Source of the DNA: Escallonia rubra
Taxonomy: Eukaryota; Streptophyta; Magnoliopsida; Escalloniales; Escalloniaceae
Length of the DNA stretch: 64,000 nucleotides
Assembly: GCA_033065855.1 (NCBI GenBank)
Contig: JAVXUO010003147.1
Coordinates: 335,871-399,870 of the forward strand
Reading direction: 5' to 3'
The position numbers and the translations under genes are program-made. Of the stretch, positions 1 to 64,000 are shown piece after piece. The notes under the pieces are model-generated. The model had not been told where the DNA came from. It searched no databases and saw only the letters and a list, made by a program, of their open reading frames with translations. Numbering within the stretch: position 1 is the stretch's first letter; every line of letters begins with the position of its first letter.

Positions 1-1079
1 AGATATGTGCTGGTGTTATATATTTTTTCAGTTGCTTTATTTCACGCCATGCCTTCTGAATCCGCGGTTGCTTAAGGCTGTGTGCATTTTTCATTTCTTT
101 ATTAGTTTTTCCTTCCCCAGATTTGGTTTTCTTTCATATACAGCATACCCAACTAATGAATTTGCTGTTTACTGGTAGTCACCATATTTAGTAATTGAAT
201 TGTGTGTTGTCGTCTAACTCATTTAAAACGTATTGGTACTCCCAAATTTTCTACTGACACTCCTTGTACAAGAATTTATGAGAGGGGTACAACCATGCAT
301 GGCTGTAGTGTTGTGGAACAATGATTATACACGGTAGTGCCAATGGGATCAATTTTAGGAAATACCCCTTCTTTTTCTTTCGGGGTTGGGACTTGGGAGG
401 GAACAAAAAAGGTTCTCAGATTATTTGGGGGAATTTATGTTTTCGTGTTTTTTGCATTTGTGTCAGTGTTTGGCTTACAATATAAAGCTTAACATCTGAA
501 TATCTGATTGATCAGTCATTGGTGATGTATCGGCTAGCCTTTTTCTGTTGACAGGCAGAGAAGTGAACAGAGTTGTTTTAGATTTTTTCATGTCCTCTTT
601 TTCTCTATCAAATGAGTCCTTATGCAGTGGAGAATATATTTAGTTGCTTGGAGCATGGGCTTGTGACGTTCCTCATCACTTGGAAATCCCCTAGATTAAG
701 GGTTCGAAACCATGCATGATAATTTATGTAATGGTTGACGCTGACAGGGAGCACTGTATTTTCTCTCTCTTCCCTGCTTTGTCACACTTTTGATTATTTT
801 TACTTTCTGACAACATATCTGGTGATGAGTTTTCACACCCTTTTGCCTATTTGCTCTTCTTTCTTACGTTCTCATAATTGTGGTGGTAGCCTTGTTACCA
901 CTAAGGTTATAATTTTGCATTTGTTTCAAGAGTTTCACTTTCAAGCTTACTTGGAGAATCCTTTGCACGAAGTTCTGATAACAATGACCTAAATATTTGG
1001 TCTACAACATTATACATTATGAAATCCACCAGATAATTGATATTTTCCTGATATCCTTCCTTCTGTTTCGATTCTTCAG
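1..1079. other. 5' flank or intron of the pectin acetylesterase gene, no exon recognised
   Basis: The first exon I can recognise in the downstream gene starts at 1080 inside a codon, so an upstream exon must exist. It should carry the signal peptide and roughly the first 45 residues and end one base into a Val codon. I found no stretch here that reads as that exon, so this is probably intron, with the missing exon before the window. A weak tRNA-like A-box/B-box pair at about 640-705 is too degenerate to call. Confidence 0.5.
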
Positions 1080-4000
1080 TATGTTTGGATGGAACTTTAC
1101 CCGGTTATCATTTGCATCGCGGATATGGGTCAGGGGCTAACAGTTGGCTCATTCAGTTGGAGGTTTGTGACAGCTCTGAGACATTGACATATACAAGCTT
1201 AATAATTGTAGCTAAGTTGTGGTTTGCTTGCCCACATTGATGAGTGTATTGTCTTTATTATCTTGCTGAACTTATCATTTCAACCTTTAGATATGTATGT
1301 TCAAAGTTCTACACCTTACATATTTCTCTTCTTCAATGACAAGACTGATGTAAACACCCCCCAGAACAACCCTCACCCCACCCCCCAAACGAAAAGTATG
1401 AAAGAAAAGAAAATTCACAACCTCAATTGAGAATTCTTAGGCAGGGAGGAACGACTACTGTGGTAAGACTGATGACCAATGGGGAGATGACCAGATGTGG
1501 GCCGGAGGGATATGTGCTCTGGCCCCATTGGCTATCACCATTGCCACGTGTGGTTCCTACCGACGTAAATATTGTCCCATTTTGTATGTATTTTCGAAGT
1601 AATCAGAGCTCAAAATTTTAAGAGTCTAAAGTACAAAAAAGTTCCTACAACTTCGACTGCTTTATAACAAGTTTAGAGGTGCTTATCAAATGTAACAGAG
1701 TGTTTTCCCAAGAATCAGAAATAATATGTTTTATAAGGTTAAGCACTAGCCATAGATAACTTGCATCATTACCTCTTCGTAGACTTTTTTGCAATGCTTG
1801 AAGGTTGATACTCTTTTATTCATTCATGGCAATCAGAAACTTCCCTTTCGTACTACACATCTTCCAATAATTTTTGGATGCCAATTTGTTGAACGAGGAC
1901 ATGAATTTTTGAGAGATCTTGTGGCAGGGTGGAGGATGGTGTAACACCATCAGAGCATGTGTTTATCGCAAAACGACTCGGCGTGGATCATCAAACCATA
2001 TGGAAAAGCAGATTCCATTTACGGGAATACTGAGCAATAAGGCTGAAGAAAATCCAGGTTTCCAGATTATTAATAAAATCTTGCTATTTTGAGTGTGTAC
2101 TGTCGTTGCCTCATCTTTCATGGAATTTTCCTTACTCAAGGTGGGTTCTATGTACAGATTTTTTCAACTGGAATAGGGTAAAGGTTCGCTATTGTGATGG
2201 CGCCTCATTTGCTGGTGACAGTGAAGATAAGGTTGGCAATAGTATGAGGCAATTTTGTACTGTTGGTCTTTGTTTATTTTCAATGTGTCTGCAAAAAAGA
2301 TGGATATAATGTGATGAAAATTGATGCCTTACAGGTTAAACCAACCACTATAACCTAAAAATAACTCACTTTAAGATATTGATTTGATTTTTATCCCTCG
2401 ATCGTGGTGCACCTCTTTGCAGCAGTACTTTTCTGTATTACCGCAGCTAAAATTTGTATCCCTTCGTGCAAACTCTCTCTCTCTCTCCCCCCTCAAACTT
2501 TATTGTTCGTCACCATATAACGAAAAAGAGGTGTAGCAAAGTTGATATGTTTACCATACGCAAAATAACACTAGGTAATATTGGATAGTTTAGGTAATAT
2601 TGAATCTGTACTTAATAGTTCCCTAGTTCATGAAGGGAGAAATTTTCATGGTCCGTAATGTTTGACCAGTACGAAGAGTGCAACTAATGTGTACTGTTAG
2701 GTTGCCATGGAAGACTTGAGGATATGTGCAATAAGGGGGGAGTTGCATTAATTAAAGACTAGGTAAGGAAGCATTGCTTGAGATGGTTTGGTCATATTCA
2801 ATATCGCAGGTTCGGGGTTATCTGATGATAACATGAGCAAAGTCAGAAAGGAATGTGCTTCCATAGAGGAACGTGGAAGAAAAGGACTCATTATTTTTCT
2901 ATCCACGTTCAGGTCTAGTCACTTGTTCGTGGAGGTTTTTTGTCTTTACTAATGATAATGTTTATGTTTTAGATATTTATTATCTGAGTTAGGCATATAT
3001 TTCTGCCCTAGATCCTCCATCTTGGAAAGAGCAATGCTATGATTAGACAACTTTTGTAAGCAACTCATCTGAAATCATGCCACTTCGACCAGAATGTTGA
3101 ACACGCAGGGCCCAGGATTGAAATGGCAAGATTTCTGTCGAGCTGTCTAGGGAAGTTGTCTACAAAAGTTGTTTGCATAAGATTTTGCTTTTAGAATTCA
3201 GGGTTGGTAACAATGCTGATCTTCCTTAGCTTTCTCCCATTATACCCAGGACAAGATATGACTTCATCATAGATAAGTCATATCTGGAAATGTTTTTGCT
3301 CATTTTACTAAATAGGTGGAGTGAGCATATTAGAGATGTTTTGGTTCTATTCTTAGCTGTTCCATGATGCTTTGAGAGGTTTTATGGAATCAGTTTAATC
3401 AACGACTTTCAACACAAACAACTCTAAAGTCCACCTACAACTCCACTGAAATGATATGCCATTATATACGAAACATGAAAACCGGCAGAGCCCAGAGCTT
3501 GAAATGGCAAGATTTCACTCGAGTTGCCTAGGAACATTGTCTACAGACCAACAGGGTTATGATCTTAGAGAACTTATAGGCCTTATCATTGATTCTGCTG
3601 ATCTTCTTGAGCTTTTTCCTATAGTATCGAGGCCGGGATGAATTTGTGCCTATCTTAGTAAGTAGGTGGAAGGGTGGAGAGAAGGTTTAGAGATGGTGTT
3701 AATTCTATTCTTAGCTGTCGTGTGATGCTTTGAGATGTTTAGCTTAATTGGATATAATTATTGACATAATAGGTAGATGTGGCCAGCCATCTATTATACT
3801 TCCACCGTCTCTAACCACTTTCTTAATGGATTAAATTTTTCTGCAGGCTGCACAGCTACAGTTCAGAGGACAGCGTATATGGTTGGCTGCTATGGAGGAC
3901 TTGATGTCAAAAGGGATGCGCTATGCCAACCAGGTTTTGTAGTGGACGTTGGTCGAATTTCTCTCCTAATTTTTTTTTTTGCTTTCTAATGAGGTTCAAT

Positions 4001-6917
4001 TGTGTTTCAGGCTCTTCTTTCTGGATGCTCTGCTGGAGGTCTAGCTTCTATATTGCATTGTGATGAGTTTCGGGATTTGTTACCAAGAAGTACCAAAGTG
4101 AAGTGTCTAAGTGATGCTGGACTTTTCATGGATTCGTAACTACCCAATCTTTGATGCTTCGTATATACTCTATTTATTTCCACTGCTCATCTTAGTCGTA
4201 TTAATGTTGTTATGGTCCTTCATGATAATGTAGGGTTGATGTATCTGGTGGACACACCCTTCGGAATTTCTTCGGAGGTGTGGTTAGCTTGCAGGTATAC
4301 TAAAATATTTAATTATATTCAACTAATTTTCCATTCAGCGAAGTCTGTTTCCTTTATACGAAGATTTTCTACTTCGGGCATTTTGCTTGTGAAATAGTTG
4401 GTTCATCATCTTGAAAAATACTGCTTCTGCTCAAAGTTGCTGAACTACTTGTAGTCAATATAGTTTATTCTCGGTGACAGCACATTGACTGGAGTTTTAA
4501 TTATACATCTTCTGGGCGAAGTCATTAGATTGTGTGCCTTATTGCTTCTAAGCATGTAGCCTCAGCTTTTCCCTATACAGATAGAGAGAAAGCATCAGTA
4601 GACAGTAAGATGCTGTAGGCTGGTGATAACGCAACAGATCCTATAAGAAAGTAGAGAGAAAGCAATAAACCTCGACAGAGTGATACACGATGTATTTTAG
4701 ATATAGGACAAGCTTATGCATGCAAATCTTGGACTTGAATACTCAATGTGTGATTTCACCAACTCTAAAGTCATTGCCTATGTGCATGTCAAGAAAATAT
4801 TTGTCTTTGAACCCGGGGATGTGATATCCTTTTTCATGCTTGCTCATCGAAACTGCATAATTTGAACAGGGGGTGCAAAAGAACTTGCCAAGTACTTGTA
4901 CTAATCACCTGGATCCAACTTCGGTGAGCCCTTTGCTTGAACGTGTTCAATAAACAGATGATTTTTTGAGTGTCAAAAAGTTTCGAACTTCTTTTGATAG
5001 TTACTCTTAAACTGACTTTTTATTCTGTCGTTCGTCCTTCCAGTGCTTCTTCCCTCAGAACTTGATAGCCAACATCAGGACGCCCATGTTTATTCTCAAT
5101 GCAGCCTATGATTCATGGCAGGTAAAATCACAATATTGTTGGTTCGTCTTCTTTTAACTATTCATGTTGTTTGGTTTTACCATCTGGCATAATGACTAAC
5201 TAGATTTTGTTCTTCCACACTTGCATTCAGGTCCAGGCCAGCTTAGCTCCCCCCTCAGCTGATCCTCATGGCAATTGGCATGACTGTAAAATGAATAATG
5301 AACGCTGCTCAACGTCACAGATTCAATTTTTGCAAGGTAAATTACAAATTACATTTCTGGGTTTCAAATAGGCTCTGAAACTTGCTCGTTCAACTAAAAC
5401 ATATATATAATTTTTTTATTTTGGAGCAGAATTTAGGAATCATATGCTGTATTTGATCAGAGGCTTCTCAAGGTTCCCAAAAAATGGGTTATTCATAAAC
5501 TCGTGTTTTGCACACTGTCAATCTGAGAGGCAGGATACATGGTTCTCGGATAATTCCCCTCTTATTGGCAACAAGGTACGTCAATGTCATCAACACAGCT
5601 CAGATAGTTCAATATATCTTACAAATATGCGTCCTTGCATGCCTTTGATATCTCCCTTTGGCTTTTCGTTCTATTCGAACTACTAATTCATCCTTACTCT
5701 GGTTCCTAATGCATATGACATTAATATGGACAACAAATGACTGTTTTGTCCTCCATCTTTGCCAACTTGTCCCCTAGAGGTGAAATGATCTTTCAAGTAT
5801 ATTCGTTTCAATGACCCTCTTGATGACCAGTCCTCCTTTCAAGTCTCCCAAGTTGAAGTAAACTCGCCTTTTGCCATCTACTCAACCTTGGCTAATATAA
5901 AGCATCTTCAAAACCTTGAACACATAAAAAGAGCAGGCTTACAGACATTATAAGAGCTCCTCGTAATAAAGGACTCTTTTCCTTCCGTTATTTTGACAGC
6001 ATAGTAGGCCAAACCACCTTGCTTCTATAGATCTGTAGAGCTTCTTCAGCTTATGTCTGCCTAATGTTTTGTGGTTTTCTTTTCTATGATCTTATATTAC
6101 ATAATATGAAAAGAGAACGGGATATTTACAGAGTATAGTTTGCTTTAAGTGGAAGTAGTTACTGGAGCTCTGTTGCTAGCATGTGAAGTAAGTGGCATAT
6201 GACATAACATTCAACTGTGACTTTCTATTAATGTCAGTAGCATTGCATGTATGTATTTGGCACAACTATGTGGAAGCTAATTTCCCAGCATTCTTTTTTG
6301 GCAAAACCTAAACAAATCTCTCGTTCACCATCTTGGCATTTGTTTTCTCCGAAGATGTAAATGATGCTAATTGATTTCTATGATACACTTTGGAAATGCA
6401 GATTTGAATCACGAACTCAGTTCTTAAATAACCCCTAAACGCACTCTGTTAGACACAAATTGTCCTCTTGGATCAGAAAAACCGTCCATCCTAACTAGTG
6501 CCCCATGGCTTGAGGTCAATCCACGGAGCCATTGCACTAGCATGGGTGACCCGCTTAATTTTGGGGGAAACATGATAGTTGTAACACCCCCCCCCCCCAA
6601 AAAAAAAAAAAAAGAAAAGAAAAAAACCCCCCACACACAAAAATACACACCCCAACCCACCCTGCACCCCAAAAAAGAGAGAGAAAAAGAAAACTAGCCC
6701 AAGAAAAAGGAAAACGCAGCCAGATTTTGAGGCTAGTTGACCTTGTTTGCTACAATATTAGCTGTAAAGAGTTGCAGACTATCTCACGCAATTGTTTTGT
6801 GACATGCAGGGCATTGCACTAGCTGTTGGAGATTGGTACTTTGGTCGGGGAGGTGTCAAGGCCATTGATTGTGCATACCCCTGCGACAAAACTTGCCACA
6901 ATTTGATATTCAAATGA
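1080..6917 (+). CDS. PAE: Pectin acetylesterase (CE13 family), 5'-partial, 11 exons seen
   Basis: Exons fit GT-AG introns with consistent phase: 1080-1162, 1928-2057, 2158-2231, 3847-3933, 4011-4135, 4234-4294, 4870-4923, 5044-5121, 5231-5336, 5430-5575 and 6810-6917 (stop 6915-6917). They give about 349 residues. Plant pectin acetylesterases are near 390-400, so only the N-terminal signal region is missing. Visible family blocks, in order: [17 protein letters not shown], the GGWCN loop, [20 protein letters not shown], the nucleophile elbow LLSGCSAGG (Ser), [28 protein letters not shown] (acid Asp) and NSCFAHCQ (probable His), ending [19 protein letters not shown]. Known members act in the cell wall, removing acetyl esters from homogalacturonan and rhamnogalacturonan. 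The many Cys residues fit a secreted enzyme. The reading frame is intact throughout. Intron 3 (2232-3846) and intron 10 (5576-6809) are enlarged by repeats. The paralogue number within the family cannot be assigned. Confidence 0.93.
2725..2905 (+). mobile_element. LINE reverse-transcriptase C-terminal scrap in a pectin acetylesterase intron
   Basis: One plus-strand frame reads [16 protein letters not shown], the well-known block near the C-terminus of plant LINE ORF2 proteins. A rough match to the following basic RGxxKK segment comes about 60 bases later. Stops interrupt the frame, and no poly(A) tail or target duplication was found. It sits in intron 3 in the sense orientation of the host gene. 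It is an old, short relic. Confidence 0.55.
3084..3745 (+). repeat. Diverged tandem duplication inside pectin acetylesterase intron 3
   Basis: Two blocks of about 300-350 bp, near 3084-3400 and 3460-3745, share landmarks in the same order. Both have GAAATGGCAAGATTTC, then GTCTACA, a TCTTCNTNAGCTTT stretch, TAGGTGGA, TTCTATTCTTAGCTGT and ATGCTTTGAGA. The copies are substantially diverged, so the duplication is not recent. Confidence 0.75.
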
Positions 6918-9900
6918 TAAGCCAGCAGATATGTTTTATGTTTTCCGACATGCTCGTTTACATCTTTAGGAGTGATCCTCATCTCCCCATTCAATCTTAT
7001 AGAAATCCATTCAAGAAAATAAAGCCAGCTCTTTCACAAGTGTAATTTGTTGTGCTAGCAAAGTAATGGAAATGGTGATAAGCAACCTTGTCCAAATTTC
7101 CAACTTAAGCTGCACATATTGTTGTCCTATCCAACATTAGAAATGAAATGAACAGGCCATACCTTGCAAATGTTTTGGCCAAACACCATCTCCAGTAGCA
7201 TGAATTTAAGCCCTTGACAACTGTAATTTGATTAAAGTTATGGTTATTTATGAAGGCTATGTTGGAACAAACAAAGAAGCCTTCGGTATAGAGTATATGC
7301 TTTCCCTGCTACTATGTACTTCTTTAGTTGCTAATATCAAGTATAAATCTTTTTTTCAGTGTGCCTGAAGTTCTTGCCTTTATGATGCTATTCATAGATT
7401 ATCTTTGGGAAGTGATATACGAGCTCCACATTTTACCATTTGAACTCTAGAATGTTCAAACTTCAATGTGGATGATGTTTTGCCGTCTGGAAATAAAACT
7501 AAATTGCCAAGGTCCAAAAGGAAAATAAAATAAAAAACACTTATTAATTATCAAGTTTTAGTCATGGGAGTGCAAGTGGAGGGGGAAAAAAAATACATAG
7601 GTTCATGTTACGAAGTCATCCTGGGCGGCTTTGTTTTCTAAGTGTTGAAATGAGAATCTGTTGATTTCTTTATTCATTCATGCTAATCATGTTGTTTGTG
7701 TCTCCATATATATAATATTTATGGAGGAGAATTGAATAATAAATGAAAAGATTCTCTATGACACTCCAAAGAATTATGATTGCTCTATCATTGGAAAAAA
7801 GTTTGTTTTTATGTATTATTATAGTGAAAAAACGAAGGCCAAGATAAACAAAAGTGAGCATTGATTTTCAAATCATGTAAGCACTAATGCGGTGTTTCTT
7901 AAACATGACTTCATAGTGCATTAGACGCAGTTAACGCTACTTTTTAATGAAATACAAAGTGTAGACAAGCTTATAAAAGTGTAGAAATAGATATTTCGAA
8001 ACAGAATCACTATTTTATACTGAAATATAGACCCTTTTGCGAGAACTAATCAACGCAGCGTTAGATCGTGGCTTCATGTAACAATTTTGCCGCAGTCCAA
8101 TGTCTCTGCATCTCGAACTCTCCCGTTCCAAACTTTTTGTTGTTAAAGATGCATTAGCGACAAATGTACTGACTTTTTTAGCTTCAAATGGCCATGAATC
8201 TCTTTTATCTATTTATTTTTTAAATGGTGAGAAAAGTAGGCAAGTGTGTGTCGGCTGCAAAATAGAGGGAACGTATGGAAAGCGGTTTGCCTACTTTGTC
8301 AAACTATATAAAGTCAATTGCTTTTTTGGGTGGTAAAAGAATGACATTTGTGATAAATAGTTTTTTACAATACATTACACGCCATGCCAAGTTCATGACT
8401 TGGATAAAATTATGTAAACGTCCACACAAAAAAGATTTTTATTTAACGACTACTCTCTTACTGTTTTTTTGTTAAAAGACTATTTTGTATTCAATCTTGA
8501 TATACCTGTACTCCGGCCTGATATGCAAAGTTAGCTAGACAAGTAGCTTCTTTTAAGTTTGACACGATGATGCAAAAATCATATATAATAAGTGCTACGA
8601 TGTGAACTTTATAGTCGGTCCTGGACAGCTGAGAAAGCAAAAAATTAAACTNTTCTAGTACCAGGATATGGTTCAGTTTAAGTTCATGTGCTGTGTGGTG
8701 ACATAAAGGAGCGAGTGAACAAGCTTGTGCTGTAAAAATATCTGACTCATTGAAGCAAGTGAATCCAAGGCTTGCCTTGAGGTTTCCCTGTTTGTAGAGG
8801 CAAAATGGATTGCTAACACTCAATTTTTTTTTATTGTCTTATAAAAAAAAGTTTAAAGAATCGCATTCAACTGATTTCACTCATTTTGTTAATGCTGCAT
8901 TTCATCATTTTCTTCGTTGTCCTTTTCTTTAAAGATTATTTAATCCAAATATCCTGGGGCTGTCAATTTTGTCACTAAAATATCTCTTCGGTTCTTAATG
9001 TTAATATTTTGTTATTAGTGCATGTAAGACTATAATAAAGTGTAAAAACAAAACTTATCGAAAAAGGCAGAAAAGAATACGAGGGGGGTTAAAATAGTAT
9101 TTTTTTTTACATCTCAACAATTCATCGTTTTATCTTGTATTTCTATTTCACTATATTGAAACTCCCAGTTTAAGAAAGGGTTTATTTCATTTTTCTCTCT
9201 TATACTTTGCCCAGTTTTTTTTTTTTTTTCTTTTTTGCTACATTTGAGTTCCGGATGGCTCGACAAAGTTGTAGTGAGCATGTGCTGATTATCGTAATCT
9301 GAGACACAAATAGACCATAATGGATTTTGTGGTTTTGCTCATACATGTAATGAACCAAATCATATGCCATCTTAGCGAATCAATTAGGCCTCTAATCGTT
9401 CAATTTATGTGGCTTGAATCAGAAAATGCACCTCTACGTACTTCAACAACATCATGTCTTATCAAAATTTAAAATCAAGTCATGTGGGCACATGGAGTGT
9501 TTTCAATTCATGTTATGCAAAGGATGGATCAACGGCCACTGTCATATAAAAGGCAATTACTAACATAAGAAAAGAAAGGGATACTTAGTGAGAACTTTAA
9601 AGGAGAAACTATCTTATGCACCTTTTGCCTATTTCTAATTTCGAAAGTGACACATTCTTGCTTTTGAAAATAGTATACCGTTGTGTAAAAAGTTGAAATT
9701 GGAAGGTGTAGCCAAACGGGGTCTTAAGCGATTCATTTAGAAAGACCTAAATAGTAGCATCGGACGTCTGTCGCAAAAGAGGAGCGGAGTCGGGACTCAC
9801 GAGTAAGGTGTTCAAAATGTTATACTACTAGGCAAGGTCTTCAAAGAAAATAAGGTGATCAATTTTTAGAGAATTACTGGATGTAATGTTGGTAAATTTT

Positions 9901-10366
9901 TCACTCCTCCCAAAATCACGGTGATCGTGACCGCCCTAAGGTCACAGACTTTGCATGCTAATGGCAATTTCCATGTTTTACCTATAGTTATAACTATAAG
10001 TGATGACTTTCGACGAGTTGCCGCCAAGGCTGCAAAAAATTCAAGACGCTTGCTAGTTCCACTCGACTCAACTATTTCAGAGCTTGGCTCAGTTCCTAGT
10101 TAATGTGAAGCTCGAGTCTAATCGGAAGCTCAGTGCAGTAAACAAGCTCAGCTCGCTTATGAATTCGGGCCAAGCTTGAACAATCAATTACACTCATTTG
10201 CTAACAAACAAGCTCGGTTGGAATCGTGTTATGAATACAACTACGTTGGAGTCAATTAACCTAGCTAGCAAAGCTCATATTGTAACTGGACTCGACTCTT
10301 GTATAGCCTTAATGCTTGACGCATAGCTTATTATGCTTTGTACTCTATACATCGTCAATTCATATA
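6918..10366. other. Intergenic, AT-rich; mostly unassigned
   Basis: The 3' flank of the pectin acetylesterase gene. I see no host coding gene. The minus strand of about 8491-8823 reads an open frame containing LLSQLSRTDYKVHIV and later KEATCLANFAYQAG. This loosely resembles the end of the plant-type RNase H domain found in LINEs, so it may be an old retroelement scrap (low confidence). An undetermined base lies at 8652. The rest is homopolymer-rich AT sequence. Confidence 0.4.
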
Positions 10367-10573
10367 CTCTCTCCAACCCTCATAAATTGATCATATTTTC
10401 TTTTTGTGGCGTGCCACAAAAATTGTTCACTTTCCAAATTAAGAAAGATTATTCAGGTGTTTTTTTTTTCTTTCATATTTACCCTTTTACACTTTTTCTA
10501 CTCTCTCCACATTTAACTATCTACCAACTCATTTTCTCTCTCCAGGCGCACTTTCTTATACTTTTTTTTTCTA

Positions 10574-10634
<61 letters not shown>

Positions 10635-10780
10635 CACTCCGCCAACTTATTTTCTTTCTCTTGATCCACTCCCTTTCCTCTTCTCTCTAAAGGGTAAAAT
10701 AAGAAATACACAATATATAACTTAAATTCTTAATATGCGTGTCAAGTCAAATGTGATCGATTTATGTGGAACGGAGGGAG
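10367..10780. mobile_element. Stowaway-type MITE (Tc1/mariner derived)
   Basis: The right end reads ACGGAGGGAG followed by TA, the inverted form of the CTCCCTCCGT Stowaway terminus. The left end is TA followed by CTCTCTCCAACCCTCATAAA, which pairs imperfectly with the right end over about 25 bp. TA on both sides (10365-10366 and 10781-10782) fits the family's TA target duplication. At 414 bp it is long for the family, inflated by an internal CT/TA microsatellite. There is no coding capacity. A hairpin with 10-bp arms (TTTTTGTGGC and its complement) lies just inside the left end, at about 10403-10424. Confidence 0.75.
10577..10633. repeat. Compound (CT)n(TA)n microsatellite
   Basis: An uninterrupted CT run of about 10 units passes directly into about 18 TA units. 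It lies inside the Stowaway element, a common place for such repeats to be carried and expand. Confidence 0.9.
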
Positions 10781-13700
10781 TAATTTTTAGTCTGCACAAA
10801 GGAGTAATTTCGCCCGACGAGCGAAACATCTGGGATAAAGAAACTCTATCATTGTGACAGAAAAATTGAAGCATCTATTATAAGTCCCACCCCAACGCCA
10901 CAAGAGCACATGAGCCTACTTTCTTGTTATCTTAAAGTGCCTCATTGCCATCATTGTACGGAAACAAACTACATCTTTTGATGATGGCGACCGCAAAGCA
11001 AATAGCCCTCTATAGGGACCTCGTTCAGCTACATTCCGTGGCCAAAGTGTTAACTTCACAGTTTCATTTGCTAAAATTTCATTACCAACTTTCTCACCGT
11101 ATTTCATCCAGAATACTAAATTGTAGCGATTGCCAATATTTTTTGGGCGTAACGCTATTTAACACTTTTAAGTAAGGGGCGTCGTAAGTGCTATTAGCAA
11201 CCTAAAAGCTCGTACCCCTTTCTTAACGAAACATCGTTGTCCCTGTTATGGTTGTCTTCACCCTCGTTACATCGCTTATATCGTATTCTAGTAGTACGGA
11301 TTCCCCTTCTTTTGATCATTATTTGGGTGAAAGCGTAAATAATGTGGGAACCCAGAAATTCTCATATGAAATCCAAAACTTGCAACCAATCATCACCCTT
11401 CTCTAGTCTGCCACTGCAGTTTCATTTCCAAATTTTCCTTGTTTTCTTCTGCATATAACACTGTAGGGCCTTAACCCCTGAATGGCTCCCAATAATTTGG
11501 TTCACATGCATCCACAGCGACAACTATACTTGTACACACACACAAACAAACACATTAATTAATAAAATTGAAAGGAAAGAGGGGACTTGAAACATATTCT
11601 ATTCCAAAAGGGAGAAGTAATATCTTTCTGGTGAGTCTGCACGTGGGTGCACACGGACGTGCCTTCAGCTGTTGAGGTTGTGCCCTACCACATACATGGC
11701 TCATACGGTCGATTCATGTATCACAACTGCCTTCTTCATCATCCCATGATTTCTTTCTATATCCTGGAAGATTTTCTTTTAAGGTTTGGACAGGCGGTTT
11801 CCTTCCTCTATCAATTTATAAGTTGCCAGTTTGTCACATATGGTGTTGTGTATGTCAGACTACTAGGAAAAAAGATCTTTTATGGGGAAGGATTTTGTCA
11901 GATTGCAAGATTAATATGCGCGCTATTATCACTATGGACGATAACATTTCTTAACTTGACAAGAGAGCATTTCACAACTTTATCCATTTTACAAGAATTA
12001 TACACGTATGCATTCTACAATGTTGTTATCGCCAAAACCATGTTGATTGTATTGGTGGTGGTGGCCGTGGCGGCGGAAAGGTGCTAATGATGGTGGTGGT
12101 AGTAATGTGCGAAGACGTTGTGTTGGAAATTGTTGTGATGGCAACAGATGACAGTCGTGGTGGATAACTGTAGTGTAGTGAATATGGAGATGGTTTTAAC
12201 ATACTCGCAAGAGGTGGTGGCGGCGGCGGCGGCGATTCTCGTGGTGGGGGTAGTGTGGCGGCAGTTAAGCGGTGAAAATTATAGTGGTGGTGAAAAAAGA
12301 AATGTAATGATTGTGATGGTGACTCTAGAACGGTAGAGATGATGTTGCTAATAAAAAAAGTGTTTTTACTACACTGGTCTAAGTACAACTAATCACGATG
12401 CGTCTACGTCTACACAAAGGTTACCATAATAGCAGGGCACACACGGCCTGAAAAGTCGTGTCTGCTTGGTTAGGTCTGATAGGTTGTTTCTACGAGTAAT
12501 TCCCGTACAAGTTTATCTTGACCTAGCGGATTTCATATATATGGTCAGAATACGAATGAGTCAATGGCTTGTAAGGTGCCGGTGGTGACCTTCACTGACA
12601 CTGATAATAGAGAGAACTTGCATATGCTCATTAATGGGAAAGGAAAGCCCAGAAAGGAACAAGATGTGTGTACTAGTTTGACAGGAAGGTGCTTCTTTAT
12701 GATAAATTCAACCTAAACAGGCTCTTCCATTTTTCATCATGTTCCTCTGAGGTACATCTCTTATGTTCCAAGAAAACATTGAATTTCCTTTCCTTTCCTT
12801 TCTCAAGAAGCATCAGCATCAAGATATCTCCATCGTTAGAGGGCCCCAATTCCTCTGTTCCTCCCAGAAGTAGTAGAAGTTTGGTTTCATGGAAGATGTG
12901 TCGTGCAGTGTGTGAACAAACGATAACAACTGAGCAATTAATTAACTCCACCACCCTTGGAACCAGATTTTGGGCTTCTTGCTTTGCCAATGATTCCCAA
13001 GATAATGTTAGCACCTCAAGAAATCTCTACGACAGTGGCCTTTCCATATGTTGAAAGTCATTTTCCTTTCATGTTGACTAAGAGCTAGCTGGTTGCCCTT
13101 TGTTGTGTTGTGGGGTTTTGCTCCTTTTTAATACTCCTTTCTTCTTAGAAAACCTTGCGAGCACTCACCATAAGAGCCAGCAACACTAATTTTTTGTGTC
13201 TACTGTCATCACTTGCATGGCCGGAGCGAGAGCCGCGCTGTTGGAACCTCTTGATACAAGTGTTAGTAGCTCGAACGCGCTCTGGAGCAGGAATGTTACC
13301 CTAGCTAGTAATTATCAGTATTTGGTGACTTGATCGAGCTACTACGTACTGCACGAGATTAACACCTACAGACCGACGCCTAGCTGGATAATGACTAAAA
13401 GTACTAGCTCATTGGTCACAAGAGTCTGTTGCGACTCATTTTCTAACGCAAGGCTTGGGTGGCTTGTAGTGATGGAATCTGCCAATGGTGATCACTTCTC
13501 ATATAAGATATTTTCCTCATTTTCTCTTGTGGGAACTACCAAATTTTCTTTGCAGAACCTGTCAAATGGTGCATATGGAGTATCTCTGAAGGCTTATCTG
13601 GTAAAACCAAAGGCAGACAACCAGAGTCTACTGTCTTCCGAAGGGAAAGACTGTCAAAAGTGAAAACCATCTCCATCTGTACTGGAGACAGCGAAAGACA

Positions 13701-14240
13701 CCCATTTAAGAAAAATAGTTCCTTGAATAGAGCATTAGAAAAAGCATTTATTTGCTTTTTCATCTACTGCTATACATTTTGGAAAAGGTCCAATATTGAA
13801 AGAGATGGGTGGCGTTAAAGTAATGCAACAATTCCAGACAACCCAAAAAGATTTTGATATGTTACAGATTGTCACCATCTCAGCTCAGAAGGATTTTTGA
13901 AGTTGAAAAGTAACTCATAATTCACAACAGTAACAAAAAGAACCCAAAAGTAATAAAGCTTTCCAATTGTTTAATCGACAGAATTACACAAAGCAAATGA
14001 ACCCTAGGACATGGAAGACATTAGAACAAGCCTTATTGTGAAACTCTACCATTAAATACATACACAAGATCAACGAGAGGAAATAAATTTTCTCTATAGC
14101 AACTATGTGGTATTGGAAAAAACAGAGAACTCTGTATCAGGCCTATTTACAGAACAAGTAATTTTCAGGGAAAAAAGAGAGGGAAAGAAACTCTATCGCA
14201 CGCACCTGTGGAAATTAGAAGCTTCATTTATAAATTCAAT
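10781..14240. other. Intergenic region between MITE and MYB gene, no gene recognised
   Basis: Several open frames of 60-146 codons exist (for example 11647-12087 plus, 12689-13054 plus, 13391-13663 plus), but none resembles a known family or shows splice structure. At about 12045-12330 the plus strand is biased to GGTGGTGG-like triplets. The segment 13664-14240 is the 3' flank of the minus-strand MYB gene and probably contains its 3' untranslated region. Confidence 0.5.
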
Positions 14241-15742
14241 CTAAGAAAACTGTCCAAAGCTGGTAGAAAGTCTCTGGAAATGCTTAGTATATACGTCGGC
14301 AGCTTGTAAAGGCTGCTGTTGCTGGTTCTGATGCCAAGTGGTGTTTACCAGACCATTGGTTGTGAGCTGTGTAATTTCAGGCTTAATTTCAGCACTATAC
14401 AAATCTTCAGCAGTCTGGTTTTGATGATGAATAGAACTTCCCAGTAAAAATGGTGCTTGAAGATATTCAGTCCATTTGATGTCTTCTGGGTGGCCTCCTA
14501 AAGATTGAATTTGGACTTCTTTCTCCGATTTCCCACAATCAGCAGCCGCTTCCCACGAAAAGGCATTGTTCTCGAAGAAGTTGCAATTGCTTTGCAGTGC
14601 AATACTGCTAGTACTTCCATTGTTGCTACTTGCACTATTATTGCTAAGCGTGTTCGTGTCCCAACTCTGCAGCCTGTTGATGTTAAAAGATGCTACAGGC
14701 CGCGTGGTGGTGGTGAGAATCGAGCTGGACATGGATGGTGTGAAAGAATTGGAATTGAAGTCATGAGTAATCATCTCAGAAGAAGACTTGGAATTCTGAT
14801 GGAAGAAGAGAGGGGAATTGGGATTCCCGGATAGCCCATAACTTAACTGCTGCTGGAAAGATAAGTAGGCTGCCAAATCAGAAGGTTTGTTGTTGCAAGT
14901 GGTGGTGGAGCTTTCATGGGAGGCAACAAACCTATTGAGGAAGAATTCATGGGTTGGTGGTTGGGATGACGATGATGTTGTCATGTTGTTGCAGTTGTTT
15001 TCGATAAGAGGGTATCGGTCCAATGCCACGGAGGAGGAATTAGGTAGCGGCTTTGGTTGTTTCTCTACTGCCATTCCATCAGCCTCTACAAAATTCAGTT
15101 CAATATTGGATATAACTTCAGATTCTTTCTCATTGTTTTTGTTGCTTGCTGATGCCTTCTCTTCATTCTCAACTTCTGATAGCGGCTTGTGAGTATTGGG
15201 GTCAATGCCTCTCTGCCTCAGCTTCTTCTTAATGGAAGAGTTCCATAGATTCTTTATTTCGTTATCCGTTCTTCCTGGCAACTGTGCTGCAATCTGAGAC
15301 CACCTGATGAAGCAATAAAATGTAAGTTCAACTCTGATGGTACTGGATGCATAACCAAGAATGTAAAAGGATTTGAGAAGAAACAAATCCTACTTGTTCC
15401 CTAGAACTGTATGAAGTTCTACTATCAAGTTTTCTTCCTGCTCTGAGAATGTGCCTCTTTTCAAATCAGGCCTCAAGTAGTTAATCCACCTTAGCCTGCA
15501 GCTTTTCCCACACCTTTGAAGACCTGGCAATGGAAGACATATTACACCTGTTCTTTTTTGTTTTACATTTCAGCAAAGAGAAGAGAAGTACTGAGGAAAA
15601 GAAGAGTACCTGCAAGTTTAGGAACAGAACTCCAGCACCCATGTCCATACTTGGTTATATGCTTCATAAGTTTCTCATCTTCCTCTGGAGACCATAATCC
15701 CTTCCTCAGCTTCTGCTTGTAGCAGCAAGAGTGCCTCCCCAT
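14241..15742 (-). CDS. R2R3-MYB transcription factor, MYB61/MYB86 type
   Basis: Three exons on the minus strand: 15742-15610, 15523-15394 and 15303-14241 (stop TAG), with 86- and 90-bp GT-AG introns in matching phase. The product is 441 aa. It starts [20 protein letters not shown], the signature of the MYB50/55/61/86 clade. R2 has Trp at 17, 37 and 57. R3 has Phe70, Trp89 and Trp108, and ends [20 protein letters not shown]. The intron positions are those usual for plant R2R3 genes. The C-terminal part is Ser/Asn/Gln-rich with an acidic block around [16 protein letters not shown] and an IKPE motif, both seen in this clade. Family knowledge: these factors bind AC-type elements and affect secondary wall, lignin/xylan, seed mucilage and stomatal behaviour. 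The exact orthologue is uncertain. I chose the internal Met at 15742 over an upstream in-frame one because the family starts there. Confidence 0.93.
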
Positions 15743-15886
15743 GTGGAGGACAATCAACTTGCAATGCTGGCAATATTGCTTTACAAAGATGGGATAGTTT
15801 TTATAGAATACTATCTGAATGAATTGTCAACACAAAAGAAGAGGAGGTATGCCTATGTACTGGATTTTAGGAGGAAGGGTAGTGCG

Positions 15887-15890
15887 TGTC

Positions 15891-15950
<60 letters not shown>
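15887..15950. repeat. (GT)n(GA)n microsatellite just upstream of the MYB start
   Basis: About 11 GT units are followed by about 20 GA units, starting about 145 bp upstream of the MYB start codon. On the transcribed strand this is (TC)n(AC)n, typical of a plant 5' leader or core promoter. It is likely to vary in length between individuals. Confidence 0.9.
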
Positions 15951-15954
<4 letters not shown>

Positions 15955-17740
15955 TGATAAGGAAGTTTAGAAAATGATATGGCAGCCTGGTAGGGAATCA
16001 AATTAATAGGAGGCTCAAAGAGAAAGGTGTCATTTAAGGAGGATGATTTCAGAATTCAGATGATGTGGTTTTACAAGGAACACTGTGGTTTGGGTTTTAC
16101 ATTTTAGTTTTCTTTCCCTGAAATATGAAGGTGGAGCTCCAGTAGCAATTTGGCTTGCTTGCATGTCTCACATCAGAGGTTTGAGAATTAATGAGTTTGA
16201 CAGCATTGTGGGACATAATAGCAGATATTTATTTCTAATCGTGGAACTACCAGTTTGCGGTAAATTTGCTTAATTGTGAGTAATCACAAGTTGAAAAAGA
16301 AAAAACCCGCTCGAGTATATAACCCTCCTTAGACTCATAATTGTGGAAGCTGTGTACTGAATCTTTCTCACTTTTTTCCCCCCCAAGAAGAGAAAATATT
16401 AAGAATATTCTTTGAATATTATTCAAGCCGTAAGAAAAAAGCTTTACACGATACGAAGTCCACATATTCAACAAAGAAACAAGGATTACAAACAAAGAGA
16501 ACATTGAAGTTTGTATTGGGTTCCAAGTAAGCTCCTCAATTTGCACCAAGTTCATGCCAAGATTCCAAAACACAAAATCAGCCAAAAGATTTGGAAAAGG
16601 TAAGATGTTCTTGGAGATAAGAAATACCCATGATTGGTTAAGGCTTGCAATTATAGTAAAGTGGATTAATTAATGATAATAGAAGCTTTAGACAGTTAGA
16701 CATTCTCTTGTCTCTACTGACAACAATAAATAGAATACTGAGACTTCTCCCATTCCCACTTCTTTATTAACTCCCTTGCCAGATAACTTCCATACAACAC
16801 CACCATTTTCCTCAGTTCTAATTTTGATTGTTTGGGTTGTTTGTGGTTAATATCTTACAAAGATGATGGACTGGTATATTAAAATTCCATGCAAATTGAG
16901 GGTATCTTCTCTTCCTCCCAATTCTACCAACTCCCAAATCATTCATCTTCTGAGAAAGAATCAAACAGAATAGAAATAAAGAAAAACCCTGCACTATTCA
17001 TGATTGGATTTGAAAACTGTTCATCTTTCTTTATTCATTTCTTCCCTGTCTACACTCAAATGCAAGGCTAGAGACTAAACTAAAACATTGAAGAAGAAGT
17101 AAACTAGTACGTATAAGAGTAGAGAATGCAGCCGACAGTCACAATAATGTAGCTGCTGTCCTCTTTTGAATTGGGAAATGTAATGCTACCGAAAGCCGAA
17201 TGAAGACAAGTTTTGATAAAATTGTTTCAACTCAAAGGGGTCTCCTCCAATTAGTCACACAGACTTGCCCTTCAATTAATCAGTCCCCATTAGGGTACGA
17301 TCCCCTTAAACACGAATCTTTCATGCACCATTCTTATCGTTTAGATGGAAAATAACACATCCATGAGACGTGTGGGAGTGTCGTTTTGATGAGCAGCTTC
17401 ATTATTATGAGTTTCACTCGCATTATTGCTGAGCAGTGCATGTACCATGAGAGACCTTGGGAATACATGGTAGCAACAGGAACCAAGAGAAGATGAGACA
17501 TGTAACCAGTAACCTGAATTATGGACTACTTTGCTTTGCCTGAATGGGTAGCTAGCAGCTTCCTCTCTCTCTCACTCTCTTTCTTTGGCTTCAGTATATA
17601 AGTCCTAGAGTGTCCTTTTAAGGAGATCTTGAGCCAATCATCCTTTTGGTACAGGCCACGTTGTAGAATTTGTGAGGTATACATGCCTTGCCATGTGCCC
17701 ACCAGGCTTTTGCTTCTGAGCTTGATTGTCAAGAACATAG
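15951..17740. other. Upstream region of the MYB gene, no gene recognised
   Basis: It holds presumed MYB promoter and AT-rich intergenic sequence. The short open frames present (such as 16247-16585 minus and 16889-17071 plus) have no recognisable domain. Confidence 0.4.
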
Positions 17741-17744
17741 AAAG

Positions 17745-18275
17745 ACCAATTTTTTTTTTTTTGGTTCAAATACTAAGGATATTTACATTACGTCGAGAAT
17801 ATTTACACAACAGGAATTTTTCGTAGTAAAACTCCAACATACATATCAAAAAGCAAAAGGGAGTAATGTCATCGTGAAGATGACAAAAATACTACATACA
17901 GAATCGTTGAGGCTAGTTGATTGAGCTAACCAATTCGCAGCTAAGTGAGCTTCATGATAGCAAAAGGAAAGTTGTACAGTCCGAAAGAGGCGGAGTAGCT
18001 ACTGTCAGCAAGTCATGACGGAGGGGGAGGAGCCATGTATTGATCGCGCCGGATTTGCGTAAGCAAGACAAAGTAACAAGAGAATCAGATTCAATGATAG
18101 CATAAGACAGTTGCAAGTCGTGAACGATATGAAGTGCTCGTGGAATGGCATACAGTTCTGCAACAACATTAGTGGTGTATTCAATATGAATATCAAAACC
18201 ACACTGAACGGTGACAAATGATACCACCAACATCAGAAGAACCCGGGTTACCAACAAAGGCACAGCCAACGATAA
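17745..18275 (-). mobile_element. 3' end of a LINE: RNase H-like domain and poly(A) tail
   Basis: The minus strand reads VVAELYAIPRALHIVHDL, then YAIIESDSLVTL. This is the plant-type RNase H (RVT_3) pattern with the AELxAI helix and the catalytic-type ESDS motif. Further downstream, another frame gives a segment like AANWLAQST, matching the usual domain end. An A-run (seen as T at 17749-17762) follows the expected 3' end, consistent with a poly(A) tail. The frame is broken, and the reverse-transcriptase part upstream was not recognised, so this is a 5'-truncated, inactive copy. Confidence 0.65.
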
Positions 18276-20990
18276 ATTTCAGAAATGATTGGGGAAATAA
18301 CACCCAACCAATTTGTGAGAGAGTGCGGGGGTGTACATAGAAAAGGCACTTGGTGTGTTGTAAATATGAGCAATACTATTATAGTTGTTCTTTAGCTGAT
18401 AGAGCAAAAAAAATCTTTTTTTTTTTCTTCCCGGGTCAGTCGAAAAACTTGTGGCAACGAGATATTGTTCTGGCAATATTGTTGCCACGACGTGGAGGCT
18501 TACAAGTTGTATGGTATCCCATAAGAAACTTTTTCAAAAATTACGTTTGGGACTTACTTTCAAGAGAAAATGTACCCGCAAACCACATCCATTGATCAAC
18601 CCAAATCTGGTTGACTTTTCTTTTATCTTGTGATCAGAATTCCTGTTGGCACAGTGCCATTGTCATGCTTAGGTCTGTGATCTTTACGAAGTTGTTTTTA
18701 AAGCTCGAAGAATGAAAATTGCTTTAGGCTGATGATAGCCGACGTGAAGCGTTGTTACGAATCCTAGGAAATATTACCCACCAAATTGTAAAGAGATCAG
18801 ATCAACGATTATCGATTACAGTCGATGATGTGCAAACCAGTGACCGTCGTAAAAGCAGTCCACTGATGAATGCAACACATCAACATAATTATCGCTTATT
18901 GAGACCGCACTTAAGTTGAAATTCAACACAAAAGACACAAGTTTACCGTTTTTTTCTTCTTCCTTTCCTTTCGCTCTATACGACCATAGATTCCACAAAA
19001 TTTACGCGTGGCCTCGCCTGGCATACAAAAATCAATATTAGTAAGGAGTTTCTTTTAACTTTTCCTTCTTTATCTTTGAACACGTTCTAAACTTCTATTA
19101 TAATCCTGATCGTAATAATGATAATGATAATGATAATAATAATATTTCCTCTCTGTAATAGCTTGTCTCCTTGCTCTGACATTATGAAGGTTCCTTGACC
19201 TTAGTAATGTCCTAATGGAACATCCCATCCGATAATGAATATTAAAAATCAGGCCCCATTAGGAGATACGTGTAATCTCCATGCCTCATCATGCACTCGT
19301 GAGCTTATCTTGTAGACTTGTATGAGCTGTTCTTGTGAAGTCAACCAAGGTACATGTTTATTCCACTTGTTCTCTTTCTTATTTCCCCATATCTTCATAA
19401 TAATATGTTTGGCTTTTTGCTGTGAATGTCAAATTTCTATTTCATGACCAAGTGAATTTCCATACATTCCCATTGACGTGAGAACATTTCCATGACTTTT
19501 CAGCTCCTGTGGTAGTAAAGAACTTCAATCCCACCTGTAACAGTGTTCCTCCAATGGCACATCCATATGTCTATCTCTGAAAGGCAAAGCTCAAAGTATT
19601 TTCCGTTCCTCTCTTTTTTGATCCTCATTCAGCGGTTGATATTAACTTGTTCGATCACGCGCTTGGGACGTGAAATGGGTCAGTATTTGAATGATAAAGA
19701 GATCTCACGTTGAGTGGACACGCAGAGTGAATTCGCTTCTTTTTACTTAAATTTCAATCAGAAAACTTTATCGAGAGAATAAAGAGCTTACCAAGAATAA
19801 CCGCACCTTTAAGGTGAAATTACGTGAAAACCAAGTGCATGACAAGGCCGGAAGACCACATGAGGTGAGAATAGAACATGAAGCGATGGAAGGCCTAAGC
19901 TCTCTTAATTACAGTGTAACCATGAGAAGACCTGGTAACTATCTTGCCCTAGCTGGAATAATTGTCTAGGAGCTGAATTTCTAGCCAAGGGTGACAATGA
20001 CATAAAAGTTCTAGGTTGACTCAGATTTCAATATTCGTGAACAGGTAGAAAAGTTGTCATATTGGGGGCATGGGAAACATATAGTAAAGCCACACGGAAA
20101 TTGCAACAAGGGGTTCTTCAGAGCAGACGAGCACATAATGGTAACAGTAATAAAGTTTGCTGTACAATATCTTTACTGTAATAATTTTGACGACAAAAAA
20201 TTATTACTTAAATTTTTTTTCGCTATAACTTAAATATATAGCGATGATTTCTCGTCACGAAACGTATCGAGCGATATTTCTCTATCACGGGAGAGCTGTA
20301 CAGGGGAGCTAATCCTGGAGTCCCACCAATAAAGATGTGGGGGAGGAATCAACAATCCGGAATCAAAATATGGAGATTATGTACTTGTATTGAAGATTGC
20401 TGAGCTGGGATTCTTTGAGGGAGGCTGAAATAATAGTACAAGACTTAAATGACACAAGACCCCCCGTGGACCCAAGTTTATCGCTAGCCAAAAAAAATAA
20501 AAACATGTACACTCACACATTAATTGGGGGATTGCATAGAAAAAGTTTGTGGAACTTTAACATAAGAATATGTGATCGCTCTCTGTGTCGGTCCATTTGC
20601 TATTTCACTTGTGAGTCAGGTCCAAGGAACAATTCGGAAAAAGATGGTAGCCATTCAGATAGGAACTGCCCCCTTCCAAATTAAGGATCAGATGTCCTAG
20701 TATATCTGTCATGCAATAATTTAGTTTTATATTTTTCCCTCTAGTGGAAAACTAGTTAAAGTATACGAATGTGATACTTGGCTTCCTCATATTAAAAAAT
20801 GTGTATTACATCTACTTCTACTCATGAAAAGTGCCCAAATTGGATGAAAAACGTTCAAATTACTGGCGTGACAACTGAAAGAATTTTATTAGAAAATGTT
20901 GTTCTGCCCTTACCTTTTGATATACACACATCCCTGATGTTTAACAAGACTAGAGAATTAGTCACTTTTTTTTTAATCTATTTGCAATAA
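18276..20990. other. Intergenic, no gene recognised
   Basis: AT-rich sequence with small unassigned open frames only. An imperfect ATA/ATG trinucleotide run lies at about 19110-19143. No splice-consistent coding series was seen on either strand. Confidence 0.4.
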
Positions 20991-21039
20991 AGGATTAGCC
21001 AATTTTGTTTGTTTGGTTTGCACTTCTGGATCGAGGTAG

Positions 21040-21805
21040 CAATGGATCATGTTGGGCTCTGGGTGGCGATTTGTGGTGGTCGGTGGTCAATGGTGCTTGT
21101 TATGGTCGATGTGAAGGTGGTTTGCTTCGTGGTGTGGTGCTAGGTTCATTGATGATGTGGTGGTGGGTAAGACAGTGGCTTGTGGTGGTGCGGGATCAAG
21201 GTGGGTGGATGATTATTGGTGGTCATCGATCGATTTGCGATGGGTGATGTGGCGGTGTCGTCTGGTGGTGTGGCAGCAATGTGGTGGTGGGTGCAACATT
21301 ACGGTGGAAGGTGTGGGATCCAGTGGTGGGGTGGATGCCTAAGGTGGCAAGGTGGTGGTGGGTGTGGTGGTAAAGGTGGATAATAGTGATTGAGCCTGCT
21401 ATTGTGGTGGTTATAAATTGTGGAGGGTTTGAAGGTGGGTAAGGTGGTGGTTGGTTTGCACGTTGGGGTGGTGATAGGTTTGTAGGTTATGGTGGTAGGG
21501 CAGGGGGTGGATGGCTGGGGTGGCAGGGTGGTGAGGGCTGTAGTGGTAGGGGTGGATGGCTGGGTTGGCAGGGTGGTGAGGGCTGTAGTGGTAGGGGTGG
21601 ATGACAGTGGTAAGATATGTTATTGTGGTGATTAATAAGTGTAATTATGATAGGTTTGAAGGTGGTGAAACCGGTGGTTAACATGTTCAGATGACGGTGG
21701 GTGTACATTAGGGTGGTGATAGGTTTGTAAATTATGGTGGTGGGTTGGATTGTGGGGTGGCCGGGTGGTGGCGGCTATGGCGGTGGGGTGGATGAGGACA
21801 GAAGA
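21040..21805 (+). repeat. GTGG-rich degenerate minisatellite
   Basis: The plus strand is strongly G/T biased, built from GGTGG-type words. A 45-bp unit beginning GGTGGATGGCTGGG is repeated twice in near-identical form, at about 21507-21596. A longer unit of about 200 bp (TTTGAAGGTGG, then GGGTGGTGATAGGTTTGTA, then TTATGGTGGT) recurs from about 21430 and again from about 21650. The open frames across it are low-complexity artefacts. The G-runs could form G-quadruplexes on this strand. Confidence 0.8.
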
Positions 21806-21932
21806 GGCGCTATATGTTTAAGCAAATGAAGAGAAAATAAAAAATGGCATAATAATCATCTACCAGTAGACTTTTCTAAAATTAAAGAAAAACTTCAAAT
21901 TAATTTCATTTATTAGCTTTTGCAGCTAAGTT

Positions 21933-22235
21933 GTTCTTTATTTTGTATAGGTTTTAAGACCAAATTATATACTACCTTTCGTATAGTGCAATTCTACTTT
22001 TTGAACCAAAAATTTTATTCCAAAAGTATGACTTTGTTCTTTATTTTGTATAGGTTTGAAGACCGAATTATATAATACCTTTCTTATAATGCAATTCTAC
22101 TATTTAAACCAATTTTTTTTTTCAAAAGCAATATTTTCTTTATTTTGTATGGTTCATAAGAAAAAACATATGCTACCTCCTTATAGTGCAATTTACCGTC
22201 TAAACCAAGATTCTTTTTTCCAAAACAAGATTTTT
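21933..22235 (+). repeat. Three-unit diverged tandem array (about 100-bp unit)
   Basis: Units begin near 21933, 22033 and 22135. Each carries TTCTTTATTTTGTATAGGTT (or a close variant), then AAGACC, a TATATACTACCTT-like stretch, TATAGTGCAATT, AACCAA and a TTTTCCAAAA tail. The third unit is the most diverged. The array abuts the GTGG-rich minisatellite. Its family is unknown. Confidence 0.8.
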
Positions 22236-22457
22236 AGGTCTTAATCGAAGAGAAAATGGCATGAGTATCAATAGACTAACAATTAGATGCAAAAAAAAGA
22301 AAATTAGGAGAAAAGTGAAGATTTTATACTATCTTAAGTGAAAGGAGCCAAAGTGCAGTTTTTCTTAAAGTAAATAAAAGAATCTCGTAAAGGTAATAAT
22401 ATATTTTAAATAATTTTGTGACAGTTTTGGTTAATGTGCACACCTTTTCATGAGTGA

Positions 22458-22760
22458 GGTAAGTGCTGTACAGTCAACAAGGGTTGGTTCAGCGGTCCCC
22501 AGGATCTCAATTCAGGTTTCTCACCTGAGTTCGAATCCTGCTCGCCGCACTTGTTGGTGGCAAACTTACGTCCTCGCCCTGCTTGTGCTCCACACACGGG
22601 TCCTTATGCGCTTCAGCCTCGACATAGGTGCGAGAATCGGGAGCTCAGATGTATGTGGCGGCCTTGTAGGTCCCCGAGGCGCAATACTCCCTGCCGGTTG
22701 GATTAGAGCCTTACGGTCCAGCCTTTTATGTACCAAAAAAAAAAAGGTAAGTGCTGTACA
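22458..22760 (+). mobile_element. tRNA-derived SINE with 15-bp target duplication
   Basis: The body runs from about 22473 to 22745. The 5' part has an A-box-like GGTTGGTTCAGCGGT at about 22482 and a perfect B-box, GTTCGAATCC, about 45 bp further on, with tRNA-like spacing. A GC-richer unrelated body follows, then a TGTACC motif and an A-run of about 11. The same 15 bases, GGTAAGTGCTGTACA, flank it at 22458-22472 and 22746-22760. Identical target repeats and an intact pol III promoter point to a fairly recent, well-preserved copy. Open frames across it are not meaningful. Confidence 0.88.
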
Positions 22761-24000
22761 CATTTTTATACATTAAGGGGCCAAATTGTATATCAAAATA
22801 AGTACAAGAAGTCGAAGGACAGTTTTTACAAAACTAGCCGACGTTAGAACCTAAATCAGGTAGGAATTTGGGGCCTTTAACTGCACAAGTCTAACCGAAC
22901 GACCATTGTGTAGAATATTAAATTTTGATTTATTATCCTTGAACTTTTACCGATGAAAACCTTATTAAAAGAAAATTTTAAGATATTACCCGGTGCTCTA
23001 TGAGCAAAGGTATAAGAAAAGTGTCGCCAACAGTACTTTAGCGTCAACAAATTAAATTCAAGCATCTTTGATGCACGATCAAAAAAAATTTGTAGCAAAA
23101 GTGCCACAAAAGGGCCAGTCAGCCACAACTTAGCATCATCCTTCGTGTCTTTTTCCTGTACGAGGATAGGATAAAAATTGGACCTCGTGAGTCTTGGCTC
23201 ATGTGAGCTAGTGTAGTCTCTTTCATGTGGCTCATGAACAAAGACTACTACGCTTGATTCTTCCTTGTTCTCGCTATCAATTTTCTCATCTATATTTTCC
23301 TGACATTTTTACTAATACTGTGCTGAACATCTGTGTAGCGAGGAATCAATTATGGTACGCGATCAACGTTTTTAGTCACCGGGTTACTTAGTGAGTCACT
23401 CAAGGCTGAATTGTCATGGCAAAATGCTTCAACATGTTCCATCATTGCAAACCGGTGTGAATCATTAGCATCATGGAAACCACAGATTTGGCAGAGCTTG
23501 TTTTCCTAATCGTGACGCGAATATTTGCAAATTAGTCTTTTCGGAGATCAAAGAAAAGATTAAAGGAGATTGTCATCAGACTCATTACTCATTTGAAATC
23601 CAGGGGGACATAATCTCTATGTCCTTGAAAAAGAAGTGGAAGTGCCTGCTTTCGTTATCCTGAAACCCCCATCTTTTTCCTAAGCTTGCTTTAAGCTTAA
23701 AGATGGACAACTAATTGACAAGAAAGAGCAATAATAACTCAAAGGTGATGGGATCACACTTCATGCTTAGACCTTAATGCTACACTTAATCATGTTAGAG
23801 AAGATCTTGCTAACTTTTTACCATTAACTCTGTTGAGGCACAGTGTAATAAAGTGTGGCCACTTGGGACACCCTATCATTTGCAAAGTCGGCCTTCCCTT
23901 GATCCATAATCAAAGCTTCTCTTTGTCGAAACGGTATTTTCTATTTGGGTTTAATTTTCTTCGTAAATTACTTTTTGACATGTCGTAGAAAGTTGAGCAG
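22761..24000. other. Intergenic, no gene recognised
   Basis: No coding gene seen. Around 23830-23885 there is a CCHC-knuckle-like word pattern, but it is not in one frame. Confidence 0.4.
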
Positions 24001-26014
24001 TGTACTGTTGGAAAATAAACTTGATTTAGTATTTAGAGTGGTGATTAGTGCAACATATTAATGTGTTAATGACATGTTAGTGGTCATTAGTCATGTGTTA
24101 GTGGGTGTTACTAATATGTTAGTGGAGCGTTAATAATATATTAGTGGTGCATATGTTACAAATGCATTATTAGCATAATTGAAGATGATGAGTGGTCTAG
24201 TAATTGTGTAGATAGTGGGGTAAGTGGTATGGTTATTGTAAGTTTGGGAGTTACTTTTAGGTATTATATAAACTCATGTACCTCAACTATTTTGAAAAAG
24301 TGGAATAAAAGTGTTCTCCTCATGTTTTCTTCATGTCCTCCTCATATAAGTGAGTGTATGAGTTTGAGTGTAACAAAGTGTGAGTTTGAGCGATCCATTT
24401 GTCTACAACAAAAGTGGTATCAGAGCCACAACGGTCCTAGTGGATGTTGTGGCGTTAATGTTTTAGTCACTACGGTTGTAGAAAAAAGTATCCGATGGAT
24501 ATTTGCTGTGAGAAATTATTGTTCTCAAATTATGTGAGAATGCAGAGTGTTCTTTCGTTGTATCTCAAATCATGTGATTTGTGGGATTTGGTCAATAAAG
24601 AATCACAAAGTAGCTTGTCAAAAGGAGTTCGACAAAAGAAGGAAGAAAATGCACTCCGGGTATTGCAGAAGGCCGTCCATACAGAGATATGGATGTGCAT
24701 TGGAGATGTAAGATCTCCAAGTGTTGTTTGGCAAATGATCGAGGTCATTGCTTCCAACCGTAGACGTGACTTCTTACCCAAAGAGTATTGGGTACAAAGC
24801 TGGGAAGAAGATGAGTTCACAAACGAAGATGGTGAACATCTCGAGGAAGAAACTCTAATGCGGGATGAAAATGAGTTTCATGCTTCCAAAGCTAATGAAA
24901 CAGAGGAGACAAGTGATGAACAAGAGTTCAAGGCTTTTGAAGCCAATGAGAATGAAGAGTTGACAAATAGAGAAGCGCCATTTGAAAAGATAGAGGAGAG
25001 CGAGAACACAGATTGTGATGACAATGCTCAATATGAAAAGATGGAAGATGAGAGCATTGACAAAGAAGTAAAAGTTCACGAAGGTCAAAACGTGAACAAC
25101 TCAGGTATGACTCTTAAATTTTCTTTACAAAGAGAAAATGTGGTCGGTTCATACTTTTTCGTGGCTAAGAATGATGTGGTAATGCCACAAGGATATGCCA
25201 CTAAGGATAGTATTTGGAAATCTTATTTTGTTAAAAATCCTCCTAGCGAGTTGTTTTTCATGCCTACGAAGGAAAATGATTTTGTGCAAAGTGAAACAAG
25301 TTGTCCTCAACTTGGTGTGGAGAATTTGTTGAGCGATACAGGCTGGGTAAATATGGAGACGTTCTTTGACCCGGAAGAGCGACAAGAAATGTCCAAAGGA
25401 AGTCATAAAAATCAAGTATTCAAGCAAGTGACGAAGAAATGCCGGAGGTACGATAAGAAGATGACTCATATACTATACACGTTAAAAGAAATGGCAAAGA
25501 AGGTTGTTATCGATGGAATTGGAGATGAAGACCATTGTTGGCGTTTATCAATCTTCCCAACGATGAATATTGTTTGAAGACATAAATCAAGTTTACAGGG
25601 GGGGTGTTGAAAAATAAACTTGATTTAGTATTTAGAGTGGTGATTAGTGCAACATATTAGTGTATTAATGACATGTTAGTGGTCATTAGTCATGTGTTAG
25701 TGGGTGTTACTAATATGTTAGTGGGGTGTTAATAATATATTAGTGGTGCATATGTTACAAATGCATTATTAGCATGATTGAAGATGAGAAGTGGTCTAAT
25801 AATTGTGTAGATAGTGGGGTAAGTGGTATGGTTGTTGTAAGTTTGAGAGTTACTTTTAGGCATTATATAAACTCATGTACCTCAACTATTTTGAAAAAGT
25901 GGAATAGAAGTGTTCTCCTCAAGTTCTCTCCATGTCCTCCTCGTACAAGTGAGTGTATGAGTTTGAGTGTAACAAAGTGTGAGTTTGAGAGATCCATTTG
26001 TCTACAACATGTAC
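24001..26014 (+). mobile_element. Short LTR retroelement (TR-GAG-like, copia-related), looks whole
   Basis: The two direct LTRs lie at 24006-24420 (415 bp) and 25605-26009 (405 bp), both TG...CA and nearly identical over most of their length. TGGTATCAGAGC at 24425, matching the initiator tRNA-Met primer site, starts 4 bp after the first LTR. A polypurine stretch (ACAGGGGGGG, 25595-25604) abuts the second. TGTAC flanks both sides (24001-24005 and 26010-26014) as a 5-bp target duplication. The 1.2-kb interior holds one open frame and no protease, integrase or polymerase. It is therefore a non-autonomous element, structurally complete, and insertion looks recent from the LTR similarity. Confidence 0.93.
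24495..25577 (+). CDS. gag-like ORF of the short LTR element
   Basis: The only sizeable open frame (360 codons) between the two LTRs. The N-terminal 110 residues resemble the start of copia-type gag: VRMQSVLSLYLKSCDLWDLV, then a block around LRVLQKAVHTEIWMCIGDV and VWQMIE, as in UBN2-type gag domains. The middle is very acidic (Glu/Asn-rich, about residues 110-205). The rest has no recognisable domain and no CCHC knuckle. It probably supplies a capsid-like protein or its remnant, and movement would need enzymes from a relative elsewhere. Confidence 0.6.
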   Translation: MDICCEKLLFSNYVRMQSVLSLYLKSCDLWDLVNKESQSSLSKGVRQKKEENALRVLQKAVHTEIWMCIGDVRSPSVVWQMIEVIASNRRRDFLPKEYWVQSWEEDEFTNEDGEHLEEETLMRDENEFHASKANETEETSDEQEFKAFEANENEELTNREAPFEKIEESENTDCDDNAQYEKMEDESIDKEVKVHEGQNVNNSGMTLKFSLQRENVVGSYFFVAKNDVVMPQGYATKDSIWKSYFVKNPPSELFFMPTKENDFVQSETSCPQLGVENLLSDTGWVNMETFFDPEERQEMSKGSHKNQVFKQVTKKCRRYDKKMTHILYTLKEMAKKVVIDGIGDEDHCWRLSIFPTMNIV

Positions 26015-29000
26015 AACTGTCGATGTATGTGATACAGTCACGCGCAGGTAGTCCTGCTGTACTTAGGTTGTACATTGGACTCTTGCAATGACAGGAATTG
26101 GTTACATATGTAAAGGAAAATGGTTTATATCGTGTTTTCTTTTCTTTTTCTTTCCTTGAATGGTTATATGAAACTAGCTAGCTACCGCGTTAAGCTCTTT
26201 AACAGGGAAGGAGAAGAAATAAACTAGATGATGCAAATTACGCATTCTTCGGTGTCTCTCTCGTCCTGCAATTTTTTGGTTACTAATAATCCACCTAAGA
26301 ACAACTACAACCCCATAAATTAGTGTGAAGATTAAAAGAGGGAAAATATTGTAGAAACATCCCACATTGCTCATGGGGAACACTGAAATTGATAGAGTCC
26401 ACTTATTGTCCATCTGAAATGACCAAAATTCATACCACAAAGTATGGACCAGTGATGCACAGTACTATTAGGGACATAACCACATGGATATCTCATAAGT
26501 GTTGCTTAATCATAACCAAACTTGTTTATCTTTTGTCTTGTCAAGCAATAAGTGATGATGACAGAAAGTTACTTGCCTTATATAGCAAATTAAAATCCTA
26601 ACAACAATCATTAGCCAGTTAAAACATTTACAACGAACTATTTGTGAAAATGGGATGCTAATTGACTTTAAGCAGAAGGCAGAAACAGCATAATAAAGGG
26701 TTTAAAGCTCTTTAAGTACTCCATCAATTACTAAAAGCTTTGTCCCCCCCAAACCAAGTATAATGACATCTACCCTTTTAATTCCTTCTAGTGGGAAATG
26801 GAGGACTTTTTCTTCCCCACATTTACATGATAATTACTTTTGGTTCTGGAGGGAGCTCGTGACCCTATGTGAACTGTTTGAGATTCTGATATCGGGGCTT
26901 CTTTGAGTTGAGTTGAGTCTTGTCAAGGTATGCGATATCGATGCTAAGGTAGTCTGTCGACTTCTTATTGGACTAGGCTTGGTACATTATTTAAAGGTGC
27001 CTTTGAAACTCATTAGAGGAGAAAGGGAGTTGATCAGGAAAACCAGTACGTACAGATGCTTCAACATCTAATCCGTCCCCAACAGATCAGATGAGAAGGC
27101 CATCTCTCTAATTCCTTTCTCTGCTAGAGTATCTTAACAACCCTATCTTTTCGTGTTCCTCCGGTTTGTTCCTTCTTCTTCTGTGATGAAAAGAAATCCT
27201 CAAACATCATTTAGATCACAAGCTAGGCAGACTAGCTGGCTCATTAACTCGGAAAAGAGCCTGCCTCAAAAATGGTCCCATCCCAACGAAAACATCAAAA
27301 AAGGTGAAAGAAGGGAGGGGCTTGAGTAGATTGGACTTGGAAGGAACTATCATGTCTTGCTCTTTATCTACATTATTATTTGTGAGGCATATTATGAGTT
27401 GCTTGATCTTTTTGTGAATAAATTCAGTGGCTTAAGGCCTGCGACCTCTAGCTTTAGTTTAAGGGCAATCGTTAAAGTAGCTTTAAGCACTACTCCGCGT
27501 CAAAGAAGTATCTTGGAGTGTTGATAGCATCAGAGAGATATAATGGGGAAAGCAAATGCGGAATGGTTAAAGATGGGTTTCGAGCACAATGCTATGATGC
27601 CAATATGGTGAGCAGAAAGGGAGCACGACCTAAATATTGAACACTTTCAGTCCAACCCTAATTATACCTTAATCCCAAGTACAGATCCTGTCCCTTGCTA
27701 CTCCACTGGCATTAATAAGTAGGAGAGACTGTTGCTATGGGTGTTTTAAGGCTGACAGTTTCTTACATAAGTAGTTGCTTAAGAAAATATCTTGATCATT
27801 GGATACTTCAGGCAGTGTCCTTCAATTTCTGTTTAAGCAGCAAGGCACCCCTTATGCTTTGCATGAAGAGAGGAGAGTGGAGAGGTGGTGGCTGGCGCGG
27901 GGTGGGGGGCGGATAGGGAGGTTCTCTTGTACTAATTAAGCCTAAAATCGCATTGGTTCATGCAGCCTAAACGCCATTGTAGATCTTTTCTGCAATACCT
28001 AGTCCATGTGCTTGGATCATATGCTCTTGATTTAAGTCTTACAGTGGGAAAACCAGCATTGACCAGAAGTATGGTTGGTATCCGGCTTAAAGTTTCCCAA
28101 CTGACATAATCAATGCCCTATGCAGATAATAATGCAGGACAAAGGTAATTAGACTTATCTCATGGTTCGAGGCAAATGTATATATCTTTGTTTTCTGAGG
28201 AAATGGATCAGTGCATAAAGCTTAGGCAAAAAGGAAAGTTTTTGTAAAACCCAATCATGAACAAGAATGAAGTTAAGAAATTAATGTGGAGGTGTAGGAT
28301 GATACTCCAAGAGCATAATTCACAAGAACATTCTTTAGTCTCAGTAGAAGGGGGAAGGGTTAAGGATTCACCTAGCGTGAGATATTACATTGTTCGAGGA
28401 ACCCTAGATGCTGTCGGATTAAAGGATTGTCAACTAGGCGTTCTAATGCGTTATAGATTCTTATCCAAGACTTGAGTCATTTGATGATGCAATTCATTAA
28501 CTTAGATGTACAACTTAAATACGTGCAAACCTGTGACATATTTTACAGGTACAACACTCCTAATGGCGTATTTGGAATATAATGGTGTGCTACGGTATGC
28601 AGATAGAAATTTTACCCCTTGTTTTTTTCGACAACCTGAGAAAGAACCTGAAGGCATCTGAAAGCAACAAACAGCAGAAAGCAAATTCTAAAGAAGCTGA
28701 AGCCGCTCTGTGGTTCCACTCATAGCAGCAAGCTTATAATTTCTGCTGATTTTGCTCCAACTCAAAAGTTAGGCTGCAAATTGTAGGAAATTCAACTGAT
28801 ATGCACATTTAGCTGGAGCGGCTATCCCCGTTGTCCTCGTAAGAAAATCAACTGATATGCATATCTAGTAGCTGAAGCTGAAGCCCTATTGATTGCATGC
28901 TCTTCTATACAAGAAAAAGATGCACCAAGTACTTTTGTTGGCAACTCATAGACTCCTAGATAATTGTATTAGGACTAATATGAGAATGGCAGATTGTCAC

Positions 29001-29351
29001 TGATATGCCTTCTAGTAACTTAAGTTAATCATCGGATTGCAAACACTGTAATAACCAAAAGAACAAACGATTGATTGTCGCTATTTAGGAGGTAGAAGAA
29101 ATATTCCTTTGACCAGGTAGCAGCCAAATTTTTTCCTAACCAAAACTATCTAATATATATACCTTATGTTTAGTCATTGCTTTGAAGTGAATAAAGTTCA
29201 TGCGTTACATGAGAAATTATACATACGCGTGATTATTGTGTCATAACCCCCTGATGCTTGGATCAAAGTTTTCAAATGTTGCGAGGAGGAGGAGGAGGTG
29301 GGTGAGGGGTAATCAATTGTTTGTAGGAAATACAGCCCAACTGCTAATTCA
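26015..29351. other. Intergenic, no gene recognised
   Basis: Low gene density. The segments at 28290-28310 and 28690-28705 share short words (GGAGGTGTAGGATGATACTC and TAAAGAAGCTGAAGCC) with 35278-35298 and 35384-35400, in the same order. This suggests a dispersed repeat of unknown type or an old duplication. No coding series was found. Confidence 0.4.
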
Positions 29352-29512
29352 TATGATTTCTTGAAATGTTTTTGTTGTCTTGCTAAGGATCTTGTAGTCA
29401 TCCGTAGACGAATGAACCAACCAAACAAGTGTTGATTTCTTAAAATGTTCTTGTTGTCTTGCTAAGGATCTTTGTAGTCATCCGTAGACGAATGAACCAA
29501 GCAAACAAGTGT
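29352..29512 (+). repeat. 80-bp tandem duplication
   Basis: Two adjacent near-identical copies run from ATTTCTTGAAATGTT and from ATTTCTTAAAATGTT. Both continue through TTGTTGTCTTGCTAAGGATC and GTCATCCGTAGACGAATG and end in AACAAGTGT. Only a few differences separate them, so the event is fairly recent. Confidence 0.85.
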
Positions 29513-30296
29513 CCCTAATGCTGGCAAAGATTTATGGGATCAGGGTCCTCCTTTGCTGTGATGGGTTCCATAACAAGTGAAGGTGCCGCTAAATCGCCAC
29601 CAATTTTAATAAAATTGACAAAATATTTGTAACGACAAACTTTATTGCAACTTTTACACATAGCAAGCCATTGCAATCACGGGTGAGTACGGCGTCGAAT
29701 TCCAAATTTGTGACAGTTAGTAATCTTGAGGTGCATCCCGACGAAGAGTGGGATTTTAAACAAAGACGGACATGACTTGCAAAAGCACGAGAGATTTTTC
29801 TGGCAGTTTCAAAATTATAGTCAGTACGAGATTGCCTCTGTAGCAGCTTTGTCAATATAATAGGGTGATTTTTTCTTGATCTTCCACCTGTTGATCTCTT
29901 CTTTGTTGGTTTTTATGTTCTCATGCTCTTTCTTGAATACGACGCGATGTGGTAAATTTCGAAGTCAACTTTAGTGATGGCATATCCCATCTTGATGGAC
30001 GAGAACGGCAAACAATGCACGTACGAATACCTGATACGCGTCCAACAATGTGCATCATTTTGATTAGACAAATTGTCAAGTTTTTTTGCGTTGTTGCAGT
30101 AAACATAGAATGCAAGGGATATTCACAGTAAGTCCAAGCACCATCCTTTAGATCAATAAGTGTGTGACCGACTCTATGGGTAAAGGTACTGCACATTTTT
30201 TTCAACAATCTTAAGACTTTATTCCTGCACTTTGTGTTACATGTGTACAAACACTTTTCAAAATACTTTTTTAAATTTTTCTTGTTATTTGATTCT
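29513..30296 (-). other. Unassigned; possible decayed transposase remnant
   Basis: The minus strand has two open frames (30250-29921 and 29855-29589). The first includes FTHRVGHTLIDLKDG, and a nearby frame reads KKRSTGGRSRKNHP. These vaguely recall the end of Mutator-like transposases (a beta-strand before the SWIM knuckle, and a late RPRGRPRK stretch), but the Cys/His knuckle is not visible. I give this as a possibility only. Confidence 0.2.
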
Positions 30297-30977
30297 GAGG
30301 GTGTTTGGGGTTGATTTTGGGATGGTCAAACCTGATTTAATCTAGATTAAATCAGGTGTGTGAGTGTTTGACAAACGAGATTATGAGATTTAATCTGGCT
30401 AAAAAAGCTAAAAACTGATTAAATCCATAATCCTGGAAAGTGAGGATTATGAAATAATCACTTCTTTCATAATCAGGTTTGACCTTTTAATTTACCATCA
30501 TATCCCCATGTTTTTCACAGAAAGACATTTCATACCCTTTTAACTAATTATTGGGTGTGACTTTTAAGATAGACTTTATTTGTAATTTGAGAAAGTTATC
30601 ATACTATAAGCACTAATGCGAGATTGTTGGTATTTTTAATTCAGAATAAGAAGTAACAACTTTTGTAGATGGTTGAAAATAGATTCTTCAATAATTTTTT
30701 TCGTATATTGTAGTTATTTTCAATTGAAAGGTTAACACTACTTCACTAAATGGATATTAGAAACTTTATTTATGTACTGTCCTTTATGGTCATTTTGTTA
30801 TATCAAAACTGATTTAATCACTTTCTATACAAACACTTTTTGTAACTTTAAACTAGTTCACAACTAATTTTGCCAAACAGGAAACTGATTCTGCTTAAAG
30901 TAGATTAAATCTGATTTTGAAAACTGATTCAGATTTAAGCTAAAATTTACTTTTCATAATCAATCACAAACGGTCTC
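30297..30977. mobile_element. Non-autonomous DNA element (MITE-like) with a long palindrome
   Basis: The left end, GAGGGTGTTTGGGGTTGATT, pairs with the complement of the right end, GAGACCGTTTGTGATTGATT (16 of 20). Inside both ends, GATTTAATC-type words recur in both orientations. A perfect 28-bp palindrome centred on CT/AG occupies 30330-30357. The size (681 bp), AT-richness and lack of coding sequence suit a Harbinger- or hAT-related MITE. No convincing target duplication was seen, so the superfamily stays open. Confidence 0.6.
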
Positions 30978-31099
30978 TATGTCAAACTTTGTACTAAAAT
31001 TATTTCTAGTTTCTGAATTTAATTTTGGTGTTCTTAAAATCTGCTTTCTATTTAAGTTTGTTTTAGACTGGAATTTTGTTTAGTTGTAGTTATAACATG

Positions 31100-32836
31100 T
31101 GATAGATATAACAATGGCAACTAGCAAAACCAATTCCGAAAGTGGACCGGCACAACATAGTGGCGGGACTATGTTTACACCGCCTTGTGTAGCAACAGCT
31201 CATGAATCCGTTGGACTTGCTGAGAAATCGAAAAAGTTCAACGGAATTTTTTTTAAAAGGTGGCAACAAAAGATATGTTTTATTTGACCACCTTGAACTT
31301 GGCAATGTTCTTGCAAAATGATGCACCAGAACTTGGTGAGAATCCCCATAGGCAGAAAATGACTGCAGTGGATGCTTGGAAGCATTCTGATTTCTTATGC
31401 AAGAATTAAATCCTTAATGAGTTGGATAATGCGTTTTATAATGTATATAGTTCAATGAAAAATGCCAGAGCATTGTGGGAATCCTTGGAAAAGAAATACA
31501 AAACCGAAAATGTCGGCTATAAGAAATTTGTTTTCGGCCAATTCCTGAATTTCAAGATGGTGGGTTTCAAGACTGTTATAAGAAGAGTTTCAACTAATTA
31601 TACATGACATTCATGTGGAAAGTATGGTTCTTGTAGAATCTTTTCAAGTGGCAGCATTAACTGAAAATTGCATCCTACTTGGAAAGAATTCAAGAATTAT
31701 TTGAAGCACAAGTGTAAGGAAATGAAGTTTGAAGACTTGATTGTGAGATTGAGGATTGAAGAGGATAATCGTCAGTCTGAGAAAAAGGTTATAAATTATC
31801 ATCAAGAGGCCAAAGCAAATGTTGTCAAGAGAGGTCCATAAAAAATAAAAATAAAAAGGAAACATTCCACTTCAGATGGTCCAAATGGAGCAAGAGGCTC
31901 AAATTTCAATGGCGGTGAGAAAAAGAGAAAGTTCAATGGGAATTGTTATGTATGCGACAAACCAGGCCATCGTGCTAAGGATTGTTACAGTCGCAAAAAT
32001 AAAGAAAAGAAGGGAAAGCATTCTCAAGCCAACATGACAGAAGTTATAAAAATCACTGTGAATTTGTCTGCGGTGGTATCCGAAGTCAACTTGGTTAGAA
32101 ATTCCAAACAGTGGTGGGTAAACAGGGGTGCTACTTGACATGTGTGCTCCGAGTGAAGTATGTTTACTACATATCAGAGTGCCAATGATGACAATAGAAA
32201 ACTCTTCTTCTTCAAAGGTGCAAGGAATATGAAATGTGATCTTAAAGATGACATCGGGAAATGAGTTGAGTTTCAACAATGTTCTTCATGTACTGGACAT
32301 TCGAAAGAATCTAGTTTCAGGGCTCATTGTTGAGTAAAAATGGTTTTAAGCTAGTGTTTGAGTCCGACGAGTCTGTACTTACTAAGACTGATATGTTTGT
32401 AGGAAAATGGTACATTTGTGATGGTTTGTTTAAGTTGAATGTAATGATCTTCGTACTTAAAGTTGAACCAAATTTCGATATTAATAATAATATTTGTTCT
32501 GTTTACTTGTTGGAATCTCCTGATTTATGGCATCATAGATTTGGCCATGTGAATTATAGTTCTATGCAAAAACTTGTTAAAAATGTTTTTTTTTTTTGTT
32601 GCCTAAAATGAATTTTAACTCACACAAAACTTGTGAAATTTGTGTTGAAGCAAAATTTACAAAAACATCTTTGAAGCCAATTCAAAGAAGTATCGAACCT
32701 TTTTTCATATTGATACATGTGACTTAAAGGTGGTACAATTTAAACGATTGTATGAAATTTCGTTATGTATATTTGCTTAGAAGTAAGGATGAAGCTTTGA
32801 AAGCTTTTATGCAATACAAAATTGAAGTCGAAAATT
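31100..32836 (+). mobile_element. Ty1/copia retroelement fossil (gag to pre-integrase part)
   Basis: In order along the plus strand, fragments resemble copia gag (EKSKKFNGIFFKRWQQK), a CCHC knuckle (CYVCDKPGHRAKDC), the spacer before protease, and a pre-integrase domain (LWHHRFGHVNYSSMQKL). These lie in different frames with multiple breaks (several at least). No LTRs, integrase core or reverse transcriptase were recognised. The copy is old and incomplete. Its 3' side is cut by the terminal-inverted-repeat element that starts at 32842. Confidence 0.85.
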
Positions 32837-34478
32837 AGCCTTAATCTCAAAATTGTACCCTCAAGTTTACCTCCAGTACAGCTTTAGTACTCAAGTTTGA
32901 AGGTGCGCCAAAGAAGTACCCAACTTTGAAAAAACGTACCAAATCAGTACTTCGGCTAACAGACGACGAATGCCGTTAAAAAGTTCGAGGGGTAAGACCG
33001 TCAATAACAAAAAAATAGATCTAAAAAACATGTCAATTTTCAAAGAAGTACCTAACTTTGAAAAAGCGTATCATATCAGTACATCGATCTTTTGTATTCC
33101 TTAATTTAATCAAAACAAAAACAAGAAAATACATTAAAAAAAACATTCGATTTTTTTCTTCTTCTTTAGTTTAATCAAAAACACGTGGCACTATCTTAAC
33201 CGTTTGAATTTTTTTTATCTTCCTTAATTAATCATTATAAAAAAAATTTTGATTTTTTATCCTCCTTAATTAATTTATCACTAAAAAAAACACAACACAC
33301 ACACACACACACTATCTCTCTCCCTCCCTCCCTCCACCCCTCTCCATCTCTCTCATCACCGTAATCATTTGTCATCCTCATCGTCCACACAGCGACCCAC
33401 TGCCATCACCACCGGTCTTGCCATTGCACCACTTACATCAGTGACCCATCACCACCGATCTGGCCATTGCTACCTCCCACACCAGCGAACACACCACCGT
33501 CACCACCAATCTAGCGACCACCATTACTTACCGACCTGTTTACCACCATCGTCTTTGATCGTCAGAGTCCAGATCAATCTCCAATCATCACCGGTGCTCA
33601 CATCCACGACCCAAGACCAGCCGGTGCTGGTGCACCCAACACCAGCACAATCTGACATCACCACCACCGTAACTCCTACGTAGCGGCATCATCACCGCTT
33701 GTTGACTGAGCACCAATTTTTGAAAACTAGGGTACTCGTGATAACACAACATTTCTGCACAATCTTCTCCTTTCGAGTGACACAGTTCTGTAGAATCTGT
33801 AGCTTGGTTGCAGAGAGAGTTTTGAATGGTACTGGTTAAACTGATTTGGGGATTTGGGAGAACTTTAATAATGGAGTGAATGCGGGGGAGACCAGGCACC
33901 TACTAATTTCATTCTAAGGTTTATATATTTTGCTTCAAGCCTCTTACTGTGTGCGGTGGTGTTGGTAGTGTGCGGTGGTCGACGGTGTCAGGTTTGAGGC
34001 GGCCGGTGTTTGGTTTGTGATGGTGGTGGCCACACGGGTGTTAGGTTTGTGACGGCGATGGTGACACGCAGTGGTCGACAACGGTGTTAGGCAACGACAG
34101 TGGTGGTGGTAGTGGTCAAGTGGTTTTGGTGGGTGATGGTGGTAATAGGGGTGACGGATAACATGTATAAATTGGTCAGAGAGAGAGAGAGTATGTGTGT
34201 GTGGATTAAATTAAGGAAGACACACAATCGAGGTACTGATTTGGTATGATTTTTCAAAGTTAGGTACTTCTTTGAAAATCAGCGTATTTTTTAGATCTAT
34301 TTTTCTGTTAGTGACGGTCCTACCCCTCGGACTTTTTAACGGCATTCGTCGTCCGTCAGCCGATGTACTGATTTGATACGCTTTTTCAAAATTAAGTACT
34401 TCTTTAGCGCACCTTCAAACTTGGGTACTAAAGTTGTACTGAAGGTAAACTTGAGGGTACAGTTTTGAGATTAAGCCT
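32837..34478. mobile_element. Long-terminal-inverted-repeat DNA element inserted in the copia fossil
   Basis: About 250 bp at each end (from 32842 and back from 34473) are imperfect inverted copies of each other. The pairing begins TAATCTCAAAATTGTACCCT and continues through a CCGTTAAAAAGT core to a final CTTTGAAAAA stretch. AGCCT adjoins both ends (32837-32841 and 34474-34478), a candidate 5-bp target duplication. The core (about 33280-34200) changes from CCACC/CATC-rich on the left to GGTGG-rich on the right, so the whole can fold back. No transposase was seen. The structure recalls non-autonomous Mutator-like or foldback elements. The open frame at 33369-33683 is low complexity. Confidence 0.8.
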
Positions 34479-35689
34479 TAATATTTTCACTCTAAAATTG
34501 AACCAAACCGCTCTACCATCTCTTACATGATTATTGCCAGTGGGCTGTTTGTTTGATGGACGTTCCTACAAAGAAACATGTGTGGTACTAGAACTCATCT
34601 ACATGTCATTATTAATGAAATTACGTCTATTGTAATCAGCTAAACTTAACAAAATCTTGTATATTATCCTTGAAGTCCTTTGTTGAACGCTCTTTAGAAT
34701 TCTTCTGTAAAGTCGCAGTTAATATAAAAGACCACTTGAGGTAACCTTTAAGATTACTTGACGTTTTCTGCCGAAGGCATTAATTTTTTCTTTTCCAAGT
34801 TCTAAGATGTTCATACGGTGGAACCAAGTTATGCATAGATGTAGCATGCCTTATTTTGGCAACGGCAGCAAAAGTCTCTTTGGCAAAACTAATGGTGAAA
34901 GAAAGCATAACACCACAAGAAAAGAAAAGAACAACAACGAAGATACAATGGAACACCCCCAAACACATGTTGCTTAGTTATGGGGCAAGTTTAGACGGCC
35001 ATTTCTTAACTTGGTTAAGACTCTCTTGGGAGCGTGAGGCCATGCACTGATTTCTTACATAAAAACATCCTCACTATGAGCAAATCTCAGCCAAAGAAGA
35101 TAAAAAGAAAATTACCGCACTCCACCTGTCCGCACTTGCAGAAAAGTGTTGCTAAACGATTTTAGAAAACGTCGATAAGATCTTTAGTGGTGAAGGTGGT
35201 AAAAAATGGAGCACGAGTATGAATCGATTCTCCAATAAAATTGCTGAGCAAGGACGAAGAGGTTAAAAGCTTCAAGTTGGAGGTGTAGGATGATACTCGT
35301 CCATAAGGGCACAAACCTTTACTCCTTTTATTCTTTTAAGTTGTTAAAGCTCTTAGTAATCTAAAGATAACAGAGAGTCAAATCCTAAAGAAGCTGAAGC
35401 CAGAGAGACGGAGAGACCACCATCCCTCCTGTTTTCTTCCCCTTCTTTTCTCTCCTCGACTGCTGCAATTTAAATGCAATGCAACACAAAGTGAGTGCCC
35501 ACAAAAACATTAAGCAATGTCCGACAATGTGGATGGGTACAGTGTGTACCTCAGGATAAATAGCATTGGCATGCATTTCTCAGTGGTTTCTACTAGTGAA
35601 TGACCAAAAAAAGGAGAAGACGTTATAAAGTACCAACATACGTAATACTTGCAACAAAGAAATTCATACAATGAAAAAGGGGAGGAAAG
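34479..35689. other. Intergenic, no gene recognised
   Basis: AT-rich flank between the inverted-repeat element and the 3' end of the Snu114 pseudogene. Short open frames near 34780-35050 have no recognisable domain. Confidence 0.4.
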
Positions 35690-38600
35690 TGGAGAAGGCC
35701 CTTCAACACCTCTTCTTCACCACAAAGTCACGAGCTAAGTTCTGAACTTTGTGCAGGCTCAAGTGGTCGTAAAATTATGCTCTTGTCAAGAGGGTCAACA
35801 GAAACCACAGCCCAATGATTGAGTACTGATTGGCAAAAAGCCTGCCCTCGAGTGTGAAACCTGAAGTCCGTCTCAAACCCAAGTGATTAGATAACCCGAG
35901 AAAATGCCTGGAATTCAATTATGAAAGTGAGAGAAGCCACAATCTAGTTCTTTTTGTGAAGCCAAGATAAAGCGAGTATTGAAGAAGAGTATAACAACCG
36001 ACATATAGACCAAGACAAGAATGGTCTTAATCAACTGATGAAACAACAAACTTAGGCACTTAAGATGGCTAAGACAACATAAATTACATTTGGCAGTTCT
36101 ACTGTATGAAGAAATTTGCAACTTCTTCACTCTAGCTTAATAAAATTCTGCTCTAGAAAAGAAGGTGTCTACTATTACAACTACAGCAAGCTTGCCCTCG
36201 TCAGAAATGAAGATGTCAGTATCAGAAAAAGCAAGTTTGTTGGCAAAATTTAGCAACCGAACCTTTACGACAACACAGGCGGGCGTCCGGAACATCACAT
36301 CAGCAGTAACATGCCCACGACTCTTCAGCAACACTTTTAAATAGCAGCCACACAACCGGTAGGTATTTGTATCCGAAACAGCAACACCAACTTGATAAGT
36401 CGATAACAAAAATATCCTAGAGCTAGGATAGCAAAATCTCATCCAGTTTCTTACATCCCATGTTTAAAGAACACCATCAAGTAAGATAATTTTAGATGCC
36501 AAGAATAGGCAACATCTTGAATTGTTATTCTGTTGATTTTTCTTTGGAGTGAGAGTTCTGAATACTCTTTTCAGCGTTGATGCGCAAACACCCCACGTCA
36601 GTACAACCTTGAGCAGGTCAACCAAAGAAACGCCGTTGTATATATGTATATGCATATATATTCTTCAAAGTCGTCTCTTGATTCAATCATAGATAACAAA
36701 GAAGTAGCAAGGATTACCTCCACATAATATACTGGCTCCCTGAGCCGAGAAGTGGCGATAAGGAAAGCAGAATACGCCACACGTAAATATCTGACAAGGT
36801 CCATGATGCAACAGCTCAGGGTCAATCTAGCATCAACTATCTTGAACTTAACATTTCTGATGGGCTCATAAGTAAGGGGTCCTTCTCAAACACCCCACTG
36901 AAATCTGTCCAGACTATAGTAGCCTTTGGCAAGAAGGCATAGAAAAGGAAGTTCAATAGTATAAAGAGAAAAGGAAAAGTATAGTCATTAGTCAAGTATA
37001 CCCTTCAACAATGAAATCTTTACCAGCATCCAGCAAGCTTTTGTCCACTTCAGTAGGTAATGTGTTGTCTAACAGAATGTTAGGCCTCTACAAGTATCAC
37101 AAAGGTCAGGTCAAATTTCAAAGCACAATGACAAATTATCGACACAGAAAATTTCAAAGCTTTATTTTTGGCCCACATAACACAAGATTTCAGTTCGTCT
37201 GGCAACTACATCAAGCATTTATCTTTCATTACCTCTTTATCAGGCCCAAATGCGCAAACAGACCTTGCAACAAGCAGATCCAAGTCATAATTTGATTGAA
37301 CCAACTTTTTTAGGCCAATCAACGCCTACAGCGCCTTTCTCAGTGTCTTCTGAAAGGCCTCTCTCCAATGGTTCAGCAATATAGAACACAAAATTTAATA
37401 ATGAACATCTGTGGACAATAAAAGTGACGAAAAGCCTTCAAGGGGAAAGAAAAAAGGAAAGAGAAGTTAATGTATTTCCTACCAAGGTTATCTTGTTCTT
37501 CTTGCTGGGTGTCAGAACACCTCATCAACGAAGAGTCCACCACTCTCACAGAAAGGGACAACTGGATCTGCCACCTAAACTTCATGCAAAGCATAAAAAG
37601 AAAGCAAGTTCATTAATGATAAGTACATCTCCTGTTGTGAGAAGGAAAAAATTCAAAATGCAAAATCAACATGGACCATTAAGAAAAAGAAAATGTGGTG
37701 CATACCTTGACTTCCACCTCTAAATAAAGCTCCGGAAGATCCTTCATTATACAATCCAACTCCCCAGTACCTGAGATTGTCTGCTCCCCAGGCTCCTGAA
37801 TTCTAGTAGTTGCTAGAGGGTAGCTCTTTCTGATCTTCCTAAGGCCTTCTACCCTTGGATTTAAGGGTGCAATTGCTTTTTGCATTAAACTGAAGAGGGC
37901 AGGATACCTACACGTCCTTATCACAATTCAGGCTACTAAGTGTGGCAGTCTTCATAGTTCAAGCATCCACAACTTCAATCAGAACCCAGGAACCAGGAGG
38001 AGCCTTGCTGATAGGTATTGTATAACGATTAAAGAGCTTGATAAACACAAAACTTTTTGTTACTTTTTGTGCTGTCATGTCCTCGTTATCTGGTGAATAA
38101 CCTTCTCCCACAACACGTACACCAGCCAAGGGCATAAAAAAGGAATCAGACTTAGGGTACAGTTTTCGTCATGTTAACCATCAGAGGTCCCAAAGGATCA
38201 GTCTTTATGGCTTTGTAGATACTGCGGTCCTTAGGCCCGGCATACATGTCTTCTATCTTCGTAGCAGCAGATTTTTGGGCAGAAGGAATGTGATGAACCA
38301 GCATGTCAGTAATACCTCTAGACGAACCCAAATCCAAGCTACAAGCCATTTCAGCAAAGGCCTAACGTTTAAGTTGTAAGCTGTTTGCTAAGAGTCGTGC
38401 CAAATTCGGCAAGAGTTGCCTCAAAGCTCTTCTTATATTCTCCAACTACTTGACTTTCTATCTTGTAAAGGGGTTAAGCACAAACGAATAATCTTTCCAC
38501 TCTGCTTGCAGGTTGTTTCTTCCTAAAACTTTGCATCAAGATTGAAGTAGTGATCTCCCCAAAGACGACTAATTATTTGCATCAACTGTAGTACCATAAA

Positions 38601-41600
38601 GTTTAACATTAATTTGGAGAAGATTGCAGAGTAAAACACCAACCTGCACTGGTACTCACAAAACAAACATTTGCAATAGTAGGACCAACAATATTAATGT
38701 CTCCAGTATTGTATGAAGCTGCAGTAATGTGACAACTAATAACTTTGATAGTATGCCTCAGCTTATGAGAAGCATCCTTTCGGGGCTATTTAAGTTCAGT
38801 TTTAAACCTCTCAACCTACAGAAGCAATAAAAAACGAGCACTTAAATAAAATGAGTTTATAGAAGTTCACATCTAATAAGAATAGTAAAAGTTCAAAGCA
38901 CAGATTAATTTACATGATTACCTTCACAAATACAATAGCTAGGCGAGGTTGAATTGGATGGCGTGTTGCCCTCTCTGTATTTACATATGCAACATATTAC
39001 TAAGTTAGTCTTACCAAGAAGCTGAATGTGCTAAAGCAACTATGTTTTTTGAGCAGTTGCAGCAATCGAATTCATTGATATTCCTAGCATAGTAGATGCT
39101 ATCACACATACAATCATACTCAATTCGAAGGAATTGTTCGATCTTAAAGGAGATCTCCTATAATTTCGCACGTGAGGTGTTAGAAACGTGCCCCAGAAGC
39201 AATTCTAAATGCCATTTACTCGTGCGTGTATTTTGCACATAGAGCGCAGATTGCATAGTTCCTGAATGAAGCCCAAGTGTGTTAATACATGCAGACAGAA
39301 AATTATATTGACAAATCAGAATAGACATCCCAAAAACATTCTAGTTTTTGTTTTCTGCGTGAAGCTAGTAAGGAACTTTCCCGTCTGTGTTAAAAAATAA
39401 GCACAGTTAACGCATCAACATAGAAGTTGAAGTAGAACAACTAAATCACAAATAACCAACGGTTACAAGTATGTGTAACCTTGACTCCTTGAGTATCATT
39501 CTAGAAAATTTATTCGATATAGTGCTAGTAGGCGGCAAGGAAGAATAGTACAGAGCATCATATGCCTTAATTGGAGAAACAAGTTATTTTCCCATTTTAA
39601 CTAAAACCCAGAGTTAAGCTCAATCATTTTCTATGACATAATTAATGCATCATCCAATCCTTTGTCCCAAGCTAGTTGGGGCCGGCGACATAAATCCTAA
39701 TCTTCCATTCACGCCTATCAGACCATATGTTTTCTGATAAATATCTAGCGATAAAGTGATTCTGCGTTCGCCCCGCCTTTGTTGGTAAGATGCAATTAAT
39801 TCATCCCCACTTTGTTGATCACTACTTCTCCACAAGCTATCTTACCAGCGTTGGATATGACCAAACCATCTTAAGAGATGCTTCCTCATCTTTTCGTCAT
39901 TTGGCGCCACCCCCACTTCGTTGCAGATAACCTCATTTCTTAATTTATCCTACTTAGTGTGGCCACACATCCACCTAAGCATTGGCATTTCGGCTACACT
40001 CCTCTTATGTGTTTGGTGTTTCTTAGTTGCCCAAGATTCTGAACCATACAACAATACTGGCCTCACTGCCGTCCTATAAAATATTCCCTCCAACTTGAGA
40101 GAAATGTTACGATCAACAATACACCAGAAGCAAAACTCTATTCAGCCAACCTGCTCCTATCCTATGGGCAACATCCTCATCAATCTCTCACTTCTTGTGC
40201 ATTATTGACTCATAATACCTAAAGATATCTTTCTTAGTTAGTTACAACCATCCAAATATACTTCGTCCCTCAGTTTTAGTCTACTTTAACAGAAAGCGTT
40301 AGGATACTAAAGTGCTTCTCAATGACTCTTAACTTAGCATTTAGTCCTACTCTAGTCTCATCCATTATAACTATTTCACCCAGAAATAACATACATCACG
40401 GGATCTCTTATCCTGAATATTCCTTGTAAGCTTGTCCATCACCAAAGTAAAAGGATATGGGCGTACGGCTGCTCTTTTGTGAAGTCATGTTGTGATTAGG
40501 AACTCACTAGTCAATTCATCAGTTGTTCTCACCGGTTAGTTCACAGAAGGAAAGTAATAACACATCTTAATCTAATGGCAACATCTTCTGTACAGGAAAG
40601 AAGGGGTCTCTTGTTTTAAAGTTGAATAAAAAGGAGGTGCCAAACTTGAGAAGGAGAAAGAAAAGCAGACAACTAGCTTGCAGCAAAATTACAACCGCCA
40701 ATACTATTATGCTCAGAGAGAGAGAGAGTGCATTTCTTTCTTCCATTCCAGCAAATCCTCAGCCCACTCAGAAAGTCGAAAATGATAAGATACGACTAAT
40801 ATTTTTAGCTATCATGCGATACAATAGGCAAAAGTTTCCGGTCAATTCGTGAAGACAGACATAAGAGATGTAAGAACACGTTAAGCTTAAGATACGATAA
40901 AGTTTCTTTAACATGACGGCTGATGCCTGAGGAATCCATAGACTGCCAAGTTGATTTATTTGGGATGCTAGAGTAGCTAACAACGAAACATTGTCCAAAT
41001 TTTAAAATAAATGCAACTTTTATGTGCCCAAGTTAGAAATCTAAAAGGCCCACCAGAAAGATGGGTGGATAATTCGAAGTGAAACAAATTTGAGCCACCT
41101 AATGGCATGTGAGTAACCAGTCACCAGAAACAACAGAGATGCAAAAAGACTCAACAGCGCCTACGCATACATATAACATGAACATTAACAAATAACGAGA
41201 TTCACAAGATAGACCCCAAGTGGTGTTCATGCTTATTAATCTCATGGCATAAATACTAAACCTAGGAGGAAAAAAACAGCAAGGGAATGGGACATATTTC
41301 ACCATTACTCCTTCAGCAGTATCACAATTACCACTGCAGCACCAGCAAGCCTGAGAGCAGCAGTCAGCTCATCAGAGAAGTTGACGTGACCAGCATCCAT
41401 GATGTTACATAGATACAATTTCACATTGCTAGCCTCAAGAACAAGCGACATAGGAACTGCCTTTATTGATATTCCTCTCTATTGTTCATCCATCCTCATA
41501 TCCATCAATCACATATACTTCTGCTGAACTAGCATATCCATAAAAACCGACTTCTCGTGATGTACATGTCCCACTAATGCAACATTCCGAACCAAAGACG

Positions 41601-42030
41601 GGTTCGACTGAAGATCAAAAGAAACTGCGTGGAAACATGAGTGGACAGAGAACTTTAACCCCCAGCTCAAACTTAACTTTCCTGACTGGTTTGACTATTG
41701 GTTGTCCAAGGGGCTGTTCATCTCCATCCATAACCAATGTCTCAAACTTCTTCCGCAGTTGGGTAGTACTTTTTGATCATCTGCAAGGACAAACACCTTA
41801 TCAAAATTAAGGTCATTAGCGGTAGCAATCCGCTTATTAGACGCAACAGCTACATCCTCATTGCCAGATGCAGCTGCTTCATCGTCAACTTTGTATGCAA
41901 GGTGTTTATCTATATCCTCACCAACGCTCTCCCGCTGATCAGACTCAATCTCAGATCCTATTATAGTTCCTATAATCATCATACAGGTTGTCATCCATGT
42001 TTCTACTAAACCTGCATAATAAAACAATCC
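35690..42030 (-). pseudogene. Decayed copy of U5 snRNP GTPase Snu114/EFTUD2 (GFA1/CLO)
   Basis: Reading the minus strand from 42030 down gives, in protein order, recognisable pieces of the EF-2-like spliceosomal GTPase. They are IIGSEIESDQ (N-terminal acidic region, about 41960) and ETLVMDGDEQPLGQPIVKPV (about 41730-41660). RNVALVGHVHHEKSVFMDML, the P-loop region with GHVHHEKS, lies near 41590-41530, and DAGHVNFSDELTAALRLA near 41400-41350. GPTIANVCF and GWCFTLQS come near 38680-38600, followed by RLWGDHY and LNVRPLLK (38575-38360). IKTDPLGPLMVNMTK lies near 38175 and VEGLRKIRKSYPLA near 37840. [20 protein letters not shown] lies near 36780-36725, RGHVTADV near 36310, and [15 protein letters not shown] near 35760. 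Stops and frameshifts are frequent, and parts of the GTPase domain are missing. Introns remain, so it arose by DNA duplication, not retroposition. The functional gene converts U4/U6.U5 tri-snRNP states during splicing. This copy cannot make that protein. Confidence 0.93.
39645..40470 (-). mobile_element. LINE ORF2 C-terminal relic inside the pseudogene
   Basis: The minus strand carries, in order, an RLAE-type block and then a region resembling the usual FYRTAVRPVLLYGSE. Next comes an MLRWMCGHT-like stretch (about 39990), the [13 protein letters not shown]-like block (about 39870), and finally PTSLGQRIG (about 39665), the characteristic C-terminus of plant LINE polymerases. The frame is broken in several places. 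It lies in what would be an intron of the Snu114 copy, in the same orientation. Confidence 0.8.
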
Positions 42031-42086
42031 ATCAGCATTTTACTAGAGTCTACAAGTATCACATTAGATTGAGCTGAATTAAATAG

Positions 42087-42325
42087 CATACTTTTTTTCC
42101 TTGCAACGGCGGTGTCCAGAGCTCGAAGGCCCGACTAATCCCACGTGATTCAGCGTGTGGCAATTGATCATTAAGAGGTCACAGCGGGATGCATCTCACC
42201 TCCACGTGTGTGGCAACAACCATCAATAGCGGACCCAGGAATGTGCCTGGTAAGAGTCAAACACAAGACATCAGGGTCAACGGCTTATCCCATGCCTTCT
42301 CAACTAGGCTAACCCCATGGGCTAA
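42087..42325 (-). mobile_element. tRNA-derived SINE relic
   Basis: On the minus strand, from about 42325, there is an A-box-like GGTTAGCCTAGTTGAGAAGG. About 40 bp later follows a B-box-like GTTTGACTCTTACC, then a GC-richer body. An A-rich tail (AAGGAAAAAAAG) ends near 42090. The A- and B-box spacing is tRNA-like. The flanks share only a weak TATTTA-like match, so the target duplication has decayed or my ends are slightly off. Confidence 0.55.
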
Positions 42326-42352
42326 ATAATTATCATGTGACCAATAAAATTA

Positions 42353-42684
42353 TTAAAGCATGATAACATTGTTGGGCCCATTCTCTAAAAGCTTAAGCTT
42401 TTAGAGCAGATGGTAACTTAACATGGTATTAGAGCTCTGGTTTGGCAATGTCTTGGGTTCAATTCTTTCCGCTTGCATATCTGGTCCCCCTTCTCTTTAT
42501 TTCTGTCTTGATCTGTCTCTCTGTTTATTTCTGCCTTGATCTGTCTCTCTGTTTATTTCTGTCTTGATCTATCTCTCCACGTGCAATCAGGGGCTTGCAC
42601 GTGAGGGGGAGAATTAAAGCATAATAACATTGTTGGGCTCATTCTCTAAAAGCTTAAGCTTTTAGAGCAGATCGTAACTTAACA
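42353..42684 (+). mobile_element. TRIM (terminal-repeat retrotransposon in miniature)
   Basis: Two 71-bp direct repeats lie at 42353-42423 and 42614-42684, differing at about five positions. Each contains a perfect 20-bp palindrome around AAAAGCTTAAGCTTTT. Directly after the first repeat is TGGTATTAGAGC (42424), one base from the initiator tRNA-Met primer site. GTGAGGGGGAGAA precedes the second repeat as a polypurine tract. The 190-bp interior has a CT-rich 28-bp unit (beginning TTTCTGTCTTGATCTGTCTC) repeated three times and no coding sequence. These are the defining TRIM parts. AAAAT-like bases border both sides as a possible target duplication. Confidence 0.88.
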
Positions 42685-44897
42685 AAAATTTAATTAGAGC
42701 TTTGTTTACCCTACTTCTCTAGCTTTTCTTGAAAAAAATGAGAAATAACTTCCTAAATACTGGCCATAAATTTACCAGACCAAAGCCTTCTTGATTACTT
42801 TCAGATCTAATGGGTAGTCATGTTAGTCCACTAAAAATTTGGTGCATTTATCTCAATCATTAATCACCGTATATGATCAACTTTGAGGTCTGTTCGGAAT
42901 CCAAAAGATCAAATTAACTCGAGGGTTTCATTTTACCATAATCTCATTCTGATTGCCCTTTCTACTTACATGTTTCGGTTTGTTCTAATGAAGGAATTAC
43001 GGGTAATTCTAATTTAGCTTAAAAACACGAAACCGAAAAATAATTTCAGCTACAGAGGTCCCAAACTAACAATGTACGTATATGCAAATATGTAAGTGTG
43101 GCGAGAGAGAGAGAGAGGGCGCTAACCTGGGCCTGGAATGCGGAAAACGAGGGTTTTGCGAGGGTTTTAGAATTTCGAATGTGGTGATTAATTTATAGTC
43201 TAAAGAGAGTTGGTGTAAGTAAGCTGGGCCTGAACCCAGGACAGCCAGACCATCTGTGAGCCCAACCCAAACCCACAAGGGCCTCTACTTCTTCTCGATC
43301 TTTCTTGGGGGTAGATTTTATCTTCTTTTTCTTTTTATGATTTTGGGAAAACAAAGGGTGATTTCGTCAATTAATGACCTTGCCAAGGTTATTGTCACGT
43401 CTCCAAAGTTAAGCCTTTATGTACGCAATCATCCATTACTAAATAAGCTAATGGACTTTAGCAAAAGAAGAAAAGAAAGAAAAACTACCTTTCTGCGACG
43501 TCAATCGACTTATTGATCATTTTGTAACGTAATAATCGAGAAGTACGTTTTTTTTTGCTCAAGACTGTGAATCACATTAAAATCGTATAACCCATCAGAT
43601 TCATATTTCCAATAGTTAAAACCGGAAAATAATTAAATCAAAAGCGTGCACAAAAAGATTATCAATATCCACTGCTGGAATATAATCCTTCCAAATGGAG
43701 TTACTAGTTCTATGACAAATCTTTACTAACGGATCTACGTTTCTCCCGGACTAGAAAGTGTTTTATAATCTAGTCAATGCCTTTAAACGCCAAATAAAAA
43801 TCTTGAGGTCAATATTTTTTTGAATGTATCAGATTGGTGCGGCAAATGTATCCTTAAAGATTATTTTAAAAAATTGACTTAATCTTAATTTACACTAAAA
43901 CTAGCATGGAGGTACCATTCACCGCCCAAATCCAAAAAAAAATGCTAAACAAAAACCAAAGAGAGGTCGGTATATATTTTACCCAAAAAAGAACCAAATT
44001 GGCTTGGCGGTATGGAGACTGGACGGCTACAAATTCGCTGTCAACTGAAAATCGAATTTGGATCAGCTCTCATTCATGGCCTGTAAAGCGCAAAATATAC
44101 ATATATAGAGACTAGAGAAAGAGATCCACCGCCCACTACACTAGTTTGTGTCCCATCCTCTGCTAACTCCATTTCATTGACCCACAGAAGGCATTTGCCA
44201 CCCATAATCAATGGGTCATCTTGAACTTTCTTTAGACTGGGTACAGCAATGTCAAACTTGAGGTTGAACTCCAAGTACTTAGTCAAAAAAATGGTGATTA
44301 GGACTAAGTTTGGACACTTGATACAGAGGGACTAACAATGGTTTTTCTGGTCCCAAAACTGCAGATGGAAAGGGATGCAAGCCCAATCATACTGGAGTGA
44401 AGATGGCATGATTAATTAGGGAAGGGCCAGGGCCAGGGGGATCTCCATTTCAATGCTGGGGCTCTTCAAAACCCGACAAATTAGACAACTGTGACAAAGA
44501 AAAGAAAATAGGCCGTTAAACACCATGGTCCCCAGCCAAAAGCTTGGCACTTTTGCCTTCACAGCACCCATCTCATTATCTTTACTCCAATTTGATCTTT
44601 CTTTGCCCTTTTGGACACTTATTTAATTTAGATTTCCACATTTATTGATTTGTTATTGTTCGTTAAAGGCTTCCCACTCACTGATGACAGATCATCATTC
44701 ATGTGATCGGCAGTGACAGCATTTCTTTTCTGGGGTTGCGCTTCTTTCTTCCTTCAGTCTTTGCTGTAATTGTGAGCTTCTTTTGATTTTTGCCAACCAT
44801 ATCATCCCTTTCTTTTTCTCTCTCTACTCTTTCCTTTTTTGGTACTTAGTGACTCAAAAACAACTTGAAGAGGGTTTTTTTTTCCTTGAATCCTTCC
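42685..44897. other. Intergenic: former Snu114 5' leader side and promoter of the acidic-protein gene
   Basis: At 43100-43170 a GA-run and AAAACCCTCG-type words (minus strand) resemble the leader/promoter of plant housekeeping genes. They may be the remains of the 5' end of the Snu114 copy. The segment 44700-44897 is CT-rich and is presumably the promoter and leader of the plus-strand gene starting at 44898. I see no gene between. Confidence 0.4.
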
Positions 44898-47800
44898 ATG
44901 GCTAGTGAGACTGCTGTATCAGATCATCCTAGCGCCCCTGAGGTATGTTGCTTGCTCTTTTTCTTTTCTTTTCTTTATGGTTCTTTACTTTCAGTTCCTT
45001 CTAGATCTTCATGTCAAATAGGTACTTAATTCTGGCCTCTGCTGATAGGGGTTTGATACTTAGAAAAGCTTTGAGCTTTGTTATGATTAAGGTGTTTAAG
45101 CAAGACCCACTTGTGATTTAGTTTATGAGTTCACTTTTCAGTAGAAGTAAACAAAACTTAAGCCACGAATAGGGATTTGCTGCAAGACCCACTTGTGATA
45201 TCCTTTAATCTCTTACTAATCACTTGAACGCAGCATTTGAGGTTATGATTACGAACTTTTGAGCAGTGGTAGTCCCTTGAAATATTGCTCAGAAACTCTG
45301 TCTTTAAAGTCGGGAATTTCACTTAAACAATACCTAAACCTTCAGGTATCATGATATGTGATTGAGGGGACTGAGTGATGGTTAAGTGAAGAAGATTATA
45401 TCTATTTTCTTTCCAAGATTGATTTGCTTTCCCTTGAGAAACGATTATCCAATATCAATAAAAAATGAGGCACATATAGTATGATGCCAGAGGAGATGAT
45501 AAGCTACTCATTCAAATGCCATGAACAATGGGTTTTGTTGGATTATGAATTCGCGTGATATATCTAGAAGGTATAATCTCGTTTCTACCCAAAACACTTA
45601 AATCGACCAGAATTTAGGCGTCTTCCTAAAATTCTGACGTGTGTAATTTACAACGATCATGTATAGAAGAAGTTACACTAGATAAGATTTCCCCCCCAAC
45701 TGTCTCAACGGCAATTTGTCGTTCCTGCTATGAATGTCCAGTGTTAGTCTCCCTTTCCTCCAGAAACTTGTCTGATGTGGTTCTCGTGTTTTGTTCCTTA
45801 ACTCATCAACATGTTATCTACGAGATCACATGCAAAGATAACCTATAATTGCCAAACATGAAGTAAAAAAAGATTACTTATCATGCTTGTCATGCCAGAT
45901 GATCCTAAAGCAGGGTAGTGAATGTTTACTTATCGAGCTTGTCATCTGCATGATTGCTGTATTATCGTTTTTGTTTTTCACTTTTGATTTTCCAACTCTC
46001 AATTTGTTTCACTCTTGCTTATTTTCTCTTTTCTCCTGTCCTTTCGATAGCGGTAGTGACTTTTACAAGCACAGATGATTTCTTTGCTCGTCTTTGTTTG
46101 AAACTGATGAATTCCACGTTTACTGCAGCAAGTCAAGGAGGAGGTGCTTGAAGTGGTAAAAGCAATTGAACAAGAGAATGTTGCTCAAGCTAAGGAAGAA
46201 AAGCCAGAACCCGAGGACACACCTAGTCCAGATGTTATTTTACCTGAATCGAAAGAAAAGGTCGAGGATACACAGACACTGATAATTGAAGAGGTGAAGA
46301 AGAGTGACGCCGAAGAAGAAACGAAATCTGAGGACTTGCCAAGTCGGGTAACAGAATCAGCTGAAAAGATAGACGAGCAGCCTGTAGTTGAAGAGGTAAA
46401 GAAAACTGAAGAAGAAGAAAAGCCGAAAGTCGAGGACTTGCCAAGTACGGTTGTCCTTTTGACAGAATCAGAGGCAAAAATTGAAGAAAAGCTAGTTGAG
46501 CCTCCTGTAAGTGAAGAGGTAAAAGAAAGTGATATAGAAGAGCAGCCAACAGTAAAGGAACCTCCAATTGCAGAAGACCTTTTGGCTGCCGAAGAAAAAT
46601 ATGAAGAAAAGCAAGTTGAGAACCCTGTAACGGAAGAGGTAAACAAGATTGATGAAGAAGAAAAGCCAAAAGCTGAGGACCCTCCGACTCAAGAAGTCCC
46701 TGTGGCAGCAGTTGAAGAAAAGATTGAGGAAAAGCAGATTGAGTTTCCAGTAATTGAAGAGGTAAAGAAGATTGATGAGGAAGAGACGGCAAAAATTGAG
46801 GAGCCTCTGACTGTCCCTTCAACTGTAGTGGAGGAAAAAGTTGAGGAAAAGCAAGTAGTGTCTCCCGTAATTGAAGAGATAAAGAAGATTGATGAGGAAG
46901 AAACACCAAAAGCTGAGGAACATCCGATAGCCCCTTTGGATATAGCCAAGGAGAAGATTGAGGAAAAGGAAGTAGAGCCTCCGGTAATTGAAGAGGAAAA
47001 GAAGAGCGGTGAGGAAGAAAAACCAAAAGCTGGTGATTTGCCAAGTCCAGCTGTCCCTCCAGTTGAACTACAAGAGAAGATCGAGGATAAGCAAATTGAT
47101 TCTCCTGTAACTGAAGAGGCAAAGAAGCCCGACAGTATGGTGGTTGATGTTCCACTTGTAGATGCTGATGTTTCTGAACCCGATACTCCCAGTGTTCCAG
47201 AAGCAGTAGCTGACAACATTAAAGGCCAACGAGAGGAGGAAGTAGTCATGAAGACTGCTGAAAAACAAGAAGAGCAACTCACTGAGAAACAACCAACAGG
47301 GGAGCCAACAGAACCATCTGTCGAAGCTGTTGAGGAAAAGAAGGAACTGGTAGAAGAGTTGCCTGTCAAAGAATTGGAACCAGCTGCCGAAAAGGATGTA
47401 GAAATCTCTGAAGTGGAGTCTAAGACTGAAAAAGTTCAAGAATCAGTTCCTGCTGCGGAAGAGAAACCAGAAGAAAAAGCTGAAGTTTTTGAACAAACTG
47501 AGAAAGAATCTGCTGTAGCTGTTGCTAAGGAAAGTTTGGAGGTTGAAATAGCCAAAAAAGAGGAGATACCATTGGCTAGCAAGGTTGAGGAGGCCGAACT
47601 GAAGGAAGAGGAAACCCCCAAAGAGGAACCTCTTTTACCCGAAAGTTTAGGTCAAGTTTCTTCAACTGAAGTTGAAAATGATCAAGTTGGTCCAAAAGGA
47701 GATGAAGTACAATCTGTTCCTGCTGAAGTCACTGAAAATGGCAGTACAGAGGTTAGTGAAAAGGAAGTGGGCGTAGAGGCTGATGTGGTTGAGAAGAAAG

Positions 47801-48414
47801 AGGAAGCTGTGGTTGAAGCAGATGATGTAAAGAATGTGGAAACTGCAGAAGAGAATGGAGCGGTACATGCTGTAGTTGAGGAGTCGATTGAGCCTGTAAA
47901 GAAAGAAGTTGACGATGTGGCTAGCAGCATTTCCGCTGTTACTGAAAAATCTTTGGAGGTAGAAGATACTACAAGAGACGTTGATCTGGTTGCTGAATAT
48001 GGGAAAGAAGGATTAAAAGATGAGACAGCCGCTTCACTCGAAACCACCGAGAGAAAGTTGGATGAAGTCTTAACTACTGCTAGTAAGGAACCAGTAGAAG
48101 AGTCCTTGACGCCTGAGGCAGAAGTGAAAGGAGGAGAACCTGTGCAAACTGAAGAAACTAAACCCGAGAAGGAAAAGGAAGTTGATGACCTCGTAAAACC
48201 CGATATACCAAACGTAGAGTCCAACAACGGCGACAAGAAGACTACAGAGGACCCTCCTAAAGAAGAGGTTTCAGTCAAGTCCACTCAAAAGCAATCGAAC
48301 AACATCATGTCAAAGGTGAAGCAAACACTTGTCAAAGCGAAAAGAGCCATCGTCGGAAAATCTTCGAGCACGAAAGCTGCAGCTACTGAAACCAAAGGTG
48401 ATGTTACAGTTTAA
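44898..48414 (+). CDS. Acidic Glu/Lys/Val/Pro-rich repeat protein with a basic tail
   Basis: Two exons: 44898-44942 (MASETAVSDHPSAPE) and 46129-48414, joined by a 1.2-kb GT-AG intron in phase 0. The product is 776 aa. The start is supported by the short exon with a clean donor. A later GTG at 46144 is not a start. Residues about 60-350 consist of eight or so imperfect units of about 35-42 residues centred on PVIEEVKKIDEEEKPKAEDPP. The rest is still rich in Glu, Val and Lys, with no Cys-rich or catalytic domain. The last about 35 residues are basic (SKVKQTLVKAKRAIVGKSSS). No signal peptide or membrane segment is visible. It is probably an extended, disordered protein. Databases often label such plant proteins neurofilament- or titin-like by composition. 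The real function is unknown, and I do not assign one. Confidence 0.85.
46270..47135 (+). repeat. In-frame coding repeats of the acidic protein
   Basis: About eight tandem units of 100-130 bp, each containing a GTAA(T/C)TGAAGAGGTAAAGAAG-like core that encodes VIEEVKK. Units differ in length by whole codons, so the frame holds. The units at 46620-46990 are the most alike, which suggests unequal exchange. Confidence 0.8.
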
Positions 48415-49860
48415 TGATGTGACAAAGGAAGAATAGGGATTATGAGTGTGTGGTACCTTATAGTTGTGTGATTTGTTTCATTTGGTTCAGCAGCATTGCT
48501 GTTTGTTTGCCTGTGTGATTGGTTTGGGGTGTTTATACTAGAGGAGTATACACTGCTTTACCATATAGTGTGTAAAGTAGGAAACATGTTCACATCTATT
48601 TTCTTGTAACTATTCATCAGTTGTAAGTAGATTGTTTGTATGTTGGGGTTGTGATGATCATTGGGAAGAACTCTTTAGTCGCGTCGATAATGTACAGTCA
48701 CTGTTACAGTTGTGCATTTTATTGGTTTATTTATCGTCCACAAATAGCGTATGGCTTAAAAGCCTTTTATCATTGCCACAGATACCTCCTTCAGGTAAAC
48801 TGACGATTCCACAAGCTATTGTTACCATCTCACTAGTGCAGTGACTGCAGTCATCAGTTTTCATTGCATCACCACCACCGGAAAATTAGGAAAAAGTGAA
48901 TTTTTGGGCTAAAACTGGGTGGATAGAGGAAAATTCTTATGAAGTTATTAAAAAGTGGATTTTTATTGTGAAAACTTTTGAACCATGGGATGACTTTAAA
49001 GAACAAAAAAATGGGTTTTTCATGTTTTCAGCTTTTTGCCTACCCAAAATTCCCCTCGTCTTATTTTACAAAAAAAAGACATGGTCTAAACTTTCTCCCG
49101 ACCTTGTTGAGCAAAATGACCATATGTCCCTTCCTCAATTTTCCTTTCCCCTTGATCTGATTCCCCCCCAAATACATGTACTGAACCCTCACCGCGGCAT
49201 CCCCTCCCACATAAGCCCTCCCTCCCTCCCTCCCTCTAACTCTCCTCAAATATCAAATTGACATGACTGATAAAAATGACGAGTAGATCCCAAAATTGTA
49301 TTATTGTGAGATTCTCGATCTATATTTAAGTTTATGTGTCATTAGTGCATTCTATGTACTCTCGATGAACCATCTAGGAACAAGTCTAGTGTGTAGATTT
49401 GCAAGTACATCACACGTACATGCTTACAGCTTTCTGTATATATGCAAGTCATTTAGAACCAGGGTATCATGTCTTCGTTGTGGAATAAAAAGTTTGTGAA
49501 GAAATGTAATGATTGTTACCATTGCGTTGTACCTGTATTTGTGTCAAGAATGCAATATCGATTTCTTTCTTCCGTTTGGTTGGATGGAATGACAGTTGAA
49601 ATGTAATGAGTACGTGATCAAAAGTAAAAAGATACCATCTATATGTAGTGGGATAAGCTGCTACAATATTGAAAGGCTAACATGCGCGCATGCTACAACA
49701 GTTACATGCTACAAGGGCTACCTATTGGCTTATACATGAAAGTCATGATTCACCCAAGTATGCGTTAAACTTAAAGCTGCAATACAACATACTGTGTAAA
49801 CAACTATTACGTAGTACTACCTGATTGTTGCGGTAAAGAACGGGGTATATTGTGTAAATG
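48415..49860. other. 3' flank of the acidic-protein gene and intergenic DNA
   Basis: It includes the probable 3' untranslated region to about 48620. A short (TCCC)n run lies at about 49215-49235. No further gene was recognised. Confidence 0.45.
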
Positions 49861-50223
49861 GTACCTTTATTGGATCAATTGTTGGCATTTAGGGATGCAT
49901 AAATGTTTTTCACAAGTTATCACGGAATAAAAACACTTAAGATAGGACAGTTAAGCTATCATGGAACGTGCCAGCTGGTAGTCCTTGTAACGCGCTAGCA
50001 CATTATCCTTGTAACATTGTAGCAGGTTATTCCATATTATAATTTTTTTTAACTTTGAAGGTTTTCATCTCATTTTGAATCACTTAATCTTGAAAGAAGA
50101 AGACTTAATTCTTACTCTATAAAAGAATTACTAACAACAAAATAGTAACAGTCATTTTATTCCAACCTTATTCCAGTCAAGTAACAGAAGAACCTATTAT
50201 AAAAATTTAAACTTGAAAAACTT

Positions 50224-50788
50224 ACTCTGTTTGACAATTTATTTTTTTTGATCAGGAGATTTGAAATAAGAATTTTGAAGAGCAGTTAAAAAAAATTTAA
50301 AAAAACAAGTGGGTGTTTGATAACCCTTTTTTTAAAGAGGTAAAAAATACAACTTTGGTAATCCTTTTTATTTAACGTTACGGTGGTTTGCGGTGGCGGT
50401 GGTGGGGTGCAGCGGTGGTGGCCGGTGGTGGTGGTGGTGGCCGGCGGCCGGAGGTGGCTGCCAGCAGTCGCCAGCGGTGGTGGCCGGCGGCCGGAGGTGG
50501 CTGCCGGCAGTCGCCGGCGGCCGGAGGTGGCTCCGGCAGTCTCCGGCGGTGGCCACCGGCCGCCGGCGGTGGTCGCCTGAGGTGGCTGCCGACCGGCGGT
50601 GGGAGGGTGGTAGTGGTCAAAGAAAAAAAAACCAAAAGTGAAAAAAAAAACCAGTTTCTGGAGTTTTTTTCCTTACTCTTCAGTTTAAAAACTGGTTTTT
50701 AAACTGAAAAAATGGTTACCAAACGCTGTTTTTCAGTTTTTAAAAACTGAAAAAAGAGGAAATTTTTTTTGTCAAACCTAGCCTTTAC
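50224..50788 (+). mobile_element. GC-rich-core non-autonomous element, copy 1
   Basis: The outer parts are AT-rich: TGTTTGACA then AAGTGGGTGTTTGATAACC on the left, and AAATGGTTACCAAACGC then TGTCAAACC on the right, roughly inverted. The core, about 50380-50620, is made of (GGTGGCCGGCGGCCGGAGGT)-type words repeated several times. A second copy in inverse orientation lies at 62683-63273. TACTCTGTTTGACA occurs at both borders (50224 and 50786), where a partial second left end begins. No transposase was seen. Open frames over the core are low-complexity artefacts. Confidence 0.75.
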
Positions 50789-51330
50789 TCTGTTTGACAT
50801 AGCTTTTTTGTCTTCAGTTTTTAAATAACAATTTTTAAAGAGCAGTTAAAAAAAAATTAAAAAACAAGTGGGTATTTGATAACCCTTTTTTTTTGTTTTT
50901 TTTGTGTGTTTGGTAACCTTTATTGGATCAATTGTTGGATTTGCGGTGGCGATGCATAGCGGTAATCGACGATGTTATCACGGAATAAAAACACCGGAGA
51001 TGGTGGACGACTGTGGTTGTCGGGCTATCATGGAACGTGCCACCTGGTTGTGGTGGTTGCCGACGGTCGGAGGTTATCCTTGTAACATTGTAGCAGGTTA
51101 TTCCAGATTGGCTGTCGGGCGACGGTGGCTGCCGGAGGTGGCCTGGCCACGGTTTCATCTCATTTCGACGGTCACTCCATCCGACCGATGGGCGGTGGCT
51201 ACCGGCGGTGGGTGAGTTCTACCAACAACAAAATAGTAACAGTCATTTTATTCCTTTCCGAACCTTATTCCAGTCATGTGAACGGAAGAAGCCTAATTGT
51301 GGATGCAAAAAGTGAAAATATGAAAAACTT
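50786..51330 (+). repeat. Partial element end plus interleaved (mosaic) copy of 49861-50220
   Basis: The segment 50789-50911 repeats the left end of the element at 50224. From 50912 to about 51330 the sequence matches the unique DNA at 49861-50220 in ordered blocks of 8-40 bp: TTATTGGATCAATTGTTGG, GTTATCACGGAATAAAAACA, CTATCATGGAACGTGCCA, TATCCTTGTAACATTGTAGC and ACAAAATAGTAACAGTCA. The AT-rich stretches between those blocks are replaced by GC-rich words like those of the element core, such as TTGCGGTGGCG and GGCGGTGGCTACCGGCGGTG. Confidence 0.8.
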
Positions 51331-51334
51331 ATTT

Positions 51335-52148
51335 TGTCCCAAGCCTTTTTTTTTGGTCGAAACGGAAACTGCATTAAACAAAAACACAAATTACAACCTA
51401 AAAAGCCCAAACAAATATTTGGCTCTAGAAACATAGTACCCAAAAGTACAAACATAAGCTTGACCCTGGAACATAAACCAGCCAACATCGCCTTGACAGA
51501 AATTGGAAAAGATAAGTATTATCATTGTTGGATTTATTAAATTCAGATCAAGTGGTAACAGAGTGGAAGAGCTGCAGCGAGACATCAATTCCAAGGGCCG
51601 CTTGAAGTGGCAGTTTACATTACTGTCGCGGTTGTCTTCGGATCCAAAAAAGGTGGAACGAGTTCTCAAGGCCGGATCAGAATGATCCGAAGCTCGAAGG
51701 GAGTCGGAATCCTCCATCTCGTCTAGATCAGGCCTCCTCACTCTACAATCCCTCCATATCGGACCCACGTCAAAAGAGTCAACCCAAACCAACCAGATCG
51801 GAAGTCCGACGACCATGACGGATCTGAAAAAAACTTTCAGATCTGAGGGAAGCGAGTGGGAGGGAGTAAGATTGTGGCTGAAGGGCTCCCGGGGTGGAGG
51901 TCGGGAGGTGGAGGAGGGTGGTGGCAAATGGCGGCACAGGTGGGTAGCCAAGAAAGAGGGAGCAAAAGATGCGAAAAAAAGAAACAAGAGAAGAAGAACT
52001 AACGAAATGAGGGCGTCCCCTTCCATCCTTACAGCCATGGAAGCCGAAAGAGGAAGGGGCGACAGCTGGGTTTACTGGAAAAGAAAGATGGGTTTTCTGG
52101 AGAGAGAAGGGGGCTTGCTATTAAAGAAACAACAAGTCATGTCCCAAG
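51335..52148 (-). mobile_element. Retroposed non-LTR insert with poly(A) and 9-bp target duplication
   Basis: TGTCCCAAG flanks both sides (51335-51343 and 52140-52148). Next to the left copy is a T-run (A-tail on the minus strand) preceded, on the minus strand, by TGCAGTTTCCGTTTCGACC. The 3' end is therefore near 51344 and the 5' end near 52139. A minus-strand open frame (52038-51391, 215 codons) starts ATGGCTGTAAGGATGGAAGG but matches no family I know. The insert is probably a 5'-truncated LINE, a long SINE or a retrocopy of a host transcript. Confidence 0.7.
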
Positions 52149-53806
52149 TCATCCTACGGTTTAGAAGTTTTCACAATAAAAAATAATTTTTCACAACTCC
52201 ATCAATTTTTTCCTTAGCGCATCAAGTTCTACCCCAAAACAAAATACGATAAGTGGGTATCTTTCTAGATTTCCACAAATATACAGATATTTTCCACTCC
52301 AATTATATCTCATGTGGATATCTTTCTAGATTTCTACAAAACTACAGACATTTTTCACTAATCATTTCTCCTCACCCAAACATTCATATTAGAATATGCA
52401 CAATTTGGGAACATACCGCATCGTTGCTTCATGCATAGATTCACTTGGCAGAAGTTTCTGCACAATGTTGAAGCTGGGAAAATAGAGTCCTTGGTTACTT
52501 TTTATTTACTTGTTTATATAAAGTGCTACCATTGACATGCATAAAACTTGGTGCATTTTCCGCTTATTAATTTTTCTTTTGGTCTAGTAATAGAAATATA
52601 TGCATATAAAAAAGATTGCAAAGTAGTCAAGTAACATCGAGCTCATAAAGGACAAAGAATTAGACACATACATACACGGATAACATCATCATCCTGTCAG
52701 GAGATAAACATAACTCAAAGGCATAAACGCAACACAAAGTCAACACCATCTCGGCCAGCTTGCACCCATAACCAGCGCAACACCAAGCCACATGCCTCGA
52801 CACTAGCACAATCCATACCCACACGCGTCACCACCACCGAAAGCTCGCAACCGTCAATCCACCACCTCGTCATCAATGACCGCCAAACACCAGTATCACT
52901 CCAGAACAACCAACTATTCCACCACTACCCAAACAGCCTACCAATTCTGCCTGCTCAAATTTCGCCACAAATCCACCACCCTCGCACCAACCAACGGCAG
53001 ACCACCATACACCCACCCATCCGCCTTGCCAACCGTAACCTAGCAACCACCAGAGGCGCAGGAACACCCATCACTACCAAAATTGACGACCAAACCTTTC
53101 TGTAACAAGGAGAGGGAGATAACCAGGGGAGCAAGGAAGACAGCCCCAAATATAATATAGGAAGTTGATCCCTTACAACTGCTAAGAACTTAAGATAAGT
53201 TAACAACGTTATTTGGCCGTCTATCGATCACGGATGAACGGACCAGATCTTACTTTTTTTAAGAGAATAACATGTTGTCTGCTACATAATGTAGCTGATG
53301 GACCTTTTGACCATTTTGTCCATCCAATCCCTCAAGTAAGTGGTACAGTTCCCATCCACTACATTATATAACGGACAACGGGGTACACACACACACGTAA
53401 ACCCTTACACCAAACTCATTATCCCTTATCCAACCCATGGCACCACTACGCCCACATACGATCACAGAGTACCGATTAATACCTCACACCCACACCCACA
53501 GCCCGCGTAGCTCAACCCACACCCATTGGCATCAAATACGCCTAGCACACCAAAGGCCAACCACCATAGAGCAACCACAAAAATTCAATTGAAAATTTGC
53601 ACACATTCACACACGAAAATAACTGCCCACAAGTGAATATCCACTCTCCACACCACCACACACCGGAGAAAATTGGTGGTGGTGACAGAGGGCAAAAGAG
53701 GAAGGCTGCTTCTATAAAGGGGTTTTGGGTTATCGATGGAAAATAATTGTTTAACCACATTTGCAAAAACAACAGCAGTAGTAGTAACAATGGAATCCGA
53801 GTCCAT
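52149..53806. other. Intergenic; tandem pair at 52254-52375 and C-rich stretches
   Basis: Two adjacent copies of about 60 bp, built on GTGGATATCTTTCTAGATTT, then CTACAAA, ACAGA and TTTTTCAC, lie at 52254-52375. From about 52740 to 53060 and 53400 to 53680 the plus strand is CCACC/CACCA-rich, like the cores of the long-TIR elements, but I found no matching termini. No gene was seen. Confidence 0.45.
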
Positions 53807-53991
53807 TTTTGAAAAGGGCAAATTACACAAAACCTCCTTGGGGTTTACACTAATTATACTCAGCTCCTACTAACTTTTGAATTACACTCAGCTACGATTT
53901 TTTATTTTTCTATTAACAGAGTTAACACAATAAACAAAAGACAGCAATATCCCTCATAAACAAATAAATTTACCCAGTCATCCTCCACTAC

Positions 53992-54038
<47 letters not shown>

Positions 54039-54891
54039 CCCCACACCCCCACCGTCGGCAACAGTCAGTCCACCATCTCCACCTGAACCCACTGCCCGAC
54101 GTGCTGCACTCAGTGCCTCCACCGCAGCCAACACTCTCCCATCACCACGACCCAACACCGCTGACCACCCATGACCACCGACAACAACCAATCCCGAAAC
54201 CCACGGCCGCCGCCTCCTACTGAAACCATTGCCCGACCGGCCACTGCCTTCAACCGAAGCCACTGCCCAACGGGCCACCACCAACCACCACTGTCGGCCA
54301 CCCACAACCACCTATCATCACAACTACCAATCCCACTAACGCCGACGTGGAATGACTGTCGCCTCTCCCATAAATCCCTCAACCCATGACTACCCTAAAC
54401 CCATGGCCGTCGCCTTAAACCGAATGGCGACCACCAACACCTGCAGTTCGACCAACGGTGACCGTTCGATTACCAGACACACCCTATGCCCACCTCCGCA
54501 GCCACAACTTATCCCATCACCACAACCCACCATACCCGGCGACCATCTCTCCACAAACCAAAGGTAGGAATAGTTTTGTGCACTGTGAAATGGTTTTTAG
54601 CTACAGAAATGGTGAAAGAAAAAATCCAAGAAAATATATTGAAAAATTCTGGAAAAAATGGAGATCAAAGAACCTTACCGGTGGACAAAGTTGTTGAGCG
54701 TATTTTGGGTATAGAAATAGCAAAAAGTGGAGCATAAGAGAATCTTTTAACGGTGTTGGCCTTGCCATTAAATGTGTGTTACTCCGTGAAATGGGGGTAC
54801 AAATCTCAGGGAGCGGGGTGTACTTACAAAAATTAGGAGTTAATTAGTGTAAACCTCAGAAGGGTTTTGTGTAATTTGCCCTTCTGAAAAT
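53807..54891. mobile_element. Mutator-like non-autonomous element with near-perfect 9-bp target duplication
   Basis: The element spans 53816-54882. The ends are inverted: GGGCAAATTACACAAAACC on the left, mirrored by the complement on the right. The similarity continues inward through GGTTTACACTAATTA. The flanks are TTTTGAAAA (53807-53815) and TTCTGAAAA (54883-54891), eight of nine identical, which is the Mutator-type target size. The core is C-rich (CCACC and CCCAC words), with a (CT)n(CA)n run at 53995-54038. No transposase is present. The open frames are low complexity. Confidence 0.82.
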
Positions 54892-55803
54892 TATGACATG
54901 GGAAAGTTGGTTGTGAAGTGCTTGAAAAGATACAAAAAGATGCAGAAATGGGAAATGGTGACAGATGAAACTTAAACACAACCTGAGTACAAATATTTGT
55001 CCAACCCAATGTTCTAATTTTTCTTCAAATTTTCGGGGCATGTCTTCTTTCCCAGGATGTCTGATTGTACAAATTAGGCTCATAGGAAGAGACATGTTTT
55101 TTCCTGATCTCAAGGAAACTACGACCAAAAAAATATCCAGGACTACTGCACAATACCCCTCAAATGTACTTAGCAATCCATTACAAACATTGACAGGGAG
55201 AAGAGCGTGAGAGAAAACCAGCTTGAGGAGAATGTAGTGTTGAAAGTATCCCAGGAAACAAGCACACAAGACTGATTTACAGGAATGGATTGAAAATTAG
55301 CTATGATTTCGTTAAATTAAGAATTGGTTAACATATGCCTGAAACAAAATTTTGGATGCATTTACAAGAAGATCAACTTTGTTGACATCTCACCAGGTGC
55401 AAGGGTCATGTAGGTGAATGTACACGGGGAGAAGAAAACTTCTGAATTTCTTCAAAATACCAAAATCTGTGCTATTTGCAGCTGTGTAGTCGTGGAATAT
55501 GAATCAAGATGGCCTTTGTAAGGCTTTTCCCTCAGTTCTCCAACTGAGGCAGATGGTTTAGTTTTTCACATAGGCTGCAATCATTCTACTTCTCTGACCA
55601 AGAAATTCAAGTCCGCTTGTCAATCACAACCTGTATATACGTTTAGGAATTAATTTTGTTCAGTTTCAACCCACTTTATAAAGTACATTCGACACATCTA
55701 TGGTATATTACATCCAACGTGGTAATTAAGCTCCAGGAAAAGCAACAGAATTCTGTCCACAAGGTAATTTAGCTCCGGAAAAAGCAAAACGTGCAATATA
55801 TAT
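54892..55803. other. 3' flank of the PIF3-type gene
   Basis: It probably includes the 3' untranslated region of the minus-strand bHLH gene. The minus-strand open frame at 55269-54856 has no recognisable domain. Confidence 0.4.
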
Positions 55804-58800
55804 TCACTCACCAGCTGCTCTACTAGGTACAGTGTCATTGGTTGAGGTAGCAGGTGCACCTTGACCAGCATCTGGCTTTCGATCATTTTTTGGCACCAAA
55901 CCAGACTGGTCAACACCGTCATTCCTTGCTTGGAACTGGCATTAGAGCAGTAGCAATATGAACTAACTAAAGCAACATAGAGATAGAAGATAAAACAATT
56001 TGATTAACAATAAATACCAAAATTTTCTTTCTGAAAGCTAGGTGAATTTAGCACGTAGTAATATGCCAAAATGTTAGGAGTTAGCAGAAGTAATTATCTA
56101 CTGATGTCAACTGTTAAGATTTATTTTTTCCTTCTATATGTCTTGGTGCCCGATATCCAATTAATATGAGTAAAAAATGTAATTTTGAAACACTAACCAC
56201 CAAAAGCAAGGCCCAGTGCACGAAACTCCCGCATGGGGAGGCTTTATGCAGACTAATGGTTGGGTTCAGTGCACGAGAGAATGAAACTCAAATATATGAG
56301 AACTCCAGGTGCAGACTGATGGCTGGTTTTCAATTCATGTTAACTTCTGCACTAAGGGTACCATTTTAGCACAAAATGTGAGGCATAGTAAATGGCTTGT
56401 TTTAAAATAACTTGTAAAAACACGGTTTGCAATGTGTTGTGAATAACAAAGTACGTTTGATAATTCGACATGGCTATTAAAGATGCAATTACCATTTGCC
56501 TTCATGTTCCTCCGCAGAAAAAGGTAAAAGTTGTTTGGAATATGAACGAAAAACCAACTTCTAGCGATTACTACCGCCCTTGTGGTGGTTTGCGAGTAAA
56601 CTGAAAAGCTACTCTTGATGAACAAAGGGCTAAGATAGTTCCACCGCAAGGAGGTTATAGTTAGCCAATGATTTCCTTTAAGAAGTTTATTATCATTTCA
56701 TTGAAAACTTTCATGTATAAGAACTTAGTTGAGGCTTCTTTGGAAAATGAAATAGCAACCCACAAAGGAAAATGCATAGTCAGAAAAAACGAAGCAACAA
56801 TACCCTCTTCAGAAACTTGGTTAAAACTAGAAAGTACCGACACCTCATATAGGTCGAAGTATCGTGTCCGATACCTACCGACACCTCGACACCTCCGGAC
56901 ACGTGTCTGACTCTCAGTGGTGTCCGATTTATTGATTTATTTTTTAATTATCGGACACCGTGTCGAACACCTCTTGAAGAAGTGTCCACACGTATAGGGC
57001 CAAAGTATGATATTTCGGGGATTTTTTTAGTAATGAACTTTGAAGCTCATCTAATCAGATCGACTCGGAAAAAGGTACCCTTCTTCTTACTCTCTCATTC
57101 TCTCTCTTTTCCTTCGTTTTGTTAACGAATGCACCCAAGCTAACCAGTTCATAGGAAGATACGTCAGCATATCAGACCTCATTTACAGACCCATCTAACT
57201 ATATATGACATCTCCTTGATCCTTTTTGTACCGTGTTCTTCTCTCTTGTTACTGTTGAGACAGTCATGCTATTATCTTTCTTTCTCATCCGTTTTCAACG
57301 AAATTCAGCTACTCAAATTGATGTTTATATTCTTATTATCTACATATTTAATCATATATATAAATGTGTATATATTATATAAATATTAATATATACAGAA
57401 ATAAAATAAAAATATATTAAAAAATTCAGCGGTGTTTAGTGGTGTCCAAAATCTGGTTTTTTGAAAATTACGGTGTCTGGTGTCCCAGTCGGTGTCGAAC
57501 GCGGTGTCTGTGTCCGTGCTACCAAGGGTTAAAATAATGAATTTCAATCACAAACCTGACTACATGTCTGGTTAATTGAGCTGCTGGCATGAGCATTAAG
57601 CATCACTTGTGGGCTGGTATTCTGTATCAGATCCTCTGGTTTCCTGCTTGGCAATGCACTTGAGACTTCCACGTTAACACCCATCCTTGAGGCATTCAAT
57701 CCCATGGCCGAGTTTATGGGAGACCGTCCCGGCAAAGGAATTAACGGAGATCCTGAGACACACATGGGAATTCCTTGACCAGGATGCCCGAAAACGTGAA
57801 GATTAGATCCGTTTAGACCTTGAAAGCCGGTGGGACCAGTATTAGGTTGGGCAAGGAAAGGTGCCCCTTGCATAGGGGGCACCGGAATCATAGGGCATCC
57901 ACGAGATACGGCATTCATGTCAACCATGCCCATCCCAAATCCCATTCCCATGCCCATGCCCATTCCAATACCCATTGGTGAAAAATGCGGCAGATGAGCC
58001 GGATGCATGTGTTGCATTCCAGCTGGTAGCATCATTGGCGGCATATACAATCCAGCCCCCATTGACATGATCTGCATAATACATGCCATGGATAAAATTA
58101 TATATCAATCAGTACGTCAACTTCTTCACACATATATTTATTATGTTATCCGGGAGCTTAGATTTCAAATGATGCAAGCATAGTCGAGGGAATTAGAGAA
58201 ACTTCACCTGTACTTGCAGTTGAAGTGTCTTTAGATACTCAATCGCTTCATCAAGCATAGACGCTTTATCAACCTATGGTGTTGGAGTTTGGGGGGCAAA
58301 AGACATACAGTTGTCAGTTTTAACCCAAGTTTTGAAATTTTGAACTTCAACAGAAAGGATTCATTAGCAAAACTGAAGATCCAAAAGTTAAAGGAAAGTA
58401 GAATAAATTCTTTTGGGGATGGCATGTTAACAAGACCGTTTTTACTCTCTACCTTATTGCAGTTGGGTATGAGTTCTTGTAGTGCACGCATCTTTTCATT
58501 TATCCTATCCCTTCGCCTCTGTTTTGCAAACATGAATTCTGAATGTTAATTGGAATCTCAACAAATGCAAATTTACAATGAGGCACAACACATTATTGTT
58601 GTCGTCGCGTTTTTTCAGATGGTCTCACCCTTTCCGACAAATTATGCACTTCTGCAGCCCGGCTTCTCTTGGAGCCAGTACCTCCTCGAGCAGACGTTGC
58701 TTTTTTAACACCTACTGATTCTTCTTCAATGTCCTGATATAAATTGCTACTATTGTTACACGGAATAAGGTGGAAACAATAAGAGATCCAGAAACATTGG

Positions 58801-60204
58801 AAAAGGGTAGCAGTTCAGCATTTTAACTTACTTCACTTTGGCATTCATACTCCTCAGTGTCACGACATTTTCTCTTCATGTTATTTGTCAGATCATTAGA
58901 GGCTCTCTCTGCACTATTGCCTGAGCAAGCAGAAGAAGCAACTGCGGGCTCAACAGTCTTTTCACTCGCCGGCACTTCTTTTATTGTATTTTCAGCAAGA
59001 GGCTGATTAGAAGACTTATCATTATTGTCAGCTTCTTCTCGGCAAACAGCATCAGATTGTTCAGCAGGACGGGACTCCTCGAGTGGCTTAACCACTATAG
59101 GTTTTGAATCTAGCTTCGGAGACACCATATTAGGTCGAACAGGCAAGCCCATTTCATTCTGAAATCGCGTGTCAATGAGTCTACAGTCGGCATGATTTTT
59201 ACTCCTTGCAGCAGACACTTTATCCATATCTCCCATCCTTTCCATACCTGACGAGCCCGAAGCAGAAACAGCAACGACATTCTGCAGATTAGCCCTAGCA
59301 ATAGCAGCGGGTCTTGAAAAATGGGAAAAGTTCAATAAGTTGGAATTTTGCTTCTGTCTCAAGGGAGAAAAACCACCGGCTGAAGCTCGACTCTGAACCG
59401 AGTCCCCACAAATCGCATGGTGAGTGTTGCTGGTATGACTGCTAATAATATCAGAAACTCCTGATCCAAGAGATGGAGTTGAAGCTTGCCCTTGATGCAA
59501 TGACCATGGATATAACTGACCAGTTCTTGAGGAAGAAAGCTTCTGTGTGTTATCTTGTTCCAAATTAATGCCACTACTTACAGAGACGGTATGTGAATCC
59601 CTAACTGCCACATTACAAGTATTGCTCTTGTCCAGGGACCCAAAATTTTCCTGGGTAGAGGGAGCATTTACAGTAACACCAGATAACTCAGGTAAGAAAT
59701 CAGAGCAGTAATCGTGTTGAAGAGTATCTTCCATAGGATAATTCAGCCAAGGTACTATGTCATCATCTTGACTCAAAACCATATCACCCGAGGGCACTGA
59801 CATTGTAATATCACTATAAATGGAGTCGACGGTCCCAAATTTCCCAATCTTGGAAGTGGTAGCGCTCCCTACATCCTTGTCGCGTAGTCTGGGTGTGTGA
59901 AACTGAAAATTGCTCGAAATAGAACCCCTCTTGCCTTTACTGGACTGACCTTGCATCATAATCTGACCATTTTCCCATACTAGCTCAACTAACTCATTAT
60001 CCGGTCTGCATTCACCAGCACTTAACACTATAGCAAGAATACAAGGAAACAAAAGGAAGACTAGAAATTGATGGAAATTAATTGCATAATAATAAGCACT
60101 CAGATAACTTACAGATATGAAAGATCAGTTGGACATGGGGTGGTTTTATGCTGGGAAACTTCAGTCTTTCCTTTAATCATCTTGTAGAACTCAGAGAGGG
60201 GCAT
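55804..60204 (-). CDS. PIF3: Phytochrome-interacting bHLH factor, PIF3 type
   Basis: Seven exons on the minus strand: 60204-60113, 60005-58832, 58733-58629, 58518-58453, 58273-58208, 58071-57556 and 55935-55804. All phases agree, giving 716 aa. It begins [13 protein letters not shown] like other PIF3 proteins. The APB motif [11 protein letters not shown] (residues 35-45) binds active phytochrome [19 protein letters not shown] (about 107-124) corresponds to the PIF3 APA-like, phytochrome A-related block. The bHLH runs about 444-506: basic region [19 protein letters not shown] with His452, Glu456 and Arg459/460 (G-box readers), then [14 protein letters not shown] and [20 protein letters not shown]. 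The tail is Met/Gly/Pro-rich. It should act in the nucleus, repressing light responses until phytochrome triggers its degradation. Exon 2 could start at another in-phase AG (60015), adding residues. I chose the CAG acceptor because it gives the usual [11 protein letters not shown] spacing. The orthologue within the PIF3 clade is likely, not proven. Confidence 0.94.
56819..57534. mobile_element. hAT-like non-autonomous element in the last PIF3 intron
   Basis: The flanks carry the same GGTTAAAA (56819-56826 and 57527-57534), an 8-bp target duplication typical of hAT elements. The ends are inverted: CTAGAAAGTACCGACACC on the left, and CTTGGTAGCACGGACAC reading inward from the right. GTGTCCG/CGGACAC words recur near both ends. 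It is about 700 bp and AT-rich in the middle, with no transposase. Confidence 0.75.
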
Positions 60205-61141
60205 GATGTGGTACCAGAATCAGAATCCCTCAAATTTGACCACTTAGCTTATAAACTTCCAAAATTTACAACCACAAATAGCCCTTGTGAGGTAATCCAA
60301 AGTACATCATCTGAGCACAAACCGACTTTAGAAAAACCTACAATTTTAAATGACATCAAAGGGAATGACTCAGGCACACCGCAATATAGAAAAAGACAAT
60401 TCAGCTGAATTCAAGGACATAAATATGCATATACAATATGGGTATTATATCTTCCTTATAGTAATGTCCTAATCACTAAAATATATATAATCCAAAACAG
60501 TAATAGGTATATAAATAGTCATCAGTCAAACCAATTCTTTAATAACACCATAAAGAAACTAAACCCCATCTAATTGAGCTAGCTTATGTTTAAAAATTCC
60601 ATCCTTTTTTCTAGTATCTCAATCATTGGAGGATCAACCAAAGTAAACGCGCAAAAGATTTCATAAACTAATCAACGAAATCCGAAGTAAACATCAAGAA
60701 ATACAACCCCATACCAAATTTAGTCAAGAAAGATCAGCTCACACCAAAAGCAACAGAAATATTTCGTGGAATTTGAAGCTCACTTCTCAAGCTTCAAGAG
60801 AATAATTTATCTGGGCAGTGATGATTTCTTGAAACCCACCAACATATGCTAATCCACATGCATTATGGAGCTTTCCCACAAGTATAATCTAGCTAAAGAA
60901 AAGCAGTGAACTTTCCAAGAACAGAAATGGGTATCGTAAATATTTATGTGGAGAGAGAGTGGAGAGGGTAAGAGAGGATTTAAGTGCTCGTAGAAGACGG
61001 CGAAAGGCTTGGGGATTTGCAGGTGACCGAGGAAAGAAGGCACACTACGCACACGCAGCTCAACTGAGAGCTTATTGTCTATACAAAGAGTTGCCACTAG
61101 GGTTAAAAGTACAGATAACCAGGGTTTAATGTCTCAAATTT
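60205..61141 (-). promoter_or_regulatory. Presumed 5' leader and promoter of the PIF3-type gene
   Basis: No coding exon lies upstream of the MPLSEF start, so the leader and promoter fall here. An 82-codon open frame (61097-60849, minus) would be an upstream ORF if transcription starts beyond 61100. AT-rich sequence from 60850 to 60210 could be a leader intron. Arabidopsis PIF3 mRNA is known to have a regulatory leader. Whether this one does is inference. Confidence 0.4.
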
Positions 61142-62075
61142 GGAGAAAATAGCTAATGGCCCCTCTACTATACATGATTTGCGGCTTTACCTCGTCTACT
61201 TCAAAATGATATACTAAAGTCCCCTCAAGTTAAAAAGATACCGCTTTTCAAATGGAACCGTTACGGACTCGATGAAATGAAATTACTACCTCTTTTTTTT
61301 TTAATCAAAGTTTAGATTAATGCCCTTGAAGCCTTTCAACCTTTCTCTCCCCCTTTTTTATCACACCACCCAAACACCATCCTTCAAGCCCCTCTCCACT
61401 TTGACCATTTTAAAGATCTCGACCTTGCGACTTGAATCCATGATTTTATACCCTAAATTAGTTGAGAGTTTCATATCGGGGCCGAATCCAAACTAATATT
61501 TTTAAAATCAAACCAAAAAAGCAAAAGAAAAACAAGATCGACATAGGAGGCGCGACTACCAGCGGCACATACTGCTGTTGACGAGATCAATATATGAAAC
61601 TCAGTGTGTGTCGGTTTCTGTGTGTGCTGGGAGAGAGGAGGAGGCGATTTGTCATGTGTGCAATGTGTGGGTGATAGGGGCACACTGCTGTCGAAAATGA
61701 GGTTGGCAGATGTGATAATGTGTGTGTAGGTAAGTGTGCTTGGTGGTCTAAGATAGCAATGGCGAGACACGGCCGTGACAACAGTGGAAGTGTGTCATGG
61801 TGGGAGAGGGAGGCAGCAGAGGAAGTGTGTGCAGTGGTGGGGGATGGGGGTAGCGCTGTGAAGGTAGGGGGTAGTTGAGGGAAGCGGAATAAGAAGGGGG
61901 CAGACAAATATATCCGTTAGTTAGCAGGGGTGTTTTTCACCGGCGATTAATTGGATGGGTCCCGTCTAAGAAGCGGTATTTCGTGAACTGCCAGGTATTT
62001 TAATACATCATTTTATAGTGAGGGGGTGAAATTACACATCTTATATAGTAGAGGGGTCATTAGCTATTTTTCCTC
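61142..62075. mobile_element. Long-TIR non-autonomous element upstream of the PIF3-type gene
   Basis: The left end, GAAAATAGCTAATGGCCCCT followed by CTACTATA, is mirrored at the right end as TATAGTAGAGGGGTCATTAG and onward. Inverted similarity continues inward over about 130 bp with gaps (AAAATGAT, ATACCGCTT). The core is GTGTG/GGGAGG-rich on the plus strand. Target duplication is unclear. No transposase was seen. The plan is the same as in the elements at 32842 and 53816. Confidence 0.75.
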
Positions 62076-62682
62076 ACAACAATTATACTTTGAGTGCGTT
62101 GTTTGTAAATTCACCTTTTTGATAATTAACTGAATGTGGGACCATTTCATGAAAACCTTTTATCTCTTATCTAACGGTCAACTTAAGGCTTACGAAAGAA
62201 GAGTTATCAGGTAAAGTTTTATAAAGCTTTTTAGATCGCGTCCATCGATTGTACCTTACATCGTTTAAAGTATCGTTGTAAAATATATTGTCTCAAAATT
62301 CTAATATATATATATATATAAGTATTAAATATCAATTAGCCTCAACAAGATACAAAGCTTTTTTAGAGCCTGCTTCATGGGAGGGGGCCGGCCTCTCTTA
62401 TATGACATAATCGGACTTTAATTGGGAGGTACTTTCCAAGTAAAGGAAGAGGTTACTTCAAGATCAAGGATAATAGATAAAACTGAAACAAGATAAAATT
62501 GTATGTCGAAGCAAGATAAATTGAAACTACATCCATAGGCTGACAAATTTTTCCAATAGGTTTTTTTTTGAACTATTGGAAGCAAATAGAGGAAGAACGC
62601 CGAGTGGAATCAAATAAACTACGAGACTGACCACTGAATATATAAGATAGGTGCTTGTTAAATATCATGCTAAATGGACACT
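62076..62682. other. Intergenic, no gene recognised
   Basis: AT-rich, with a short TA run at about 62305-62320. Nothing else was recognised. Confidence 0.4.
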
Positions 62683-63273
62683 AAAGGCCAGTTTGACAAA
62701 AAAAAATTTTTTTTCAGTTTTAAAAACTGGGAAAAAAAAAGGAGCGTTTGGTAACCATTTTTTTTTTTTTTTTTAAAAATCAGTTTTTAAACTGAATAGT
62801 AAAAAAAAAAACTCCAAAACCTAGTTTTTTTTTTCATTTTTTTTTTTCTTTGCCACCACTGGTCACCGCCGGCAGCCACCGGCGGTGACCACCTCCGGCC
62901 GTCGGCGACCACTGCCAGAGACTGCCAGCAGCCACCTCCGGCCGCCGGCGACCACCGCCGAAGGCTGCCGGCAGCCACCTCCGTCCGCCGGCCACCACCG
63001 CCGGCGACTGCCGACAGCCACCTCCGGCCGCCGGCCACCACCGCCGGAGACTGCCGGCAGCCATCTCCGGCCGCAGGCCACCACCACCACCACCGCAAAC
63101 CACCGCTACACCCCACCACCGCCACCGCAAACCACAAAAAAAAAAAAAAAAAAAAAAAAAAGGGTTACCAAACACAAAAAAAAAAAAAAAAAAAAGGTTA
63201 TCAAACACCCACCTGCTGTTATAAAAAAAAAAAACTTAAAAATTAAAAACCAAAAAAAAAAATTTGTCAAACC
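62683..63273 (-). mobile_element. GC-rich-core non-autonomous element, copy 2
   Basis: This is the inverse-orientation relative of the element at 50224. Read on the minus strand it has GTTTGACAAA, then GGTGGGTGTTTGATAACC, GTTTGGTAACC and GTGGTTTGCGGTGGCGG. The core is made of GCCGGAGGTGGCTG words repeated about six times. AATGGTTACCAAACGCTCC, TTTTAAAACTG and GTCAAACTGGCC follow. Long A/T runs separate the parts. No transposase was seen. The open frames across the core (both strands) are repeats, not genes. Confidence 0.78.
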
Positions 63274-64000
63274 ATTGGAAGTAGGTGCTTGCTGGTTAAC
63301 CAACCATGAGAAAATCCTGATGGCAGGCTGACTTTGTATTTTGTAACTTTGGCCACTTAAATACTATTGTAGGATGTGGGGTGTCACTCGCTTAATAAGA
63401 GAGTCAAACTTCAAAAAATGCTGGATACTTATAGCAAGTAGTTGTTAGATAAGGTGCAGCAGCAGCACTCTGTCTCTGTTCTATGTATTTTATGAAAACT
63501 CATTTGAACACATTATCCTTGTTTCTATATGTTATCCAAAAGGATTGCATCTCTGATATGATTACATATAAATCTCATGCTGATTTAAGTATGTGGGACT
63601 ATGTTGTCTCTTTCTCTGTCTGTGCAATTAATTTAGGTTTGAAGATTGGTGATTAGAGATTAATAAGTCTTTGACTTGCTCATGATGCCCCTAATTGTTG
63701 CATAAACAATGTAAACATGCTAGTTTTTTTATTTAGCTTTTTCTTATTTTCGTTAATAATTTTCATAACGATATACAAAGTCTTCCGTTCAAAACTCGTC
63801 AGTAAGGTCAGGTTCTTTGACATTCTTAGGTTGCATAGCTTATAGGAAGTAACAAATTAATTCCCAAAAATAAGTCGTGGAGTTTTTACTCTAAATAGAA
63901 AGAAGTAACAAGTTTAGACACTTCCATTTGGTTTTAAGTTTTAGGATTTGTACCCACATTGCCCAAAAAAAATTCTCTTTTTTTTCAATAAACGAGGCGA
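63274..64000. other. End of window, intergenic, no gene recognised
   Basis: AT-rich sequence without splice-consistent or long open reading frames. Confidence 0.4.

Follow-up and report, generated by a model that had tools for sequence, protein, structure and literature searches.

The segment at 50912-51330 (plus strand) of the window, that is, of the whole 64,000-base stretch of DNA analysed here, is a mosaic, an in-order blend of two sources, a transposable element and the host DNA that flanks it. It very probably represents an assembly consensus error, in which consensus software collapsed a site where one chromosome copy carries two adjacent Tourist-like MITEs and the other carries none. 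The text of this ~420-base mosaic is genuine, but the DNA is most likely not real and absent from the plant itself; we infer that the plant is heterozygous here, that software produced the blend and that no single molecule contains it.

Layout of the Mosaic

The host left flank, present as a clean copy at 49861-50224 (plus strand), recurs in the same order as 50912-51330 according to repeat search and global alignment, which bears out the sequence-only reading of the later segment as an in-order repeat of upstream host text. The ungapped blocks common to both copies (23/23, 25/28, 26/28, 35/36, 15/16, 34/35, and 18/19 bases) are 89-100% identical, and the spacers are filled with GC-rich words unlike the host. 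Spacer identity is 0.52 in the mosaic pair, compared with 0.86 in an ordinary repeat pair of the same window (24012-24410 and 25611-26009). According to the alignment and a two-source model, the clean flank supplies the host words of the mosaic, which are interleaved with the text of an element termed E2, each source running in order.

Between the two versions of the host text, where a clean element had been noted, lies E1 (50225-50784, plus strand), a Tourist-like MITE by its ends, with a GC-rich core and a resemblance to a copy near 63 kb. Its left target duplication is read as the TTA at 50222-50224 from the sequence and the ends of other copies, and another TTA (50785-50787) is common to the right end of E1 and the left end of E2. 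The partial second element end that had been described ahead of the mosaic is likewise present, as the clean left end of E2 (50788-50911, plus strand), assigned to another subfamily by its matches to the family copy L020 (15/16, 42/44, 44/46, and 10/10 bases, and a further segment of 12 bases falling in another part of L020). E1 and E2 stand head to tail, as members of the same MITE family with one TTA between them (50222-50787), as if one of them had inserted at the target duplication of the other. A further E1-type MITE, with a GC-rich tandem core of a 43-base unit, occupies about 62690-63270 on the minus strand.

Source of the GC-Rich Words

The window corresponds to positions 335871-399870 of contig C1194 in an assembly of 566 Mb and 3222 contigs. 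With the mosaic as query, this assembly yielded 66 matches, of which many fall in copies of a single repeat family; 20 of these loci were fetched. Under an in-order model, the best-scoring element source was L020 (472), followed by L019 (466), L016 (422), L014 (420), and L023 (416), while E1 and the copy near 63 kb reached 312 and 332 in the same model; this scoring covered the fetched loci apart from L009, L013, and L024, in which the anchor motif was not found. When free jumps were allowed, all but one of the 20 fetched loci outscored both E1 (504) and the 63-kb copy (488), the exception being L010 (385), whose orientation was probably misassigned. The mosaic agrees with L020 at 33/33 bases in 51186-51218 and at 43/44 bases in 51109-51152, and its element words match other family copies at 14/14, 43/44, and 33/33 bases. 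Since the GC-rich words fit L020 and L019 much better than E1 or the 63-kb copy, these comparisons indicate that they belong to E2, a second element of a distinct subfamily, and not to the neighbouring E1. The proposal that GC-rich words replace host words thus stood, while their attribution to the core of the nearby element gave way to E2.

Order of Both Sources

With L020 as the element and order not enforced, host segments of at least 12 bases within 50916-51295 ascend in 7/7 cases, and element segments of at least 14 bases in 9/9; the corresponding element figures are 11/11 with L019 and 10/11 with L016. Several shorter element segments fall out of order in the free-order model, where the repetitive core makes their placement ambiguous, as does the last segment, 51331-51346 (13/16). 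When order was enforced, 29 segments accounted for 407 of 440 bases (92.5%), with a score of 514. Block shuffling of the element gave scores of 352-454, and that of the host 262-394 (n = 60 each), so that the real order exceeded all 120 shuffles, and a further 30/30 in a separate control run. To our knowledge, no biological process moves forward along two unrelated, non-homologous templates in register; simultaneous advance along two unrelated sequences is the behaviour expected of an alignment-based consensus.

Simulated Consensus

A toy partial-order-alignment consensus was given noisy reads from two sources, the host flank and an E2-type element, which ended in a common right flank. In a first trial of four runs, 10:10 coverage gave blends, while 8:12 coverage gave essentially pure element. 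A grid of 96 runs then covered four settings of coverage and error. All 24 runs at 11:9 coverage and 10% error blended the two sources, and the real values lay inside the simulated ranges: length (515, the 75-base flank included, against 483-552), host exact bases (155 against 102-256), element exact bases (115 against 25-180), switches (11 against 2-14), and longest host block (32 against 24-83). The other 72 of the 96 runs missed the real length, with 574-675 at 10:10 and 456-477 at 11:9 with 2% error.

Two figures depart from the simulation. Bases common to both sources occur at 7/20 of the real switches, compared with 57-74% in eight further simulated consensuses, and 92.5% of the bases are explained in the mosaic, compared with 96-98% in simulated consensuses. 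Both shortfalls suggest that the simulation model does not match the actual software or the actual alleles; E2 and the host allele as they exist in the plant may not be identical to the sequences used, which should lower both figures. Shared bases at switches were discarded as a fingerprint, as 7/20 is by rough estimate no higher than chance. Given the lower share than in the simulated consensuses, we make no claim of a specifically partial-order-alignment origin.

Right End of the Mosaic

The mosaic ends with GAAAAACTTA followed directly by TTTTGTCCCAAGCC and then by a high-copy repeat, which opens with poly(T). Host text reaches the right flank here, apparently without the right terminus of E2; an early layout that took TTTTGTCCCAAGCC for this terminus was superseded by the target-site-duplication reading. 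The high-copy repeat (51346-52120, minus strand, poly(T) first on the plus strand), delimited by genome matches, is probably a non-LTR retroelement. The 9-base TGTCCCAAG occurs at 51335-51343 and recurs exactly just past the repeat at 52140-52148 (both plus strand), a probable target-site duplication that was equalled by 17 of 5000 random draws. Another copy of the repeat, L037, is flanked by a 19-base duplication; the retroelement end and this duplication are taken from that single copy, the alignments of L034, L035, L036, and L038 being short and uninformative. In our reading, TTTTGTCCCAAGCC is host DNA that the retroelement insertion duplicated.

On this reading, the apparent empty insertion site spans 51322-51345 (plus strand), with the host left flank up to TTA (51329-51331) and then the right flank TTTTGTCCCAAGCC, so that host text appears to cross the TTA of E1 uninterrupted at 51331/51332. 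A filled junction (50224/50225) and an apparent empty site thus stand in one contig, as expected from the merging of two haplotypes.

Other Copies of the Host Flank and Search for Further Mosaics

When the assembly was queried with 49300-50220, the host flank turned up in no other clean copy, which fits a collapsed assembly without proving it. Besides its own locus and the mosaic, the search gave 23 matches of 65-88% identity, 17 of them restricted to query positions 1-435. Parts of the host-flank region also match other loci, C2468 and C2672 among them, with mixed orientations, so that an old repeat may lie within the flank. An imperfect inverted repeat (74%; 49649-49698 and 49985-50034) spans part of the host flank.

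A simple detector of collinear exact blocks with dissimilar spacers (at least four exact blocks of at least 15 bases, a setting that misses finer blends) flags the mosaic, and recovered it again in L001-L003, L029, L030, and L033. It was applied to the 64,000 bases of the window and to 276,733 bases of fetched loci, which partly overlap the window and are small relative to 566 Mb; no further mosaic was recognised in these sequences, some flagged chains having been judged unaligned. On alignment, L006 and one of two chains in L017 proved to be ordinary duplications with indels. L053, L054, and L055 were taken for tandem arrays from their chain pattern, unaligned, and the other L017 chain, L024, and L027 are short-block chains in loci of the GC-core family, also unaligned. 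The diverged tandem arrays lie at 4756-6825 of L053, 8941-9952 of L054, and 3484-3910 of L055.

Origin of the Mosaic

A consensus error that merged haplotypes with and without the insertion, as had been proposed from the sequence, is supported by the collinear element text, the shuffles, the simulation, and the apparent empty TTA site. Under this explanation, the sequenced plant would be heterozygous at the locus: one chromosome copy (A) would carry unbroken host DNA up to the right-hand retroelement, and the other (B) would carry E1 and E2 side by side, inserted at a TTA. The contig would track copy B as far as the left end of E2, where reads of copy A, anchored on the right flank, would be aligned base by base onto the non-homologous core of E2; the consensus would then pick the locally heavier source, so that blocks of host and E2 would alternate, each source in order, before the sequence finished on copy A by way of the empty site.

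An in-order blend of two sources does not by itself make these sources alleles, and the fit of the mosaic to the simulated consensus model is incomplete, so that another software artefact, such as a misjoin, gap filling, or a merger of two different loci, might be considered; we regard it as unlikely, because the absence of a second clean host flank from the assembly argues against merged loci, and the passage of the mosaic into the correct right flank via the apparent empty site points to two alleles of one locus. The mosaic does stand in the assembly as submitted, and replication-based template switching is known in general, but real DNA would call for repair or replication switching about 20 times between two non-homologous templates, forward on both, or for repeated short-tract conversion. 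Such an origin seems very improbable, given that the switches progress along both unrelated sequences together and are not enriched for shared bases. A plain tandem duplication that then decayed would give the block order that is seen, yet it is scarcely credible in view of the spacers, which, beside blocks of such high identity, are far less alike than in the ordinary pair and match the element family; the sequence-only reading had judged it unfit on similar grounds.

Other Features of the Window

The diverged direct repeats at 24012-24410 and 25611-26009 enclose a 360-aa open frame (24495-25577) and may represent either a duplication or a small element of LTR type. A 756-aa open frame (46144-48414) is very rich in E, K, and V, and contains tandem repeats of 117-123 bases, which correspond to protein repeats of ~40 residues. 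Two minus-strand open frames, 14241-15386 and 58823-60052, look like MYB and PIF-type bHLH transcription factors of a flowering plant, respectively, which is our assumption. More generally, the genes and repeats here appear to be of flowering-plant type.

Comparison with Known Systems

Terminal inverted repeats GGCTCTGTTTGACAG ... CTGTCAAACGGCCCC are found in several copies of the E1/E2 family, and the inverted ends centre on GTTTGACA. Among the 20 loci scanned by pattern, both element ends were found in five, with TTA on both sides in three of these and TTT/TTA and CTA/TAA in the others; right ends were followed by TTA in 9/12 and TAA in 1/12, and left ends were preceded by TTA in 4/10 and TAA in 3/10. 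According to PMC2213677, the PIF/Harbinger superfamily has target duplications of 3 bases, TTA or TAA. The family resembles Tourist-like MITEs of this superfamily in its inverted ends and TTA/TAA target duplications, but is set apart by its core, which is GC-rich, repetitive and a few hundred bases long. By their 3-base target duplications and terminal inverted repeats, E1, E2 and their relatives are thus classed as Tourist-like MITEs.

If the mosaic were real, a new kind of mutation would be needed; as an artefact, in-order interleaving of flank and inserted element would clearly mark a heterozygous transposon insertion whose haplotypes have been collapsed. Such stretches would mislead work on duplication, gene conversion, and transposon age. 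No paper recognised in our literature search, within the parts of the sources it covered, describes the 10-40 base interleaving pattern. As stated in part of PMC9526047, divergent alleles in noisy long reads hamper haploid reconstruction, and post-processing yields mosaic sequences; the mosaics in that part of the text concern haplotype switching in general, and differ from the fine alternation of non-homologous text every 10-40 bases, which is not described there. The mosaic of the present window is nevertheless comparable to the haplotype-collapsed consensus of noisy long-read assemblies, in which two divergent alleles likewise become one sequence.
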